This document shows, one piece after another, positions 1-64,000 of a stretch of DNA of 64,000 bases. The translations under genes and the position numbers were made by a program. Origin of the DNA: Pseudomonadota bacterium (GTDB lineage: Bacteria > Pseudomonadota > Alphaproteobacteria > Micavibrionales > UBA2020); the NCBI GenBank assembly GCA_021845905.1, contig JAJZVA010000012.1, positions 20,931-84,930 on the forward strand, read 5' to 3'. Numbering within the stretch: position 1 is the first letter of the stretch; each line of letters starts with the position of its first letter. The notes under the pieces were generated by a model. The model saw nothing but the letters and a program-made list of their open reading frames with translations, was not told the origin of the DNA and made no database searches.

Positions 1-1649
1 GCGACATGTGCAGCATCATCGTGACATGGAACCCGACGACCAACGGCCTGACGCAGGGCGTGCTGACGGTGGAGCACTCCGGCAAGGGCGGGCTGGTGCA
101 GACGGCGTTGCGCGGCACCTTCCAGCCGCCGCCTGCTTCCGTGGTGGCGAAAGATGCGAATGCAAAAGTAAATATTTCTCCCAAAACGCTCGATTTCGGC
201 ACGTCGTCCGGTGGCATCCCGCTGGTGCGGTCGGTGCTGGTAAGCAATAACTCCGCTCAGAATGTCGAGATATGGAACGTCGATATGGATGTCTCCAGCG
301 AGTCCGGATTTTCTTATAGCTCTCAGTGTCCTGAGACGCTCAGGCCAGGAGAAAGTTGCAATATACTGGTGACTTGGAAGCCGACCAGCAAAGGTTTGGC
401 GCAAGGGGTTTTGGTCGTTCAGCACTCGGGCAAGAGCGGAATAGTCGAGTCTGAGGTCAAGGGTGTTTATCAACCCGCGGACAACAGCTCCAATAACAAT
501 GTCGGGCAAATCGTCGCGTCTCCTGAAACTTTGGACTTCGGCAGCTCTCCCGGAGGAATTTCGGCAGTCCGCTCGGTTATTTTCAACAATCAGTCGGGCA
601 ATAGCATCGATATAAAGAAAATCGTTCTTGATGTTCCCGACCAGTCTGGGTTTACCTACAAATCCGCTTGCCCGGCGACGTTGCGGTCCGGTGGCGCCTG
701 CAATATTTTCGTGACGTGGAACCCGACGACGCCAGGTCTGGCTCAGGGCGTTCTTGTGATCGACCACACAGGTGGCAGCGGTATGACGCAAGTGAATATC
801 GAGGGTACCCTGAAACCGCAGTCCGGCAAGGTTGCGGCCATTTATCCCAATGCGATGCCTGACCGCGGATTGCTGGTTTCGGATAAGGAAAAAATCAATT
901 TCGGTTCCGGCGTGAAGGATGAGGCCGCGATTACGACCACGTTGGTCAATGCGGGAAGCTCGGCCTTGACATTGAAGAGCATAGATCTTTCCGGCGTTGA
1001 TGACGGCCTCGATCTGTCCGGCAACGGATGCGCTCCGGGAACGGTATTGCAGCCGGGCGCTGCCTGTCCGCTGACGATCTCATGGCTGCCAAGACACAGC
1101 GGACAGATACTGGATTCCATACAAATCATCCATACAGGCGCGCGCGGCGTTCTGGTGATTCCGATAACCGGATCCGGAGATGCTTCTGTGGATACGTCCA
1201 ATGCCAATAGCGGCAACGTGATGTCGGTGCCGTCGACAAACGCGGGTTCCGGCAATCAAAGTCAAAAAACTTCAAAAACTTCCGGAGCGGCGTCAGCCGT
1301 AAATAAAGGTCCGTCGATGAAGCAGATATTCGCGGGCTATACGGTTTCTTCGCATGCGGCGTCGAGCGCCGTCATTGACGGCCCTGCTGGCAGCTATGTC
1401 GTGCGCGACGGGCAGAGTCTCATTATCTCGGGCGTTGACTGTTCGGTTACGGTTGTTCCTGCGGGCGTTATTCTCAGCAATAGCGGAGATAAAGTGCTGT
1501 TGCCGTTTGACAGTTCATTCAACTATCTCTCCTCTGATGCGAAAAATTCAACCACCGCGTCAAGCGATAAACCTTCATCCGCTTCTGCCGCGGCATCTCT
1601 TTTGCCTCCCAGTCTGACCGCGCCCGCAAAGCGGAGGAAAGCGCCGTGA
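1..1649 (+). CDS. Pilus locus protein with ASH-type repeats and a PilP-like C-terminus (5' partial)
   Basis: The reading frame is open to the left edge, so the true start lies outside the window. The visible 548 residues carry four related segments of about 100-115 residues (the first one partial). Each has a DFG strand (TLDFG or INFG) and most have a cysteine pair before a V-T-W-x-P-T strand and a GVL-x-x-x-H-x-G ending. This is the layout of ASH / choice-of-anchor-D immunoglobulin-like repeats, known from periplasmic and surface proteins. After a Ser/Asn-rich linker, residues about 440-500 form a compact domain (GYTVSS, GPAGSYVVRDGQ, then a hydrophobic GV-x-L strand) resembling the PilP/GspC periplasmic fold; that resemblance is an inference. 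A Ser/Pro/Ala-rich tail ends in basic residues. The stop overlaps the GTG start of the downstream ATPase, so the two are probably translationally coupled. A role linking inner-membrane pilus assembly to an outer-membrane secretin is plausible but unproven. Confidence 0.7.
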   Translation, partial: DMCSIIVTWNPTTNGLTQGVLTVEHSGKGGLVQTALRGTFQPPPASVVAKDANAKVNISPKTLDFGTSSGGIPLVRSVLVSNNSAQNVEIWNVDMDVSSESGFSYSSQCPETLRPGESCNILVTWKPTSKGLAQGVLVVQHSGKSGIVESEVKGVYQPADNSSNNNVGQIVASPETLDFGSSPGGISAVRSVIFNNQSGNSIDIKKIVLDVPDQSGFTYKSACPATLRSGGACNIFVTWNPTTPGLAQGVLVIDHTGGSGMTQVNIEGTLKPQSGKVAAIYPNAMPDRGLLVSDKEKINFGSGVKDEAAITTTLVNAGSSALTLKSIDLSGVDDGLDLSGNGCAPGTVLQPGAACPLTISWLPRHSGQILDSIQIIHTGARGVLVIPITGSGDASVDTSNANSGNVMSVPSTNAGSGNQSQKTSKTSGAASAVNKGPSMKQIFAGYTVSSHAASSAVIDGPAGSYVVRDGQSLIISGVDCSVTVVPAGVILSNSGDKVLLPFDSSFNYLSSDAKNSTTASSDKPSSASAAASLLPPSLTAPAKRRKAP

Positions 1650-3478
1650 GCAGTCAGCAGGACAGGGAAGAGTATCTCAAAAAACTGGGGCTTCACCGGC
1701 AGCAAGACGTGTTGCCGCCCGAAGGAAGAAAAAACAAGGATCGCCGCCAGAGCGACAAGGGGCCGGTTGGCGGATTCGAGCGCCGCGTCGGAGACCGCCG
1801 CAAGACGCGTTCTTCGATCGGCCGCGAGCGTTATCTTGACATGGTCCTCAAGGAGCGCGCTCTTTTTGCGCAACAGGGCTTTTCCCGTTCCGCGGAGCAG
1901 CTCCTCAGCGCGTCCGGCGCGGGGACGGAGAACGAAACCGTCGCGGGCGAGCGCGAAAGCGCGACAGGCGACCAGTTGCGCGCCTTGCTGCCGACGCAGA
2001 CGTGGTTGCCTTTGAACATCCATCTCGTCAATCTCGACAAGGGCGTTTTGACCGTCGCGCCGCTCCATGAACTGACGGAACGGCAGTCGCAGAACCTCAT
2101 GAATGCCGCCGTCCGCTCCGGCTTCAAGGTAGAGCGCGTGGAAATGGAGTTGTGGGATCGCGCCGATCTGCTCCGCACTTTGCAGGCGGTTCACGATCTT
2201 TCTGCTGACCGTTGCGAAAAGACGCTGTCGATCTGGCTCAACGATCTTGATAACGGTCTTTTGCTCAATCAGTTTCAGCGTGACTTGCTGGCGGAAGCCC
2301 TGCAAATGCGCGTATCGGATATTCACCTCGTGCAGGACAACGCGCCGGACGCGCCGAACTGGATCAAATACCGCGTCGATGGCGATTTGATTCCCATCCA
2401 CCTTCTGCCCGCAGAGGCAATGGCGCGTCTCACGACATTGCTGAAGCGCGACGCTGGTTTGAACTTCGGCGACCGTTCGACACCGAAAGACGGACGCTTC
2501 GGTTTCGTCTGGCAAGGCCGCTCGGTCGACGTCCGTGTCGCCGCCGGCCCGCAGGCGCAGGACGGTGAAAAGCTCACGTTGCGTTTGCTCGATCGCGCCG
2601 GCCTCAAAAGTTTCGAGGAATTGTTCACCCGCTATCCGGAAGTCTCCGATCATATGGCGCGTTTGCTGGCGCCGGAAATCAAGGGTGGCGGCGGGCTTAT
2701 CCTGATGTCGGGGCCGACCGGCTCGGGTAAATCCACGACGCTTTATGCCTGCGTGCTCGAAATCGACCGCCGCCGCCGGCATGTTCTGACGATCGAAGAT
2801 CCGATCGAGTATGAAATGCGCTATGCCACGCAATGGCAGGTGACGCAGGCCACTGGCGCGGGGCGCGAATTCGCCGATCTGATCCGCGCGGCGATGCGCC
2901 ACGACCCTGATTATATCGTCATTGGCGAAATGCGCGACATGTCGACCGTCGAAACCGCTCTGAAGGCGGCAGAATCAGGCCATACCGTCATCTCAACCAT
3001 TCACGCGGATACGGCGGCGCAAACGCTGGAGCGCCTGCGCTCCTTCATGCCGCCGGAACGCGAGCGTTCATCGACTTATACGCTGTCGCAGCAGATCCGC
3101 TGCGTTTTGAACCAGCGTCTCGTGAAAACCCTGTGTCACGCCTGCAGCATAAAGACGCAGGCGAAAGACGCCTTGTCTCAGCAGCAGATGGAATTGCTGG
3201 AGCTGGAGCCGGAAACGAACGTCCGCACGCACAATCCGTCTGGATGCGATTTGTGCAACCGGACGGGGGTTTTGGGCCGTACGCTGTTGCTCGAGGCGCT
3301 GATGATTTCCACGCCGCTCGCGAAACGGGACCCTATCTTTCATGCGCTGATGCACAATGTCGGCGATGTCATGCATCAGGAAGGCGTCTCGTACATATCG
3401 CGCAAGCAGGGCCTTCTGTGGCTTGTCAAGGACGGGCTGATCGATCCCAAGATCGCGCTTGTGATGATGGAGGCGTGA
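1646..3478 (+). CDS. Type IV pilus / type II secretion assembly ATPase (PilB/GspE/PilQ family)
   Basis: A 610-residue hexameric secretion ATPase that would power pilus extension or pseudopilus assembly at the cytoplasmic face. Visible motifs: Walker A GPTGSGKSTT at about 356-365, an Asp box after it (TIEDPIEYE), a Walker B-like DPDYIVIGEMRD at about 420-431, and a His box (TVISTIHAD). A zinc-binding tetracysteine follows, CHAC near 496 and CDLC near 533, which is typical of PilB/GspE extension ATPases and absent from PilT retraction ATPases. The N-terminal 60 residues are unusually charged and Arg-rich. The GTG start at 1646 sits inside a GTGA overlap with the previous stop and has a GGAGG site at about 1634, so the start is well supported. 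The next gene is a GspF-type platform protein, as expected. No PilT-like partner is visible in the window. Confidence 0.93.
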   Translation: MSSQQDREEYLKKLGLHRQQDVLPPEGRKNKDRRQSDKGPVGGFERRVGDRRKTRSSIGRERYLDMVLKERALFAQQGFSRSAEQLLSASGAGTENETVAGERESATGDQLRALLPTQTWLPLNIHLVNLDKGVLTVAPLHELTERQSQNLMNAAVRSGFKVERVEMELWDRADLLRTLQAVHDLSADRCEKTLSIWLNDLDNGLLLNQFQRDLLAEALQMRVSDIHLVQDNAPDAPNWIKYRVDGDLIPIHLLPAEAMARLTTLLKRDAGLNFGDRSTPKDGRFGFVWQGRSVDVRVAAGPQAQDGEKLTLRLLDRAGLKSFEELFTRYPEVSDHMARLLAPEIKGGGGLILMSGPTGSGKSTTLYACVLEIDRRRRHVLTIEDPIEYEMRYATQWQVTQATGAGREFADLIRAAMRHDPDYIVIGEMRDMSTVETALKAAESGHTVISTIHADTAAQTLERLRSFMPPERERSSTYTLSQQIRCVLNQRLVKTLCHACSIKTQAKDALSQQQMELLELEPETNVRTHNPSGCDLCNRTGVLGRTLLLEALMISTPLAKRDPIFHALMHNVGDVMHQEGVSYISRKQGLLWLVKDGLIDPKIALVMMEA

Positions 3479-3487
3479 GAACGGAAC

Positions 3488-4711
3488 ATGCAGCAATGGA
3501 TTGCGGAATATACGATTGATTCCCCATCAGGCGCCAAGGTGGTCACGGAATCCTATTACCTGCCTACCGTCGCCGACGTGCGCAACGAGATCAGCAAGCG
3601 CGGCGGCTATGTCCTGACGATCCGTCCGCACGAGCGTTCCGCGGTAGAGCGGTGGATGGCGCGTTCGAGCTGGTGGCAGGTGCAGTTGTTGCGCGGCATT
3701 CAGTTCAGGTCGACGGTGACGTCTCCGGGCGTCGCGCTCTGGCGCCTGATTCAGTCCGAAACCAACCCGAAGCGGCAAAATATCCTTTCGCCCGCGCGCG
3801 AAGCGCTGTCACGAGGCCTTGGGGTCATCGATGCCTTGCGAGCGCTGAATATTTTCGACCACGGCACCCTCGCCATTCTCGCCGCGAGCGAGCGTAGCAA
3901 CCGCCTTGCGGAAGGCATTCCGCACGCCATTCAAAGCATCACCAACAAGCGCAAGAACCGCAACGCCATCATGCTGACGATGTCGTGGGTCGGTTTCGAT
4001 ATTCTCTCGATCGTGCAGGGGATGTTCTGGGGCAAGGGAAAAATCATCGGCTGGTTCAAAAGCCACCCGCCGCACGATCCCGTCGCGCTGGCGAAATATA
4101 CCGTGGTTGTAGGGCGTCTCCAGTTTTTGTGGGGGTTCCTGACATGGCTTGCGATCGGTATGGCCGTCGCGATGGCCTGGATCATCTTATCTTTCTGGAA
4201 CAATCGCGGGAAAAAAGATTTCCCAGCCGCGCGGATCGTGCGCGGGATACCGCTGATCGGCGCTTACTTGCGCGATCTCGGCTTTTCCGATAGTACGGCG
4301 GCGGCGGCGCGGATGTTGCGCGGGCGGGTTCCGATTGCGGATACGCTCATGCAGGCTTCTGAAGCGACGACTTTTCCGGAGGTGGCGCAATACTGGCTTG
4401 GCGCGCGGGAAGATCTTTCCCGGGGGGTCAGTCTCGGCGCGGCGCTCGACAAGGATCCGCTTACCAAAGGGGAACGGATGGAGCTTGCCGCCGTTGCCGA
4501 CCTTGATCAGGTCGCGACGGTTATGGATTCGATCTCCGACATGCGCCAGCAGGCCTCGAAGATCAAGCACAACCTGATTGTCTGGGCGGCGATGATTCTC
4601 TCCAGCTTGTATCTCGTGATCGCCTTCGGCAGCGCGATTTACGCCCTGACAGTCATGAACATGAGCATGGACAGCATGATGAACCAGTTCTTGCCCGGAG
4701 TAGGAGGATAA
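3488..4711 (+). CDS. GspF/PilC/PilR-like inner-membrane platform protein
   Basis: A 407-residue polytopic protein that would form the inner-membrane platform contacting the ATPase. The C-terminal third looks like a T2SF domain: an amphipathic helical bundle (about residues 260-370, with ARMLRGRVPIADTLMQA and LSRGVSLGAALDKDPL) followed by a long terminal membrane helix (LIVWAAMILSSLYLVIAFGS). The N-terminal half is less typical. It has a helical bundle around 95-155, then one clear hydrophobic segment near 215-240. The stretch between (FGMFWGKGK-like, residues 170-205) is only weakly hydrophobic. Family length is about 350-410, so it is full length. The gene starts 9 bp after the ATPase and ends 2 bp before the next gene, indicating one operon. 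Confidence 0.85.
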   Translation: MQQWIAEYTIDSPSGAKVVTESYYLPTVADVRNEISKRGGYVLTIRPHERSAVERWMARSSWWQVQLLRGIQFRSTVTSPGVALWRLIQSETNPKRQNILSPAREALSRGLGVIDALRALNIFDHGTLAILAASERSNRLAEGIPHAIQSITNKRKNRNAIMLTMSWVGFDILSIVQGMFWGKGKIIGWFKSHPPHDPVALAKYTVVVGRLQFLWGFLTWLAIGMAVAMAWIILSFWNNRGKKDFPAARIVRGIPLIGAYLRDLGFSDSTAAAARMLRGRVPIADTLMQASEATTFPEVAQYWLGAREDLSRGVSLGAALDKDPLTKGERMELAAVADLDQVATVMDSISDMRQQASKIKHNLIVWAAMILSSLYLVIAFGSAIYALTVMNMSMDSMMNQFLPGVGG

Positions 4712-4713
4712 CG

Positions 4714-5649
4714 ATGACAACACCAGCAGCGGAAACAGGCGGAGCGGCGGTTCGTCCGAGCGGAGGCATATCGTCCGCGACTGGCATCGGGCGAATGGAT
4801 ACGCCTTATGCGGTCTATAAGCCTTATCTTCCGACAGAGCTTATCGGCGGATCCATCCCCTATATCGCAGGCAAGGAAGACGAGGGCGTATGGAACGCCG
4901 CGGCGCAGGCCTGCGGTACGGAGCGCGTCCATTATTGCTATACGGTGGATGATGGACGTTGCTGGTATCTCGCGACGCCGTCTTCCGCACTGGCCAGCAA
5001 TCCCGACAGCTGGTGTCCCCTGGCTTCGGCATTGCCGGGAAACAGCGAATACTGGGACAAGCAGACGGTTTACATTTACGAGAGCGAAGGCGCGGCCGGC
5101 GCGCTTCGCTGGGATCAGGACACGGGCCGCATGCAGATTTATCTCGGCGGCGCGCGCACCATCCTGCCGCGCATCCAGAGCATGGAGGCGAACTTTGTGA
5201 CCATCAACGCCGAGAACGCCAAGCCCGTGCCGTGGAAAAACAGAGCGCTCAATCAGGAGCGCCTTGCGCGCATGCTGGTCAAGGGGATGTTTTATGTGGG
5301 TACTCTATCGATAATCTTTTCGTTGCTGGTCTGGGTAGGCGCTTACGCGCTGGCGAACAATCTGACGCCGAAGCTCGATCAGGCGCGCGCCGTCGCTTCC
5401 GCGGCGACGAACAGCCTCATGGTGGATGCCGCCAATGCCCTGCAAGTCAATACAGACAAGTATCTGGCGCGGATTATCGCGCTTTTGAACATGAACAGCA
5501 GTTTTGGCGGCGTTCTGACCCGTTACGAGGTCAAGGACGGAAAGGTCGAGTGGACAGCCTTGATCCCGAGCGCCGTACAGCCCGGGCAGCTGCATGCCAA
5601 GGCAATCGGCATGAAGGACGGGATGGTCGAGATAGAAGGAACCTATTGA
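4714..5649 (+). CDS. Single-span pilus-assembly membrane protein, function unassigned
   Basis: 311 residues. A soluble N-terminal region of about 190 residues contains four or five cysteines (AQACGTERVHYCYTVDDGRCW and SWCPL). One membrane helix follows at about residues 190-215 (VGTLSIIFSLLVWVGAYAL), then a helical stalk and a small alpha/beta domain at 250-311. The topology, cytoplasmic domain then membrane helix then stalk then periplasmic domain, is that of GspL/PilN-type alignment proteins, but I see no sequence signature that proves it. An AGGAGG site lies at about 4703-4708, directly before the ATG, and the gap to the previous gene is 2 bp, so the start is secure. It is the last gene before a 139 bp gap that carries a CtrA-type box. 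Confidence 0.75.
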   Translation: MTTPAAETGGAAVRPSGGISSATGIGRMDTPYAVYKPYLPTELIGGSIPYIAGKEDEGVWNAAAQACGTERVHYCYTVDDGRCWYLATPSSALASNPDSWCPLASALPGNSEYWDKQTVYIYESEGAAGALRWDQDTGRMQIYLGGARTILPRIQSMEANFVTINAENAKPVPWKNRALNQERLARMLVKGMFYVGTLSIIFSLLVWVGAYALANNLTPKLDQARAVASAATNSLMVDAANALQVNTDKYLARIIALLNMNSSFGGVLTRYEVKDGKVEWTALIPSAVQPGQLHAKAIGMKDGMVEIEGTY

Positions 5650-5651
5650 TG

Positions 5652-5666
5652 TTAACTTTTCGTTAA
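5652..5666. promoter_or_regulatory. CtrA-type box TTAA-N7-TTAA upstream of the pilin block
   Basis: TTAACTTTTCGTTAA matches the full CtrA consensus TTAA-N7-TTAA exactly. It lies 2 bp after the previous stop and 122 bp before the next start. The only good -10 in the gap is 66 bp downstream, so this is not standard -35 activation geometry. CtrA controls pilA in Caulobacter, which makes the site plausible; binding is inference. Confidence 0.55.
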
Positions 5667-5731
5667 TGAAAGCGGGAGAGATGAAATGCCGATTAAGGTT
5701 ATTCTGACATGATGTTGCCACAATTAGCTAT

Positions 5732-5737
5732 TATAAT
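5732..5737 (+). promoter_or_regulatory. Candidate -10 element for the second half of the pilus locus
   Basis: A perfect TATAAT stands 52 bp before the next ATG, with no convincing -35 at 16-18 bp (TTGCCA is only 11 bp away). A perfect -10 with a poor -35 is the pattern of activator-dependent promoters. It would give the pilin genes expression separate from that of the ATPase operon. Confidence 0.4.
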
Positions 5738-5788
5738 GGGATCTGTAAATGGTATGGAAAGCATGCCTGATATACGGAGTTTATTTTG

Positions 5789-6352
5789 ATGGACTTTAAA
5801 CAGTTCAACATGGCGACGATCCAGAAATACACCAGTCCTCAGGCAATCAAGGACTTTGACAGGTTTCTGGACAATCTGCCGGTCAGCGTGGGGTATAATG
5901 CCCTGATCGCTGCGGGCATTATCTGCCTGATGGGTGCGGTTTCCGTATGGTTTTCATCCGTTGAACTGGGCAAGGTCAGCAAGTTGCGCGCGGATCTGAC
6001 CAACGTTCAGGCGCTCAAGCCCCCCGTGCCGGTTTTGAAATATCTCCCCGTCAGTCAATCTCTCCTTACGCCCTTGACTAAAAAAATCGCAGCCACGTTT
6101 CAGGGGGTGACGCTGATCCCCGGAAATGGCGAGGTCAAGATAACGGCGCAGGATACGGATTACTTTCCTCAGTTTCTTGCCGCCATCAGCTATCTGGAAC
6201 ATGGCGGGAGAAACTGGAAAGTCAGCACGTCGCACCTTTGCGTGGGAACGGACTGCAAGACGGCAAAACTTTATGTCGATCTTAAGGTAAACGTCGTCGA
6301 ATTCAGCGAACCGGAGGCCACGGTTCCAAGCGCCGGTAAAAAAGCAAGGTAA
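5789..6352 (+). CDS. Small single-span assembly protein (PilO/GspM-like topology)
   Basis: 187 residues from the ATG at 5789, which has CGGAG about 10 bp upstream; an in-frame TTG directly before it is less likely. The N-terminal 35 residues are cytoplasmic, followed by one membrane helix at about 37-57 (YNALIAAGIICLMGAVSVWF), a short stalk and a periplasmic alpha/beta domain containing one Cys pair (HLCVGTDCKTAK). The tail is Lys/Ala-rich. Size and topology fit PilO/GspM-type proteins that pair with a PilN/GspL-type partner, here perhaps the preceding gene. No family motif proves this. It heads the sub-block that continues with the four prepilin-like genes. Confidence 0.7.
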   Translation: MDFKQFNMATIQKYTSPQAIKDFDRFLDNLPVSVGYNALIAAGIICLMGAVSVWFSSVELGKVSKLRADLTNVQALKPPVPVLKYLPVSQSLLTPLTKKIAATFQGVTLIPGNGEVKITAQDTDYFPQFLAAISYLEHGGRNWKVSTSHLCVGTDCKTAKLYVDLKVNVVEFSEPEATVPSAGKKAR

Positions 6353-6468
6353 TGGCACAAGGGGGGTATTTAAAGATGAAACTAGAAAATATCCCGCCGA
6401 GTATGTAATCTGAAGAGAAGAGTTTTTCTAAGATGCACGATTTTATTCATCCAAGAAGGGGTTTGAAA

Positions 6469-7197
6469 ATGACAGGGAAAACAACGAGGAAAGATCGTAG
6501 CCAAAGCGGCAATGCGCTCTTCCTGATTTTGATCGCCGTGGCTTTGTTCGCGGCGCTCTCTTACGCCATCACGGAATCCGGACGCGGCGGCGGCACGATC
6601 GACAAGGAAACGGTCATGATCACGGCGGGCGAGGTTGTCCAGCAGCCTGCGGCCGTCAATACCGCCATGACGCGCATGATCATCACAGGGACGCCGGCGG
6701 CCAGCATCACGTATACCGGCGCAGCAAGTCCAAATGACGTGTTCGACAGTTCGAATGGCGGCGGCGGCGCAACCATCATTCCCCCGCCTTCTGCGGCTTG
6801 CGTTTCCGCGGCGGACTGCGCTGCATGGATTTATCCAGGCGAAGCAAGTTCGACAACCGGTCTTTTCGTGGCGGGTGTGGGCACGGCGGCGCCAGATCTG
6901 CTTGCCGTTTTGCAAGGCACTTCCGGCGTGACGCTCGATGTTTGCAACCAGATCAACAAAGGTCTCGGCTTTTCGCAAACGACATTCGCCACCGCGCCGC
7001 CTGTTGATAAAGTCGCGGCCGTATGGCAGTGGACGACGGCAGGCACAATTCAGGCATGGCCGGTCACGGCAAGCAGCGCCACGACGGTTTATGACGACGG
7101 CGATACGACGCCCGTTCTTTCGGGGCAGGATTTCGCCTGTATCCAGAACGGCACGGGTGGCGTTTACGCTTACTATCACACGCTTGTCGCCCAATAA
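6469..7197 (+). CDS. Prepilin-like protein 1 (tandem paralogue)
   Basis: 242 residues. I chose the ATG at 6469 because AAGAAGGGG ends 7 bp before it; an upstream ATG at 6433 lacks a site. A basic 14-residue leader (MTGKTTRKDRSQSG) ends in Gly and is followed by a hydrophobic helix NALFLILIAVALFAALSYA, the class III signal architecture cut by prepilin peptidase. The mature +5 residue is Leu, not the usual Glu. The globular part holds several cysteines and ends in a motif shared with two neighbours, GQDFAC then YYHTLxxQ. It is closely related to the next gene: the first 48 residues from the cleavage site are almost identical in protein and DNA, showing recent duplication or gene conversion. Whether it is a major pilin or a pseudopilin cannot be told. 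Confidence 0.8.
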   Translation: MTGKTTRKDRSQSGNALFLILIAVALFAALSYAITESGRGGGTIDKETVMITAGEVVQQPAAVNTAMTRMIITGTPAASITYTGAASPNDVFDSSNGGGGATIIPPPSAACVSAADCAAWIYPGEASSTTGLFVAGVGTAAPDLLAVLQGTSGVTLDVCNQINKGLGFSQTTFATAPPVDKVAAVWQWTTAGTIQAWPVTASSATTVYDDGDTTPVLSGQDFACIQNGTGGVYAYYHTLVAQ

Positions 7198-7231
7198 TAA
7201 AAGCCACATAAAACCGAAAGAAGGGTAAAAA

Positions 7232-7948
7232 ATGACCGCAGATAAAATTCAATACAATAAGGAAGAGCGTGGCAACGCACTTTTTCTCATTCTAATTGCC
7301 GTTGCCTTGTTTGCGGCGCTTTCTTACGCCATCACGGAATCCGGGCGCGGCGGCGGCACGATCGACAAGGAAACGGTCATGATCACGGCGGGCGAGGTTG
7401 TTCAGCAACCGGCAGGCGTCAGAACCGCCGTCACGCGCATGGTTGTCACCGGCACTCCTGTGGCGAGCATTACGTTTACCGGCGCGGCCACGCCGGATGA
7501 CGTGTTTGACAATTCGAATGGCGGTGGCGGCGCGACCAACGTTCCGCCTCCGACCGCCGCTTGCGTCGCGGCCGCGGACTGCGCGGCATGGGTCTACATC
7601 CCGGCGACGTCGACGGGGGTCGGAACTTATGTCTACAATGTCGGCACAAATACAGGCGATGAAGCGCTGGCTGTTCTGCAAGGTACGAGCGGCGTGACGC
7701 TGGACGTTTGCAATCAGATCAACAAGGGGCTCGGTTTTTCGCAAACGACGTATGCGACAGCGCCGCCGGTCGGAGAAGGCGGGCCTGTAAAATGGGTCAC
7801 GCCGCCCACGGGTGGTTCCTTTTCCGCGACAGGAAATAACTATACGGTCAAAAGCACGGACACTTCCTTGGACGGTCAGGACTTTGCCTGCTTCCAGAAT
7901 ACAACAGCCAACCTCTATGCCTATTATCATACGCTCTACGCTCAGTAA
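7232..7948 (+). CDS. Prepilin-like protein 2 (tandem paralogue)
   Basis: 238 residues, start supported by AAGAAGGG about 6 bp upstream. The leader MTADKIQYNKEERG precedes the same hydrophobic helix as prepilin 1. The two proteins share the block from the helix through the TIDKETVMITAGEVVQQPA segment, the segment LAVLQGTSGVTLDVCNQINKG, and the ending GQDFAC...YYHTLYAQ. They diverge mostly in surface loops (residues about 120-145 and 180-205), which fits a pilin with a conserved core and variable exposed loops. Glu5 is again missing. It follows prepilin 1 by 34 bp in the same operon. Confidence 0.8.
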   Translation: MTADKIQYNKEERGNALFLILIAVALFAALSYAITESGRGGGTIDKETVMITAGEVVQQPAGVRTAVTRMVVTGTPVASITFTGAATPDDVFDNSNGGGGATNVPPPTAACVAAADCAAWVYIPATSTGVGTYVYNVGTNTGDEALAVLQGTSGVTLDVCNQINKGLGFSQTTYATAPPVGEGGPVKWVTPPTGGSFSATGNNYTVKSTDTSLDGQDFACFQNTTANLYAYYHTLYAQ

Positions 7949-7957
7949 TACGGGGTT

Positions 7958-8671
7958 ATGATAATGACAGGCGGCTTGCGTTCAGGCATGACGAAAAAAG
8001 AAGAACCTTCCCGGATGGGAAGGTTCTTCCGTTTTGCGAACCATCAACAGAAAGGACAACAGGGCAACGCCTTGCTGTATGTGCTTCTTGCGGTGGGGTT
8101 GCTGGCGGCGCTGACCTTTTATTTCGTTCAGGACAGCAACGAGAATTACGCCACGCAGGATGCCATTCATATTTCCGAAGAACTTTATGCGCAGGTCAAT
8201 ACGATCAGGTCGGCGATCTCCGAATGCACGCTCGATTACCCCAACGGCGGGCCGGATGTCAACGGCGACGGGCTTATCAGCAGTTCCGAGAACCCGAACA
8301 ACCCTTACCCGATCGATCCGTTGAGCCCGAATGTGACGTACGAAACGGCCGGTTGCTCGAAAACATCCAATGCCGCGAACTGCATCATCGCCTCGACGAA
8401 CGACGATGTGGGCAATTTGTCCTGCCCCGGCGCAGGTATTGGTTACGAATGGCTGTTTTCCGGTACCAACAATCAGGGCCGTTACCTGCCGCCGACGCCG
8501 AACGGATTTAGCGCCTGGACCTATTCCAATACGTCATCGGGCGTATCCATCTCGATAACGGCGCCGAGCGATGTCGCGGCGAATGACGCGCTGACCCGCC
8601 TTTTGAGCAAATTCACCTCGGGTCAGGCCAGCATCAGCGGTCAGGTTTTTACAATCTATCTGAAGCAATAA
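7958..8671 (+). CDS. Prepilin-like protein 3 with an EF-hand-type loop
   Basis: 237 residues from the ATG at 7958. Alternative in-frame starts are 7988 and 8015; the last would leave a 17-residue leader like those of the neighbours, but none has a good ribosome site. A class III-like signal ends at ...QQKGQQG before NALLYVLLAVGLLAALTFYF. Residues 100-111 read DVNGDGLISSSE, a full match to the EF-hand loop pattern D-x-N-x-D-G-x-I-x-x-x-E, so calcium binding is likely. It lacks the GQDFAC ending of the others but has four cysteines in the middle and ends in Gln. A 13 bp perfect hairpin lies over the start region. Probably a minor pilin or pseudopilin. Confidence 0.75.
   Translation: MIMTGGLRSGMTKKEEPSRMGRFFRFANHQQKGQQGNALLYVLLAVGLLAALTFYFVQDSNENYATQDAIHISEELYAQVNTIRSAISECTLDYPNGGPDVNGDGLISSSENPNNPYPIDPLSPNVTYETAGCSKTSNAANCIIASTNDDVGNLSCPGAGIGYEWLFSGTNNQGRYLPPTPNGFSAWTYSNTSSGVSISITAPSDVAANDALTRLLSKFTSGQASISGQVFTIYLKQ
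8000..8029 (+). terminator. Strong hairpin across the start of prepilin gene 3 (attenuator or terminator)
   Basis: GAAGAACCTTCCC and GGGAAGGTTCTTC form a perfect 13 bp stem with a GGAT loop, preceded by six A and followed by CGTTTT. It could partly terminate transcription from prepilins 1 and 2 or hide the translation start of prepilin 3 (the ATG at 8015 begins in the loop). The T-run is short, so complete termination is doubtful. Confidence 0.6.
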
Positions 8672-8709
8672 ATCGTTGCGCTGAAGATAAACGCAATATA
8701 GAGCGGTCT

Positions 8710-9378
8710 ATGCAATACAAGTCCTGTTACAACCGTCAAGAAGGCAACGTTCTTTTTCTGATCCTGATCGCGGTGGCATTGTTCGGCGCGCTGGCCTTCG
8801 CTTTGATGGAAAGCAGCCGTAGCACCGGGCAGGACGTCGATTACGAGACGGTGCGGCTTGAAGCCGGACAGGTGACTTCCGAGGCTTCCGCCGTCAAACA
8901 GGCCGTCCAGCGCATGGTCGTCACCGGCACGTCACCCGCCTCGATTACGTTTACGGATGCCGCGACGCAGAATGATGTCTTCTATTCAGGCTATGCAACA
9001 AATGTGTCTCCGCCGCCCGCGGCGTGCAACAGCGCCTGCACGGGGTGGGTTTATAAGAGTTTCACCGACATGACGCACGGCCTTTTCGTCGGCGGCGTGG
9101 GAACGGACGCGCCGGAAATTATTGCCGTCCTGCCGAATGTCTACGACGACGTTTGCGACCAGATTCAGAAGGGGCTGGGCTTTTCATCGATGACGCCGCC
9201 CGTTCAGGACACGACCGCTTTCGACTGGACCAATATCACGAACACGATTTCGCAGCCGGGAGGGCTCAAAGGCAGCGCCTCGACCGTTTGGGCGCCGACG
9301 CTGACCGGACAGGACTTTGCCTGCGTGAATAACCTGAATACCGGATATTTCTATTATCACGTCCTGCTTCCGCAATAA
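8710..9378 (+). CDS. Prepilin-like protein 4
   Basis: 222 residues with a 12-residue leader (MQYKSCYNRQEG) before NVLFLILIAVALFGALAFAL. It is a more distant paralogue of prepilins 1 and 2: it keeps the ETVRLEAGQVTSEASAVKQAVQRMVVTGT segment pattern, the DVFxS block, VCDQIQKGLGFS and the GQDFACVNN...YYHVLLPQ ending. Glu5 is absent here too. It ends the pilus block and converges with the histidine kinase gene 6 bp away; no terminator is visible between them. The ribosome site is weak (GAGCGG). Confidence 0.78.
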   Translation: MQYKSCYNRQEGNVLFLILIAVALFGALAFALMESSRSTGQDVDYETVRLEAGQVTSEASAVKQAVQRMVVTGTSPASITFTDAATQNDVFYSGYATNVSPPPAACNSACTGWVYKSFTDMTHGLFVGGVGTDAPEIIAVLPNVYDDVCDQIQKGLGFSSMTPPVQDTTAFDWTNITNTISQPGGLKGSASTVWAPTLTGQDFACVNNLNTGYFYYHVLLPQ

Positions 9379-9384
9379 AGCGGA

Positions 9385-11634
9385 TCAGGGCTTCATGTTT
9401 TCAATCGTTTCGGTGACGCGCGCGAACTCGGTCTTCAGTGCGGCGATCATCTCTGCGGTAATCTCTTTTTGTTCTTCGGCGTTTTTTTGCATGTCGGCGG
9501 CAAGGTCGCCGAGGTGTGGGCAACAGGCGGAGCGGGCGCCGCCTTTGAGACTATGGGCCAGTTCCCGCAAGGCGTGGGCATCGTTTTTGGTAAACGCAAC
9601 ATCCATCTTTTCAAATGTCGGGCGCGTCATTTTGAGAAACATGCGGAGCATGTCGATGGTGCCGGCGTCGACCGCACCCATTTGCGCGATCATGGCGTTT
9701 CTGTCCACGGCGGGGGGCAATCCGTCTTGCGACGATGGTGTTCCGGCCGTGCTTTCCGGAGCGGTTTCTTCAATTTCCGCGTCAGGTTTTTCCTGCAAAA
9801 CGCCCCAGCGTATCAGGAGCTGGCGGAACTGTCCGAGGCTTACCGGTTTGAGCAGACATTCATCAAACCCGTAAGAAAGATAAGCCTGGCGTTGCGTCAG
9901 CTGCACGTCGGCGGTGATGGCGACGACCGGAAAGCGAGAGAGCATGTCGACGTTTTCCTTTTCTTCTTGAGCGCGAATGGCGGCGACGAGCTGATAGCCG
10001 TCCATTTCAGGCATGTGAAGATCGGTGAAAAGAATGCCGTGCTCTTTCTTTTCAAGCGCGGCGAGGGCCTGTATGCCGTTGACGGCGAAGTCCGCCTCCA
10101 CGCCGAGCTTGGAGAGCTGACGCCGGAGAACGTCCTGCACCGCGGGCGTGTCTTCCGCGATCAGCAAACGGTGCGGGCCGGTGTAATTTTGCGCGGAGAT
10201 CCTCTTGGCCGCGGCTTTGACGGCCTCGCCGAGGCCGAGGCGCGAGGCGGGCTTCGAAAGGTACTTCGCGCCGATGACCTTGGCCGTGTATTGCATGCCG
10301 AGGTCGTTGCGCACGGTATAGAGGATCAGCCCCATGAACGGGCGGATCTTCGCGGCTTCCTTTAAGAGATCTATGCCGAGGCCGTCGGGCAGGCCCTGAT
10401 CGACGACGGCGACGTCGAACGGGCGTTTTTTGATGAGATCGAGGCCGTCCTTGTATGTCGGGACGCTTTCGACCCTTGCGCCCATGGATGAAAGAGAGGA
10501 AAGAATTTCCTTCGCGCCCTGCGGGTGATCTTCAATCGAAATGACGGCAAGACCGTCGAGGTTGGGCAGGTCGACTTTGACCTGCTCGCTGGCGGCTTTG
10601 GTCGGGATTTCGAACCAGAAAGTGCTGCCTTTGCCCTCGACGCTGTCCACGCCGATGTGCCCGCCCATCAGGGTGACGAGCTTTTGACTGATGGAAAGGC
10701 CGAGCCCGGTGCCGCCGAATTTTCGCGTGGTGGAATTGTCCGCCTGCACGAAAGCCTGAAAAAGCTTTTGCCGCACTTCCGGCGACATGCCGATGCCTGT
10801 ATCTTCGATTTCAAAACGCAAGGCGAGTCCGTCCGCGGGCGGCGAGACGGTTTTCGCGGCCGTGGTGATGCGCAGGGTGATGCTGCCTTCCTCTGTGAAC
10901 TTCATGGCGTTGCCGACGAGGTTGAGCATGATCTGACGCAGGCGCGTCGGGTCGCCCATGATGACGAACGGGATGCTTTTTTCGACGTCCGTCAGCATTT
11001 TGACTTTTTTGCCGAGCAGTTTGACTTCCATGCATTCCATCACGCCATAGGCAAGCGTGCGCAGGGGGATTTCGAAATTATCGAGTTCCACTTTTCCGGC
11101 TTCTACCTTGGCAAGGTCGAGGATGTCGTCGAGGATCTCCAAAAGGCCGCTGGCTGATTTACGCGCCGTCGCCACCATCTCGCGCGTTTCGGCGGGGATG
11201 GGCTCGTCGTGGATCAGTTCCAGCAGGCCGTAAACGCTCTGCATGGGGGTGCGGATTTCATGGCTCATCGAGGCGAGAAAAGCGGATTTCATCTCCGCCA
11301 TCACCGTCGCTTCATGGGCGACTCGTTTGGCCTCGGAGATGTCCTCGATCCAGATCAGCGCGACATCATGGTTTTCGATGCATGCGTGGGTCAGTGTCAG
11401 ACGCCCCCAAGTTTCCTCCGCGTCGTCGCCGGCGGCCGTCAGCGGGATATCCAGCGCTTTGATCTCCCTTTTTTCGAGCAAGGCCTTTTGAGCGGCTTCA
11501 GGCAGGCCGCCGGGCAGTATTTTCACGAATTTCGGGTTTGCATAGAGCTGGGATTTGCCGTCATGGATGCAAAGGCCTATCGGCGCAAGGTTATATATCT
11601 CAGCGTCTTTCAGGTGTTGTAACAGGTCTTGCAT
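9385..11634 (-). CDS. Hybrid sensor histidine kinase (PAS-HisKA-HATPase-REC-REC-HPt)
   Basis: 749 residues from the ATG at 11634, chosen because GAGGAAG lies 8 bp upstream. Domains in order: PAS-like sensor (about 10-100), dimerisation/phosphoacceptor domain with SHEIRTPM (His at about 125), ATP-binding domain with N box (NLVGNAMKF), G1 (DTGIGM) and G2 (GGTGLGLSI) boxes, receiver 1 (VVDQGLPDG, Asp present), receiver 2 (FTDLHMPEMDG) and a C-terminal HPt domain (LAHSLKGGA, His present). No membrane helix is seen, so it is a cytoplasmic multistep phosphorelay kinase. It lies tail to tail with the pilus locus and diverges from asd. No cognate response regulator is adjacent. Alphaproteobacterial hybrid kinases of this kind may feed a CtrA-type relay, but nothing here proves its partner. 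Confidence 0.9.
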   Translation of the reverse strand: MQDLLQHLKDAEIYNLAPIGLCIHDGKSQLYANPKFVKILPGGLPEAAQKALLEKREIKALDIPLTAAGDDAEETWGRLTLTHACIENHDVALIWIEDISEAKRVAHEATVMAEMKSAFLASMSHEIRTPMQSVYGLLELIHDEPIPAETREMVATARKSASGLLEILDDILDLAKVEAGKVELDNFEIPLRTLAYGVMECMEVKLLGKKVKMLTDVEKSIPFVIMGDPTRLRQIMLNLVGNAMKFTEEGSITLRITTAAKTVSPPADGLALRFEIEDTGIGMSPEVRQKLFQAFVQADNSTTRKFGGTGLGLSISQKLVTLMGGHIGVDSVEGKGSTFWFEIPTKAASEQVKVDLPNLDGLAVISIEDHPQGAKEILSSLSSMGARVESVPTYKDGLDLIKKRPFDVAVVDQGLPDGLGIDLLKEAAKIRPFMGLILYTVRNDLGMQYTAKVIGAKYLSKPASRLGLGEAVKAAAKRISAQNYTGPHRLLIAEDTPAVQDVLRRQLSKLGVEADFAVNGIQALAALEKKEHGILFTDLHMPEMDGYQLVAAIRAQEEKENVDMLSRFPVVAITADVQLTQRQAYLSYGFDECLLKPVSLGQFRQLLIRWGVLQEKPDAEIEETAPESTAGTPSSQDGLPPAVDRNAMIAQMGAVDAGTIDMLRMFLKMTRPTFEKMDVAFTKNDAHALRELAHSLKGGARSACCPHLGDLAADMQKNAEEQKEITAEMIAALKTEFARVTETIENMKP

Positions 11635-11712
11635 AAAAAAAACTTCCTCTATACCTTGACCTTGAGTGTCCAATCCGGACGGGCTTTTGTAAAGCTGAAA
11701 AGAGGGATGACT

Positions 11713-12729
11713 ATGTCATATAAAGTGGCGGTTGTCGGCGCGACGGGGAATGTCGGCCGCGAAATGCTGAACGCGCTGGCGGAGCGGGAGTTTCCGGTCG
11801 GAGAAGTCTATGCGGTGGCGTCATCCCGTTCGGCGGGGCATCAGGTCTCCTTCGGTGAAGACAATGTCCTGAAAGTGCAGGACCTTGAAAAATTCGATTT
11901 CAAAGGGGTGGATATCGTGCTGGCTTCTGCGGGCGCCAAGATTTCAGCCGCTTTTGCGCCGCGCGCGACCAAGTCGGGCGCGGTCGTGATCGACAACAGC
12001 TCCATGTTCCGCATGGACAAGGATGTTCCTCTGGTGGTGCCGGAGGTCAATCCTGAAGACATCAAGCTTTACAAAAAACGCGGCATCATCGCCAACCCGA
12101 ATTGCTCGACGATCCAGATGACCGTCGCGCTGAAACCTTTGCACGACATGGCAGAGATCAAACGGATTGTCGTCGCGACCTATCAGTCCGTTTCCGGCGC
12201 AGGAAAAGCGGCGATGGACGAGCTCTTCAACCAGACGCGCGCGCTCTACGCCAACGGCGTGCCGGAGCGTTCCGTCTTCGCAAAACAGATTTGCTTCAAC
12301 GTCATCCCGCAGATCGACATCTTCATGGACGACGGTTCAACCAAGGAAGAATGGAAGATGGCGGTCGAGACCAAGAAGATCCTTGGCAAGTCCATTGATG
12401 TCACGGCGACCTGCGTGCGCGTGCCGGTGTTCGTTTGCCATGCCGAGGCTGTCAATGTTGAGTTCAAAAAGCCGATTACAGTGGCGCAGGCGCGAAAAGC
12501 GCTGCAAAAAGCCGAAGGCGTGGTCGTCGTGGACAAGCATGAGCCGGAAGACGGGTTCATCACTCCGGCGGAAGTCTCGGGCGAGGATGCGGTTTACGTC
12601 AGCCGGATCCGCAAGGATGAGACCGTCAAGCATGGCCTCAACCTCTGGGTCGTCGCCGACAATCTCCGCAAGGGCGCGGCGACCAATGCGGTGCAGATCG
12701 CCGAGGTTCTGACGGATAAATACCTTTAA
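11713..12729 (+). CDS. asd: Aspartate-semialdehyde dehydrogenase
   Basis: 338 residues. Reduces aspartyl phosphate to aspartate semialdehyde with NADPH, feeding lysine/diaminopimelate (a peptidoglycan precursor), threonine and methionine synthesis. The start at 11713 is preferred (GAGGG 7 bp upstream); an ATG six bases earlier is in frame. Visible: Rossmann motif GATGNVGREML at the N-terminus, catalytic cysteine in ANPNCSTIQM (about residue 131), substrate loop QSVSGAGKAAMDEL, and the C-terminal catalytic-domain segments VRVPVF and WVVADNLRKGAATNAVQIAE. Length matches the family. It stands alone, divergent from the histidine kinase. Confidence 0.96.
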   Translation: MSYKVAVVGATGNVGREMLNALAEREFPVGEVYAVASSRSAGHQVSFGEDNVLKVQDLEKFDFKGVDIVLASAGAKISAAFAPRATKSGAVVIDNSSMFRMDKDVPLVVPEVNPEDIKLYKKRGIIANPNCSTIQMTVALKPLHDMAEIKRIVVATYQSVSGAGKAAMDELFNQTRALYANGVPERSVFAKQICFNVIPQIDIFMDDGSTKEEWKMAVETKKILGKSIDVTATCVRVPVFVCHAEAVNVEFKKPITVAQARKALQKAEGVVVVDKHEPEDGFITPAEVSGEDAVYVSRIRKDETVKHGLNLWVVADNLRKGAATNAVQIAEVLTDKYL

Positions 12730-12750
12730 GTTGCCGCGTTTCATTCATGG

Positions 12751-12787
12751 TTAATAAGATATTAACCATGATGTGATACCATAAAAT
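12751..12787 (+). promoter_or_regulatory. CtrA-type box and -10 upstream of the Asn/Gly-rich secreted protein
   Basis: TTAATAAGATATTAA (12751-12765) fits TTAA-N7-TTAA exactly and sits in a larger inverted repeat, CATGGTTAAT and ATTAACCATG around AAGAT. TAAAAT at 12782-12787 lies 16 bp further on, so the box takes the -35 position, as in CtrA-activated promoters. The gene starts at 12848. Confidence 0.6.
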
Positions 12788-12847
12788 AGTATATTGCATT
12801 TTAGTAAAACTGAACAAACCGGGTGTCTCGTATCAGGGTGGGGGATC

Positions 12848-13216
12848 ATGAAAAGCTATATTGCGGCAGTTGCCTTGGTGTTTGTTTTGGGCGTGCCTTC
12901 TGTTGTTTTCGCGCAGGTTATTCCGCAACAGGGAGGCAATAACAGCAATGCCTCATCGAACAGCACCTCCGCGCCGCCGCCAAATGTGTTTTCCGACACG
13001 CATGGAGGCAGTAGCAACGGCAACGGGAATGGCAACGGCGGCGGAAATGATACGATTATAGGTGGCGGCAACGGCAATAACGGCAATGGTAACGGCAACG
13101 GAAAATCGTCTTCTGCCTCTTTCGATTACAGGCTTTCGTGTCCGTACCTCACGCAAAATCCGACCGTCGATTCCTGTCGGCAGGACACGACCCGGCCGTC
13201 ATCCTACCCATATTAA
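12848..13216 (+). CDS. Secreted Asn/Gly-rich low-complexity protein
   Basis: 122 residues. A signal peptide (MKSYIAAVALVFVLGVPSVVFAQ, cut after about VFA) is followed by an Asn/Ser-rich stretch and runs of N-G dipeptides (about residues 60-90), then a short C-terminal part with a Cys pair (SCPYLTQNPTVDSC) and a Pro/Tyr ending. The N-G runs come from short direct repeats of GGCAAC in the DNA. GGGTGGGGG lies just before the ATG. I recognise no family; a small secreted or surface protein is the most that can be said. Its 3' end overlaps rsmD on the other strand by 18 bp. A CtrA-type box stands upstream. Confidence 0.65.
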   Translation: MKSYIAAVALVFVLGVPSVVFAQVIPQQGGNNSNASSNSTSAPPPNVFSDTHGGSSNGNGNGNGGGNDTIIGGGNGNNGNGNGNGKSSSASFDYRLSCPYLTQNPTVDSCRQDTTRPSSYPY

Positions 13217-13765
13217 AAACTGCACTTTGGCAATGCCGTAAATCCGTTCGTCTTGCAGGGAAAATCCTGCGGGAATGATTTCTGGTATTTTTCTCGACAT
13301 TTCCATGACGCAAACCGCGCCTTCTTTGAGCCAGTCTTTTTGCACCAAGGCCTTAAGAGCTTCCGCGCCAAGATATTTCCCGTAAGGCGGATCAAGAAAA
13401 ACAAGATTGCGATGCTGGAGATAAAGCGGACGTGAGATGGGATCCGTCGCGTCAAAGGTCATGACGGAAGTCCGCTCTGTCTCTTTGAGCGCGTTTATAT
13501 TTTTTTTACAGAACTCTATTGCCGGATGTTCGCGCTCTATAAAGGCGGCATGTTTGGCTCCCTGCGACAAGGCTTCCAGCCCGAGCGCGCCTGTTCCGGC
13601 GAATACGTCGAGAACCATGGCGTCTTCCAGAACGCCATGATGCCAGCTCCCATGATTTAAGATGTTGAAGACAGACTCACGCGCGCGGTCGCTGGTCGGG
13701 CGCGTATTGCGCCCTTTGGGGGCAAGGAGTGGGCGTCCGCGGTGGATTCCGCCGATGATGCGCAT
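13199..13765 (-). CDS. rsmD: 16S rRNA (guanine(966)-N(2))-methyltransferase
   Basis: 188 residues. Methylates G966 of 16S rRNA in the 30S head using S-adenosylmethionine. Visible: the family N-terminus MRIIGGIHRGRPLLAPKG with TRPTSDRARESVFNIL, SAM-binding motif DVFAGTGALGLEALSQGA (about 50-68), and the catalytic tetrapeptide DPPY in VFLDPPYGKY (about 122-131). Length matches the family. Monocistronic, divergent from the secreted protein gene at 13885. Confidence 0.94.
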   Translation of the reverse strand: MRIIGGIHRGRPLLAPKGRNTRPTSDRARESVFNILNHGSWHHGVLEDAMVLDVFAGTGALGLEALSQGAKHAAFIEREHPAIEFCKKNINALKETERTSVMTFDATDPISRPLYLQHRNLVFLDPPYGKYLGAEALKALVQKDWLKEGAVCVMEMSRKIPEIIPAGFSLQDERIYGIAKVQFLIWVG

Positions 13766-13884
13766 AATATCTTGGTTTTCCTCTTTGATTATAGAAGCTT
13801 AAGCTGTATTGACAGGAATATACAAGACTTTTGCGGTAAATTTTGTTAAAATAACAAGATAAGGGCAAAGAGGGCTTCAGCACC

Positions 13885-14529
13885 ATGATGCGTCACATTT
13901 TAAGACCTTCCGGGAAGGCGCTTTTATCCGCTTTTTTGACTTTTGGTGTGGTTTTTTTCTGCGTGGCGACGGCTTCTGCGGCGTCGGGCCCGCAAGTCAT
14001 TTTAGGATGCGATCCGGCAGTCTGGCAGGCCATGACGGCAAAAGCGGAAGCGCAGGTTGCGTATGATACGGCGGTGACAGACGAGCTGGTCAACAAGCCG
14101 GATAGCGTTCTGACGCTGACATGCTTTAGCGATGCGGCGGGCGTTTCCGCGAAAAACGGCGGCGCGATTTTTTCCGGAGATTTTACCACGCAGTTGCAGA
14201 CCATCATGCCGGTGACGGGCGGCGGCACCTATAACTGCACGCAGATCGGCACGCTTGAAACCCAGATGATCAATCAGGGGGTCGATACGGGCGCTCCGTT
14301 CGCCACGTTCAACGATCTCATGAGCGGCACCGCGCCGGCAGGCGGCGGAACGGATTTCAACAACGGGTGGAATGAGAGCCAGGCGGCAGGGGTGTTCGGC
14401 AATCTCAATACCGCCGTGAGCGCGATGACGGCCGCGCAGACAAAACAGTATCCGGCTTTGAATTTCTCTGCGGCGAAGTCTTCCTGCGATGTTTTGAAGG
14501 CGGCGGGCATTGTCACAACATGTCCATAA
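13885..14529 (+). CDS. Secreted protein of unknown function, paralogue of the next gene
   Basis: 214 residues. A signal peptide of about 33 residues (hydrophobic LLSAFLTFGVVFFCVATASA) precedes a mature protein beginning near GPQVILGCDP. The first about 85 mature residues align with the next gene: G-C-D-P, a helical segment rich in Ala, D-x-A, P-x-S-x-L-x-L-T-C-F, then S-A. The rest contains Cys residues near 112, 203 and 213 and Gly/Thr-rich loops. I recognise no family. The pair is spaced by 10 bp and so is co-transcribed. Secretion to the periplasm or outside is inferred from the signal peptide only. Confidence 0.7.
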   Translation: MMRHILRPSGKALLSAFLTFGVVFFCVATASAASGPQVILGCDPAVWQAMTAKAEAQVAYDTAVTDELVNKPDSVLTLTCFSDAAGVSAKNGGAIFSGDFTTQLQTIMPVTGGGTYNCTQIGTLETQMINQGVDTGAPFATFNDLMSGTAPAGGGTDFNNGWNESQAAGVFGNLNTAVSAMTAAQTKQYPALNFSAAKSSCDVLKAAGIVTTCP

Positions 14530-14539
14530 AGGATATATG

Positions 14540-15718
14540 ATGAAGAGAAACGTTCTTTTCATTCTGCTGGTTTTTGTTTTTAGCGGTCTTTCCGCAGTGG
14601 CCGGTTATGCCGGCACGACGCCCAATCTTGATCCCGGTTGCGATCCGCAGATGATGCAGATGCTGACAGATCAGGCCAACGCCGTGCGTTCCCGCGACAA
14701 AGCCTATGAAATGGAAATCATCAGCCGCGAGCCTTCAACGCTTTATCTCACTTGCTTCGATCAGGCGATGGCCTTGAGCGCGCGGCTCGGCTATATCTTC
14801 TCCGACAACGTGACGCCCAATCCGCCGCCACCCAATACACTGGCCTTCAAGGACGCTTTGCTTTATCCCGACTGGGGCGCGACACACAGCCTTGCCGTCG
14901 ATCTGGACAACGTGGTGACGCCGATACTCGACCAGTGGCTGGGTAACACGCCGACGGCGGTTCCGGATCCCGGTAGCGGTGCAGGGGGATCGAATATAGC
15001 TCCCACAAACCCCGCCGTTCAGAACTTCTATCCGAATTGGACGACGCCCAATGCCTTGAGTAATATGACGCAGGATATCCGCACGCAGATATCCAATATC
15101 CAGTCCCAGCAAAGCAGTCTGCAAACGCAGGTAACGAATTACAACAATCTGGTCGTGCAAATAGACAATCTGGTCAACAGTTTTCCCTCGCTGTCGTGGT
15201 CGACCCTGCCGGACAACCTGACGACGTACAATACGGACATCTCCAATCTGAACAGCATGATTTCAAGCATACAATCAAGCGAAAATTCAACCATCGGGCC
15301 GCTTTTAAGTAACATTAAAAACGATGTTTTCAACGCCAAGATGATGTGCACCAATCTTGATGACGTATGGAACGGCGCGGGCAATTTCGCCAACCCGAGC
15401 AACTCGGCTACGAGTTTTTATTCCCCGGAAGGGCCGTATAATACCCTGACGCCGTTTTATTCAATGGCGGATTTGCTGAACTATAATGAGGGGGCAAGCA
15501 CCATGACTACGCCGTTGAAGGTTCCTCCCAATAATACCGGCGTCGCGACGTTTTATTTCAATACCGAGCTAACCCGCAATACCGACAATGGCTTGCTTCA
15601 AACCGCGCTGAACGATCTTATCGGGCCGTTGTCGAAGCCCGGGTACAGCACGCTGTGGCCTGCGCCGCCGACGTTGCCGTCGTACTTCCAGACGCAAGAC
15701 GTTATCAATCAGATGTAG
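14540..15718 (+). CDS. Secreted coiled-coil protein of unknown function, paralogue of the previous gene
   Basis: 392 residues from the ATG at 14540 (AAAGGA about 6 bp upstream; another ATG lies 3 bases earlier). Signal peptide MKRNVLFILLVFVFSGLSAVAGYAG. The mature N-terminus repeats the pattern of the previous gene: G-C-D-P-x3-Q-M-L-T, D-x-A-x-E, P-S-x-L-x-L-T-C-F-D-x-A, S-A. A middle segment (about 180-250) has heptad-like hydrophobics and many Gln/Asn/Ser (IRTQISNIQSQQSSL), probably a coiled coil. The C-terminal third is Asn/Thr/Pro-rich. No family recognised. It might be part of an envelope-spanning or secreted complex with its partner; this is a guess from co-location. Confidence 0.7.
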   Translation: MKRNVLFILLVFVFSGLSAVAGYAGTTPNLDPGCDPQMMQMLTDQANAVRSRDKAYEMEIISREPSTLYLTCFDQAMALSARLGYIFSDNVTPNPPPPNTLAFKDALLYPDWGATHSLAVDLDNVVTPILDQWLGNTPTAVPDPGSGAGGSNIAPTNPAVQNFYPNWTTPNALSNMTQDIRTQISNIQSQQSSLQTQVTNYNNLVVQIDNLVNSFPSLSWSTLPDNLTTYNTDISNLNSMISSIQSSENSTIGPLLSNIKNDVFNAKMMCTNLDDVWNGAGNFANPSNSATSFYSPEGPYNTLTPFYSMADLLNYNEGASTMTTPLKVPPNNTGVATFYFNTELTRNTDNGLLQTALNDLIGPLSKPGYSTLWPAPPTLPSYFQTQDVINQM

Positions 15719-15726
15719 CTTTTCCC

Positions 15727-17097
15727 ATGACCAAGAAAGAACGGGGCGGAAAATCCTCTCCGGAAAAAAGTTCCTTTACCCGCCGCGTCCGGCGCTATGC
15801 CAAGGTATCCACGACGATGACCGGGCTCGCCGCGCGTCTCGCCGGGCAAAAATATCTCGGATTCGACATCAATAAACCTGAACATGCCCGCCAGTTGATG
15901 GAATCTCTCGGCGACTTGAAAGGGCCTTTGCTGAAAATCGCCCAGTTGCTGGCGACAATCCCGGAAGCCCTGCCGCAGGAGTATGTGCGCGAATTGCAAA
16001 AGCTCCAGTCCCACGCGCCGCCGATGGGCTGGCCTTTCGTGCGCCGCAGGATGACGGCGGAACTGGGCGCGGGATGGGAAAGAAAATTCCGCTCCTTTGA
16101 AAAAGAGGCCGCGGCGGCTGCGTCCCTCGGGCAGGTGCACCGCGCCGTCACGCCGGAAGGCGCCGATGTCGCGTGTAAACTCCAGTATCCGGACATGGAG
16201 TCCGCCGTCGTCGCCGATCTCAATCAGTTGAAGATGATACTCGCGCTTTTCGAGCAATACGACCGCACGGTATCCACGTCGGAAATACAAAAAGAAATCG
16301 CCGCGCGGTTGCATGAGGAATTGGACTATGATCTCGAGGCGCGGCATATGCAACTATACGGGTTTATGCTCAAGGACGAGGAAAACGTCCATGTGCCCGA
16401 GATCGTTCCCGATCTTTCGACCGATCGCCTGCTGACGGCGACATGGCTTGAAGGCAGAGAGATGATGGGCTTCGTCAAGGCGCCGCAAGAGCAGCGCAAC
16501 CGTATCGCATTGAACTTGTTTCGCGCATGGTATGTTCCGCTCTACGGTTACGGCGTCATACACGGCGATCCGCATCTGGGGAATTATTCCGTGGGCGGGA
16601 ATGATTCCATCAACCTGATGGATTTCGGTTGCGTGCGGGTTTTTCCGTCGCGTTTCGTGGGCGGCGTCATCACCCTCTATCATGCCTTGCAGCAAGATGA
16701 TGTGGATATGGCCGTTGCCGCTTATGAAAGCTGGGGCTTCAAGGACATGAGCAAACAGCTGATTGAAGTTCTCAATATGTGGGCGCGGTTTTTGTATGGC
16801 CCGGTTCTGGATAATAAAGTACGGACGATCGGCGTGGTGACAAAAGGCATTTACGGTCGCGAAGTCGCACACAAGGTGCATCAGGAACTGCGCAAGATCG
16901 GAGGGGTCAAACTTCCCCGTGAATTTGTTTTTATGGATAGGGCGGCCTTGGGCTTGGGTTCCGTTTTCCTGCATTTGAAATCGGAGGTCAACTGGTACAA
17001 ATTGTTCAATGAACTGATCGCAGATTTTGATGCGGAGGCGCTTGATCGCCGCCAGAAAAAAGCGCTGAAGAAATATAATATTCCCGTCAGCTCGTAG
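15727..17097 (+). CDS. ABC1/AarF/UbiB-family atypical kinase
   Basis: 456 residues. Belongs to the protein-kinase-like ABC1/ADCK/UbiB family, whose members support ubiquinone synthesis or lipid homeostasis. Visible: the family-specific K-x-x-Q motif (GPLLKIAQLLATIPEALP, about 79-96), the Ala-rich nucleotide loop with SLGQVHRA (about 130-140), catalytic HGDPHLGNY (about 279-287), and the metal-binding DFG (MDFGCVRVF, about 299-307). The first 30 residues are very basic. I see no C-terminal membrane helices of true UbiB, so it is closer to the short soluble branch. The start at 15727 is 8 bp after the previous stop; no clear ribosome site is seen, so it may be translationally coupled. Confidence 0.88.
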   Translation: MTKKERGGKSSPEKSSFTRRVRRYAKVSTTMTGLAARLAGQKYLGFDINKPEHARQLMESLGDLKGPLLKIAQLLATIPEALPQEYVRELQKLQSHAPPMGWPFVRRRMTAELGAGWERKFRSFEKEAAAAASLGQVHRAVTPEGADVACKLQYPDMESAVVADLNQLKMILALFEQYDRTVSTSEIQKEIAARLHEELDYDLEARHMQLYGFMLKDEENVHVPEIVPDLSTDRLLTATWLEGREMMGFVKAPQEQRNRIALNLFRAWYVPLYGYGVIHGDPHLGNYSVGGNDSINLMDFGCVRVFPSRFVGGVITLYHALQQDDVDMAVAAYESWGFKDMSKQLIEVLNMWARFLYGPVLDNKVRTIGVVTKGIYGREVAHKVHQELRKIGGVKLPREFVFMDRAALGLGSVFLHLKSEVNWYKLFNELIADFDAEALDRRQKKALKKYNIPVSS

Positions 17098-17171
17098 TTG
17101 ATAATCCTTTATTAATCCGGCATCCTTAACATCGGAAGGGCGCCAAACGGGGATGCAATGGGGGATATGAC

Positions 17172-18296
17172 ATGAAAATCGCGATAGCCAGGGAAAGTCT
17201 CAATGCCGAGAACCGCGTGGCGGCTTCGCCGGAAACCGTAAAAAAACTGATCGGGCTGGGAGCGGATGTCGCGGTCGCGTCAGGCGCGGGCGAGGCGGCG
17301 GCGATGACGGACGCGGCTTATCAGGCCGCCGGCGCGAAAATCGTCTCGCAGGACGAAATTTATAACGACGCCGATGTCGTTTTTCGTGTGCGGCACCCGT
17401 CGGCTGAAGAAGTTTCAAAAATGAAAAAGGGCGCATTGTTGATCGGCGTCCTGTCGCCTTATCAGGAAAAAGACCTGATGAAAGCCTATGCCGCGCAAGA
17501 CGTGACGGCGATGGCGATGGAATTCGTGCCGCGCATCACGCGCGCGCAAAACATGGATGTGCTTTCCAGTCAGGCGAACCTAGCAGGGTATCGCGCCGTG
17601 CTGGAGGCCGCGAACGTCTTCGGTCACGCGCTTCCGCTGATGATGACGGCGGCGGGAACCGTCCCCGCCGCGAAGGTGTTCATCATGGGTGTCGGCGTCG
17701 CCGGCTTGCAGGCGATCGCCACGGCGCGCAGGCTCGGCGCGCAAGTGTCTGCGACGGATGTGCGCCCGGCGGCGAAAGAACAGGTGCAGAGCCTCGGCGC
17801 GTCCTTCGTGATGGTCGAGACCGAGGAAACCAAGGCGGCGGAAACCTCCGGCGGTTACGCCAAGGAAATGAGCGACGAATACAAGCAAAAGCAGGCCGCG
17901 CTGATCGCCGATACGATCAAAAAGCAGGACATCGTCATCACCACAGCGCTGATCCCTGGCAAGAAGGCGCCCGTGCTGGTGACGGACGAGATGGTCAAAT
18001 CGATGAAAGCCGGTTCCGTCATTCTCGACATGGCGGTCGAGCAGGGCGGTAACTGCGCGGCATCGAAGCTCGGCGAGGTAGTCGAGACAAACGGCGTCAA
18101 AATCATCGGTTATCCCAATCTGCCGGGACGCATTCCCGCGGATGCGTCAGCGCTCTATGCGCGCAATTTGCTGAACTTCCTGACGCCGCTGGTGGACAAG
18201 GAGAGCAAGTCTCTTAAAATCGACTGGGAGGACGAGATCGTCAAAGCGACGACGCTGACGCGTAATGGCGCCGTCGTTCATCCGAATTTCGTGTAA
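17172..18296 (+). CDS. pntAA: NAD(P) transhydrogenase, alpha subunit part 1 (NAD-binding domain I)
   Basis: 374 residues. Soluble NAD(H)-binding component of the proton-translocating transhydrogenase, which uses the proton gradient to reduce NADP+ with NADH. Visible: the AlaDH/PNT N-terminal domain (ARESLNAENRVAASP), then MDVLSSQANLAGYRAV with the mobile-loop region, and the dinucleotide-binding motif GVGVAGLQAIATARRLGA (about 176-193). It is followed 12 bp later by the membrane part of the alpha subunit on a separate gene, the split organisation typical of many Alphaproteobacteria. Confidence 0.96.
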   Translation: MKIAIARESLNAENRVAASPETVKKLIGLGADVAVASGAGEAAAMTDAAYQAAGAKIVSQDEIYNDADVVFRVRHPSAEEVSKMKKGALLIGVLSPYQEKDLMKAYAAQDVTAMAMEFVPRITRAQNMDVLSSQANLAGYRAVLEAANVFGHALPLMMTAAGTVPAAKVFIMGVGVAGLQAIATARRLGAQVSATDVRPAAKEQVQSLGASFVMVETEETKAAETSGGYAKEMSDEYKQKQAALIADTIKKQDIVITTALIPGKKAPVLVTDEMVKSMKAGSVILDMAVEQGGNCAASKLGEVVETNGVKIIGYPNLPGRIPADASALYARNLLNFLTPLVDKESKSLKIDWEDEIVKATTLTRNGAVVHPNFV

Positions 18297-18308
18297 GGAG
18301 TGGAAAAC

Positions 18309-18734
18309 ATGGTCAATCATCAGGCGATCGTCGATCAGGCAAATGCCTTCTCGCAGGCGGCGGAGCGGCTTTCTCAGCAAGCCTCCATGCTGGCGGCGCA
18401 CGCTATCGAGGCCACAGGACATGGCGGGGGCGATGCCGCGGGGGCGATGCCGTTTTTCGTCGTCGGGCTGACGGTTTTCGTGCTGGCGTGTTTTGTCGGT
18501 TATTACGTCGTCTGGCGCGTGACGCCGGCGCTACACTCGCCGCTGATGGCGGTGACGAACGCCATTTCCTCGGTGATCATCGTCGGCGCGCTGATCGCCG
18601 CGGGGCCCGCAGGTCACAGCTTTTCCAAATGGCTTGGGTTTGCGGCGGTGATGCTGGCCTCCGTCAATATTTTCGGCGGTTTTATAGTGACGCAACGGAT
18701 GTTGCAGATGTTCTCCAAGAAAAAGCAAAAATGA
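18309..18734 (+). CDS. pntAB: NAD(P) transhydrogenase, alpha subunit part 2 (membrane domain)
   Basis: 141 residues. The start at 18309 is preferred over GTG at 18300 because AAGGAG ends 8 bp before it. An amphipathic N-terminus of about 45 residues precedes three membrane helices: [39 protein letters not shown] and [20 protein letters not shown]. Together with the helices of PntB it forms the proton channel. Ends in a Lys-rich tail. Operon with the flanking pnt genes. Confidence 0.94.
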
Positions 18735-18803
18735 CCATAAAACGAAATGTAACCGCATTTTTGTCCTCGCGCGGGCGGGGAACCAATCAACAAGGATCTT
18801 AAT

Positions 18804-20201
18804 ATGCCTGTCACAGTCACTTTGCTCTCTTATCTCGTTTCCTCCGTTTGCTGCATCATGGCCTTGCGCGGGCTTTCCGGGCCGCAGACGGCGCGCAACG
18901 GTTTGCTGTTCGGGGTCGCCGGCATGGCTCTGGCTATTGTAACCACGATCCTTTTGCCTGGGGTGCACTCCTACGGCTTGATTGTTCTCGGCATCGTGAT
19001 TGGTGGCAGCATCGGAGCGATCATAGCAAAGAAAATCGAGATGACCGCGTTGCCGCAGCTTGTGGCAGCGTTTCACAGCCTGGTCGGCCTCGCCGCGGTG
19101 ACAATCGCGGCGGCAGCGTTTCTCAATCCCGTCGCCTACGGCATCAGCGACGGCGGCAGCCATATTTTGCTTGGCAGCCTGATCGAAATGAGCCTTGGCG
19201 TCGCGATCGGCGCCGTCACTTTTACAGGTTCGATCATCGCCTGGGGAAAGTTGCAGGGCGTCATTACCGGCGCGCCGATCGTTTTCAAGGGCCAGCACAT
19301 GTTCAACGCGGCGCTCGGCGCGCTTTTGCTGGCTCTGGTCATTATGCTGTGCGCGACGCAATCGCCGCTCGCTTTCTGGTCGATCATCGTTCTGGCGGCG
19401 TCGCTCGGCGTTCTGATCATCATCCCCATCGGTGGCGCGGATATGCCGGTGATCGTCTCGATGCTCAACAGCTATTCCGGCTGGGCGGCGGCGGGTATCG
19501 GTTTTACGCTGCAAAACAACCTGCTCATCATTGTCGGCGCTTTGGTTGGATCTTCCGGCGCGATCCTCAGCTATATCATGTGCAAAGGCATGAACAGGTC
19601 TTTCTTCAACGTCATCCTTGGCGGTTTCGGGGGTGAAGCCGCCGGCGCGGCTTCGGCGGGGCATGGCGACAAGCAGGCCAAGATCGGATCGGCGGAAGAC
19701 GCCGCCTTCATCCTCAAGAATGCGGGTAGCGTCGTCATCGTTCCGGGCTACGGCATGGCGGTGGCGCAGGCGCAGCATGCCTTGCGCGAAATGGCCGACA
19801 TTCTCAAAGAAGAAGGCGTGAAAGTGCGCTATGCCATTCACCCGGTGGCGGGACGCATGCCGGGCCATATGAACGTGCTCCTTGCCGAAGCGAACGTGCC
19901 TTACGAAGACGTTCTTGAAATGGAAGAAATCAATCGCGATTTCAGTCAGACCGACGTCGCCTTCGTCATCGGCGCAAACGACATCACCAACCCCGCTGCC
20001 AAAAAAGACAAATCCTCGCCGATTTTCGGCATGCCTATCCTTGATGTCGAAAACGCCGGAACGGTTCTGTTCGTGAAACGCTCGCTCGGGAGCGGCTACG
20101 CGGGCATCGAGAATGAACTGTTCTTCCATGACAACACCATGATGTTACTCGGCGACGCCAAAAAGATGTGCGAAGGCATCATCAAGGCGCTGGAGCAATA
20201 A
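18804..20201 (+). CDS. pntB: NAD(P) transhydrogenase, beta subunit
   Basis: 465 residues. Membrane domain II with about nine helices in the first 260 residues, then the NADP(H)-binding domain III with GYGMAVAQAQHALREM (about 314-329), the segment VKVRYAIHPVAGRMPGHMNVLLAEA, and GANDITNPAA. These are diagnostic of PntB. AAGGAT about 8 bp upstream of the ATG supports the start. It is the last of the three pnt genes; an alpha/beta hydrolase follows 2 bp after its stop, and may be co-translated. Confidence 0.96.
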   Translation: MPVTVTLLSYLVSSVCCIMALRGLSGPQTARNGLLFGVAGMALAIVTTILLPGVHSYGLIVLGIVIGGSIGAIIAKKIEMTALPQLVAAFHSLVGLAAVTIAAAAFLNPVAYGISDGGSHILLGSLIEMSLGVAIGAVTFTGSIIAWGKLQGVITGAPIVFKGQHMFNAALGALLLALVIMLCATQSPLAFWSIIVLAASLGVLIIIPIGGADMPVIVSMLNSYSGWAAAGIGFTLQNNLLIIVGALVGSSGAILSYIMCKGMNRSFFNVILGGFGGEAAGAASAGHGDKQAKIGSAEDAAFILKNAGSVVIVPGYGMAVAQAQHALREMADILKEEGVKVRYAIHPVAGRMPGHMNVLLAEANVPYEDVLEMEEINRDFSQTDVAFVIGANDITNPAAKKDKSSPIFGMPILDVENAGTVLFVKRSLGSGYAGIENELFFHDNTMMLLGDAKKMCEGIIKALEQ

Positions 20202-20203
20202 GC

Positions 20204-21175
20204 ATGCCCCCCGAAAGGTTCTCTGAACCAGACGGATTTCAATGGGGGGGCTTTACCGATACTGGCGGCGCGCGCATCCGTTTCGGCACACTGCATCCGG
20301 AAACGTCGCGCGGAACGATCGTCATCGCATCCGGTTTCAGGGAATGCATCGAAAAATATTTTGAAGTCATGCGCGACATGACGGAGCGCGGTTTTTCCGT
20401 CTGGATGATGGACTGGCATGGGCAGGGCGGATCGGAACGCTATCTCGAAAACCCTCAAAAAATGCACAGTCTCGGCTATGCCGAGCATATAGAGACGTTG
20501 CACCAGTTCACGCGTGATATTGTAAAAAGATCATCCGGGCCATTTGTCATTTTGGCGCATTCCATGGGCGCGCATATCAGCTTGCGCCTCATGAAGGAAC
20601 ATCAAGGCGTATTTGACGCCGCCGTTCTCGGTTCTCCGATGTGCGATGTTATAACGCCGGGGCTTTTCAGGCCTATTGCACAGGCGCTTGCGTCTCTGGC
20701 GAGAATGGCGGGATGCCTTGAAAAATATGTTCCTGGCGGACATGACTGGAATGTGAATGATGCCGAATTTCATCGCAATAAACTAACGTCTGATCCGGAA
20801 AGATTTTCCGTCGTGCCGGAAATTTTCAGCCAAAAGCCGGAACTGAGAATGGGCTCCCCGACTTACGGCTGGGCATGGCATACGTTCCGTTCCATCAAGG
20901 TTTTGAATGCGCGAGATTATCTTGCATCCATTACAACCCCTGTCTTGCTCGGCATAGCCGGAGATGATGACGTCGTCGATATAAAAGCAAGCGCGCGTGC
21001 ATGTGGGATCTTGCCGAACTGCATGCGCGTGGATGTTTCCGAAGCCAGACATGAAATCTGGATGGAGAGGAACGCCCTGCGCGAGGTATGGCTTGAAAAA
21101 GTCACCGACTTTCTCGAGAAACAGGTAAAAAACAATCAGGAAAATATTATTCACGCGGCTTCGAAACTGAGGTAA
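20204..21175 (+). CDS. Alpha/beta hydrolase (monoacylglycerol lipase / lysophospholipase-like)
   Basis: 323 residues. Serine hydrolase of the Hydrolase_4 group. Visible: the region before the nucleophile MDWHGQGGSERY, the nucleophile elbow AHSMGAH (Ser at about 115), acid in GIAGDDDVVD and histidine in SEARHEIWMERN near residue 285. No signal peptide, so cytoplasmic. The nearest described relatives are lysophospholipase L2 (PldB)-like enzymes, but the substrate cannot be fixed from sequence. It starts 2 bp after pntB. Confidence 0.88.
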   Translation: MPPERFSEPDGFQWGGFTDTGGARIRFGTLHPETSRGTIVIASGFRECIEKYFEVMRDMTERGFSVWMMDWHGQGGSERYLENPQKMHSLGYAEHIETLHQFTRDIVKRSSGPFVILAHSMGAHISLRLMKEHQGVFDAAVLGSPMCDVITPGLFRPIAQALASLARMAGCLEKYVPGGHDWNVNDAEFHRNKLTSDPERFSVVPEIFSQKPELRMGSPTYGWAWHTFRSIKVLNARDYLASITTPVLLGIAGDDDVVDIKASARACGILPNCMRVDVSEARHEIWMERNALREVWLEKVTDFLEKQVKNNQENIIHAASKLR

Positions 21176-21215
21176 GCTGATACTCTGTTTGACGCAGAGC
21201 AAGAAGGAGATTTTT

Positions 21216-25223
<4,008 letters not shown>

Positions 25224-25235
25224 GATACCTCCGGC

Positions 25236-26060
25236 CTAAAATATTTTGCCCAGAGTTTTTTCGTAGACGGAGTCCTGCGGCGCAGGCGCGGCGGCTTGTT
25301 GCGGACCGACCAGCTTGTAGGCGTCGCGGTACCACTGGCTTTGCGGAAAGTTCTGGCCGAGGATGGCCGCGGAGCGCAAGGCCTGCGACTTGATGCCGAG
25401 AGCGGTGTAGGCTTCCACCAAACGTTCCAGCGCTTCCGGCACCTGCGTCGTCGTCTGGTATTTCGTGATAACGGTCTGGAAGCGGTTGATGGCGGCCTGA
25501 TAATCCTTGTGATCAAGATAATAGCGTCCGATCTCCATATCCTTGCCGGCGAGGTGGTCGAGCGTGAGGTCTATTTTCAGGTCGGCATCGCGCGCGTATG
25601 GCGTATCCGGAAAGCGCTCTCTGACCTGGCGCAGGGCGGCGAGGGCCTTGCGCGTCATTTCCTGGTCGCGTTGCACGTCGGATATCTGCTCGTAATAGCA
25701 AAGCGCCTTGATGTAATAGGCGTAAGCGACGTTCGGGTCGCCCGGGTGCAGTTCGATGAACTGATTGAGGGCGATGACGGCATCGCTGTATTTGAGGTTT
25801 TTATAATAGGCGTAAGCCGCCATCAGCTGGGCGCGCGTTGCCCATTCGGAGTAAGGATAGTTCTGCTCTACATCGTTAAAGCCTTTTGCCGCCTCGGTAT
25901 AATTACCGGATTGAAGATTGGCGGCGGCGTTGTCATACATTTTCGCCACCGGCTCAGGCTGCTGCACAAGATCCGGATTCTTTTTATGGCCGCTGCAGGC
26001 GGTCGCAAGCAACAGCGGCAAAAGGCATAAAAAGAGGCTGACGCGTCTGGTTTTTGTCAT
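25236..26060 (-). CDS. bamD: Outer membrane protein assembly factor BamD (lipoprotein)
   Basis: 274 residues from the ATG at 26060. The reading frame runs further upstream, but only this start gives a signal peptide (MTKTRRVSLFLCLLPLLLATAC) with a lipobox ending LATAC, so Cys22 would be lipidated. The mature part has five TPR-like repeats (for example YTEAAKGFNDVEQNYPYSEWATRAQL and YSDAVIALNQFIELHPGDPN) typical of BamD/ComL. It is part of the BAM complex that inserts beta-barrels in the outer membrane. It sits upstream of recN-ligA as in other Alphaproteobacteria, but a glycosyltransferase separates it from lpxC. Confidence 0.95.
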   Translation of the reverse strand: MTKTRRVSLFLCLLPLLLATACSGHKKNPDLVQQPEPVAKMYDNAAANLQSGNYTEAAKGFNDVEQNYPYSEWATRAQLMAAYAYYKNLKYSDAVIALNQFIELHPGDPNVAYAYYIKALCYYEQISDVQRDQEMTRKALAALRQVRERFPDTPYARDADLKIDLTLDHLAGKDMEIGRYYLDHKDYQAAINRFQTVITKYQTTTQVPEALERLVEAYTALGIKSQALRSAAILGQNFPQSQWYRDAYKLVGPQQAAAPAPQDSVYEKTLGKIF

Positions 26061-26112
26061 GACGATACCCGGAACAAAAGTAAAACAGAACTTCATGTTC
26101 TTATAGCATGGT

Positions 26113-27645
26113 TTATCGCGGCTGGGAAAGACGTGAATCAGGCGGAATAATCGCCCAGTTGACCATGCCAAGGGGGACTTTGGCGTGCGTGCCAAAGGGG
26201 AAAAACAGGGGTTTTTGAAACTGCGCCTGCGGGAATTCGCTGTGGATGTATGAAGGAATGACATCCCTGTCGTTGACATCGCAATTCAGACCGCACCAGA
26301 CGATCACGCCGCCGTCTTTTTTGATTTCGGCGGGCTTTATCCAGGGGCTGATTTTATAATTACCGAAAATAAGAAGGTGCGGACGGTCAGGCGCATAGTA
26401 AGCGATATTCCCGCCGATCCATGTTCCGCCGACGACATAGCGCAGGGGCGTGTGATAACGGGCATGCCAGTCTTTGGAAATTTGCGCGGCGAACAGTTTT
26501 CCGGAAAAATTGATGCGTTTGGCCTTGTGGGTGACGTATGGCGCGAGCGCTTCCACATAGACGAACCCGGCCAGCCCGATAATGAAAAGGAATGCCCACA
26601 GTCTGGCAAAGCGGTGGAGGCTGGCGGTTGAGAACGCGGGCGCGAAAGTGAAAACCGCCCAAAGGCCGATGAAATTCCAGTCCGGCGTCGCCCACATATT
26701 GCGGATGGTATCCGTCGTGCCCATGGCGATGAAAGCGGTGATCAGCGCGGGGCCGAAAGCCACAGCGTAAATAAAGGCCTTGTCGAAGGAAATATTTTTA
26801 TCCGTCGCGGCGACGGGGTGCGGCCTGCCGAACGCGACGGCATAAAGGATGATTGCGGGCAACAATGTCAGCGCCTGCCAGAAGATGAACCTGAGCGGCT
26901 CGATGATGAAGTCGAAGTGGTAATGAGGATGCTGGAAGCGGCCTTCGGCATAGGTGAACGGCATAAAGTGGAATTTATAAAGCCAGAGGAGATGCGGCGT
27001 CATCAAAATCATGCCGAACAGCATGGTCAGCCATGGCCCTTTTGACCGGAGGCGCCGGCGCGCGTCGGGGTGGCCGATCATCAAGACGATCAGCGCCAGC
27101 AACAACAACGCTGTGCTGTATTTGCTGTACATGCCAGCCGCGCTCCATAGCCCGAGCGCCAGCCAGTCGATGGTTTTGTTTTCCTTGACGGCGCGGTGGA
27201 ACGACCAGCCGATCAGCGCCCAGAACGGCAGCTGCAGGACGTTCGGGTTGAATTCGGGGATCAGGATATTGTAATAGGGCACGATCGCGATCAATCCCAC
27301 GGCGATCAGCGCCTTGCTTTCTCCGACGATGCGTTTTGCCGTCCGCCATACGGCCCAGAAGGCGACGAAGACGGAAACTTCATTGGCGAAGAAATGCGCC
27401 CACGACGCGCGGCGCGTGATGACCGCCAGCGCTTCAAGTATCCAGGCGGCAAGGGGCGGATGCTTGTAGCTGCCGAGCTGCCATTCATGGCCCCAGGCAT
27501 ACCCTTCTAACGTATCAATCGGCACGTTGGCGATGGCGAACGTCGGCACGATTGTCCAGCAGGCGAAATAAATACCCGCGACCAGCCAGAAGAGGGATGT
27601 CGGCGTCAGTTTGATATCGGCGAAAGAATTTTTAATGGATGTCAT
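26113..27645 (-). CDS. Family 39-type membrane glycosyltransferase (ArnT/PMT-like)
   Basis: 510 residues with about 11 hydrophobic segments. The first extracytoplasmic loop carries an acidic pair (DTLEGYAWGHEW, about 44-55) followed by KHPPLAAW, the pattern of GT39/PMT_2 polyprenyl-phosphate-sugar transferases. These add a sugar to lipid A, glycans or proteins on the periplasmic side. The C-terminal about 100 residues form a periplasmic domain (YYAPDRPHLLIF, WCGLNCDV). The acceptor is unknown. It interrupts the lpxC-bamD neighbourhood, same strand, with 52-62 bp gaps; beside lpxC a lipid A or LPS role is tempting but not shown. Confidence 0.85.
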   Translation of the reverse strand: MTSIKNSFADIKLTPTSLFWLVAGIYFACWTIVPTFAIANVPIDTLEGYAWGHEWQLGSYKHPPLAAWILEALAVITRRASWAHFFANEVSVFVAFWAVWRTAKRIVGESKALIAVGLIAIVPYYNILIPEFNPNVLQLPFWALIGWSFHRAVKENKTIDWLALGLWSAAGMYSKYSTALLLLALIVLMIGHPDARRRLRSKGPWLTMLFGMILMTPHLLWLYKFHFMPFTYAEGRFQHPHYHFDFIIEPLRFIFWQALTLLPAIILYAVAFGRPHPVAATDKNISFDKAFIYAVAFGPALITAFIAMGTTDTIRNMWATPDWNFIGLWAVFTFAPAFSTASLHRFARLWAFLFIIGLAGFVYVEALAPYVTHKAKRINFSGKLFAAQISKDWHARYHTPLRYVVGGTWIGGNIAYYAPDRPHLLIFGNYKISPWIKPAEIKKDGGVIVWCGLNCDVNDRDVIPSYIHSEFPQAQFQKPLFFPFGTHAKVPLGMVNWAIIPPDSRLSQPR

Positions 27646-27707
27646 GTCCGGCTCTGTTCAGAGCCAGAATACAGCCTGTGCTTTTAAAAATGAAGGAGAT
27701 AATCGCC

Positions 27708-28640
27708 TCAGGCGGGGATGGCCGTTTCGGCGTAAGGGCGCGTGGAAACCTGCGGGCTGTGCGTTTTCTCGCCCAGCGCGACGAACTCGAACGCATCGGG
27801 CTGCGCGAACAGGGTATGCAGGATTTTGTTGTTCATCGCATGACCTGCGCGGACGCCGTGATAGTGGCCGATCAGGCGTGCGCCCGCGAGGTAGATGTCG
27901 CCGATGGCATCGAGGATTTTATGCCGGACGAATTCGTTGCGAAAGCGCAGGCCTTCAGGGTTGAGAACCTTGTCGCCGTCGATCACGATGGCGTTTTCGA
28001 GCGAGCCGCCGCGGGCGAGGCCGATTTTTTTCAGGTGCTCGACTTCCTGCAAAAAGCCGAACGTGCGGGCGGGCGCGATGTCGCTGCGGTAATGCGATTC
28101 CGTGAGCGCATGGGTGTATTTCTGGCAACCGATTAGCGGCGTCGCGAAGTCGATCTCCATGCCGAAATAGGCTTCGTCGGCGGGACTGAGGAATGTTTCC
28201 TTGTCGCCGTCCTTGCAGGAGACGGTTTTCTTGATGCGCAGGGCGCGGCGCGGCGCGGCTTGGCGTGCAAGACCGACGATATTTATTTTTTCGAGAAACT
28301 GGATGGCGCTCCCGTCCATGATCGGAACTTCAGGGCCGTTAATTTCTATAATTGCGTTGTCTATACCCAGAGCGGCAAAAGCTGACAGCAAGTGTTCGAC
28401 AGTTGAAACGCTGACGCCGTTTTGGTTGGCAAGAACGGTGCAAAGCCGGGTATCGGTAACGGCATCCCATTGCGCCGGAATGATGTTCGGGCGGTCGGTT
28501 ACGTCGGTACGGATAAAGTTGATGCCGGAAGACGCGGGCGCGGGCTTGAGCGTCATTGTCGCTTTCGCGCCGGAATGGACGCCGATGCCCGAGATGCTGA
28601 CGGGCGCTTTGAGCGTGTGCTGGCGTGTGGATTTCAACAT
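27708..28640 (-). CDS. lpxC: UDP-3-O-acyl-N-acetylglucosamine deacetylase
   Basis: 310 residues. Committed, zinc-dependent step of lipid A synthesis. Visible: first zinc His in VSTVEHLLSAF (His82), the inner motif PIMDGSA, the second metal site HKILDAIGDIYLAG (His and Asp about residues 240-245), and the catalytic His in GHYHGVRAGHAMNN. N-terminus (RQHTLKAPVSISGIGVHSG) is typical. Directly downstream of the ftsZ terminator, so it is not read from the ftsZ mRNA; a candidate promoter lies 30 bp upstream. Confidence 0.97.
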   Translation of the reverse strand: MLKSTRQHTLKAPVSISGIGVHSGAKATMTLKPAPASSGINFIRTDVTDRPNIIPAQWDAVTDTRLCTVLANQNGVSVSTVEHLLSAFAALGIDNAIIEINGPEVPIMDGSAIQFLEKINIVGLARQAAPRRALRIKKTVSCKDGDKETFLSPADEAYFGMEIDFATPLIGCQKYTHALTESHYRSDIAPARTFGFLQEVEHLKKIGLARGGSLENAIVIDGDKVLNPEGLRFRNEFVRHKILDAIGDIYLAGARLIGHYHGVRAGHAMNNKILHTLFAQPDAFEFVALGEKTHSPQVSTRPYAETAIPA

Positions 28641-28669
28641 AAAAAACCGCTCTGCGTTGCATGCATGGG

Positions 28670-28698
28670 AGAATACCCCGATAGGCCATTGATATCAA
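28670..28698 (-). promoter_or_regulatory. Candidate sigma70-type promoter of lpxC
   Basis: On the minus strand TTGATA (28693-28698), a 17 bp spacer and TATTCT (28670-28675), about 30 bp before the lpxC start. Five of six and four of six matches to consensus. The rest of the 222 bp lpxC-ftsZ gap holds a small inverted repeat (GTCAC-N5-GTGAC at 28718-28732) and the ftsZ terminator. Confidence 0.5.
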
Positions 28699-28805
28699 AA
28701 GCAAGCCCATCCTTGAAGTCACTCTTTGTGACAGACTGTTACATTTTTAATATATTGATATATAATGATTTTTTATTTGTTCTGTGATTTTTAGAAAACG
28801 GGCAA

Positions 28806-28838
28806 AATAAAAGCCCCGGATGTCCCGGGGCTTTTATT
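28806..28838 (-). terminator. Rho-independent terminator after ftsZ
   Basis: AATAAAAGCCCCGG and CCGGGGCTTTTATT pair over 14 bp with an ATGTC loop, 25 bp after the ftsZ stop. A and T runs on both sides let it work in both directions. It separates ftsZ from lpxC transcription. Confidence 0.9.
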
Positions 28839-28862
28839 TTAGAACGGTACCGATCTTATGGA

Positions 28863-30638
28863 TCAGTTTGCCTGTCTTCTCAGAAAAGCCGGAATGTCCA
28901 GCTCGTCATCCGCCTGCTTGCCGCCTTCCTCGACGGAAAGGCTCGGCGCCGCTTCGCGTTGCGGCGCGGCGGGTGTTTTGCCTTCCGGGCGCTGCATGGT
29001 GAAGCGTTCAAAAATGGAGGGTGACTTTTTCACCGGCTTTTCAGCCGCCATCGGTGCGCGGGGCTGGGCCGGAGCGGCGGTTTCAGCGAACAGATCACCG
29101 GAGGAAGCCGCATGCGCGGCGCGCGGATCGACCGGTTTGGGCGGAATGAAGCTGTTGCCATGACGTACCGCGCGCGGAGAGTTGGGCGATTGAGCCCCTC
29201 CTGACGGAGAATGGCGCTGGATGGTTTGCGTCTGCGACGGTTTCGTCCACGTGTCTTCAATGCTGACGTCTGCTTCATCCAGCTTTCGGGCCGTGGCGGC
29301 GGGCGCGTAAGCCGTTGCGGCGGCATGGCCCATTTGCATTTGCGGCTGTGCCGGAGCGGACGGCTGTTGCGGCGCTTGGGCATAAGCCGGTTGCGTTGCG
29401 CGGGCTGTGGGCTGGCCTTGCATCGGTGCTGTTTGCGGCAGGATGGCGGCGGGAATGGCGTTGCCGAAGTCCTGACGCTGTGCCGAACCAAAGTCCTGAC
29501 GCTGCGCCGTCATGGAAGCCCTGTCGTAGCCGCCGGACTGTCCGTCATAGGCTTGTCTGGACATCACAGGCGCGCTGACCGGGGGAATGCCGCCCATGGA
29601 AAGGCCGTTGGGGCGGCGGACCTGTTCTGCGCCGGCCGTGCCGAGGTTGAGCGGGCGCGCTTTCTGCCCTGCTTCGACTTCAATACCGGTGGCGACGACG
29701 GAAACACGCATCGTGCCTTCAAGAGCCTCGTCGAAGGTCGAGCCGAAGATGATGTTGGCATCCGGATCGACTTCGTCACGGATACGGTTCGCGGCTTCGT
29801 CGACTTCGAACAGGGTCATGTCGAGGCCGCCGGTGATGTTGATCAGCACGCCGCGCGCGCCCTTCATCGAGATATCGTCGAGCAACGGGTTGGAAATGGC
29901 CGCTTCAGCTGCTTCGACAGCGCGGCGCTCGCCGGATGCTTCGCCCGTGCCCATCATCGCCTTGCCCATTTCAGCCATGACGGCGCGAATATCGGCGAAG
30001 TCGAGGTTGATGAGGCCCGGCATGACCATCAGGTCGGTGACGCCGCGGACGCCGGACTGAAGGACTTCGTCCGCCATGCGGAACGCGTCGGAGAAAGTGG
30101 TTTTTTCATTTGCGATACGGAAAAGGTTTTGATTCGGGATAATGATCAGCGTATCAACGTGCTTTTGCAGTTCGGCGATGCCATTCTCCGCCAGCTTCAT
30201 GCGGTGCGAGCCTTCGAAGTGGAAAGGCTTGGTGACGACGCCGATCGTCAGAATGCCGGCCTCGCGTGCCGCCTGCGCGATAACCGGAGCTGCGCCTGTG
30301 CCCGTGCCGCCGCCCATGCCCGCTGTGACGAAGACCATGTTGGAGCCTTCGAGAATGCTGAGGATTTCCTCAATGCTTTCTTCCGCCGCCGCGCGGCCGA
30401 CTTCGGGGTTCGCGCCCGCGCCGAGGCCGCGGGTCACGTTGACGCCGAGCTGGATCTTGTGGGTGGAGCTGTTGCCTTCGAGCGCCTGGGCGTCCGTGTT
30501 GCAAACGAGAAACTCGCAACCTTCGAGGTGCGAGTTGATCATGTTGTTGACGGCGTTGCCGCCGGCGCCGCCGACGCCCACGACCGTGATACGGGGCTTG
30601 AGACGGTTATTCTGGTTCTGCATTCTGATGTTGATCAT
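28863..30638 (-). CDS. ftsZ: Cell division protein FtsZ (long-linker form)
   Basis: 591 residues from the ATG at 30638 (AAGGAAC upstream; the frame stays open further up but has no better start). Tubulin-like GTPase forming the Z-ring. Visible: [11 protein letters not shown], the tubulin signature GGGTGTG at 109-115, T7 loop region [11 protein letters not shown], then about 250 residues of Gln/Pro/Ala-rich linker, and the conserved C-terminal peptide [13 protein letters not shown] that binds FtsA. The linker holds a tandem [15 protein letters not shown] repeat. The 184 bp gap to ftsA has an inverted repeat (ATGCA-N6-TGCAT) and probably a promoter I could not pin down. Confidence 0.97.
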
Positions 30639-30822
30639 TTTTTGTTCCTTCGCTGTCGGTGGTAACGTTGATCTTACTGATTTCCGTGTCCGTATTCCAG
30701 AGTCTTCATGCATCTAAGTGCATTTTTTTGTTACTTTTTTTGCGAAAGGCAGATCAGAAAAGAATCGCGCGCAACATCCTGATTTCCGCTTTTTCGATGG
30801 AAAAATAAACAGACTGAATCGT

Positions 30823-32175
30823 TTACCAGTTCTCCTTCAACCAGTGTGTCACCTTTTGCAGCATCGGGCTGTTCAAAGGCCCGGGCAGATTGAAAGTGCG
30901 TCCCGATGCGACAGAAGGGATTTCATCCGCGTGTTCGGCGGCGTAAGCGAGGAGTCCGACCGTGGTCGAGAAGGCCGGCCCTCCCGTTGCTTCTGCAAGT
31001 CCCTTGATGCTCCGGGGTTTGCCCAGGCGTATTTTCTTGTCGAGGATGAGCTGGCCGATATCGCAGAGGCCGGGCAGTTGCGAGGCGCCGCCGGTAAGAA
31101 TGGCGCGGCGTCCGGCGATCTGGCTGATGCCGCTGTCGACGAGCTTGGCGCGGACCAGTTCGAAGGTTTCCTCGATGCGCGGCTGAATGATGCTGGTGAT
31201 GAAGGAGCGCGGCACATAGTTGGGTTGGTCGTGTTCTTCCTCGCCCATCGGCGGCACGTCGATCATTTCGCCGTTGTCTATGCCTGTGGCGTGGGCGTTG
31301 CCGTATAAGGTCTTGATGCGTTCCGCGTCGGCGACCGAGGTGAGCAGGCCGCGCGCGAGGTCGTTGGTGACGTGAATGCCGCCGACGGGAATGGCAGCGC
31401 TGTAAACCACCTTGCCTTCGAAGAAAACGGCGATGGAGGTCGTACCGCCGCCGATGTCAATGACCGTACAGCCAAGTTGCAGTTCGTCGCCGACTGAAGA
31501 GGCAAGGCCCGAGGCGTAAGGCGTCGAGCAGAAGCCGTCGATTTCAAGGTTGTTCTGCGCCGCCACGGCGGAGAGGTGGCGCAAGGCCGGCGCAAGCCCG
31601 GTGATGGCGGTGATGTTGACGCCGAGCGTCTGCCCGATCATGCCGCGCGGCTCGCGGATGCCGCGGGTGCTGTCGATGCTGTAGCCCGCGGGAATGACGT
31701 GGATCAGTTCCTCCTTGCCGGGAACGACGACGCTGCGGCTGTGCGAGAGGGCGTTCTTGACGTCTTTTTCGGCGACTTCATGGCCGGAGATTCTGACATC
31801 GACGGACAGCGGATGCGGCAGCGTGTGCATGCCCGGCACGTTGATGAAGACCGATTTGATCGGCCTGTCCTGCAATTTGCTCCGCGCCATCAGCTCCGCC
31901 GCCTCCACGGCGTGCGCGACGGCCGTTTCCGCCGCGCGCAGGTCGATGATCGTGCCGGACTTCACGCCCTTCGAGGCCTGATGGCCGATGCCGATGACTT
32001 CTATGTTCGCGGCGCGTCCCGCGCCTAGTATATTTTGAGCCGCCCTTCCGGCGGCGGGGCTTTTCACCTCAGCGATGAAACAGCATATTTTGCTCGATCC
32101 GATGTCCAGCGCGGCGATGATGCTGCTTTCGGCGCGGGGTTCTTTTTTTTGTATCGGCATTTTTTTGTCTTTCAT
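30823..32175 (-). CDS. ftsA: Cell division protein FtsA
   Basis: 450 residues. Actin-like ATPase that tethers FtsZ to the membrane. Visible: phosphate 1 motif AALDIGSSKICCFIAEV, phosphate 2 region VIDIGGGTTSIAVFFEG, adenosine motif ILTGGASQLPGL, and a C-terminal amphipathic tail (MLQKVTHWLKENW) for membrane binding. The start at 32175 is preferred because AAGGGA lies 7 bp upstream; an ATG five codons later has no site. Follows ftsQ by 15 bp. Confidence 0.96.
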   Translation of the reverse strand: MKDKKMPIQKKEPRAESSIIAALDIGSSKICCFIAEVKSPAAGRAAQNILGAGRAANIEVIGIGHQASKGVKSGTIIDLRAAETAVAHAVEAAELMARSKLQDRPIKSVFINVPGMHTLPHPLSVDVRISGHEVAEKDVKNALSHSRSVVVPGKEELIHVIPAGYSIDSTRGIREPRGMIGQTLGVNITAITGLAPALRHLSAVAAQNNLEIDGFCSTPYASGLASSVGDELQLGCTVIDIGGGTTSIAVFFEGKVVYSAAIPVGGIHVTNDLARGLLTSVADAERIKTLYGNAHATGIDNGEMIDVPPMGEEEHDQPNYVPRSFITSIIQPRIEETFELVRAKLVDSGISQIAGRRAILTGGASQLPGLCDIGQLILDKKIRLGKPRSIKGLAEATGGPAFSTTVGLLAYAAEHADEIPSVASGRTFNLPGPLNSPMLQKVTHWLKENW

Positions 32176-32190
32176 CGTCTTCCCTTTGGT

Positions 32191-33042
32191 TTATATGCTG
32201 GTTTTTGTTTTATCGTCGGTCAGCGGCGTGACCATGATTTTTCGCGGCTGGCGCATGTCTATGCTCGCAATGCTGCGCCCGAGAATATTTTTCCGTTTCT
32301 GCATCTGAGCAAGGCGGCTCAAGGCCAGCTCCATGTCCTGTTCCGGAAGCTTGACGGTGATGTCGTTTTTCAGGCGCAGGTTCCAGCGCCGGTCGCCGAT
32401 GCGTACCGCGGCGACGAGCTGGCTTGCGATCCCCGGCACGGCGTTCAGCGTGGTCAGCAGTTCGGCAACGCTGGTTTCCGCGCCTTTGCCGACGACCAGC
32501 GGCAGGTTTTGCCATTTTTCGAGATTGTCGGTTTTGAGGACGATGCCGTCCTTGTTGATCAGCGAGATCGTTCCGTCATGCTGCCAGAGAGCAACGGGCG
32601 TGCGTTCCTGCAACGCGACGACGATCGTGTCGGGCAGGCGGCGCGAGACGATCGCGCTCTTGATCCAGGAAACGCCGAGAAGAGATTGTTCCGCCGCGGC
32701 GATATTGACGGCAAAGAGCGGCATGCCCGCCTTGACGCCGAGGCTGGCGAGTAGCGTCGCGTTCGGCGTGTTGCGGTGTCCCGTGACGACGATGTCCCTG
32801 ACGACAAAGCCTGCGTGTGCCGAGCGCGCCAGCGCCCCGGCGACAAGCCATTTTTCGCCTTTTTGCAAGGCGTGGGCGTGCCATATCTCAAACGCGCCGC
32901 CGCCGACAAGCCCTGCAAGCGCCGTCAGCAAGGCATATTTGCGTGCCTGCAACAGCCACCGCCGCGCATTGCGCCGCGCCTGCGAGCCCTTTTTCTTTTT
33001 AAAAAGCCTCAACTCCCAAACCCCATCTGTAGCCGGACGCAT
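32191..33042 (-). CDS. ftsQ: Cell division protein FtsQ
   Basis: 283 residues. Basic cytoplasmic N-terminus, one membrane helix at about 36-55 (YALLTALAGLVGGGAFEIW), then a POTRA domain (VRDIVVTGHRNTPNATLLASLGVKAGMPLFAVN) and the beta domain (WIKSAIVSRRLPDTIVVALQERTPVALW). It recruits the later divisome proteins. Order ddl-ftsQ-ftsA-ftsZ is conserved. Starts 30 bp after ddl. Confidence 0.94.
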   Translation of the reverse strand: MRPATDGVWELRLFKKKKGSQARRNARRWLLQARKYALLTALAGLVGGGAFEIWHAHALQKGEKWLVAGALARSAHAGFVVRDIVVTGHRNTPNATLLASLGVKAGMPLFAVNIAAAEQSLLGVSWIKSAIVSRRLPDTIVVALQERTPVALWQHDGTISLINKDGIVLKTDNLEKWQNLPLVVGKGAETSVAELLTTLNAVPGIASQLVAAVRIGDRRWNLRLKNDITVKLPEQDMELALSRLAQMQKRKNILGRSIASIDMRQPRKIMVTPLTDDKTKTSI

Positions 33043-33072
33043 ATCTCGCGTCCTTATTGGCTGCGGTCCTTT

Positions 33073-34011
33073 TTAAGTGTGGACGCTGGCGTTTTCCACC
33101 AGCCACGCAACCAGTTCCCCAAAGCTCATCCCCATATGAGCCGCCTGTTCGGGCACCAACGACGTCGGCGTCATCCCAGGCTGTGTATTCGTCTCCAAAT
33201 AGTACAGGCCGGAGAGACCCGGCTCATTGTCATTATACCTGAAATCAGAGCGCGTGACACCCGTGCATCCTAATTTTTCGTGTGCAAAGGCGGCGAGGCG
33301 CATCGTCTCGTTGAAAACGTCCGGATTGATCGGCGCGGGAAGCACGTGGTTGGAGCCGCCCGCGGCGTATTTCGCGTCGTAATCGTAAAAAGAAGAATGA
33401 TTGGATATGATTTCCGTAACGGTCAGAGCGCGGGCTTTTTCTCCGCGCGCGCCGACCACGGCGACAGAGAGTTCCTTGCCGGGGATATATTGTTCGACCA
33501 GCGCGTAAGGCCCGTAAGGCCAGCTATCAAGACCCGCGGGCGGCTTGTTGTCGCCTTCTTTTATAATGTAGACGCCGACGCTCGAGCCTTCGTTGTTGGG
33601 CTTGACGACATAGGGCGGTTTGAACGGGATATGGCCTTTGCGCAGGTCGTCGATGTGGATGAGTTGCCCTTCGGGGCACGGCATGCCCATGGGCTTTAAA
33701 ACTTCGATGGCTTTTTGCTTGTCCATGGCGAGAGCGGAGGCCAGCGGCGCGGAATGCGTGTAAGGGATATTGAGAATTTCCAAAACGCCCTGAATGCAAC
33801 CATCTTCGCCGCCACGCCCATGCAGGGCATTGAAGGCGACGTCGGGTTTTGGCGTCAGTTGCGTGGTGAGATCTTTCAGGTCGCGTTTGACGTCGATTTC
33901 CCGAACATTATAGCCTTTCTCGCGCAAAGCTTTCGCGCAGGCCCTGCCGCTGGTGAGGGAGACTTCGCGTTCGCTCGACCACCCTCCCATCAATACGGCT
34001 ACTGTTTTCAT
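33073..34011 (-). CDS. ddl: D-alanine--D-alanine ligase
   Basis: 312 residues from the ATG at 34011, one base after the murB stop. Joins two D-alanines with ATP for the pentapeptide. Visible: KTVAVLMGGWSSEREVSLTSG at the N-terminus, ATP-grasp segments (PYVVKPNNEGSSVGVYII, ALVEQYIPGKELSVAVVG) and the metal-binding end YLETNTQPGMTPTSLVPEQAAHMG. Typical length. Translationally coupled to murB. Confidence 0.96.
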   Translation of the reverse strand: MKTVAVLMGGWSSEREVSLTSGRACAKALREKGYNVREIDVKRDLKDLTTQLTPKPDVAFNALHGRGGEDGCIQGVLEILNIPYTHSAPLASALAMDKQKAIEVLKPMGMPCPEGQLIHIDDLRKGHIPFKPPYVVKPNNEGSSVGVYIIKEGDNKPPAGLDSWPYGPYALVEQYIPGKELSVAVVGARGEKARALTVTEIISNHSSFYDYDAKYAAGGSNHVLPAPINPDVFNETMRLAAFAHEKLGCTGVTRSDFRYNDNEPGLSGLYYLETNTQPGMTPTSLVPEQAAHMGMSFGELVAWLVENASVHT

Positions 34012-34012
34012 G

Positions 34013-34993
34013 TCAGGAATTTTCCTTTTGCGCCAGCGCGGCGATATCGACATCTTGCGCCAATGGCACGCCGATGCGCCTGATTTCCCATCGTAGCATA
34101 ACACCGCTGTGCGCGTAAACTTTTTCGCGCACTTCTTCTCCGAGCCGCTCAAGATCGGCCGCCGTCGCGCCGCCGGTGTTGATCATGAAGTTGGCGTGCA
34201 TCTCCGACATTTGCGCGCCGCCGATTTTGAGTCCGCGGCAACCCGCGGCGTCGATCAGCTGCCAGGCCTTGCCGTAGTCTTTTTGATCTGCGCCTTCCGG
34301 CGCGGGGGGGTTTGCAAAAGTCGAGCCGCCGGTTTTGGAGCGGATGGGTTGGCTTTCGGCGCGCTTTGTCTTGATTTCGTCGATTTTCGCGGTGATCGCG
34401 TCCGGATCGCCCGCTTCGCCCTGCAACGTCGCGCCGAGGAAGATCACGTCGTCGGAAAGGCTATTGTGGCGGTAGGTCATGTCCATCTCCGCCGCCGTTA
34501 TGGTTTTGACCGTGCCGTCGCGGAAGAGCACGTCTGCCGACACCAGAACGTCTTTCGTCTCGCGCCCGTAAGATCCGGCGTTCATGCGCAATGCGCCGCC
34601 GATGGTGCCGGGAATGCCGCTGAGAAATTCCAGCCCCGCGATCGACGCGCGTGCCGCCGTCAGCGCGACGTTCATGTCGAGTGCCGCCGCGCCTGCGGTG
34701 ATTTTCGCGTCCTCGGCCTTGATCTCGGCGAAATCGCGGCCGAGGCGGATGACGACGCCGGGAATGCCGCCGTCGCGGATGATCAGGTTCGAGGCGACGC
34801 CGATGATAGTGATCGGCACGTCGCGGGGGCAGTTTTTAACGAAGTCGATCAAATCCTGTTTATCGGCGGGCTTGAACAGAACTTCCGCGGGGCCGCCGAC
34901 CCCGAACCAGGTCTGTTGCCCGAGCGGGGCGTCATAGGTCAGTCGTCCGCGGACGCTGGGGATTTTATCTGCGGGAAGTTTGGGAAGAGGCAT
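34013..34993 (-). CDS. murB: UDP-N-acetylenolpyruvoylglucosamine reductase
   Basis: 326 residues from the ATG at 34993, 5 bp after the murC stop. FAD enzyme making UDP-MurNAc. Visible: TWFGVGGPAEVLF, FAD-binding IIGVASNLIIRDGGIPGVVIRLG, the catalytic LSGIPGTIGGALRMNAGSYGRE, and the active-site region GSTFANPP plus the C-terminal HANFMINTGGATAADL. Upstream frame extension is rejected because it overlaps murC without a start signal. Confidence 0.96.
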   Translation of the reverse strand: MPLPKLPADKIPSVRGRLTYDAPLGQQTWFGVGGPAEVLFKPADKQDLIDFVKNCPRDVPITIIGVASNLIIRDGGIPGVVIRLGRDFAEIKAEDAKITAGAAALDMNVALTAARASIAGLEFLSGIPGTIGGALRMNAGSYGRETKDVLVSADVLFRDGTVKTITAAEMDMTYRHNSLSDDVIFLGATLQGEAGDPDAITAKIDEIKTKRAESQPIRSKTGGSTFANPPAPEGADQKDYGKAWQLIDAAGCRGLKIGGAQMSEMHANFMINTGGATAADLERLGEEVREKVYAHSGVMLRWEIRRIGVPLAQDVDIAALAQKENS

Positions 34994-34998
34994 GATAT

Positions 34999-36474
34999 TC
35001 AATCGCCGTTGGCGGTTTTGGGCGCGCTTCCGGCAAGCTGTTCGAGTTCCTTGGGCAAGGCCTGCGCCCACTGGGTGATGTTGCCTGCGCCAAGACAGAT
35101 GACGAAATCTCCCGGTTTGGCGATCTTGTGGACCAGTGGGGCGAGCGCCTGCGGGTTTTCCAGCGCATGGACTTTGTCCTTGCCGTTCTTGCGGATGCCG
35201 CTGACCAAAGCCTCTTTGTTGACGCCGCTGATCGGGTCTTCTCCGGCGGCGTAGACGTCCGCGATGATCACTTCGTCCGCGTCGGCGAAGCAGCCGCAGA
35301 ACCTTTCAAATAATGAGGCAAGGCGCGTGTAGCGGTGCGGTTGCATGACGGCGATGACGCGACCCTGTCCTTCTTTTGCGCTTTTGCCGCTGGCGGCGTC
35401 GCGCGCGGCTTTGAGCGTCGCCGCGATTTCCGCCGGATGGTGGCCGTAATCGTCGATGATGGTGACGCCGCCCACGATGCCCGTGGTGGTGAAACGGCGG
35501 CGCACGCCAGAGAACTGCGCCAGCGCAGCGACGATTTTTCCGGGTTCGATCCCCAGCTCGTGGCCGACGGCGAAGCTGGTCAGCGCGTTAAGCACGTTGT
35601 GCGGCCCGAACATCGGCAATTTTACGCCTTCGACCGCTTTTTTGAAATGCGTCATGTGCGGGCTGAACGCTATGTCGAAAACGAGGCCTTCGGGCGTCGT
35701 TTGCACCTTGACGGCGCGGATGTCCGCCTTTTCACTGAAACCATAGGTGATTGTCTTACGCTGGAATTGCGGCAACAGCTCCGCCACGACCGGATGATCG
35801 ATGCAGGCGACGACGAAGCCGTAAAACGGCAGGTTGTGCGCGTAGGCAACGAAAGCTTCCTTCAGTTTTTCGAAAGTCTTGTAATAGTCGAGATGTTCCG
35901 GATCGATATTGGTGATGATCGAGGCGATCGAGGGCAGGTGGGCGAAAGTGCCGTCGCTTTCATCCGCCTCGACCACCATCCACGGGCCCTTGCCCATGCG
36001 CGTGTTGGTGCCGTAGGCGTTGATGATTCCGCCGTTGATGACGGTCGGGTCGAGGCCGGTTTTTTCCAGCACATGGCCGATGATCGAGGTCGTCGTCGTC
36101 TTGCCGTGCGTGCCGGAGATGTTGATGCACCATTTCGAGCGCATCAGCTCGGCCAGCAACTCGACGCGCGGAATGACCGGTACTTCGTTGTGGTGCGCGG
36201 CGGTGATTTCAGGGTTCGAGGTCTTCACCGCCGTCGATTTGACGACGACCGAAGGCAGGGCGCCTGTTTCGTCGAATATGTTCCTGCCTTCATGGCCGAC
36301 CATTACGCGGACGCCGAGCGTGCGCAGGCGTTGCACGTTGGCGTTTTCGGCCTGGTCCGAGCCCTGCACTTTATAGCCGAGATTGTGCAACACTTCCGCA
36401 TAGCCGCTCATGCCGATGCCGCCGATGCCGATGATGTGGATCGTGCCGATTTGAAGAGGAAAGGTTTGGTTCAT
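34999..36474 (-). CDS. murC: UDP-N-acetylmuramate--L-alanine ligase
   Basis: 491 residues. First Mur ligase, adding L-Ala to UDP-MurNAc. Visible: IHIIGIGGIGMSGYAEVL, ATP loop SGTHGKTTTTS at about 120-130, the Mur ligase central motif VVEADESDGTF, and DDYGHHPAEI in the C-terminal domain. It is separated from murG by a plus-strand gene, so it needs its own promoter; a perfect -10 stands 32 bp upstream. Confidence 0.97.
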   Translation of the reverse strand: MNQTFPLQIGTIHIIGIGGIGMSGYAEVLHNLGYKVQGSDQAENANVQRLRTLGVRVMVGHEGRNIFDETGALPSVVVKSTAVKTSNPEITAAHHNEVPVIPRVELLAELMRSKWCINISGTHGKTTTTSIIGHVLEKTGLDPTVINGGIINAYGTNTRMGKGPWMVVEADESDGTFAHLPSIASIITNIDPEHLDYYKTFEKLKEAFVAYAHNLPFYGFVVACIDHPVVAELLPQFQRKTITYGFSEKADIRAVKVQTTPEGLVFDIAFSPHMTHFKKAVEGVKLPMFGPHNVLNALTSFAVGHELGIEPGKIVAALAQFSGVRRRFTTTGIVGGVTIIDDYGHHPAEIAATLKAARDAASGKSAKEGQGRVIAVMQPHRYTRLASLFERFCGCFADADEVIIADVYAAGEDPISGVNKEALVSGIRKNGKDKVHALENPQALAPLVHKIAKPGDFVICLGAGNITQWAQALPKELEQLAGSAPKTANGD

Positions 36475-36505
36475 ATATAATATGTCCTGATTGCTTGAGT
36501 GCGGA

Positions 36506-36511
36506 ATTATA
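36506..36511 (-). promoter_or_regulatory. Candidate -10 element of murC
   Basis: TATAAT on the minus strand 32 bp before the murC ATG. The -35 region at 17-18 bp (TTATGC/TTTATG) is poor. Expected functionally because the gene upstream of murC is on the other strand. Confidence 0.4.
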
Positions 36512-36543
36512 GTCCGGATATGGATATAGCATAAAGAAAAAGA

Positions 36544-36573
36544 TTGACCTGCTTTTATTTTTTCATATATAAT
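36544..36573 (+). promoter_or_regulatory. Sigma70-type promoter of the plus-strand gene inside the dcw cluster
   Basis: TTGACC (36544-36549), 18 bp, TATAAT (36568-36573). The start codon is 27 bp after the -10, leaving a leader of about 20 bases with AAAGAG before the ATG. Confidence 0.7.
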
Positions 36574-36599
36574 GGAAAAATCGTCTAATTTATAAAGAG

Positions 36600-37016
36600 A
36601 TGGCTGTGCGCGAACATAATATTTCAGGCCTCAGAAAGTTGCTTGCCTCCGGCGTTTCGCTGGCGGCGCTGTTCAATGAAGGACAGGGCGGGCGCGGCCC
36701 CGCCGGATCCGATCGCCTGAATTCCGCCCGTGCGAACAGCGAGCAGGCCGCAACCGGGCAGGCAGGCGTCTTTGTCCTGCGGCCTTATACGCTGGAAGAA
36801 AAACTGTACAGCCTCAAAAAGATGGTTCTTAAAGGAAAAATCTCCCTCGGTGCGCGCGTGACGTTCGACATGCTGAAGCACGAACTCAAGAAGCCTGAAA
36901 ATGACGGTCTGGGCGTGCGCGAGATGGTCGAACATCTGAAAGAAAAGAAACTTTTGCAAGCTTACAAGCCGCCGCAGGCGCTTTTCAGGCCCAAATCTTT
37001 AACGCCTGCCTTTTAA
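36600..37016 (+). CDS. Protein of unknown function inserted between murG and murC
   Basis: 138 residues on the strand opposite to its neighbours. The N-terminal 60 residues are Ala/Gly/Ser-rich and probably disordered. The C-terminal half is helical and basic (YTLEEKLYSLKKMVLKGKISLGARVTFDMLKHELKKPE), with the look of a small DNA- or protein-binding domain; there is no recognised motif. It has its own consensus-like promoter and its 3' end overlaps the murG 3' end by 18 bp, so antisense contact with the murG message is possible. Real expression is likely from the promoter and site; function unknown. Confidence 0.65.
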   Translation: MAVREHNISGLRKLLASGVSLAALFNEGQGGRGPAGSDRLNSARANSEQAATGQAGVFVLRPYTLEEKLYSLKKMVLKGKISLGARVTFDMLKHELKKPENDGLGVREMVEHLKEKKLLQAYKPPQALFRPKSLTPAF

Positions 37017-38123
37017 GGTTTTTTCAACAAGATCGGCGAGGTTTTTGACGGCGTCCGGCTGACCGCAGCTTTTTGCTGCTACTGCGGCGTTTTGGAGAAA
37101 ATCTGGATTTTTCATGAATTTCTCAAGTTCCGCGGCCAGACGTTGCGGCGTGAAATCCTCCTGCTGAATGATCAGGCAACCGCCCTTTTGCGCAAGCGGT
37201 TCGGCGTTGTAGGTTTGCTGGCGGTCGGCGTGGCCAGGGTAGGGCACAAAAATCGCGGGCCGCCCTGCGACGGATATTTCCGATACCGTTGATGCGCCAG
37301 AGCGCCCGATGAACAAATGGCAGGCCGCGAGCCTTTCCGGCATGTCGTTGAAAAATTCTTTTATCTCCGCCTTCACGCCGGCATCTCGGTATTTCCCAGC
37401 CGTTGCCATGGCTTCCTCGTCGCGGCATTGATGAACGACATGCAATCGTGCGCGCAAATCATCAGGCAAGAGCTTAACCGCTTGCGGAACGGTTTCGTTG
37501 AAAACGCGCGTGAGGGCGGTGCTGCCTCCGGTAATGAAGATTTCAAATGTTCCGCCAGCCGGAGGATAAGGCCTGTCGCGCACGGCGCGAATAGCGGGGC
37601 GCACGGGGTTCCCGGTCAGCATGATCTTGCTTTTGTTCCGTTCCCTGATGCCGCGCGTGTCCCGCAAAGAAGCGGCGATGGCGGCGGCTTTGTCGGCAAG
37701 GTGCAGGTTGGCTTTTCCGAGGACGGCGTTTTGTTCATGGATGAGGGTTTTGAATCCCATTTGCTGCGCCGCGAACATCGTCGGAAAAGAAGGATAGCCG
37801 CCGAAGCCGACGACGATGGCGGGCTTGTGTTTTTTCAAAAGAACCGCGGCCTGCAAAATGCCGGAAAGAATGGCGGCGACGGCCTTTATCTTATTGATGA
37901 TGCCCGGCTTGAAGGTCGCGGCGGGAATGGCGCGGATTTCGACCTTATCGCCAAGGTTCCGGAACGCTATGCCGCGCTTGTCGGTGACGATGACTGTCTT
38001 ATGCCCCCGGTCCGCTAGTTCCTCTGCCAGAGCTTCGGCGGGATAGAGGTGGCCGCCCGTTCCGCCCGCGGCCAAAAAAACAGTTTCGCCTGCGGCGCGC
38101 GTGATCGTTTCAGACGTCGTCAT
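36999..38123 (-). CDS. murG: Undecaprenyl-PP-MurNAc-pentapeptide N-acetylglucosaminyltransferase
   Basis: 374 residues from the ATG at 38123, which overlaps the ftsW end by 14 bp. Adds GlcNAc to lipid I to give lipid II. Visible: the glycine-rich loop LAAGGTGGHLYPAEALA, the second G loop VVGFGGYPSFPTMFAAQQ, HEQNAVLGKAN, ITGGSTALTRVFNE (third loop; the usual GGSQGA is altered here to GGSTAL), and the donor-binding GRSGASTVSEI. Typical length. Confidence 0.96.
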   Translation of the reverse strand: MTTSETITRAAGETVFLAAGGTGGHLYPAEALAEELADRGHKTVIVTDKRGIAFRNLGDKVEIRAIPAATFKPGIINKIKAVAAILSGILQAAVLLKKHKPAIVVGFGGYPSFPTMFAAQQMGFKTLIHEQNAVLGKANLHLADKAAAIAASLRDTRGIRERNKSKIMLTGNPVRPAIRAVRDRPYPPAGGTFEIFITGGSTALTRVFNETVPQAVKLLPDDLRARLHVVHQCRDEEAMATAGKYRDAGVKAEIKEFFNDMPERLAACHLFIGRSGASTVSEISVAGRPAIFVPYPGHADRQQTYNAEPLAQKGGCLIIQQEDFTPQRLAAELEKFMKNPDFLQNAAVAAKSCGQPDAVKNLADLVEKTLKGRR

Positions 38124-39240
38124 GCAAAAGACCCGTTTTGCGTTTGCGTGTGAGCGCAAGAAGCGCGCCGATGGCGATCCCGAAAGACAAGAGAGACGAG
38201 CCGCCGTAGCTGATCAGCGGCAGCGTCATGCCTTTCGCCGGGAGCAGTTGCAGCGACGAACCCATGTGCACGAGGCTTTGCAGGCCGAATTGCACCAGCA
38301 ACGCGGTGGTGGCGAGCACGACGAACATGTCCTCGTTGCGGTAGATGCGGCTGACGCTGCGGATGATGATGAAGGCGTAAACAGCTATCAGAAATATCGC
38401 GGTGACCATGCCGAACTCCTCGGCCGCGACGGCGAAGATGAAATCCTCATGCGCGTCGGGCAGTGTCAGTTTGATGATGCCGTGGTCCGGCCCCGTGCCC
38501 CAGAACCCGCCGTGCCGGAATGCTTCAAGGGATTTCCGCACCTGATAGTTGTTGCCCGCGGCGGGGTCGAGAAAGCGGTCGATGCGGCTCGTCACGTGCG
38601 GCGAGAAGAGATAAGCCAGAAACAGCCCGATCACGCCGAGGACGACCAGCCCCGCGATGACCATCATCGGCAGGCCGGAGAGAAACATCTGCGCGCCCCA
38701 CATGCAGGCAAGGACGAATGACATGCCGAGATCCGGCTCCATCAGCATCAGGCTGATGATGATGAGGAAGAGCGCGAGTGACAACTGGTATCCCGGGAAT
38801 CCCGGTTTTTGCCGCGCCTTCGCAATGAGCCAGGCGCTGATGATGGCGAAAAAAGGCTTGGCGAATTCCGAAGGCTGGAGGTTCATGCCGTGAAACGATA
38901 TCCACCGTGCCGCGCCGTTGACCTTGGGGCCGAAGAAAATCGCCGTTGCCATCATGAGGATCGTCGCCGGCATGGCGAGCAACGACATGCGCCACAATGT
39001 TTTTTCCTTCATTAGCGAGACGGCGAACATCAGCCCGAGCGTGGGGAGCAGGAATATGAGCTGCTTGTGCACGTAATAAAAAGGCGGCAATCCGCTGCGT
39101 TCCGCCGCAGGCGGCGAGGCCGAGGAGACCAGAACGATGCCGCAGACGATCAGCACGCCGAGCGCGAACAGCGTCAGCCTGTCGATCGCCCACCACCAGT
39201 TGCTGAGTATCGACCTGTCCGTGCGCGGAAAATGCTTCAT
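38110..39240 (-). CDS. ftsW: Peptidoglycan glycosyltransferase FtsW
   Basis: 376 residues from the ATG at 39240, in a perfect ATGA overlap with the murD stop. SEDS-family polymerase of the divisome, about ten membrane helices. Visible: VNGAARWISFHGMNLQPSEFAK, LMEPDLGMS (catalytic Asp region), the periplasmic loop with HEDFIFAVAAEEFGM, and the C-terminal LLPAKGMTLPLISYGGSSLLS. It works with the transpeptidase encoded by ftsI in the same cluster. Confidence 0.96.
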   Translation of the reverse strand: MKHFPRTDRSILSNWWWAIDRLTLFALGVLIVCGIVLVSSASPPAAERSGLPPFYYVHKQLIFLLPTLGLMFAVSLMKEKTLWRMSLLAMPATILMMATAIFFGPKVNGAARWISFHGMNLQPSEFAKPFFAIISAWLIAKARQKPGFPGYQLSLALFLIIISLMLMEPDLGMSFVLACMWGAQMFLSGLPMMVIAGLVVLGVIGLFLAYLFSPHVTSRIDRFLDPAAGNNYQVRKSLEAFRHGGFWGTGPDHGIIKLTLPDAHEDFIFAVAAEEFGMVTAIFLIAVYAFIIIRSVSRIYRNEDMFVVLATTALLVQFGLQSLVHMGSSLQLLPAKGMTLPLISYGGSSLLSFGIAIGALLALTRKRKTGLLHDDV

Positions 39241-40592
39241 GCCTGTTTCTCCGTTGCGGAGGGAATGATCTTTTTGACGAGATCCGAGAATATCTCCCCG
39301 CGTTGCTCGAAGTTCCTGAACTGGTCGAAGCTGGCGCAGGCGGGCGAGAGCAGGACGGTCGCATTCTCCAGCCGCTCCTGTTGAGCCAGCGCATGCGCCG
39401 CAGCGAGCGCTCTTTCCATCGTGCTGCAACGCGTGAAGGGGGTTTTTTGCGCGGTCAGCCATGCGGCCATTTTTTCTTCTGCTTCGCCTATCAGGAACGC
39501 ATGGCGCACATGACTGATGTGCCTTTCACAGTCGGGATAACCGCCGTCTTTCGGTTTTCCGCCCGCGATCCAGTAGACCGGATTGAAGGCGCGGAGAGCC
39601 ATGGCGGCAGCCTGGTCGTTGGTTGCCTTGCTGTCGTTGACGTAGCGGATGCCGTTATGAACGGCGACGATGTTCTGGCGGTGGGCAAGGCCGGGAAAAC
39701 TTTTCAATCCTTCAAAAATCGAGGCATCCGCAAGCCCTTGCGCGCGGCAGGCGGCAACGGCCATCGCCGCGTTCTGCCAGTTGTGCGGACCTTGCAGGTT
39801 TGCGCATTGCTTCAAATCGAAACCCGCCAGAATGCCGTCGCCGGAGACAAGAATGTCGGCCGCGTGATCGCATGAAACGGAAATCGCGTTTCGTCCCGTC
39901 TTTTTGATATCGGCGTAGACGTTTTTGGACCAGTCGTCGTCGATGCCGATGACCGCCGTGCCCTGACCGCGGAATATCTTTTTCTTTGCGGCAATATATC
40001 CCGCCATGTCGCCGTGCCGGTCGAGATGGTCGGGGCTGAGGTTGATCAGAATGGAGATGTCCGGCGCAAAAGTAGGGCAAAGATCGAGCTGATATGACGA
40101 CATCTCGAAAACGTAAACGCCATCGGCGGAGAGCTGCGGCAGGTCGAGCGCCGCCGTGCCGATGTTGCCGCCGACCGCGGATTCAATGTCCGCCGTTTTA
40201 AGGATATGCCCGATCAGCGCGGTCGTGGTCGATTTTCCGTTGGTGCCGGTGATGCCGATGGTTTTCGCACGCGGATAAGCGCGATGAAATATCTCCATGT
40301 CGCACACGACAGGGCAACCGGCTTTCTGCGCCTGCGCGGCGCACGGGTGCGGCTTTGGGTGCGTGAGCGGAATGCCGGGCGCAAGGCAGAGCAGGGAAAA
40401 ACGGCTGAAATCGGCGTCACGCAAATCTTCCGTCGGCAGGCCGTCCCGCGCCGCGGGCGTGTCGTCCCACAGGACGGTTTCAATGCCGGCGGCTGCGCAG
40501 GCGCGATGCGTGGCCATGCCGCTTTTGCCGAGGCCGACGATAGCGACGGGCTTGCTTTGGAGTTGCGGTTTCAGCGGCTTGAGGTCGATCAT
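39237..40592 (-). CDS. murD: UDP-N-acetylmuramoylalanine--D-glutamate ligase
   Basis: 451 residues. Adds D-Glu. Visible: VAIVGLGKSGMATHRACAAAG at the N-terminus, ATP loop GITGTNGKSTTTALIGH (about 112-128), VFEMSSYQLDL, LINLSPDHLDRHG, and the C-terminal domain YVNDSKATNDQAA. Four base pairs separate it from mraY; it overlaps ftsW by 4. Confidence 0.97.
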   Translation of the reverse strand: MIDLKPLKPQLQSKPVAIVGLGKSGMATHRACAAAGIETVLWDDTPAARDGLPTEDLRDADFSRFSLLCLAPGIPLTHPKPHPCAAQAQKAGCPVVCDMEIFHRAYPRAKTIGITGTNGKSTTTALIGHILKTADIESAVGGNIGTAALDLPQLSADGVYVFEMSSYQLDLCPTFAPDISILINLSPDHLDRHGDMAGYIAAKKKIFRGQGTAVIGIDDDWSKNVYADIKKTGRNAISVSCDHAADILVSGDGILAGFDLKQCANLQGPHNWQNAAMAVAACRAQGLADASIFEGLKSFPGLAHRQNIVAVHNGIRYVNDSKATNDQAAAMALRAFNPVYWIAGGKPKDGGYPDCERHISHVRHAFLIGEAEEKMAAWLTAQKTPFTRCSTMERALAAAHALAQQERLENATVLLSPACASFDQFRNFEQRGEIFSDLVKKIIPSATEKQA

Positions 40593-40596
40593 GATT

Positions 40597-41682
40597 TCAT
40601 CTCAGTTTCAGGGTTGAAAGTCCGAGGAGAGCAAGGATGATCGCGATGATCCAGAAGCGGATGACGACGGTCGTCTCCGCCCAGCCGAGCTTTTCGAAAT
40701 GGTGGTGAATCGGCGCCATCCTGAAGACGCGCTTGCCCCGCATTTTGAAGGACAGCACCTGTATGATGACGGAAAGCGTCTCCATGACGAACAGTCCGCC
40801 GATGATGGAGAGGACGATTTCATGCTTGGTGATGACGGCGATGGCGCCGAGCGCGCCGCCCATGGCGAGCGACCCGGTGTCGCCCATAAAGACCTGCGCG
40901 GGCGGTGCGTTGTACCAGAGAAATCCCAGCCCCGCGCCGATCAGCGATCCGCAGAACACGGCGAGTTCTCCCGCGCCGGGCACGTTGTGGATTTGCAGGT
41001 AGGATGAAAACATCTCGTTGCCCACGAGGTAGGAGATCAGCCCGAAGCAGGACGTGGCGATCATGATCGATCCGATGGCAAGTCCGTCGAGTCCGTCGGT
41101 CAGATTGACGGCGTTGGCCGCGCCGACGATCACCAGCATGCCGAAAACGGCGAAGAACCAGCCGAGGTTCAGCAGCACGTTTTTGAGAAACGGCACGGCC
41201 AGCGTATGGTTGAGCGGCGGCGGCGTCACGGCGATGAATGCGAAGACCGCGCCGAGCGCGATCGCACTCTCCAGAAACAGGCGCAGTTTTCCGGGGATGC
41301 CTTTGTGGCTGCTCTTGGTCAGCTTGGCGTAATCGTCCCAGAAGCCGATGAATCCGTAACCGAGGAAAACCCCGAGCACGATCCACATATAGGCGTTGGA
41401 AAGGTCGACCCAGAGGAGCGTGGAGAGCGTGACGGAAAAAATGATCATCAGCCCGCCCATGGTCGGCGTGCCTTTTTTCTTCTGGTGCGTCTCGGGCCCG
41501 TCGGAACGGATCGGCTGTCCTTCTCCCTGCTTGGACTTCAGCCAGCGGATCACGCAGGGGCCGATCCAGAAACTGATCAGCAGCGCGGTGAGGATCGCGC
41601 CCCCGGTGCGGAACGTCAGGTACCTGAAAAGGTTGAACGGCTCGAAATATTTCGCCAGCGGGAAGAGAAGGTTATACAGCAT
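40597..41682 (-). CDS. mraY: Phospho-N-acetylmuramoyl-pentapeptide-transferase
   Basis: 361 residues, about ten membrane helices. Makes lipid I by moving phospho-MurNAc-pentapeptide to undecaprenyl phosphate. Visible: the DxxK-containing [14 protein letters not shown], the cytoplasmic motif [27 protein letters not shown], and the histidine motif [13 protein letters not shown]. All are family signatures. Overlaps murF by 11 bp. Confidence 0.97.
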
Positions 41683-43141
41683 GCTGATTCCCTGTTGTTT
41701 TATGTTGGTGTTGCGCCATGTCCTGCAGGGCCTTCACGACGTATGACATTTTGCTCCCGAGAGACCCTTTGACGAGGATGACGTCGCCGGGCCGCACGGC
41801 GTCTATCACGATTTGCGCAAGCGTCTGGCTGTCTTTGGCGTATCCGCCACGCCAGTCGGGCGGCAGTTGCTGATAGAGCGCATCCATCAGCGGACCGCAG
41901 CAAAAAAGCAGGTCGGCCTTCGCCTTGAGCAGCGGGTTGGCGAGGCCCGCGTGCAGACGCGGGCCGTTGGGGCCGAGTTCGAGCATGTCGCCGAGGACGG
42001 CGATGCGCCTTCCGCCCGGCGCCGGGGTTGTCATGGCGAAAACCTCGAATGCCGCCATCATGGCAGCCGGATTGGCGTTGTAGCTCTCGTCGATGACGGT
42101 CAGCGGAGGATGCCCTTCTTCAGTCGTGATCGAGATGCGGTTTCCGCGCCCTTCGACCGGTTGCGAATTTTTCAAGGCCTCTATCGCGACGGCGAGCGTG
42201 CCGCCCGGCGCGGCAACCGCGCCTGAATTTTTATCCCGACCGGAGCAGTCCAGGGACTTGACGGCGGTGAGGGCGCTTAAGGAATTGAGCGCGATGTGCT
42301 TTCCGGGGATGTTGAGTTTGTATTTGACGCGTTCGCCGAGGATATCCGCCGTGACCTTGGTGCTGTCGGCGTGGAGCGCGCAGTCGATCAGCCGGGATTG
42401 CGCGTCTTCATCCTCGCCGAAGGAAAGAATCGTTTTTAATCCGGCTTTTTCTGCGTGGGCTTTCAGCCGTGCAAAATGCGGATTGTCCAGTGGCAATATG
42501 GCCGTTCCGCCTTTCATGCTTGAAAATATCTCGGCCTTGGCGTCGGCGATGGCCTCGACGTTCTTGAAGAATTCGATATGAACGGGTTCTATGGTGGTGA
42601 TGATGGCGATATGCGGCCTGACCTGCGCCGTCAGTTTCGTCAGTTCGCCTGCGTGGTTCATGCCGAGTTCAAAAACGCCATAGGCCGCGTCTTTCGGCAG
42701 GTTGGCGAGCGACAGCGGAACGCCCCAGTGATTGTTGAAGCTTTTTTTGCTGGCGTGGGTTTTCCCGAGAGCGCCGAAAACGATCGACAGCATTTCCTTG
42801 GTGCCTGTTTTTCCCGCCGAGCCGGTGACGGCGATGATTTTCGCTTTCGCGCGCGCGCGTCCCGCCATGCCGAGCTTTTCCAGAGCCGTCATGGTGTCCT
42901 TGACGTGCAAAAGCGGGCCGGATTCGGAGATGTAACCTTCTTTGACGATGGATGCCGCCGCTCCGGCTTTAAATGCGGATTCAACGTAATCGTGACCGTC
43001 GAGCGCGTCGCCTTTGAGCGCGATGTAGATCTCGCCTTTTTTCAGCGTGCGCGTGTCGATCGAAACGCCGATGGCGGAAAAATCCGCCGTGGCTTTTCCT
43101 TCCGTTGCCTGTTCGATTTCAGATGCCGTCCAGAGTGTCAT
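41672..43141 (-). CDS. murF: UDP-N-acetylmuramoyl-tripeptide--D-alanyl-D-alanine ligase
   Basis: 489 residues. Completes the pentapeptide by adding D-Ala-D-Ala. Visible: [21 protein letters not shown] loop [14 protein letters not shown] (about 110-123), [23 protein letters not shown], and [13 protein letters not shown]. Start in an ATGA overlap with murE. Confidence 0.97.
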
Positions 43142-44631
43142 TTGCTTGCCTCCAATATGGCGTTGCGCGCCTCGTTCACGTCGTCGAAAGGCAAAATCTC
43201 CTTGCCGACGATCTGTCCTTGTTCGTGCCCCTTGCCCGCGATGACGAGGACGTCTTGTGGCCCGAGAGCGCGGATGGCGGCGCGGATGGCCTCGCGCCGT
43301 CCTCCGATCTCCGTTGCGCCTTTAGCCGCTGCCATGATTTCCGCGCGGATGGTCGCGGCGTCTTCCGTGCGCGGATTGTCATCTGTGACGATGGCTTTGT
43401 CCGCAAGGCGCGTCGCGATTTCGCCCATCATCGGGCGCTTGCCTTTGTCGCGGTCGCCGCCGCAGCCGAAGACGACATGAAGATTTTTCTGCGCATGCGG
43501 GCGCAAGGCCTTGAGCATCGTCTCGAGGCCGTCCGGCGTGTGCGCGTAATCGACATAGACGGTCGCGCCATTGGGATGTCTTGCGGCGAGTTCCAGGCGT
43601 CCGCGCACGCTTTGCAGCCTTTCGAGCGCGTAGACGCCCTGCATGTGCAAAAGGCGGTTGTCCGGATCTTCGGCAAGAACGAGGCCGAGGGCGCACAGCG
43701 CGTTTTCGGCCTGAAATCCGCCGACCAGCGGCAGTTCAAGCTCGTAGCGTTCGCCGAAAACCATCAGTTCGACGAACTGTCCGTCGGGTAGAGGATTCTG
43801 CCGCGCAAGACGTATGTCTTTCGCGTTCCGCCCGTATTCGATGATACGGAGGCCGCGCTTTTCGCACGTTGCGCGGAAGTCTTTGGAATAAGGCGTATCG
43901 CTGTTGATGACGGCGACGCCGCCGTCGATCAGAACCTCGCCGAACAAACGCAGCTTTGCGGCGAGATATTTTTCCATTGTGCCGTGATAGTCAAGGTGGT
44001 CGCGGGTGAGATTGGTGAAGCCCGCCGCGGTGACGCGCACGCCGTCGAGGCGGTATTGGTCAAGCCCCTGACTGGACGCTTCGATGGCGAGGTGCGTGAC
44101 GCCGGAGGCCTCAAGCTCGGCGATTTCCGCGTGCAGCGTCACGGGGTCGGGCGTGGTGAGCAGGCCGGGACGACTTTTGGTGATGCCGCCCGCGTAGTTC
44201 GCCGTGATGCCGATCGTGCCGAGGCAGGCGGCGGCATGCTCCATCGACTGCCATATCTGGCGGCAGAAATTGACGGTCGAGCTTTTGCCGTTGGTGCCTG
44301 TGACGGCGGCGAGCACGGGCACCTGCCTGCCGTAGAAGGCCGCGGCCATTTTTGCGAAGCTGCGGCGCGGGTTTCCCGCTTCGAGAAGGACGGCGTTTCC
44401 GGCTGGCGCTTTCGTTCCGCTTGGCGCGAGGATGGCGACGGCGCCTTTTTGCACGGCGCTGTCTATGTATTGCCTCCCGTCAAGTTTGGTTCCGGGGAAG
44501 GCGGCGAAAAGATAACCGGCTTTCACGTCGCGCGAGTCCGACGTCATTCCTGCGATATCGGTTGCGGCGAGACGTTTATCGTCGCCCGCCTCGATGTCGT
44601 CGAGATCAGTGATCAGTGCTGACAGATGCAA
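43138..44631 (-). CDS. murE: UDP-N-acetylmuramoyl-tripeptide ligase (meso-diaminopimelate-adding)
   Basis: 497 residues. Adds the third residue of the stem peptide. Visible: MTSDSRDVKAGYLFAAFPG, ATP loop VTGTNGKSSTVNFC (about 113-126), THLAIEASSQGLDQYRLDG, TRDHLDYHGTMEKYL, and the substrate-selecting motif DNPRTEDAATI. The DNPR motif indicates meso-diaminopimelate rather than lysine. Overlaps ftsI by 26 bp. Confidence 0.96.
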   Translation of the reverse strand: MHLSALITDLDDIEAGDDKRLAATDIAGMTSDSRDVKAGYLFAAFPGTKLDGRQYIDSAVQKGAVAILAPSGTKAPAGNAVLLEAGNPRRSFAKMAAAFYGRQVPVLAAVTGTNGKSSTVNFCRQIWQSMEHAAACLGTIGITANYAGGITKSRPGLLTTPDPVTLHAEIAELEASGVTHLAIEASSQGLDQYRLDGVRVTAAGFTNLTRDHLDYHGTMEKYLAAKLRLFGEVLIDGGVAVINSDTPYSKDFRATCEKRGLRIIEYGRNAKDIRLARQNPLPDGQFVELMVFGERYELELPLVGGFQAENALCALGLVLAEDPDNRLLHMQGVYALERLQSVRGRLELAARHPNGATVYVDYAHTPDGLETMLKALRPHAQKNLHVVFGCGGDRDKGKRPMMGEIATRLADKAIVTDDNPRTEDAATIRAEIMAAAKGATEIGGRREAIRAAIRALGPQDVLVIAGKGHEQGQIVGKEILPFDDVNEARNAILEASK

Positions 44632-46339
44632 GCGCTTGTCCTTCCTTGTATTCTTTCAAATAAGGTTTCATCGATTTTTCTATGCTGTCGCGCGTGATGT
44701 ACATGCGCGGTTTGATGCCATACATCGGGCCCATGCGCGCGATCACGTCGCCGACGACGGGTGCGGCCGTATAGCCGCCGGTCGAAAATCCGTGCGTCGC
44801 TTTCGTGCCTTGCGGGTCGTCGAGCAAGGCGAGCACGACATAGCGCGGGTGCCATATCGGGAACACGCCGAGAAACGAGGATATGTTGGCGTGATTTTCG
44901 TACCTGCCGTTCTTGTTTTTGTCGGCGGTGCCTGTTTTTCCGCCGACGTCGTAGCCTTTGACCCAGGCGTAAGCGCCGGTGCCGCTGGCGACGACAAGCT
45001 CGAGCAGGCGGCGCATTTTTTCAGACGTCGCTGCGCTGATGACGCGCGTGCCCTGCGGCGGAACGTCGGGATTGTCGGGCATGACCAATGTGGGCTTGAG
45101 CAGTATGCCGCCGTTGACGATCGCCGAGGCTGCGCGCACGAGATGCAGCGGCGAAACGGCGATGCCGTGGCCGAACGCGGCTGTCATCGTGTTCACCTCG
45201 CGCCACGGCGAGGGATACAGCGGCGTTGCGCGTTCCGGCACCTCGATCGGCGCCTGCTGCATGAAGCCCAGCTTTTGGTAGAAATCCCTGATGTAGTCCG
45301 GCCCGAGGCTTTCCGCCATTTTCGCCGTGCCGATGTTGGAGGAATAGATATAGATTTCAGGGATCGTCAGCGGACGGTCTTTCGCGTCGAAATCGTGGAT
45401 GTAGAACTGGTCAATGTGCAGCGGGTGCGAGGCGTCGAAGACGCTGGAGAGATGCACTTTCCCGCTGTTGAGCCCGGCGGCGATGGAAAAGGTCTTGAAC
45501 GTCGAGCCCATCTCGTAATCGGCGAGCGTGGCGCGGTTGAACTTTTCGTTGTTGGTGGCTTCGCCGATGTGGTTGGGGTCGAAATCTGGCAGGGACACCA
45601 TGGCGATGATTTGTCCGGTGTTGACGTCCATCACAAGGCCGGTGCCGTCCAGCGCGTGAAACGTCTTGATCGCCGCCGCGAGATCCTGCCGCATGATATG
45701 CTGGACGCGCACGTCGAGCGTCAGGCGCAAGGGCTTTCCGCCAGCCGCCAGCCGCTTGTTGAAGAATTTTTCTATGCCGGCAATGCCGTTGCTGTCCACG
45801 TCCGTATACCCGACGACCTGTGCGGCGAGATTGGCATCGGGATAGATGCGGCGCTGCTCTTCCTGAAAGTGGATCGCAGGGTCGCCGAGCGCGTTGATGG
45901 CATATTCCTGTTTCGGCGTGATGAAGCGCTGTATCCAGACGAAGGCCTTGCCGGACGACAGTCTCTTGAAAAGATCCGCCTCGTTTTGCTTAGGCAGGAG
46001 AGCGGCGAGTTCCTGAGCGAGTTTTGCCGGATCGTGCACCATTCTCGCATCGGCATAGACAGAGGCCATGCGCAGCGAAACGGCGAGGATGTTGCCGTTG
46101 CGGTCGACGATGGATGCGCGCAAGGGCCTTTCCGTTTCCGCAGGCGCGCCGCTTCCCATCAGCATGGCGGTGCTTTTGTGATGCAAGAGGCACAAGTCGC
46201 CCATGCGCAGGATGATCGCAAGGTAGCCCATCATCATGAGCATCCCCACCCAGATGAGCCGCAACCGGGCCATTTCAAGCGCCTGCGCCTGCGTGCCTGA
46301 GATTGTGAGCTTGTGGCGATGAAAAATATCGAAGGCCAT
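44606..46339 (-). CDS. ftsI: Division-specific peptidoglycan transpeptidase (PBP3)
   Basis: 577 residues. Cross-links septal peptidoglycan with FtsW. One N-terminal membrane helix (LRLIWVGMLMMMGYLAIILRM), a pedestal domain (RASIVDRNGNILAVSL), and the transpeptidase domain with SxxK in GSTFKTFSIAAG (Ser at about 273), SxN in YSSNIGTAKM and KTGTADK near residue 470. The start codon shares one base with the ftsL stop region, so ftsL and ftsI are coupled. Confidence 0.96.
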   Translation of the reverse strand: MAFDIFHRHKLTISGTQAQALEMARLRLIWVGMLMMMGYLAIILRMGDLCLLHHKSTAMLMGSGAPAETERPLRASIVDRNGNILAVSLRMASVYADARMVHDPAKLAQELAALLPKQNEADLFKRLSSGKAFVWIQRFITPKQEYAINALGDPAIHFQEEQRRIYPDANLAAQVVGYTDVDSNGIAGIEKFFNKRLAAGGKPLRLTLDVRVQHIMRQDLAAAIKTFHALDGTGLVMDVNTGQIIAMVSLPDFDPNHIGEATNNEKFNRATLADYEMGSTFKTFSIAAGLNSGKVHLSSVFDASHPLHIDQFYIHDFDAKDRPLTIPEIYIYSSNIGTAKMAESLGPDYIRDFYQKLGFMQQAPIEVPERATPLYPSPWREVNTMTAAFGHGIAVSPLHLVRAASAIVNGGILLKPTLVMPDNPDVPPQGTRVISAATSEKMRRLLELVVASGTGAYAWVKGYDVGGKTGTADKNKNGRYENHANISSFLGVFPIWHPRYVVLALLDDPQGTKATHGFSTGGYTAAPVVGDVIARMGPMYGIKPRMYITRDSIEKSMKPYLKEYKEGQALASVSTDH

Positions 46340-46839
46340 TATTCAACACCCAGGCGCAGGCTCTTCATAACATCTCTGAAATTGCGCGCCGTGGCCGTGC
46401 CGCCGTCGGGCGCCGCTCTTTTTTTGAAGATCCGCGGCGGCGCGGGCTTTCGCGTTTTCATCGTCACGGGGCGTTCGAGGGCGACGATCTTGCGCGGCTG
46501 AATTTCGGGAGAAATTTTTTTCACCGCAATTTTTTCCGTTTGCGGCGCGGGCGCAGCCGCTGGCGCGGCACGGAGCGGAATGTCGTCTATCCGTATGAAT
46601 TGCGCGGCCGAGAGAGGCGCCATGTGAAGATAGGTTTTCGCAAGCATTTCGAGACGCCGCGGATTGTTGAGATAGGCCCATTCCGCGCCGAGCACGCGGA
46701 TGGACTGTTTTTCATGCGCGATGGAGGCGTTCAGCGCGGCGAGCCGCGCGCGTTCGTCATGCACTTTTTGGCTGGTGTGAAAAAGCGCTATGCCGCAAAA
46801 AACGGTCAGGATCAGCCAGAGAAGCGTGGATTTACGCAT
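46339..46839 (-). CDS. ftsL: Cell division protein FtsL
   Basis: 166 residues from the ATG at 46839, which overlaps the rsmH stop by 8 bp. A short basic N-terminus, one membrane helix (TLLWLILTVFCGIALFHTS, about 4-22) and a periplasmic coiled coil (VHDERARLAALNASIAHEKQSIRVLGAEWAYLNNPRRLEMLAK) define FtsL-type divisome proteins. The 80-residue Pro/Ala/Lys-rich tail is longer than in gammaproteobacterial FtsL. Called from topology and from its fixed place between rsmH and ftsI, not from strong sequence motifs. Confidence 0.85.
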   Translation of the reverse strand: MRKSTLLWLILTVFCGIALFHTSQKVHDERARLAALNASIAHEKQSIRVLGAEWAYLNNPRRLEMLAKTYLHMAPLSAAQFIRIDDIPLRAAPAAAPAPQTEKIAVKKISPEIQPRKIVALERPVTMKTRKPAPPRIFKKRAAPDGGTATARNFRDVMKSLRLGVE

Positions 46840-47842
46840 GCCGCGCTCCTTCCTCGCGAGGCGGATTTTGCCATGCGGGCGCGTCGGTGCGGATGCCGGT
46901 GCGCAGGCGCGCGGAGCGGGCGCGTGGATTGACCTCGGTTTCCGCGGCCGATGCTTTTCTTCCGCCGCTTTCGGCGAGGATGAAGGTCGGCGCGGGCGCA
47001 TCCGGCAGGGCAGGCAGATGGCGCGAGGCGTTCCCCATGTTTCCGGTGCGCTCTTTCAGAAAATTCTTGACGCGCCAGTCCTCAAGAGAATGAAACGTCA
47101 CCACCGACAGGCGTCCTTCCGGCAGGAGCAGTTCTTCCGCGGCGGCCAGCGCCCGTTCGAGTTCGCCCAGCTCGTCGTTGACATGAATGCGCAAGGCCTG
47201 AAAGGTCTTGGTGGCTGTGTCGGTGCGCAGTTGCGGCTTTTGCGGCAGGACGCTGTGAATGATATCGGCGAGCTGCAAGGTGGTTTTTATCGGTGCTTCC
47301 GCGCGGGCGGAGACGATCTTCTTCGCGATCTGGCGCGAGGCGCGCTCCTCGCCGTAGGTGAAAATGATATGCGCGATGTCTTTTTCCGACGCGCTATTGA
47401 GGATATCCGCGGCGCTCTCGCCTTCCTTGCTCATGCGCATGTCGAGCGGCCCGTCTTTCTGGAAGGAAAAGCCGCGTTCCGCCGTCGAGAGCTGTATCGA
47501 TGAAACGCCGATGTCGAGGACAATACCGTCAACGCGCGTCACGCCTTGCGCCTGCAGCAGATATTTCATGTCGCCGAAACAACCGTGCAACGGGACGAGC
47601 CTGTGCTTGAAATCTTTCGCCATGCTGACGCCGCGCGCGTAGGCTTCCGGGTCGCGGTCGATGGCATAGACCGTGCAGTCGGCGGATTCAAGAATGGCGC
47701 GCGTATATCCGCCCGCGCCGAACGTGCCGTCGACGTAAACGCCGCCATCCTTTGGCCGCAACGCGCCGAGAACGTCTTCCAGCATCACCGGAATATGTCC
47801 GGATGATAGCTGCGGCACGTCATGAATGCGTGAAGTGACCAT
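46832..47842 (-). CDS. rsmH: 16S rRNA (cytosine(1402)-N(4))-methyltransferase
   Basis: 336 residues. Methylates C1402 in the decoding centre. Visible: HIPVMLEDVLGAL, SAM-binding YVDGTFGAGGYTRAIL (about 36-51), VLDIGVSSIQL, ERGFSFQKDGPLDMRM, FQALRIHVNDELGELERAL and VVTFHSLEDWRVKNFLKE. First gene of the division cluster; the usual upstream partner mraZ is not present. The gap upstream carries a promoter and a CtrA-type box. Confidence 0.96.
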   Translation of the reverse strand: MVTSRIHDVPQLSSGHIPVMLEDVLGALRPKDGGVYVDGTFGAGGYTRAILESADCTVYAIDRDPEAYARGVSMAKDFKHRLVPLHGCFGDMKYLLQAQGVTRVDGIVLDIGVSSIQLSTAERGFSFQKDGPLDMRMSKEGESAADILNSASEKDIAHIIFTYGEERASRQIAKKIVSARAEAPIKTTLQLADIIHSVLPQKPQLRTDTATKTFQALRIHVNDELGELERALAAAEELLLPEGRLSVVTFHSLEDWRVKNFLKERTGNMGNASRHLPALPDAPAPTFILAESGGRKASAAETEVNPRARSARLRTGIRTDAPAWQNPPREEGARHA

Positions 47843-47924
47843 TGCTGCCCGAATAATAAAAGGAATATTCTGTTAAAACATGTCTTCTTCCGCGATTGTT
47901 GCGTAAAGCAGACATAACCCCTCG

Positions 47925-47939
47925 TTAACCCTCTGTTAA
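47925..47939. promoter_or_regulatory. CtrA-type box at the head of the division cluster
   Basis: TTAACCCTCTGTTAA fits TTAA-N7-TTAA exactly. It begins at the -10 of the candidate rsmH promoter and runs over the expected transcription start, so a bound regulator would block rather than activate. Confidence 0.6.
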
Positions 47940-47967
47940 CTTTACACACAGGCGCTGAAGGCGTCAA
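47939..47967 (-). promoter_or_regulatory. Candidate promoter of rsmH and the division cluster
   Basis: On the minus strand TTGACG (47962-47967), 17 bp, TAAAGT (47939-47944). It leaves a leader of about 90 bases before the rsmH ATG. The rest of the 235 bp gap between rsmH and the unknown gene at 48078 holds the terminator at 48020-48054. Confidence 0.55.
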
Positions 47968-48019
47968 CGCGCAGCGCCTTGTTTGCGGAGCTGTGCGGAG
48001 TTATTTTTTCTTCACATAA

Positions 48020-48054
48020 ATAAAAAACGCGTCCTTGGGAGGCGCGTTTTTTAT
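48020..48054 (-). terminator. Rho-independent terminator after the gene at 48078-48935
   Basis: AAAAAACGCG and CGCGTTTTTT form the stem, partly extended over the loop; A and T runs on both sides. It lies 24 bp past the stop and insulates the division cluster from upstream transcription. Confidence 0.85.
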
Positions 48055-48077
48055 GAAGAACAGGAATTCACTCTTTA

Positions 48078-48935
48078 TCAGGGCGCTTTATCATCGCCCC
48101 AGGTTATCTTCGGGTCCTTTTTCTGTCCGGGTATTGCTGCTGGCGGCGGCGCTATGGGGGCGTTCTCGATCAGCGCTGGCGCGCCCGCGGGCGTGACCAC
48201 GATCCTGAACGACGAGAAAAGCGCTTCTGCCGCCCTGTTGAACACTTCGACCAGATTTTTATCCTGCTTTTTGTCATTACCCCACAGCGCCTTGACCTGA
48301 CTGAAGATGTTTTCTTCGTACTGCGGCGGTGCTTGCACCATCGAGCCCGGCGGCATCATGGCAATCTGCCCGACGACCTGATTCAGTTCCGTGGTCAGGC
48401 CCGCCATGAAAATGCGCTTCGCATCGCTGCTGGCGGTGGCGATATCGGTTAAAGCCGTGCCGGGATAGGCCTGTATGTGAAGAACTTCGGCGACAAGACC
48501 CGCCACTGCGGCGCCGAATTTCGCCTCGAGCTTTTTGTAATCCTGAGGATCGCGCACACAGTCAACCAGCATCGCGGCGGCGATAAGCGCCGAAGAGGGG
48601 TTGTCGCTGTTCGCCTGCAGTTCCAGCGCGGGGCTGAGCTTGGCGCTGGCGAACAGATATTCGAGTTGCTGTTGCACGATCATGGGCAGGCGTCTCTTTT
48701 CATGCTCCATGGAATTGTCGAGCCGTATTTTATTTTGCCTGTACTGATCCTCGGTGACATATCCCGCGTCGCGCGCGTCGTCGAGAGACAACAGCTGCTT
48801 TTGATATTGTTCATCAATCTGTTTTTGAATCTGCTGGGTGACTTCCGGCGCGAGTTTCGCCTGATGATCCTGAGCGTAATTGAAGGCGTCTTCAATGATG
48901 GCGTCTTTTCTCAATGGCGTGTACTCGAATTTCAT
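48078..48935 (-). CDS. Unknown protein with a possible degenerate Rel-like HD domain
   Basis: 285 residues from the ATG at 48935 (GGAG about 10 bp upstream). The N-terminal 95 residues are highly charged and helical with many Gln. Residues 113-155 (SSALIAAAMLVDCVRDPQDY, then LEAKFGAAVAGLVAEVLHI) follow the pattern of the HD hydrolase domain of RelA/SpoT proteins (AALLHD..ED.....FG..VA.LV), but the catalytic His-Asp is replaced by Val-Asp, so it should not hydrolyse (p)ppGpp. The C-terminus is Pro/Ala-rich. The HD similarity is my reading by eye and may be coincidental. Single gene with its own terminator; an inverted repeat lies upstream. Confidence 0.6.
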   Translation of the reverse strand: MKFEYTPLRKDAIIEDAFNYAQDHQAKLAPEVTQQIQKQIDEQYQKQLLSLDDARDAGYVTEDQYRQNKIRLDNSMEHEKRRLPMIVQQQLEYLFASAKLSPALELQANSDNPSSALIAAAMLVDCVRDPQDYKKLEAKFGAAVAGLVAEVLHIQAYPGTALTDIATASSDAKRIFMAGLTTELNQVVGQIAMMPPGSMVQAPPQYEENIFSQVKALWGNDKKQDKNLVEVFNRAAEALFSSFRIVVTPAGAPALIENAPIAPPPAAIPGQKKDPKITWGDDKAP

Positions 48936-48970
48936 GGTGTTTCTCCAGCTATGCTTTGAATGAAACGAAC

Positions 48971-48988
48971 AATTCTGCAAGCAGAATT
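48971..48988. repeat. Inverted repeat upstream of the gene at 48078-48935
   Basis: AATTCTGC-AA-GCAGAATT, two 8 bp arms, 36 bp upstream of the start codon. No T-run follows on either strand, so it is not a terminator. It could be an operator or a leader hairpin. Confidence 0.45.
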
Positions 48989-49080
48989 ATAAAAAAATTA
49001 CCATGTCTGTCGGCGCAATACAATATGCCATCGCGTGATACGACGTCGGCGGCAAGCGGAACGGTTTTTGTCGGGATTGA

Positions 49081-49578
49081 TCAGTTTTTGTCTTTGTCTT
49101 TTTTGGTGCGGAAACTGTCGAGCGAAATAACTTCGCCTTTTTTCTTTTCCTTGTCGTTCTTGTCGACTTCAAGCTCTTCGGCCTCGAAGTGGATCTCGTC
49201 TCCGTCTTCCTCCGACAAAGGCTGGAATTGCAAGGCGAAATTGACGGACGGGTCGGCGAAGATCGTCACTGCGGAGAGCGGCACGGTCAGCCGTTCCGGC
49301 ACGTTATTGAAGCTCAGCATGACGGTGAATTTTTCGCTATCGACTTCAAGATCGTAGAACTGGTGTTGCAGGACGATGGTCATTTCGCCAGGGTAACGCT
49401 CTTTGAGATAGTCGGGAATTTTGACGCCGGCATGATCGGTGAAAAACGTAATATAGAAATGATGGTCGTCGACGATGCCTTCGTCCACGACCTCTTGCAA
49501 GGCCTGCTTCACCACGCTGCGCAAGGCTTTTTCCACCATTTTGTCGTATCTGAAGGCGTCTTCGTGGTTACGGGTCAT
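49081..49578 (-). CDS. sspB: ClpXP adaptor SspB (alphaproteobacterial type)
   Basis: 165 residues. Delivers ssrA-tagged proteins to ClpXP for degradation. The N-terminal domain (YDKMVEKALRSVVKQALQEV, then DHHFYITFFTDHAGVKIP and MTIVLQHQFYDLEVDSEKFTVMLSFNN) is the SspB substrate-binding fold; the acidic/Lys-rich linker ends in the short C-terminal segment GEVISLDSFRTKK, which in this family binds ClpX. The tmRNA gene that encodes the tag lies about 100 bp upstream on the same strand, a telling neighbourhood. Confidence 0.92.
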   Translation of the reverse strand: MTRNHEDAFRYDKMVEKALRSVVKQALQEVVDEGIVDDHHFYITFFTDHAGVKIPDYLKERYPGEMTIVLQHQFYDLEVDSEKFTVMLSFNNVPERLTVPLSAVTIFADPSVNFALQFQPLSEEDGDEIHFEAEELEVDKNDKEKKKGEVISLDSFRTKKDKDKN

Positions 49579-49675
49579 ATCTGTTCCGGCTCCGCAGCTT
49601 TGTATTTCATTCTCGAGACAGTCTAGTCAGACTTGGCAGGCATGTCACTGGATTTTATAGGATGTGATTATGTCG

Positions 49676-49715
49676 AAAAATAAATGGAGGCAGTTCTGTT
49701 GCTAGGCCTGCCTCC
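49676..49715 (-). terminator. Hairpin and T-run at the 3' end of the tmRNA gene
   Basis: On the minus strand GGAGGCAG, a 14-base loop and CTGCCTCC are followed by ATTTATTTTT. Probably the transcription terminator of ssrA, and may also shape the 3' end of the coding RNA. Confidence 0.8.
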
Positions 49716-50030
49716 ACGCCCCACCTCCTCTATTACTAGAAGAGGGATTGAAGTGCTAACTCGTCAGGACGCGATTAAGCGACGAGACGGAGTTGACCCA
49801 TTGCTGGGCTGTTGTCGTTAGCATTTATAGTTTTTAGCCCGATAACGGTGGATACCATGCCGAACGAAAGCAACTGCCTTTACTACGCACGTCGATCCTG
49901 TTTCGGCCCCATACCGGAAAGGTCTTTTGAAGACCTTAAACCTTGTTAAATGGTGGAGCCGCCGGGTACCGCCCCCGGGTCCGTCTCGCCTATTCCGCAG
50001 CACGTTTATCGTCATAGCCAGCAAGCTGGC
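49680..50030 (-). ncRNA. ssrA: Circularly permuted two-piece tmRNA
   Basis: Rescues stalled ribosomes and tags the nascent chain. On the minus strand the acceptor piece comes first and ends in ...CGGCTCC-A-CCA at 49951. A 40-base segment to be removed follows, then the coding piece starts at 49910 with GGGGCCG. GGGGCCG and CGGCTCC pair over all seven positions, with a G3.U70 wobble, the alanine identity element. The tag frame runs from 49822 to 49775: ANDNSPAMGQLRLVA then TAA, starting after the usual charged Ala. The 5' end of the acceptor piece is approximate. The permuted layout is known from Alphaproteobacteria, cyanobacteria and some Betaproteobacteria. No protein gene occupies 49579-50207, which this RNA and the next promoter fill. 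Confidence 0.95.
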
Positions 50031-50120
50031 AATTCCCATTATCGCGCAGGTTACGAAAAAAAGCCAGAAAAACATGCCGAAACCCGGAAAATAAGTCTAT
50101 TTTAAATGGTAATTATAAAT

Positions 50121-50155
50121 TTAATACATCTTTAAGTTGTTTTCATGTCTAATAT
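50121..50155 (+). promoter_or_regulatory. CtrA-type box and -10 upstream of the chemoreceptor
   Basis: TTAATACATCTTTAA (50121-50135) fits TTAA-N7-TTAA. TAATAT at 50150-50155 lies 14 bp further on, so the box takes the -35 place. The gene starts at 50208. CtrA controls motility and chemotaxis genes in many Alphaproteobacteria. Confidence 0.6.
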
Positions 50156-50207
50156 GGCGTAGTCTTGTTTCGGGTTTTTGATTTGTAATTATGGGGAGTA
50201 TTTTAAA

Positions 50208-51599
50208 ATGACGTATCCGGCCGTTCAGCAAGGCAACAAGAAAAAATCTTTTTTTATCAAAGAGACCATCGAGCAGAAAATGCTGCACGCCACACCCGTC
50301 AACATCATGACCTGCGATCCAAAAACCTTTATCATCGACTACGCCAACCAGACGACGGTCAATACCTTGAATACCCTGACGCATCTTCTGCCCAAGGGGG
50401 TTAACGGCGACAATATCGTCGGCCAGAACATCGACATCTTCCACAAAAACCCGGCGCACCAGCGCGGGCTGCTTTCCGACGAGAAAAACCTTCCTTACAC
50501 AACTGTCATCCGCCTTGGGCCTGAAGCCTTGGAGCTGAACGTCAACGGCATCTACAAAGGCAAGACATTGCACCGGTTGATGCTGTCGTGGTCGGTCGTC
50601 ACGGCGCGGGAGAACCTGAAGCAGATGGTCGACCTGATGCCGATCAACGTCATGATGTGCGATCCGAAGGAATTTAAAATCAACTTCGCCAACCAGACCA
50701 GCGTGAAGACGCTGAAGAGCATAGAGCATCTTCTGCCCATCAAGGCGGCTGATCTGATGGGAACGTGCATCGACGTGTTCCACAAGATGCCGGCTCATCA
50801 ACGCGGCATTTTGAGCGATCCGAAAAACCTGCCTTACCATTCAGTGATCGCGCTGGGAACGGAAAAGCTCGATCTCAACGTGTCGGCCATCGTCGATGCC
50901 CGTGGTTATTATGTCGGGCCGATGGTCAGTTGGAACGTCGTGACGGCGCAACACCAGCTGGCGGCGAACGTGCGCGACGTCACCAAGACGGTCGCCGCGA
51001 CTTCGACGCAGTTGCAGGCGACGGCGCAGACTTTATCCGCCGCCGCGGAGGAAACGTCGCGCCAGTCGGCCTCCGTCGCCGCGGCGTCGGAAGAGGCGTC
51101 GTCGAACGTGCAGACTGTGGCCGCCGCCGCGGAAGAGCTGACCAACACCATTCAGACGGTCGCGGAGCAGGTCAAGAAATCCGCCGCCATCTCCAAGCAG
51201 GCGGTTGAAAACGCCCAGACGGCAAATCGCGCGGTGCAGGGCTTGAGCGAAGTCGCCAACAAGATCGGCGCGGTGGTGGATTTGATCACCGATATCGCCG
51301 AGCAGACCAATTTGCTCGCACTCAACGCCACCATCGAGGCGGCGCGCGCGGGCGACGCGGGCAAGGGATTCGCGGTTGTGGCGAGCGAGGTCAAGAGCCT
51401 TGCGTCGCAGACTTCAAAGGCCACCGAGGAAATCGCCAAGCAGATATCCGAAATCCAGAACGAGACGCAGCATGCCGTCACGTCGATCAAGAGCATCACC
51501 GAAACGATCTCGCAGATTGACGAGATTGCCGGAAGCGTGATGCACTCCATCGACGAGCAGACGACGGCGACCAACGAAATCGCCAAGAATATCCAGTAG
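50208..51599 (+). CDS. Soluble PAS-PAS methyl-accepting chemotaxis protein, cut short by an amber codon
   Basis: 463 residues as read. Two tandem PAS-like domains (about 25-130 and 145-250) are paralogous: both hold MxxDPKxFxIxxANQT and IDxFHKxPAHQRGxLSDxKNLPY. A coiled-coil signalling domain follows, with the conserved hairpin tip [33 protein letters not shown] (about 360-392). No membrane helix, so a cytoplasmic receptor. The frame stops at TAG after EIAKNIQ; the next 67 codons in the same frame continue the expected receptor sequence (AAAGTAEVSHNITGVQKAAGETGAAS), where relatives have Gln at the stop position. A single CAG to TAG change explains it. The remaining protein has a shortened C-terminal arm of the signalling hairpin. 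Confidence 0.85.
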
Positions 51600-51803
51600 G
51601 CGGCGGCCGGCACGGCGGAAGTCTCGCACAACATCACCGGCGTGCAGAAAGCGGCGGGCGAGACGGGCGCGGCTTCTCATCAGACGCTCGATGCCGCCAA
51701 GGGGCTTGCCGAAATGTCCATCAAACTGGAAACCGAAATCAACAAGTTCATCCAGGACGACACTAAAAAAAGTAAAGGACCAGCAGGTGGAAAGCCTGTA
51801 TGA
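51597..51803 (+). pseudogene. Severed 3' end of the chemoreceptor gene
   Basis: From the TAG at 51597 the same frame is open for 67 codons to a TGA at 51801-51803. It encodes the usual end of a chemoreceptor signalling domain (SHNITGVQKAAGETGAA, then AEMSIKLETEINKFIQDD) and a Lys-rich tail. Codon use looks like that of the rest of the gene, so the stop appears recent. The end overlaps the globin start by 17 bp. Confidence 0.75.
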
Positions 51804-52161
51804 CCGGCTCGGCGGCGAAGCCGCGGTGACGTCGGCTGTGAACATATTTTATAAAAAACTCCTCGCCGATCCCGCGCTGAAAACCTTCTTCGATGGCGTC
51901 GACATGAAGCGGCAGGCGCGGCACCAGATCAGCTTCATGACCTATGCCTTCGGCGGCCCCAATAAATACGCCGGCAACGCCCTGCGCAACGCCCATGCGC
52001 GGCTGGTGAAGGAAAAGGGTCTGAGCGAAACGCATTTCGGCCTTGTCGCGGGGCATTTGCAGGAAACTTTGCGGGAGTTGAATGTTCCGGCGGATCTGAT
52101 CAACGCCGTCATGACGGCCGTCGGCGGCACGAAGGCGGATATCCTCGGACTGGCGTCTTAA
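51787..52161 (+). CDS. Group 1 truncated haemoglobin
   Basis: 124 residues from a GTG at 51787, with AAAGGA 7-8 bp upstream. Binds haem; members scavenge NO or sense O2/NO. Visible: LYDRLGGEAAVTSAVNIFYKKLLADPALKTFF, FMTYAFGGP, proximal His70 (RNAHARL) and distal-side His46 (ARHQISF). The pair of histidines at the positions known as His46 and His70 in Synechocystis GlbN suggests six-coordinate haem; that is inference. It overlaps the original end of the chemoreceptor gene, so the two were probably translated together and may work together in sensing. Confidence 0.92.
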   Translation: MESLYDRLGGEAAVTSAVNIFYKKLLADPALKTFFDGVDMKRQARHQISFMTYAFGGPNKYAGNALRNAHARLVKEKGLSETHFGLVAGHLQETLRELNVPADLINAVMTAVGGTKADILGLAS

Positions 52162-52242
52162 ATTATGGCGCAAACCGTCGTCGCGCCGGAAGCGGGCATC
52201 CTCAATATCACTGTGCGCGATACCACGCGCTCGGGTTTTGCG

Positions 52243-53007
52243 CTAATAGTCCACGCGCACGAAATATAGTCCGTGCGCCGGCGCCATGGCGGCGGTGTTT
52301 TTCGTGCGGTCGCGGGCTTCGAGAACGCGCTTGACTTCTTCCTGCTCCCATTTTCCCTCGCCGACCATCCGCAGCGCGCCCGCGATGTTGCGGATCTGAT
52401 GATGCAGGAAAGATTTCGCCTCCGCCCAAATCTCGATATGCTGTCCCGCGCTTAAATTGTCTTTTGTTTCGATGACATCGCAGCAGTCGAGAGTGCGGAC
52501 GGGCGATTTCGCCTGACAGGCTGCGGCGCGGAAGCTGGAAAAATCATGATTGCCGAGGAGATATTGCGCGGCGCGATGCATGGCTGCGGCGTCGAGATCC
52601 CGGCTCACATGCCAGACACGCTCATGTTCGATGGCGGGCGCGGGCATGCGTCCGGAGAGAATTTTATAGCAGTAGACGCGCCGCGTCGCGCCGAAACGCG
52701 CATGAAACGCGTCGTCCACCGGCTCTGCGCTGACAACGGCGACAGGCAGGGGGCGGAGATGCGCGTTGATCGCGTCGCGCATGGTTTTCTCATCTGCGGT
52801 TTTCTCGATATCGGCGTGCGCGACCTGACCCACGGCATGCACGCCTGCGTCGGTGCGCCCCGCGACGTGCAGCGTCACCGTTTCGCCGCAAAAATCACGG
52901 ATCGCCTTTTCAATTGCGCCCTGCACGGACGGATCGTTCTCTTGCCGCTGCCAGCCGACGAACGGCGTGCCGTCGTATTCGATGGTGAGTTTCCAGCGCT
53001 GCGTCAT
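52243..53007 (-). CDS. truA: tRNA pseudouridine(38-40) synthase
   Basis: 254 residues. Makes pseudouridine at positions 38-40 of tRNA anticodon arms. Visible: IEYDGTPFVGWQRQ, catalytic Asp53 in AGRTDAGVHAVGQVAH, RVYCYKIL, and FLHHQIRNIAGAL. Start in an ATGA overlap with the small membrane protein gene upstream. Last gene of the rmuC-def-fmt operon. The 81 bp after the globin stop hold nothing I can name. Confidence 0.96.
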   Translation of the reverse strand: MTQRWKLTIEYDGTPFVGWQRQENDPSVQGAIEKAIRDFCGETVTLHVAGRTDAGVHAVGQVAHADIEKTADEKTMRDAINAHLRPLPVAVVSAEPVDDAFHARFGATRRVYCYKILSGRMPAPAIEHERVWHVSRDLDAAAMHRAAQYLLGNHDFSSFRAAACQAKSPVRTLDCCDVIETKDNLSAGQHIEIWAEAKSFLHHQIRNIAGALRMVGEGKWEQEEVKRVLEARDRTKNTAAMAPAHGLYFVRVDY

Positions 53008-53348
53008 TGGAACGGGACGCAGGACTGGTTATGCCCGCAGGAAATCGCGAAAGTCATGAGAAACAGGACGGGCGACATGCACAGGGCGTAAAACAAGGCG
53101 ATGGCGCCGCGCGCCACGCGCGATTTCCCCGGGAGTTGCAACAAGGCGATGAGAGGTGGAATTATATTTATGCCCATCCATATAAAAAACAGAAGGGAAT
53201 TTGCATTTATAGTGTAGGCGATTTTTCTCAGTCCCGGCATGTCGGCTACGAGAAGCGTCAGAAAAAAAGGGTAGGCGATAGAGAATGCGGCGAGTTTGAA
53301 TCCGCGTTGCTGGTCGGGCGTTCTTTCGGATTTATTGGATGATGTCAT
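53004..53348 (-). CDS. Small membrane protein of unknown function
   Basis: 114 residues with three membrane helices (about 20-37, 50-72 and 80-103: [41 protein letters not shown]). A Cys pair sits at the C-terminus ([13 protein letters not shown]). It is joined by ATGA overlaps to fmt upstream and truA downstream, so it is surely translated with them. No family recognised. Confidence 0.75.
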
Positions 53349-54268
53349 TCAAGTCTGTCTCCTACATTTATATGCGTGCCGTTCATGAAGGATAGTCCGT
53401 CCATCGGTTTTCTGTCCTGCGGCTGGACTTTTTCAAGCCGCAGGGCGTCTTCGCCGCATGCGACGATCAGGCGCCGGTCGAGAATCTGCCCTGGACTTCC
53501 GCTGTGTTTCTCGACCTTCGCCGCCAGAACTTTCATCCGTTCTCCGTTCAGCGTGCACCAGACGCCCGGCCATGGCGTGAGGGCGCGGATCTGGCGCTCG
53601 ATGACGGCGGCGGGCTGTGTCCAGTCTATTTTTCCATCTTCCCTCGAAAGCATCTTCGCGTAGGTCGCGCCGTCTTCGGTCTGCGCTTGCGGCGTAAGGG
53701 TGTTGATGTTCTCCAGCGTTTTGACGATCAGTTCCGCGCCCTGTTGCGCCAGCGCATCATGCAATTCCGGCGCGGTCATCGTAGCGGTGATAGGCACTTC
53801 GCCGCGCATCAGGACGGGGCCGGTGTCAAGTCCCGCATCCATCTGCATGATGCAAACGCCGCTTTGCGCGTCGCCGGCGAGAATGGCGCGCTGGATGGGC
53901 GCCGCGCCGCGCCAGCGCGGCAAAAGCGAGGCGTGGATGTTGATACAGCCGAGCTTCGGCGCGTCCAGCACCTCCTGCGGCAAAATCAGTCCATAGGCAG
54001 CGACCACGGCGACGTCGAGATCGAGCGCGGCGAATGCCGCGCGCACGTCACTGTCTTTCTTGAGGCTCTTCGGCGTGCGCACGGCGAGATTCAGCTCTTC
54101 CGCACGGCGCTGCACGGGCGAGAGTTGCAATTTGTGCCCGCGTCCGGCGGGGCGCGGCGGCTGGCAATAGACGCAAACGACGTCGTGCCCCGCATGAACA
54201 AGCGCATCGAGGATATGCACCGAAAATTCCGGCGTGCCCATGAAGGCGATTTTAAGTTTTTTCTGCAT
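53345..54268 (-). CDS. fmt: Methionyl-tRNA formyltransferase
   Basis: 307 residues. Formylates the initiator Met-tRNA. Visible: [38 protein letters not shown], the catalytic motif [20 protein letters not shown] with Asn and His, and [13 protein letters not shown]. Overlaps the NUDIX gene by 17 bp. Works in the same pathway as def in this operon. Confidence 0.97.
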
Positions 54269-54689
54269 ATGTCTTTATCGCCTGCGTCACCAAAGGGGCG
54301 GAATTTTCCGCCGTGGCGTTGCCGAGTTTCACCCAGACGCATCCCGCGCTGTCGTCTTCTCCGGTTGCGTGAGCGCGGGGCGTTCCGGCGACGGATGCCG
54401 TATAGATCGCGCCGATATGACGGAGGATTTTATTTTCCCCGTCTTCCAGAAAAGGATAAAGCGTGCTGAATGCGCCGAGTTGTTGAAAATCCGTGATCGT
54501 GCAATCCGTTTCCTCCAATACCTCGCGGCGGAGGGTGTCTTCAAGCAGTTCATGCGGCTCCATCGATCCGCCGGGAAGGTCGTAAAGCCCGGTATAACAT
54601 CCCAAGGATTTTTTGATCAGCAACACACTGTCTTTGCTTTCATTCAGGATCAGCGCGTAAACGCCGAAATGGGAACCGTATTTATTCAT
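54252..54689 (-). CDS. NUDIX hydrolase
   Basis: 145 residues. The Nudix box [23 protein letters not shown] (about 41-63) has the metal-binding REVLEE core; the usual Gly after EE-x is Asp here. The family cleaves nucleoside diphosphate-linked compounds; the substrate is unknown. It sits between def and fmt, which are usually adjacent, in the same operon (10 bp after def, overlapping fmt). Confidence 0.88.
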
Positions 54690-54698
54690 GCCTTAAAA

Positions 54699-55265
54699 TC
54701 AAAGCAGGACATGGCTTTCCGCCATCTCTTCTTCGTTTTCCTTCTTGTATTTTTTGAGTTTGCGCATGACGATGTCTTTTTTAAGCGTCGAGAGGTGATC
54801 GACGAAGAGGATGCCGTTGAGGTGGTCCATCTCGTGCTGCAGGCAGGTGGCGAGCAGCCTCTCCGCCTCGATCTCCTGCTCTTTTCCGTCGTAATCGAGA
54901 TATTTCACGCGCACTTTTTCAGGCCGTGTCACTTCGGCGTACTGGCCGGGAACGGAGAGGCAGCCTTCGTTGTAAACCCTCAGGTCCTCGGACTCCCAGA
55001 CGATCTCCGGATTGACGAAACACAAAGGCATGACGCGGCGTTTCTGCGGGTCGATGTCGTCATCGCGCTTTTGCTCGACGTCGAGGACGAGAATGCGCTT
55101 CGAAACGCCCACCTGCGGCGCGGCGAGGCCGATGCCGTCGGTCGCGTACATGGTTTCGAGCATGTCGTCCATGAGTATGCGGTCTTCATCGGTGACTTTA
55201 TCGACCGGTTCGGCGATCTTTTTCAGCACCGGATGCGGCGCGACGTATATTTTCAAGACAGTCAT
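54699..55265 (-). CDS. def: Peptide deformylase
   Basis: 188 residues. Removes the formyl group from new proteins. All three family motifs are present: GIGLAAPQVG, EGCLSVPG and QHEMDHLNG, giving the Cys and two His metal ligands and the catalytic Glu. The C-terminal tail of about 20 charged residues (RKLKKYKKENEEEMAES) is longer than in E. coli. Its ATG shares a base with the rmuC stop (TGATG). Confidence 0.97.
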   Translation of the reverse strand: MTVLKIYVAPHPVLKKIAEPVDKVTDEDRILMDDMLETMYATDGIGLAAPQVGVSKRILVLDVEQKRDDDIDPQKRRVMPLCFVNPEIVWESEDLRVYNEGCLSVPGQYAEVTRPEKVRVKYLDYDGKEQEIEAERLLATCLQHEMDHLNGILFVDHLSTLKKDIVMRKLKKYKKENEEEMAESHVLL

Positions 55266-56425
55266 CAGCCGTTCTCCGCTTTTTTGAAGTCTTCGATTTG
55301 CCTCGCGTCGAGCAGTTCTTTCGGCAGGGATTTTCCGGCCTTGACGCCGAGCGCCTTCAGCTCCTCCGTCTGCCGGATGATGTTGCCCGTGCCGGAGGAG
55401 AGCTTTTTGAAGGCGTCGTCGTAGGTTTTTTGCGTCGCGTCTATTTTTTTGCCGAGGTCCTGCATCGTGTCGACGAACCCTGCGACTTTATCGTACAAAA
55501 GTCCGCCGCGTTTGGCTATTTCCAGCGTGTTTTTATTCTGCCGTTCGAGCCGCCAGACGGATTCGACCGTTCTCAGCGTCGCGAACAGCGTCGAGGGGCA
55601 GACGATGACGATTTTCTTCTCCCACGCGAAGCTGTGCAGACCCGGGTCTTCCTGCAACGCCAGGGAGAACGCGCCTTCGATCGGCATGAACATGAGGACG
55701 AAATCCGGTGCGCCTTTCGCGGCGTCCTGATAGCGCTTGCCGCTGAGGCCGGTCACGTGGGCGCGCACCGAGGCGAGATAGTCTTTCAAAAACTGGGCGC
55801 GTTCAGCCGCGTCGTCCGTGGCGCAATATCTTTCATACGCCGTGAGGGAGACTTTGGAGTCGATAATGATGTGCTTGTCTTCCGGCAGCATGATCATGAC
55901 GTCCGGTTTCAGCACGCCGCCGTCCTCGACATGACGGAGGCCCTGTCCGCTGCCCTGCGCCGTGTATTCGATGCCTTCGCGCAAGCCCGCGGCTTCAAGG
56001 ATTTTTTCGAGCATCACCTCGCCCCAGTTGCCTTGCGCCTTCACGTCGCCCTTGAGCGCTTTGGTGAGGTTTTCCGTCTGCTGCGACATGGCGCGGTTGA
56101 CGGAGACGATGTTCTCTATTTCTTTTTTGAGGGAGATTTGCTCGTCGTGCTGCTTGCCAAAGGAGTCGTCGATCTTCTTTTGGAATTCCTGCAGCCGCTC
56201 GCGCAGGGGATTGAGCAGGTTGCCGAGATCCTCGCGGGATTCTTTTTTGAAGCGGTCGGTCTTTTCCTCGAAAATGCGGTTGGCGAGGTTTTCGAACTGC
56301 AGGGAAAATTTTTCTTCCATGTCGGCGAAGCGGGATTTGAGCATGGTGCGCGCCACGGTGAATCCGGCGGCGAAGCCGATCCCGATGCCGATTAAAATAT
56401 ACATAACGTCATAAGCTGTGAACAC
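55265..56425 (-). CDS. rmuC: DNA recombination protein RmuC
   Basis: 386 residues from a GTG at 56425, chosen because AAAGGA lies about 8 bp upstream; ATG at 56404 and a longer ATG start at 56464 are alternatives. One N-terminal membrane helix (MYILIGIGIGFAAGFTVA), a coiled coil (about 30-120) and the RmuC nuclease-like domain (GNWGEVMLEKILEAAGLREGIEYTAQ, PDVMIMLPEDKHIIIDSKVSLTAYERY, FVLMFMPIEGAFSLAL). The family limits inversions between short inverted repeats. First gene of this operon. Confidence 0.93.
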   Translation of the reverse strand: MFTAYDVMYILIGIGIGFAAGFTVARTMLKSRFADMEEKFSLQFENLANRIFEEKTDRFKKESREDLGNLLNPLRERLQEFQKKIDDSFGKQHDEQISLKKEIENIVSVNRAMSQQTENLTKALKGDVKAQGNWGEVMLEKILEAAGLREGIEYTAQGSGQGLRHVEDGGVLKPDVMIMLPEDKHIIIDSKVSLTAYERYCATDDAAERAQFLKDYLASVRAHVTGLSGKRYQDAAKGAPDFVLMFMPIEGAFSLALQEDPGLHSFAWEKKIVIVCPSTLFATLRTVESVWRLERQNKNTLEIAKRGGLLYDKVAGFVDTMQDLGKKIDATQKTYDDAFKKLSSGTGNIIRQTEELKALGVKAGKSLPKELLDARQIEDFKKAENG

Positions 56426-56561
56426 GCATGGTTTCCTTTGCTTTTTAATAATGTATAGAGACAATACGCCAAAAGGTCAACTTTCAGCCGTGCGGGAATT
56501 GGTCTAAACTTTGCGGCAGGCCGCCTTTTCGGGCGGTTTGCCAGCGTTGGAGGAAAACGGG

Positions 56562-56903
56562 ATGTATGAGCGGCGCGGCGAGCCTCTGGTTTCACGGGTC
56601 AAATGGATTTTAAGGGTCCTGCGGTCTTTGCGGAGCGCCTTGCTGGTTCTCATGACGGCGTTGCTGATCGGCGTGATGGGGTATCATTTCATCGGGCATA
56701 TCGACTGGGTCGACTCTCTGCTCGAAGCATCGATGATACTGGCGGGCATGGGGCCGTCGGTGACCTTGCGCAACGACGCGGTGAAGATATTCGCCTCCGT
56801 TTACGCGCTGTTCAGCGGCTTCGTGTTTCTGGCGGCGGCGGGCATCGTCATCGCGCCCGTATTGCACAGGCTCATGCACAGCTTCCATCAGGATGAAAAA
56901 TGA
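56562..56903 (+). CDS. Small two-helix membrane protein, channel-like layout
   Basis: 113 residues; GGAGGAAAACGGG precedes the ATG at 56562. A basic N-terminus, helix 1 (ALLVLMTALLIGVMGYHFIG), a re-entrant-like segment (DSLLEASMILAGMGPS) and helix 2 (FASVYALFSGFVFLAAAGIVIAPVLHRLMH). The order and the FASVYALFSG stretch resemble two-helix ion channels of the potassium-channel superfamily. The selectivity filter TVGYGD is replaced by LAGMGPS, so ordinary K+ selectivity is unlikely. Similarity is judged by eye. Overlaps prmB by 11 bp. Confidence 0.65.
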   Translation: MYERRGEPLVSRVKWILRVLRSLRSALLVLMTALLIGVMGYHFIGHIDWVDSLLEASMILAGMGPSVTLRNDAVKIFASVYALFSGFVFLAAAGIVIAPVLHRLMHSFHQDEK

Positions 56904-57789
56904 CATGCCTTTAAAAAAGCCCCCCCCTCCGGCGACGGTGGAAGATTTTATCCGCCACGGCGCGCAACGGTTTATCAAGGAGAAGATCGGGTTCGGTCAC
57001 GGCACGGACAACGCTGTGGACGAAGCGGCATGGCTGGTGCTGGAAACGCTACGTCTGCCGGTGGATGAAACCGCGCCGCTGGATAAAACGCTGACGGCGG
57101 CGGAGGCGCGCAAGGTTCTCGCCATCATCGAAAAGCGCATCGAGACGCGCAAGCCCGCCGCTTATTTGCTCAAGAAGGCTTATCTTCAGGGATTGTCGTT
57201 TTACGTGGACGAGCGCGTGATCGTGCCGCGTTCGTTTATCGGCGAGTTGCTGCCGGATTTCGATTTGATGAGCACGGCGCCGAAAACGGTGCTCGATCTT
57301 TGCACCGGCTCGGGCTGCCTTGCCGTTCTTGCGGCTTATTTGTTTCCCAAGGCAAAAGTGGACGCGGTGGATTTGTCCGCCAAGGCGCTGGCGGTTGCGA
57401 AGCGCAATGTGAAGGACCATCGGCTGGAAAAACGCGTGAAGCTTCATAAAGGCGACCTTTTCGCGCCGTTGAAAGGCAAAAAATACGACCTGATCATCAC
57501 CAACCCGCCCTATGTCGATGAAAAAGCGATGAAGAAACTGCCGAAGGAATATAGACACGAGCCGCAAATGGCGCTCGGTTCCGGCAAGGACGGGCTGGAC
57601 ATCACGCGGCGGATTTTAAAAGAGGCGGCGGATCACCTCAACGCCGACGGCGGCATTTTGTGCGAGATCGGGCGCGGCAAGACGTTGCTCGAAAGGGAAT
57701 ACAAGCGTCTGCCGTTCCTCTGGCTCGATACGGAGCTGAGCGAAGGCGAGGTCTTCTGGCTGACCGGAAAGCAGCTTACTTCTTCTTGA
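56893..57789 (+). CDS. prmB: Ribosomal protein uL3 N5-glutamine methyltransferase
   Basis: 298 residues. SAM-dependent; methylates a glutamine in ribosomal protein uL3. Visible: KKAYLQGLSFYVDERVIVPRSFIGELL, SAM motif VLDLCTGSGCLAVLAA (about 131-146), VDAVDLSAKALAVAKRN and catalytic NPPYVDEKAMKKLPKEYRHEPQMALGSGKDGLD. The segment after NPPY (EYRHEP and the ASG/GSG-x-DGLD ending) favours PrmB over PrmC. An ATG at 56905 is an alternative start. Converges with hpf and overlaps its end by 14 bp. Confidence 0.9.
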   Translation: MKNDMPLKKPPPPATVEDFIRHGAQRFIKEKIGFGHGTDNAVDEAAWLVLETLRLPVDETAPLDKTLTAAEARKVLAIIEKRIETRKPAAYLLKKAYLQGLSFYVDERVIVPRSFIGELLPDFDLMSTAPKTVLDLCTGSGCLAVLAAYLFPKAKVDAVDLSAKALAVAKRNVKDHRLEKRVKLHKGDLFAPLKGKKYDLIITNPPYVDEKAMKKLPKEYRHEPQMALGSGKDGLDITRRILKEAADHLNADGGILCEIGRGKTLLEREYKRLPFLWLDTELSEGEVFWLTGKQLTSS

Positions 57790-58345
57790 GACCGTCCGGG
57801 TCGACCCAGCCGATGTTGCCGTCCTTGCGGCGGTAGACCATGTTGAGGCCGCCGTGCGACGGGTTGCGGAACATCAGCGCGGGCATGTCGCCAAGCTCGA
57901 GGCGCATCACCGCATCCGAGACTGCGAGCGTCAGCACCTGCGTTTCCATTTCGGCGACGACTGCGGGTTCGTTTCCGCCTTCGGCTTCGTCTTCGTCGCC
58001 GCGCAACGTGGTGTAGGCGGCGGTCATGACTTCTTCAGGTTCGGTCTTGCGATGGTCGCGGAGCTTGTCCTTGTATTTGCTGAGGCGCTTGCCCGCGGCC
58101 TTGGCGGCGATGTCGAACGCGGGATAGGGATCGTCCGCCTCGTGGTGCGTTTGCAGCACGAGGCCGCCGCCGACATGAATGGAAATATCCGCCTTGAAAA
58201 GATGGTTTTTCTCTTTGGAGAAGACGACCGTGGCTTCTATCGGGTCGCGGAAATATTTCGTCGCGGTATGTCCGAGTTGTTCCTCGACGTGGGCGCGCAA
58301 GGAGTCGCCGACGTCAAGCTGCTTGCCTTTTACTGTCAGTTGCAT
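57776..58345 (-). CDS. hpf: Ribosome hibernation promoting factor, long form
   Basis: 189 residues. Inactivates and dimerises ribosomes in slow growth. N-terminal S30AE domain (residues 1-100: VKGKQLDVGDSLRAHVEEQL, ATVVFSKEKNHLFKADISIHV, DDPYPAFDIAAKAAGKRLSKYKDKL) and a C-terminal dimerisation domain (about 130-189: PALMFRNPSHGGLNMVYRRKDGNIGWVDP). Directly downstream of rpoN as in other Alphaproteobacteria, but ptsN, the usual next gene, is absent. Own promoter with a CtrA-type box upstream. Confidence 0.95.
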   Translation of the reverse strand: MQLTVKGKQLDVGDSLRAHVEEQLGHTATKYFRDPIEATVVFSKEKNHLFKADISIHVGGGLVLQTHHEADDPYPAFDIAAKAAGKRLSKYKDKLRDHRKTEPEEVMTAAYTTLRGDEDEAEGGNEPAVVAEMETQVLTLAVSDAVMRLELGDMPALMFRNPSHGGLNMVYRRKDGNIGWVDPDGLKKK

Positions 58346-58361
58346 GGTATGTGGCCTTTTT

Positions 58362-58378
58362 GTTAGATGATGTCTAAC
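58362..58378. repeat. Inverted repeat in the hpf leader
   Basis: GTTAGA-TGATG-TCTAAC, two 6 bp arms, 17 bp before the hpf start codon, lying between the -10 and the ATG. Could be a leader hairpin or an operator. Confidence 0.4.
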
Positions 58379-58382
58379 CTTA

Positions 58383-58415
58383 TTTATACTCCAGCTGACA
58401 TTAAGATCAAGTTAA
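58383..58415 (-). promoter_or_regulatory. Promoter of hpf with a CtrA-type box in the -35 region
   Basis: TTAA-N7-TTAA (58401-58415) is followed on the minus strand by 12 bp and TATAAA (58383-58388). A TTGATC inside the box, 16 bp from the -10, could serve as -35. This is the geometry of CtrA-activated promoters. The hpf ATG is at 58345. Confidence 0.6.
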
Positions 58416-58446
58416 CCGAATGGCTGAAAAACGCGGGTTTTTGCCA

Positions 58447-59961
58447 TTATTTTCCCTGATTTTTCAAGCGTCTGCGCTGGACCGAAGAGGGTATTTTCAT
58501 AGCTTCGCGATATTTGGCGACGGTGCGGCGGGCAATGTCGATTCCGTCCTGTTTCAGGGCGGTGACGAGGTCGTCATCCGAGAGTATGGCGCCGGGGTCT
58601 TCGGCGTCGATCAGCGTTTTGATTTTCGCCTTGACGGCCTCGGACGAGAATTCCGCCGCGCCGTCGGCGCTGGAAACGCCGCTGCTGAAGAAATATTTCA
58701 GTTCGAAGACGCCGCGCGGCGTGCCGATGTATTTGTTGTTGGTGACGCGCGAGACCGTGCTTTCGTGCATGCCGATTTCCTCCGCGATATTGCGTAGCAC
58801 CAGCGGCTTCAGAAATTCCACGCCGTAGTTGAAAAAGGCTTCCTGCTGGAGAATGATTTCGCCCGCGACCTTCATGATCGTCTGGGCACGCTGGTCCATC
58901 GCCCGCACCAGCCAGTTGGCGGTGTTGAGCTGTTCGGCGAGATATTCCCTGTCTTTCTTGGCTTTGGCGTTCTTGCTGATTTCCGCGTAATAGGTCTGGT
59001 TGACGAGCACGCGCGGTAGCGTGTCGTTGTTGAGCTCGACCGCCCAGCCGCCGCCCTTGCTTTTCGGCAACGGCTTCATGAAAACGTCCGGGATGACCGT
59101 CTGCGAAACGAAATGGTCGAAATCCAGCGCGGGTTTGGGGTTGAGGGCTTTCAGTTCAGCGATCATGTCGGCGAGATCCTGATCGTCGACGCCGCAGAGG
59201 CTTTTCAGCTTTTTCAGGTCGTGCGCGGCAAGGAGATCGAGATGGGCGACAAGCGCCTCCATCGCCGGATCGAGACGGTTTTTTTCGCGCAGTTGCAAAG
59301 CGAGGCATTCGCTCAAACTGCGCGCGAAAATGCCGGCGGGGTCGAGTTGCTGCAGCTTTTGCAAGATGCCTTCGACGCGCGCGACGCTGCACCCGAGACG
59401 GTTGGCGAGGTCGAGGAGGTTGGTGCGGAAATATCCCGCTTCGTCGAGATAATCGACCATCAGCGTGGCAATGGCGCGGTCTTTGTTGTCGGTGAAATCG
59501 ACATGGATCTGGTCGAGCAGATGGTCGCGCAGGGTGGTCGTGGCGGCCATGGTGTTTTCAAAGCTGTAGTTGTTGTCGTCGAATTTGAGGTTGCCGCCCG
59601 CGCCGACGCCGGAGAGCGTCGAACGGGAATAGTCGAAGTCCTCGCCCGCATCGCCTGATTTTTCCGAGAACCCTTCGCCGGTGTCGAGTTCGCGCTCGCG
59701 GTTTCTTTCATGAACTTCGCCCGTTTCCTCGGCCGCGCCCGTGTCCATCACCGGCGTTTCGCCGCCGTCGGCGTCGGAGGGCTTTTCGGATGCGGCGCGG
59801 GTTTCCTCGCGCTCCAGCAACGGATTTTTCTCGAGTTCGGTTTCGATATATTCGGCCAGTTCGAGGTTGGAGAGCTGCAAAAGCTTGATCGCCTGCTGCA
59901 ACTGCGGCGTCATGGTCAGGGTTTGGCCCTGCTTTAAATCAAGCCTTTGATTGATCGACAT
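58447..59961 (-). CDS. rpoN: RNA polymerase sigma-54 factor
   Basis: 504 residues from the ATG at 59961 (AAAGAG just upstream). Region I (TPQLQQAIKLLQLSNLELAEYIETELEKNPLLE) contacts activators, an acidic region II follows (about 55-120), then the core-binding domain and the DNA-binding domain with the helix-turn-helix (EEIGMHESTVSRVTNNKYI). It ends with the RpoN box ARRTVAKYREAMKIPSS. Genes with -24/-12 promoters would depend on it; I did not find a convincing one in this window. Lies 70 bp after lptB. Confidence 0.97.
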   Translation of the reverse strand: MSINQRLDLKQGQTLTMTPQLQQAIKLLQLSNLELAEYIETELEKNPLLEREETRAASEKPSDADGGETPVMDTGAAEETGEVHERNRERELDTGEGFSEKSGDAGEDFDYSRSTLSGVGAGGNLKFDDNNYSFENTMAATTTLRDHLLDQIHVDFTDNKDRAIATLMVDYLDEAGYFRTNLLDLANRLGCSVARVEGILQKLQQLDPAGIFARSLSECLALQLREKNRLDPAMEALVAHLDLLAAHDLKKLKSLCGVDDQDLADMIAELKALNPKPALDFDHFVSQTVIPDVFMKPLPKSKGGGWAVELNNDTLPRVLVNQTYYAEISKNAKAKKDREYLAEQLNTANWLVRAMDQRAQTIMKVAGEIILQQEAFFNYGVEFLKPLVLRNIAEEIGMHESTVSRVTNNKYIGTPRGVFELKYFFSSGVSSADGAAEFSSEAVKAKIKTLIDAEDPGAILSDDDLVTALKQDGIDIARRTVAKYREAMKIPSSVQRRRLKNQGK

Positions 59962-60031
59962 AATCTCTTTGTCGCGGATTGCCGCATCCACGCTCCCCTT
60001 CTTTCAGAATAGCATTTTCAGGGAAGAATGT

Positions 60032-60799
60032 CTAAAGGCTGAATTTTTCGCCGAGATAGACGCGCCGGACGTCCTTATGGGCAACGATTTCCGACGGCTT
60101 GCCGTCCATCAGCACCTGCCCGCCATGGAGGATATAGGCGCGGTCGACGATGTCGAGCGTGTCGCGGACGTTGTGGTCGGTGATCAGCACGCCGATATTG
60201 CGGTTTTTGAGATGCTTGACGAGATCGCGGATGTCGGCGACGGCGATCGGGTCGATGCCCGCCAGCGGCTCGTCGAGCAAAATGAAATGCGGACGCGATG
60301 CGAGGGCGCGGGCGATTTCGACGCGGCGGCGTTCGCCGCCCGAGAGTGCGACGGCAGGCGTCTGGCGCAGGTGGCTGATGGAGAATTCCGCCAGCAGTTC
60401 TTCGAGCATGTTTTCACGGCGGGTATAGTCCGTCTCGACCACTTGCAATACGGAGCGGATGTTGTCCTCGACGTTGAGTCCGCGGAAGATGGAAGACTCC
60501 TGCGGCAGGTAGCTGATGCCGAGACGCGCGCGGCGGTACATCGGCAACGCGGTGATGTCCTGTCCGTCAAGCGTGATGCTGCCGTTGTCGGCGTCGATCA
60601 GGCCGGTGACGATGTAAAAGCAGGTGGTCTTGCCAGCGCCGTTGGGGCCGAGCAGTCCGACGGCCTCGCCGCGCTTGACTGTCAGCGAGACGTCGCGCAA
60701 CACGGGACGGCGCTTGTAGCGCTTCATCAGATGTTCGACGACCAGCCCTGGCGGGTTGGAGACAAGCCTCGGTTCGGATTTTTTCGCGTCAGTCGTCAA
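60032..60799 (-). CDS. lptB: LPS export ABC transporter ATP-binding protein
   Basis: 255 residues. Powers LPS extraction from the inner membrane. Walker A LLGPNGAGKTTCFY, Q loop LPQESSIF, signature ALSGGERRRVEIARAL, Walker B FILLDEPLAGIDP and the H loop VLITDHNV. Start in an ATGA overlap with lptA. The permease genes lptFG are not in the window. Confidence 0.97.
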   Translation of the reverse strand: MTTDAKKSEPRLVSNPPGLVVEHLMKRYKRRPVLRDVSLTVKRGEAVGLLGPNGAGKTTCFYIVTGLIDADNGSITLDGQDITALPMYRRARLGISYLPQESSIFRGLNVEDNIRSVLQVVETDYTRRENMLEELLAEFSISHLRQTPAVALSGGERRRVEIARALASRPHFILLDEPLAGIDPIAVADIRDLVKHLKNRNIGVLITDHNVRDTLDIVDRAYILHGGQVLMDGKPSEIVAHKDVRRVYLGEKFSL

Positions 60800-61641
60800 T
60801 TCCTGGCCTTCGTTTGCGGCATTGCTGCGGGTGCGCCCGCCACGGGCTGTTTTTTCCTCTGCTGAGGATAAAACGTTCCGGTGACGCGTCCGTCCGTCGC
60901 GGCATCGCCCTTTCCTGATAATCGGCTTATTCCGGTCTTCATGTCAACGTCCGCGCGCGTGCCCTGAAGCCAGTTTTTGCCCTGCAACACACGGACATTG
61001 CCCGTCAGCACGGCTTTTTGCGTGGTTGTGTTGTAGACGCCGTTATCGCCCATGGCGGTTTCCGAAACTGTTTTGATCACCACGTGGCCGTGGGCGGTGA
61101 TCGTCCTGGCGGTCATTTTTCCGGCCGCGTTTTTGGTAAAGGAGGCGCTGAGCACGTCCGCCGTCAGCGTGTCCGGGCCCTTGACGGCTTTCGGGCTGCC
61201 GATCGCGGTCATGGTGCCGTCATGGCTGTTGTATTCGATCCTGTCTTGCGCGGTGAGGATGCTTTTGCCCGAGGTGATCTGAAGGTTTTTGCCGGTCAGG
61301 ACGGCATTTCCGGTTTTGACCCTGTAAACCGCATGGTCTCCGGCCGCGGTGTAGGGAGGAGCGGTGATCGTGACGCCGCCGTCGGCATCCAGCGTGGTGA
61401 CATTGGCGGCTCCGTTGCGCCCGCTGATATAGTGGGCCGTCAGGGTGTCGCTGCGGAGCGTGACTTTTCCCTGCGTCGCGATGACGTCTTTGGTCGCGGT
61501 GTAGGTTTTGGCCTTTCGGTCCCATGTCAGGGACTTCGCGGCGGAGATGGTCACGGGTTGTTGCGAGGCTTGCGCGGGCGCAGCCAGAGCGGGGCGCGGC
61601 GCGGCGAGAAAGAGGACCGCCAAAAGAAGATGTTTTTTCAT
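60796..61641 (-). CDS. lptA: Periplasmic LPS-transport protein LptA
   Basis: 281 residues. Signal peptide (MKKHLLLAVLFLAAPRPALAAPAQA), then two OstA-like beta-jellyroll segments with repeated strands such as YTATKDVIATQGKVTLRSDTLTAHY and AVLTGKNLQITSGKSILTAQDRIEYN. It forms the periplasmic bridge for LPS. Longer than E. coli LptA (185), as is usual in Alphaproteobacteria. Overlaps lptC and lptB by 4 bp each. Confidence 0.92.
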   Translation of the reverse strand: MKKHLLLAVLFLAAPRPALAAPAQASQQPVTISAAKSLTWDRKAKTYTATKDVIATQGKVTLRSDTLTAHYISGRNGAANVTTLDADGGVTITAPPYTAAGDHAVYRVKTGNAVLTGKNLQITSGKSILTAQDRIEYNSHDGTMTAIGSPKAVKGPDTLTADVLSASFTKNAAGKMTARTITAHGHVVIKTVSETAMGDNGVYNTTTQKAVLTGNVRVLQGKNWLQGTRADVDMKTGISRLSGKGDAATDGRVTGTFYPQQRKKQPVAGAPAAMPQTKARN

Positions 61642-62321
61642 CCGCGTGCCTTTCCGTGCGGCAGACTGAAGATCGTCAGCGTCGCGGGGCCGCCGAAGAT
61701 GATCAGGTTGCCGTGATTGAGCACCGACATGTTGCGCGCCGCCAGCGCGCCGACCGGCCCCTGCGCGATGACGGGCCGCCCGGTATAGGCGGTTTTCTGC
61801 TTCATGTTGATGACGATGTCCTGCGTGCGCATCTCGTAGCCGCTGTCGTGGAAGATGTCGACGTCGTCTTTCATCTCCAGCGTGTCGTTTTTGCGGTCGA
61901 AGGTGCCGGTTTTCGCCTTGGCCGCCAGCCAGGACTTGTCCTTCAGCGTGATGTCGGCGACGGGATTGGTGAAGAGGACCATGTCCGGCGCGTCGACGGC
62001 GCGCACCGCTGTGTCGGCGGTGATGGTGTAGGGGCTGCCGTCGGTGTCGACATCCTGATATTTCGGGCGGATCAGCTCGATCAGGCCGGGCGTGGTTTTT
62101 TCCGCGGTCGGCAGGGCGGAAACGCTCTTTTGTCCAGCGCCGTCGTCCGACATCCGCGCGATCACGACGCCGACGATGACCAGCGCCACCAGCGGCAGGG
62201 CGATTTTCATGACGCGGACAAAGAGGGAATAGCCCTGCCGCACGACGCTGACGCGCCGCGGGGCATATCCGTCAAAACGGCGCGGCGCATCGCCGCCGGA
62301 ACGATGAGGTTGCGTCGTCAC
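61638..62321 (-). CDS. lptC: LPS export protein LptC
   Basis: 227 residues. A basic N-terminus of about 40, one membrane helix (VMKIALPLVALVIVGVVIARM) and a periplasmic jellyroll domain (PKYQDVDTDGSPYTITADTAV, DKSWLAAKAKTGTFDRKNDTLEMKDDVDIFHDSGYEM) as in the YrbK/LptC family. Receives LPS from LptBFG and passes it to LptA. ATGA overlap with kdsD. Confidence 0.92.
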   Translation of the reverse strand: MTTQPHRSGGDAPRRFDGYAPRRVSVVRQGYSLFVRVMKIALPLVALVIVGVVIARMSDDGAGQKSVSALPTAEKTTPGLIELIRPKYQDVDTDGSPYTITADTAVRAVDAPDMVLFTNPVADITLKDKSWLAAKAKTGTFDRKNDTLEMKDDVDIFHDSGYEMRTQDIVINMKQKTAYTGRPVIAQGPVGALAARNMSVLNHGNLIIFGGPATLTIFSLPHGKARG

Positions 62322-63319
62322 GCGAACCCTGCGCGCAGGCAGTCGTGAATGTGCAGCAGGCCGGCCGGTTTGCCTTCTCCGTCGACAACCAGAAGGCAGG
62401 TGATGCGCCGGAAGCTGTTTTTGAGGTCGTTCATCACGGCCATGGCTTCCGCGACCAGCGTGTCGGGCGAAACGGTTTTGGGCCGGAGGGTCATGATGTC
62501 TTTGGCCGTCTTGCCGAGGATGTCGCCGCTGATTTTGCGGCGGATGTCGCCGTCGGTGATGATGCCGGCGAGTTTGCCGTTTTCATCCGTGAGGCCGATG
62601 CAGCCGAAGCCCTTGTCGGTGATGATGGCGATGGCTTCCGGCACCGTTATACTCTCAGGTGCGAGCGGAACCTTGTCGCCGGTATGCATGATCTCGGAGA
62701 CTTTCATCAGTTGCTGGCCGAGCTTGCCGCCGGGGTGAAAGACCTTGAAATCTTTTTCGGTGAAGCCTTTTTTCTCCAGCAGGGTCACGGCGAGCGCGTC
62801 GCCCATGGCGAGCGTCAGCGTGGTCGAGGTCGTCGGCGCGAGGCCGTTCGGGCAGGCTTCCGCGCAGGGCGGCAGCAACAGCGCGATGTCGGCGCGGGTC
62901 GCCAGCGTCGAGTCCGGACGGCTGGTGATGCCGATCAGCGGAATGGCGAAACGGCGGGTATATTCGATCAGGTCGTTCAGCTCCTTCGACTCGCCGGAGT
63001 TGGAGAGAGCAAGGACGATGTCGCCGCGGACGATCATACCCATGTCGCCGTGGCTCGTTTCCGCCGGGTGGACGAAAAAGGCCGGCGTGCCGGTCGAGGC
63101 AAGGGTGGCGGCGATCTTCCTGCCGATGTGGCCCGATTTGCCCATGCCCGTCACGATCACCCGCCCTTCGGCGGTGGAAATCATCTCAATGGCTTCCAAA
63201 AAGCCATCGTTGAGAAAACTGGCGAGCTCCTGCAACGCGCGGGCTTCCGTTTCGAGAACCCGCACCGCCGTGGCAAGGCCTTGTTTGCGGGCGGTTTCGG
63301 AAAGTTTTACAATGGTCAT
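62318..63319 (-). CDS. kdsD: D-arabinose 5-phosphate isomerase (KpsF/GutQ family)
   Basis: 333 residues from the ATG at 63319 (AAGGA upstream). Makes arabinose 5-phosphate for Kdo, the inner-core sugar of LPS. SIS domain with VIVTGMGKSGHIGRKIAATLASTGTPAFFVHPAE and SHGDMGMI, LSNSGESKEL, and two CBS domains (about 210-265 and 275-333: KTAKDIMTLRPKTVSPDTLVAEAMAVM). First gene of the lpt operon, as in many Alphaproteobacteria. Confidence 0.95.
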   Translation of the reverse strand: MTIVKLSETARKQGLATAVRVLETEARALQELASFLNDGFLEAIEMISTAEGRVIVTGMGKSGHIGRKIAATLASTGTPAFFVHPAETSHGDMGMIVRGDIVLALSNSGESKELNDLIEYTRRFAIPLIGITSRPDSTLATRADIALLLPPCAEACPNGLAPTTSTTLTLAMGDALAVTLLEKKGFTEKDFKVFHPGGKLGQQLMKVSEIMHTGDKVPLAPESITVPEAIAIITDKGFGCIGLTDENGKLAGIITDGDIRRKISGDILGKTAKDIMTLRPKTVSPDTLVAEAMAVMNDLKNSFRRITCLLVVDGEGKPAGLLHIHDCLRAGFA

Positions 63320-63425
63320 AATATTTTCCTTCATTACATCTACGCGTTGCAAATATATACGCCGGAACGGCTTTTTTCTAGCAAATAACACGTATTTGCA
63401 AGGGTTTATTTATACATAATAATTA

Positions 63426-63457
63426 TTGACATATTATCATTTCTTGAATAATATAAT
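63426..63457 (+). promoter_or_regulatory. Strong promoter of the gene at 63519
   Basis: TTGACA (63426-63431) with TAATAT at 17 bp (63449-63454), or TATAAT at 20 bp (63452-63457). The surrounding 199 bp gap between kdsD and this gene is AT-rich; no other element stands out. Confidence 0.7.
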
Positions 63458-63518
63458 GGCGATTTTCAACAAAGTGCAAAAAGCACTCCTAAATCATATT
63501 TAAAGATGGAGAACAGGC

Positions 63519-64000
63519 ATGTTCGGCAGAAACAAGGATAAGGATTATTACGATATCGGCAGAAAAGGCACGGTGGAAGAATTCTGCGCGGCCAACAAGC
63601 GGGCCGTGGAGCATGTGACAAAGGAAAAAACGCATCTCGGCGCGGATGATCAGAAGAAACTCCGCAAAGGGGCGATTGATGCGCTTGTTATTGACGGCCG
63701 GCCGGAAAACCTTCTGGAAGCGATAAAGTTTCCTGAAGCCTTCGCCATCAGAAAAGATACTGTTAATCGTCCATACTGCGATAGTACGCGTGCTAATATT
63801 TTTGCTGAAGTCGCCGATCAGAGCACCCGCCCGAGCGCGGATCTTGCGTTGTTGCTCTCTGTGTTTTCGCAGAACGACAGACAGCAACAGGTGCAAAAAG
63901 TCATCTCTTATGCGCTTGGTCAGTTATCGGGCGACTGTAAAAAAGAGCTGATCCGGGACTTTTTCAATTACGCAAGGTGGACGGCGGAGGACGGAGATTC
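63519..64000 (+). CDS. Start of an unknown soluble protein (3' partial)
   Basis: The frame is open from the ATG at 63519 to the window end, giving 160 residues; GGAG lies about 8 bp upstream. The sequence begins MFGRNKDKDYYDIGRKGTVE and looks soluble and helical, with charged segments (HVTKEKTHLGADDQKKLRKGAIDALVIDGRPENLLEAI) and a helix-rich second half (LALLLSVFSQNDRQQQVQKVISYAL). It has repeats suggestive of ankyrin-like helices at about 50-75, but this is weak. No signal peptide or family recognised. Codon use resembles its neighbours except for a more AT-rich patch near 63745-63800. Confidence 0.7.
   Translation, partial: MFGRNKDKDYYDIGRKGTVEEFCAANKRAVEHVTKEKTHLGADDQKKLRKGAIDALVIDGRPENLLEAIKFPEAFAIRKDTVNRPYCDSTRANIFAEVADQSTRPSADLALLLSVFSQNDRQQQVQKVISYALGQLSGDCKKELIRDFFNYARWTAEDGD

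Follow-up and report, generated by a model that had tools for sequence, protein, structure and literature searches.

A putative secretin-dependent type IV filament machine with Glu5-free prepilins in Micavibrio and related Alphaproteobacteria

The glutamate at position 5 of the mature protein (Glu5) is almost invariant in bacterial pilins and is required for the formation of homopolymers (PMC4471445). Four tandem ORFs at positions 6469-9378 of the window, a stretch of 64,000 nt that corresponds to bases 20931-84930 of contig C17 in a 2.42 Mb draft genome, encode prepilin-like proteins without this residue. This raises the question whether the four proteins are accessory subunits of a filament built from a canonical pilin, or whether they belong to a machine that assembles Glu5-free subunits only.

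All four ORFs were confirmed. An initial reading of the sequence alone had described a short basic leader ending in Gly, followed by a hydrophobic helix, and both are present in each of them; the mature proteins start with Asn-Ala/Val-Leu, as it had also stated (NALFL, NALFL, NALLY and NVLFL in gene order). Its assignment of Leu to position +5 of all four holds for three proteins, hereafter family A, and fails for the third (7958-8671), hereafter B, which carries Tyr. The GQDFAC...YYH...Q ending ascribed to three of the proteins is common to the three A-type proteins and absent from B. Leaders of the A proteins in the window comprise 12-14 residues with Gly at the end, and the first 21 mature residues of all four prepilins contain no acidic residue. 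Coordinates and N-termini are listed in Table 1. For the first A copy, an alternative in-frame ATG is located at 6433, with AGAAGGGG better placed upstream of 6469. The start codon of B is uncertain, as several in-frame ATGs are available.

Table 1 Genes of the prepilin locus. Coordinates refer to the window unless L006 is named; a slash separates leader and mature protein at the predicted cleavage site.
Feature	Coordinates	Strand	Remarks
A24 prepilin peptidase, 169 aa	L006:13589-14098, ~4.3 kb before the first base of the window	divergent	Pfam 2.4e-14
Receiver-only response regulator	L006, upstream of window		
Secretin, 636 aa	L006, upstream of window		best scores MshL 120 bits, PilN 106 bits
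ASH/choice-of-anchor-D repeat protein, C-terminal part	6..1649	+	second gene after secretin; ASH 1e-21 (Pfam), choice_anch_D 9e-28 (NCBIfam)
GspE/PilB-class extension ATPase, 610 aa	1646..3478	+	Pfam T2SSE 5e-77; under every NCBIfam equivalog cut-off
GspF/PilC-like inner-membrane platform protein	3488..4711	+	Pfam T2SSF 1.7e-12
P311, bitopic, cytoplasmic N-terminal part	4714..5649	+	one TM at ~190-213; no family match
PilO/GspM-like bitopic protein	5786..6352	+	assigned by sequence reading; no family match
Prepilin A, copy 1	6469..7197	+	MTGKTTRKDRSQSG/NALFLILIAVALFAALSYAIT (mature NALFL), Leu5
Prepilin A, copy 2	7232..7948	+	MTADKIQYNKEERG/NALFLILIAVALFAALSYAIT (mature NALFL), Leu5; AlphaFold2 pLDDT 84
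Prepilin B	7958..8671	+	...NHQQKGQQG/NALLYVLLAVGLLAALT (mature NALLY), Tyr5; GspK-like N-terminal helix; AlphaFold2 pLDDT 83
Prepilin A, copy 3	8710..9378	+	MQYKSCYNRQEG/NVLFLILIAVALFGALAF (mature NVLFL), Leu5; diverged, retained in genus

A search of the four window prepilins against Pfam and NCBIfam gave no significant match. In the AlphaFold2 model of A, a helix at residues 16-37 is followed by a low-confidence Gly-rich break, a second helix at 44-72 and a beta-containing head; B is modelled as a single 56-residue helix with an alpha/beta head. Foldseek searches of solved structures with the A model returned no significant relative (E > 1); of seven weak matches, the six best are to the C. 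difficile pilin PilA1 (E > 1). The B model yielded no usable match. Sequence searches of the PDB with profiles of A and B produced chance matches only, which were discarded.

Across the order that includes Micavibrio, the operon recurs with these two pilin families, A (Asn1, Leu5) and B (Ser1, Tyr5). Asn1 and Leu5 are found in 78/78 A sequences, an invariance that is inflated by the fact that part of the A loci were found with patterns drawn from the helix. Family B, with Tyr5 in 58/58 sequences, and the relatives found by profile are free of this bias. Across all loci, 195 distinct N-termini carry Leu, Tyr, Phe, Ile, Thr or Pro at +5, and Asp or Glu in none. The N-termini of A and B share an invariant Gly-1, a leader in which K and R make up 21-24% of residues, and an uncharged stretch from residue 1 to 21. 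None of the 78 A and 58 B proteins matches the N_methyl or Flp models at E <= 0.1.

The prepilin genes form the end of an operon that encodes, in this order, a receiver-only regulator, a secretin, an ASH-repeat protein, an ATPase, a GspF-like protein, two bitopic proteins and the prepilins. Its start, consisting of the A24 peptidase, the regulator and the secretin, lies outside the window in L006. The dedicated prepilin peptidase that the sequence-only reading had suggested looking for outside the window is thus encoded close by; the Asp motifs expected of it, AYRDVKEYILPN and GLGDVKL, can be read from the sequence. It has no A24_N_bact domain, which is present in the PilD-type protein of the same genome (contig C9). 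The 5' part of the gene for the ASH-repeat protein (L006:16572 on) precedes the window and is separated from it by an assembly gap, a run of N in L006/L007. P311 has a constant operon position across relatives, and this place suggests a PilN/GspL-like role. The PilO-like gene is always located directly 5' of pilin A, even in loci in which this block and the ATPase are apart. No PilT-type retraction ATPase is encoded in the operon; PilT/PilU proteins are encoded elsewhere in the genome (C9). Further systems of this genome comprise a GspE/PilB-class ATPase (C3), a Tad-type locus with a Flp pilin (C15) and the PilT/PilD region (C9), and they have peptidases, ATPases and secretins of their own. 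The genome also contains four N_methyl matches.

A profile of the four prepilins matched 80 of the 94 genomes of the order, and with broader profiles, 11 of 385 genomes sampled from the class gave a match (four of the 11 within the order), as did two of 398 sampled from the phylum, the genome described here among them. Micavibrio species and M. aeruginosavorus MAGs are among the named matches, and the order is therefore presumably Micavibrionales. Of the 79 public loci that were fetched, 43 contain the complete set of eight core genes in the same order (secretin, ASH, ATPase, GspF, P311, PilO-like, A and B), and 38 have the regulator and the A24 peptidase as well; many of the incomplete loci are cut by contig ends. 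In a few genomes, the PilO-like gene, A and B are grouped apart from the ATPase block. More distant alphaproteobacterial operons (L177, L178, L179) have kept related machinery. Their A helices, for example G/IAIGPILFVVAIL (Pro5) and G/FAIGTILLAV (Thr5), have not retained the Asn1 of family A, and their B-like helices carry Ala5. A is the sole pilin gene of the L178 operon, and that of L179 contains A twice and lacks B. In an ATPase tree, the ATPases of all the operons, in the order and beyond it, form one group that is distinct from the C3, PilT-type and TadA-type ATPases of the genome described here, with moderate support and long branches. An A gene without machinery in a genome labelled Acidobacteriaceae (L067) was attributed to probable misbinning and not taken as wider distribution.

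One relative, G021, carries about 45 A-like matches, which are dispersed over 2.3 Mb and in several cases truncated or interrupted by stop codons. Among 18 distinct A copies of this genome, the 20-residue helix occurs in two protein variants, while 63% of the codons for identical helix residues differ and mean identity between the heads is 30%. On these sequences, strong purifying selection acts on the precise Glu5-free helix, and the heads diversify. Recent gene conversion copying the helix was rejected for these paralogues, as the helix DNA is on average just 76% identical. Together with the 195 distinct N-termini, the codon divergence in G021 places the Gly/helix pattern well above chance. 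Orphan A copies are found far from any machinery; an apparent linkage of orphan A-like genes to a second Flp-like gene (C11 of the genome described here, and G093) was inconsistent and was dropped.

Two explanations without a surface filament can be weighed against these data. If A and B did not polymerise, the helix would be a membrane anchor for exported heads. A fully hydrophobic helix with a Gly-rich linker behind it and the orphan copies far from machinery would suit such an anchor; a plain anchor needs neither residue-by-residue conservation over 20 positions nor an invariant Gly-1, and the adjacent prepilin peptidase and the fixed position next to an extension ATPase and a secretin make this explanation very improbable. 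The second explanation is a type II secretion-like device, in which the polymer of A and B would not grow beyond a short pseudopilus in the periplasm that drives protein export. The ATPase scores highest against GspE, the extension parts are all present in an operon without a PilT-type retraction ATPase, and B resembles GspK. Against this, no homologue of GspG, H, I, J or C was recognised among the genes of the locus, MshL and PilN give the secretin higher scores than GspD does, and heads that have diversified across dozens of A paralogues fit surface display better than a piston, so that a secretion device is improbable, if a less distant prospect than the anchor. Such a device would itself retain a Glu5-free polymer.

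The remaining alternative concerns the source of the main subunit. The sequence-only reading had named a Glu5 major pilin encoded next to the locus as the finding that would speak against it, and none was found in the 79 related loci within up to 10 kb per side. A six-frame scan for prepilin signals in the 79 loci, the window and its upstream region detected only two Glu5-type ORFs (L061, L085), both in other contexts. That all subunits are without Glu5 is therefore upheld for those that the locus itself encodes. Provision of a Glu5 pilin in trans becomes less likely but keeps some probability, since most relatives carry N_methyl pilins (92/94) and Flp pilins (89/94) elsewhere in the genome. 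A and B would then be minor or tip subunits, co-assembling with an N_methyl T4a-type or Flp pilin that provides the bulk of the filament. Such a composition would resemble the known tip subunits without Glu5, GspK (which B resembles) and S. sanguinis PilA (PMC10628169, PMC9934059), and Glu5 mutants of known pilins, which form no homopolymers, yet can join wild-type filaments (PMC4471445). It is at odds with G066, a genome assessed as 100% complete in five contigs, which has the full operon (L183) and nine A/B-type matches and gave no N_methyl match, although it does contain Flp matches. (A strict DNA pattern for Glu5 pilins missed all N_methyl matches of the genome described here, which served as positive control, and its blank result for G066 was disregarded.) A tip subunit would also not be expected as three tandem copies and up to ~45 paralogues with a frozen helix, and the other systems of the genome own separate peptidases, ATPases and secretins. 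As A is the sole pilin family in some of the more distant operons (L178, L179), it is unlikely to be a tip subunit only. Overall, co-assembly with a canonical pilin is unlikely, though it deserves more weight than either of the explanations above.

The locus thus probably encodes a full type IV filament machine that depends on a secretin and uses Glu5-free subunits of its own, with A as its main subunit and B as a minor, GspK-like one. In this machine, the short A24 peptidase would cleave prepilins A and B after Gly-1, and the ATPase and the GspF-like platform would drive the mature subunits toward the secretin, forming a pilus or a periplasmic pseudopilus. A would be polymerised as the main subunit and B, as a minor subunit, would probably form or cap the tip in the manner of GspK, an assignment derived from gene order and copy number. 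As neither A nor B has Glu5, the usual bridge from Glu5 to the N-terminus of the neighbouring subunit is impossible. Packing may instead depend on the near-invariant helix (Asn1, Phe4, Leu5, Phe13, then the Gly-rich break), with Asn1 of family A as a candidate for handling the N-terminal charge. Such packing would parallel that of archaeal pili without Glu5. The scattered A paralogues, with a common helix and different heads, could be alternative subunits of one machine. We infer a function in adhesion, prey contact or secretion from the lineage and the diversity of the heads only. Micavibrio are obligate epibiotic predators, type IV pili are thought to be involved in their contact with prey, and GMV0902, 0903 and 1530 are pilus genes expressed in M. 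aeruginosavorus (PMC3189940).

As far as sequence goes, the proposal of the initial reading that these proteins represent a distinct class of pilus or pseudopilus is supported, filament formation and packing being the predicted part of it. The wider form of this proposal, a separate bacterial filament class built wholly from Glu5-free pilins, in which one machine of some relatives would use dozens of alternative subunits with a single packing helix and different exposed heads, is tentative and falls slightly short of an even chance. Glu5 appears to be important for the methylation of type IV pilins and is dispensable for cleavage (PMC4471445); as it seems to bear on methylation and homopolymers and not on cleavage, a system that lacks both Glu5 and the peptidase's N-terminal domain is coherent. 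The role of Glu5 has been called incompletely understood, and known tip subunits are without it since no subunit sits above them (PMC10628169). This rule covers top subunits only, so that an absence of Glu5 from the main subunit is not explained by a position at the tip. A survey of the superfamily considered that few new families are left, and required a recognisable major pilin (PMC6668835); the present system could be passed over by such a survey, as its pilins match no library pilin model. None of the papers retrieved contains a description of the system. A natural bacterial machine without Glu5, combined with a peptidase without the methylation-linked N-terminal domain, would make the question of Glu5 testable by structure determination and swap mutants, offering a natural test of filament assembly without this residue. 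If the proposed machine is real, the bridge from Glu5 to the N-terminus is not a universal rule in bacteria.

Compared with known systems, the locus shares with the type IV filament superfamily a class III-type signal with Gly-1, an A24 peptidase, a GspE/PilB-class ATPase, a GspF-like platform and a secretin. The ATPase, the GspF-type platform and the prepilin-like proteins A and B are encoded in one operon with the A24 peptidase beside it, and the prepilins have the hydrophilic leader ending in Gly and the ~20 hydrophobic residues typical of the superfamily. In contrast to its bacterial members (T4aP, T4bP, MSH, Com, T2SS, Tad), no subunit at the locus has Glu5, and A and B differ from canonical bacterial pilins both in this residue and in their lack of an N_methyl or Flp match. 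The ATPase, the GspF-like protein and the secretin all score below the curated cut-offs of the named filament types. For T2SS, 241 of the 630 bits of the equivalog level were reached for GspE, 35 of 424 for GspF and 75 of 351 for GspD. The T4aP level was missed with 224 of 676 bits for PilB and 35 of 284 for PilQ, in an operon without PilT, and the MSH and T4bP secretin levels with 120 of 250 bits for MshL and 106 of 288 for PilN. No other MSH- or T4bP-specific components were recognised at the locus; the major pilins of both systems carry Glu5. The TadA-type score was 67 of 373 bits, and A and B have no Flp match. Since the type-defining scores tested fell short, no named type is assigned, and on sequence the system is placed in the type IV filament superfamily, outside every named type. 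With Tad/Flp systems it has in common a short A24 peptidase without A24_N_bact and an alphaproteobacterial host; it differs in that Flp pilins are ~60-80 aa long and carry Glu5, Tad has TadA and TadB/C, and the Tad locus of the genome is a separate one. GspK is likewise without Glu5, and weak matches to its model were obtained for 23 of the 58 B sequences (best E 5e-4), though not for the B of the window itself. A relationship of A to GspK was rejected, with one of 78 members matching (E 0.04), and every subunit at this locus is without Glu5, as opposed to one. Among archaeal type IV pilins and archaellins, Glu5 is often absent as well (PMC4471445). No sequence relation to these proteins was found, and the present machine, unlike theirs, has an outer-membrane secretin and a bacterial-type ATPase.

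Genes resembling pilin A, the Leu5 family of Glu5-free prepilins, are numerous in the genomes of some relatives. About 45 are scattered across one genome of 2.3 Mb (G021; loci L136-L164, public contigs CATLPD0100000xx), and more than 12 are found in each of two others, G028 and G030. Several of the G021 genes are truncated or contain stop codons, and leader lengths decrease to 5-6 residues. The heads of the encoded pilins are diverse and their helix is single and frozen. This gene set looks like a display repertoire undergoing expansion and decay.

The genome under study carries solitary genes of the Glu5-free type outside the operon (see table). An Flp-like pilin gene, encoding Glu5, is located about 0.6 kb from the one on contig C11, on the opposite strand. 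A single pilin A gene with a helix of the Micavibrio type is present on a contig assigned to a different phylum (L067, titled Acidobacteriaceae bacterium palsa_252), probably as a result of misbinning or stray transfer.

Features in the window, in the adjoining upstream sequence (L006) and on other contigs of the same genome (C11, C13, C20)
Feature	Location	Strand	Remarks
Solitary Glu5-free pilin-like gene	C13:118913 (L012)		off-operon, housekeeping neighbourhood
Solitary Glu5-free pilin-like gene	C20:55567 (L013)		off-operon, housekeeping neighbourhood
Solitary Glu5-free pilin-like gene	C11:109972 (L014)		off-operon, housekeeping neighbourhood
Long ASH/HYDIN-like (choice-of-anchor D) repeat protein	window 6-1649 and L006:16572-18455		adjoins secretin
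FhaC/ShlB-like transporter, then large filamentous-haemagglutinin-like protein	L006:850-2547 and 2682-6299		by sequence reading
Permuted alphaproteobacterial tmRNA	window 49683-50070	-	Rfam alpha_tmRNA, 233 bits
Two neighbouring secreted-looking proteins	window 13885-14529 and 14510-15718		family unassigned

The transporter and haemagglutinin-like genes upstream of the window would constitute a two-partner secretion pair. The haemagglutinin-like protein has repeated segments and its gene, like that of the ASH-repeat protein, is interrupted by a gap. The two secreted-looking proteins share a Cys-containing N-terminal motif (LTLTCF or LYLTCF).

The ASH-repeat protein is a constant member of the pilus operon. 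Its gene contains an NNNN gap (where L006 ends and the window begins, up to about position 120) that is flanked by near-identical repeat sequence on either side; the repeat number at this position is uncertain and may reflect the assembly. ASH/HYDIN-like repeats have no known role as parts of pilus machines; the C-terminal end of the protein, judged from its sequence, reads like a PilP/GspC-type domain.
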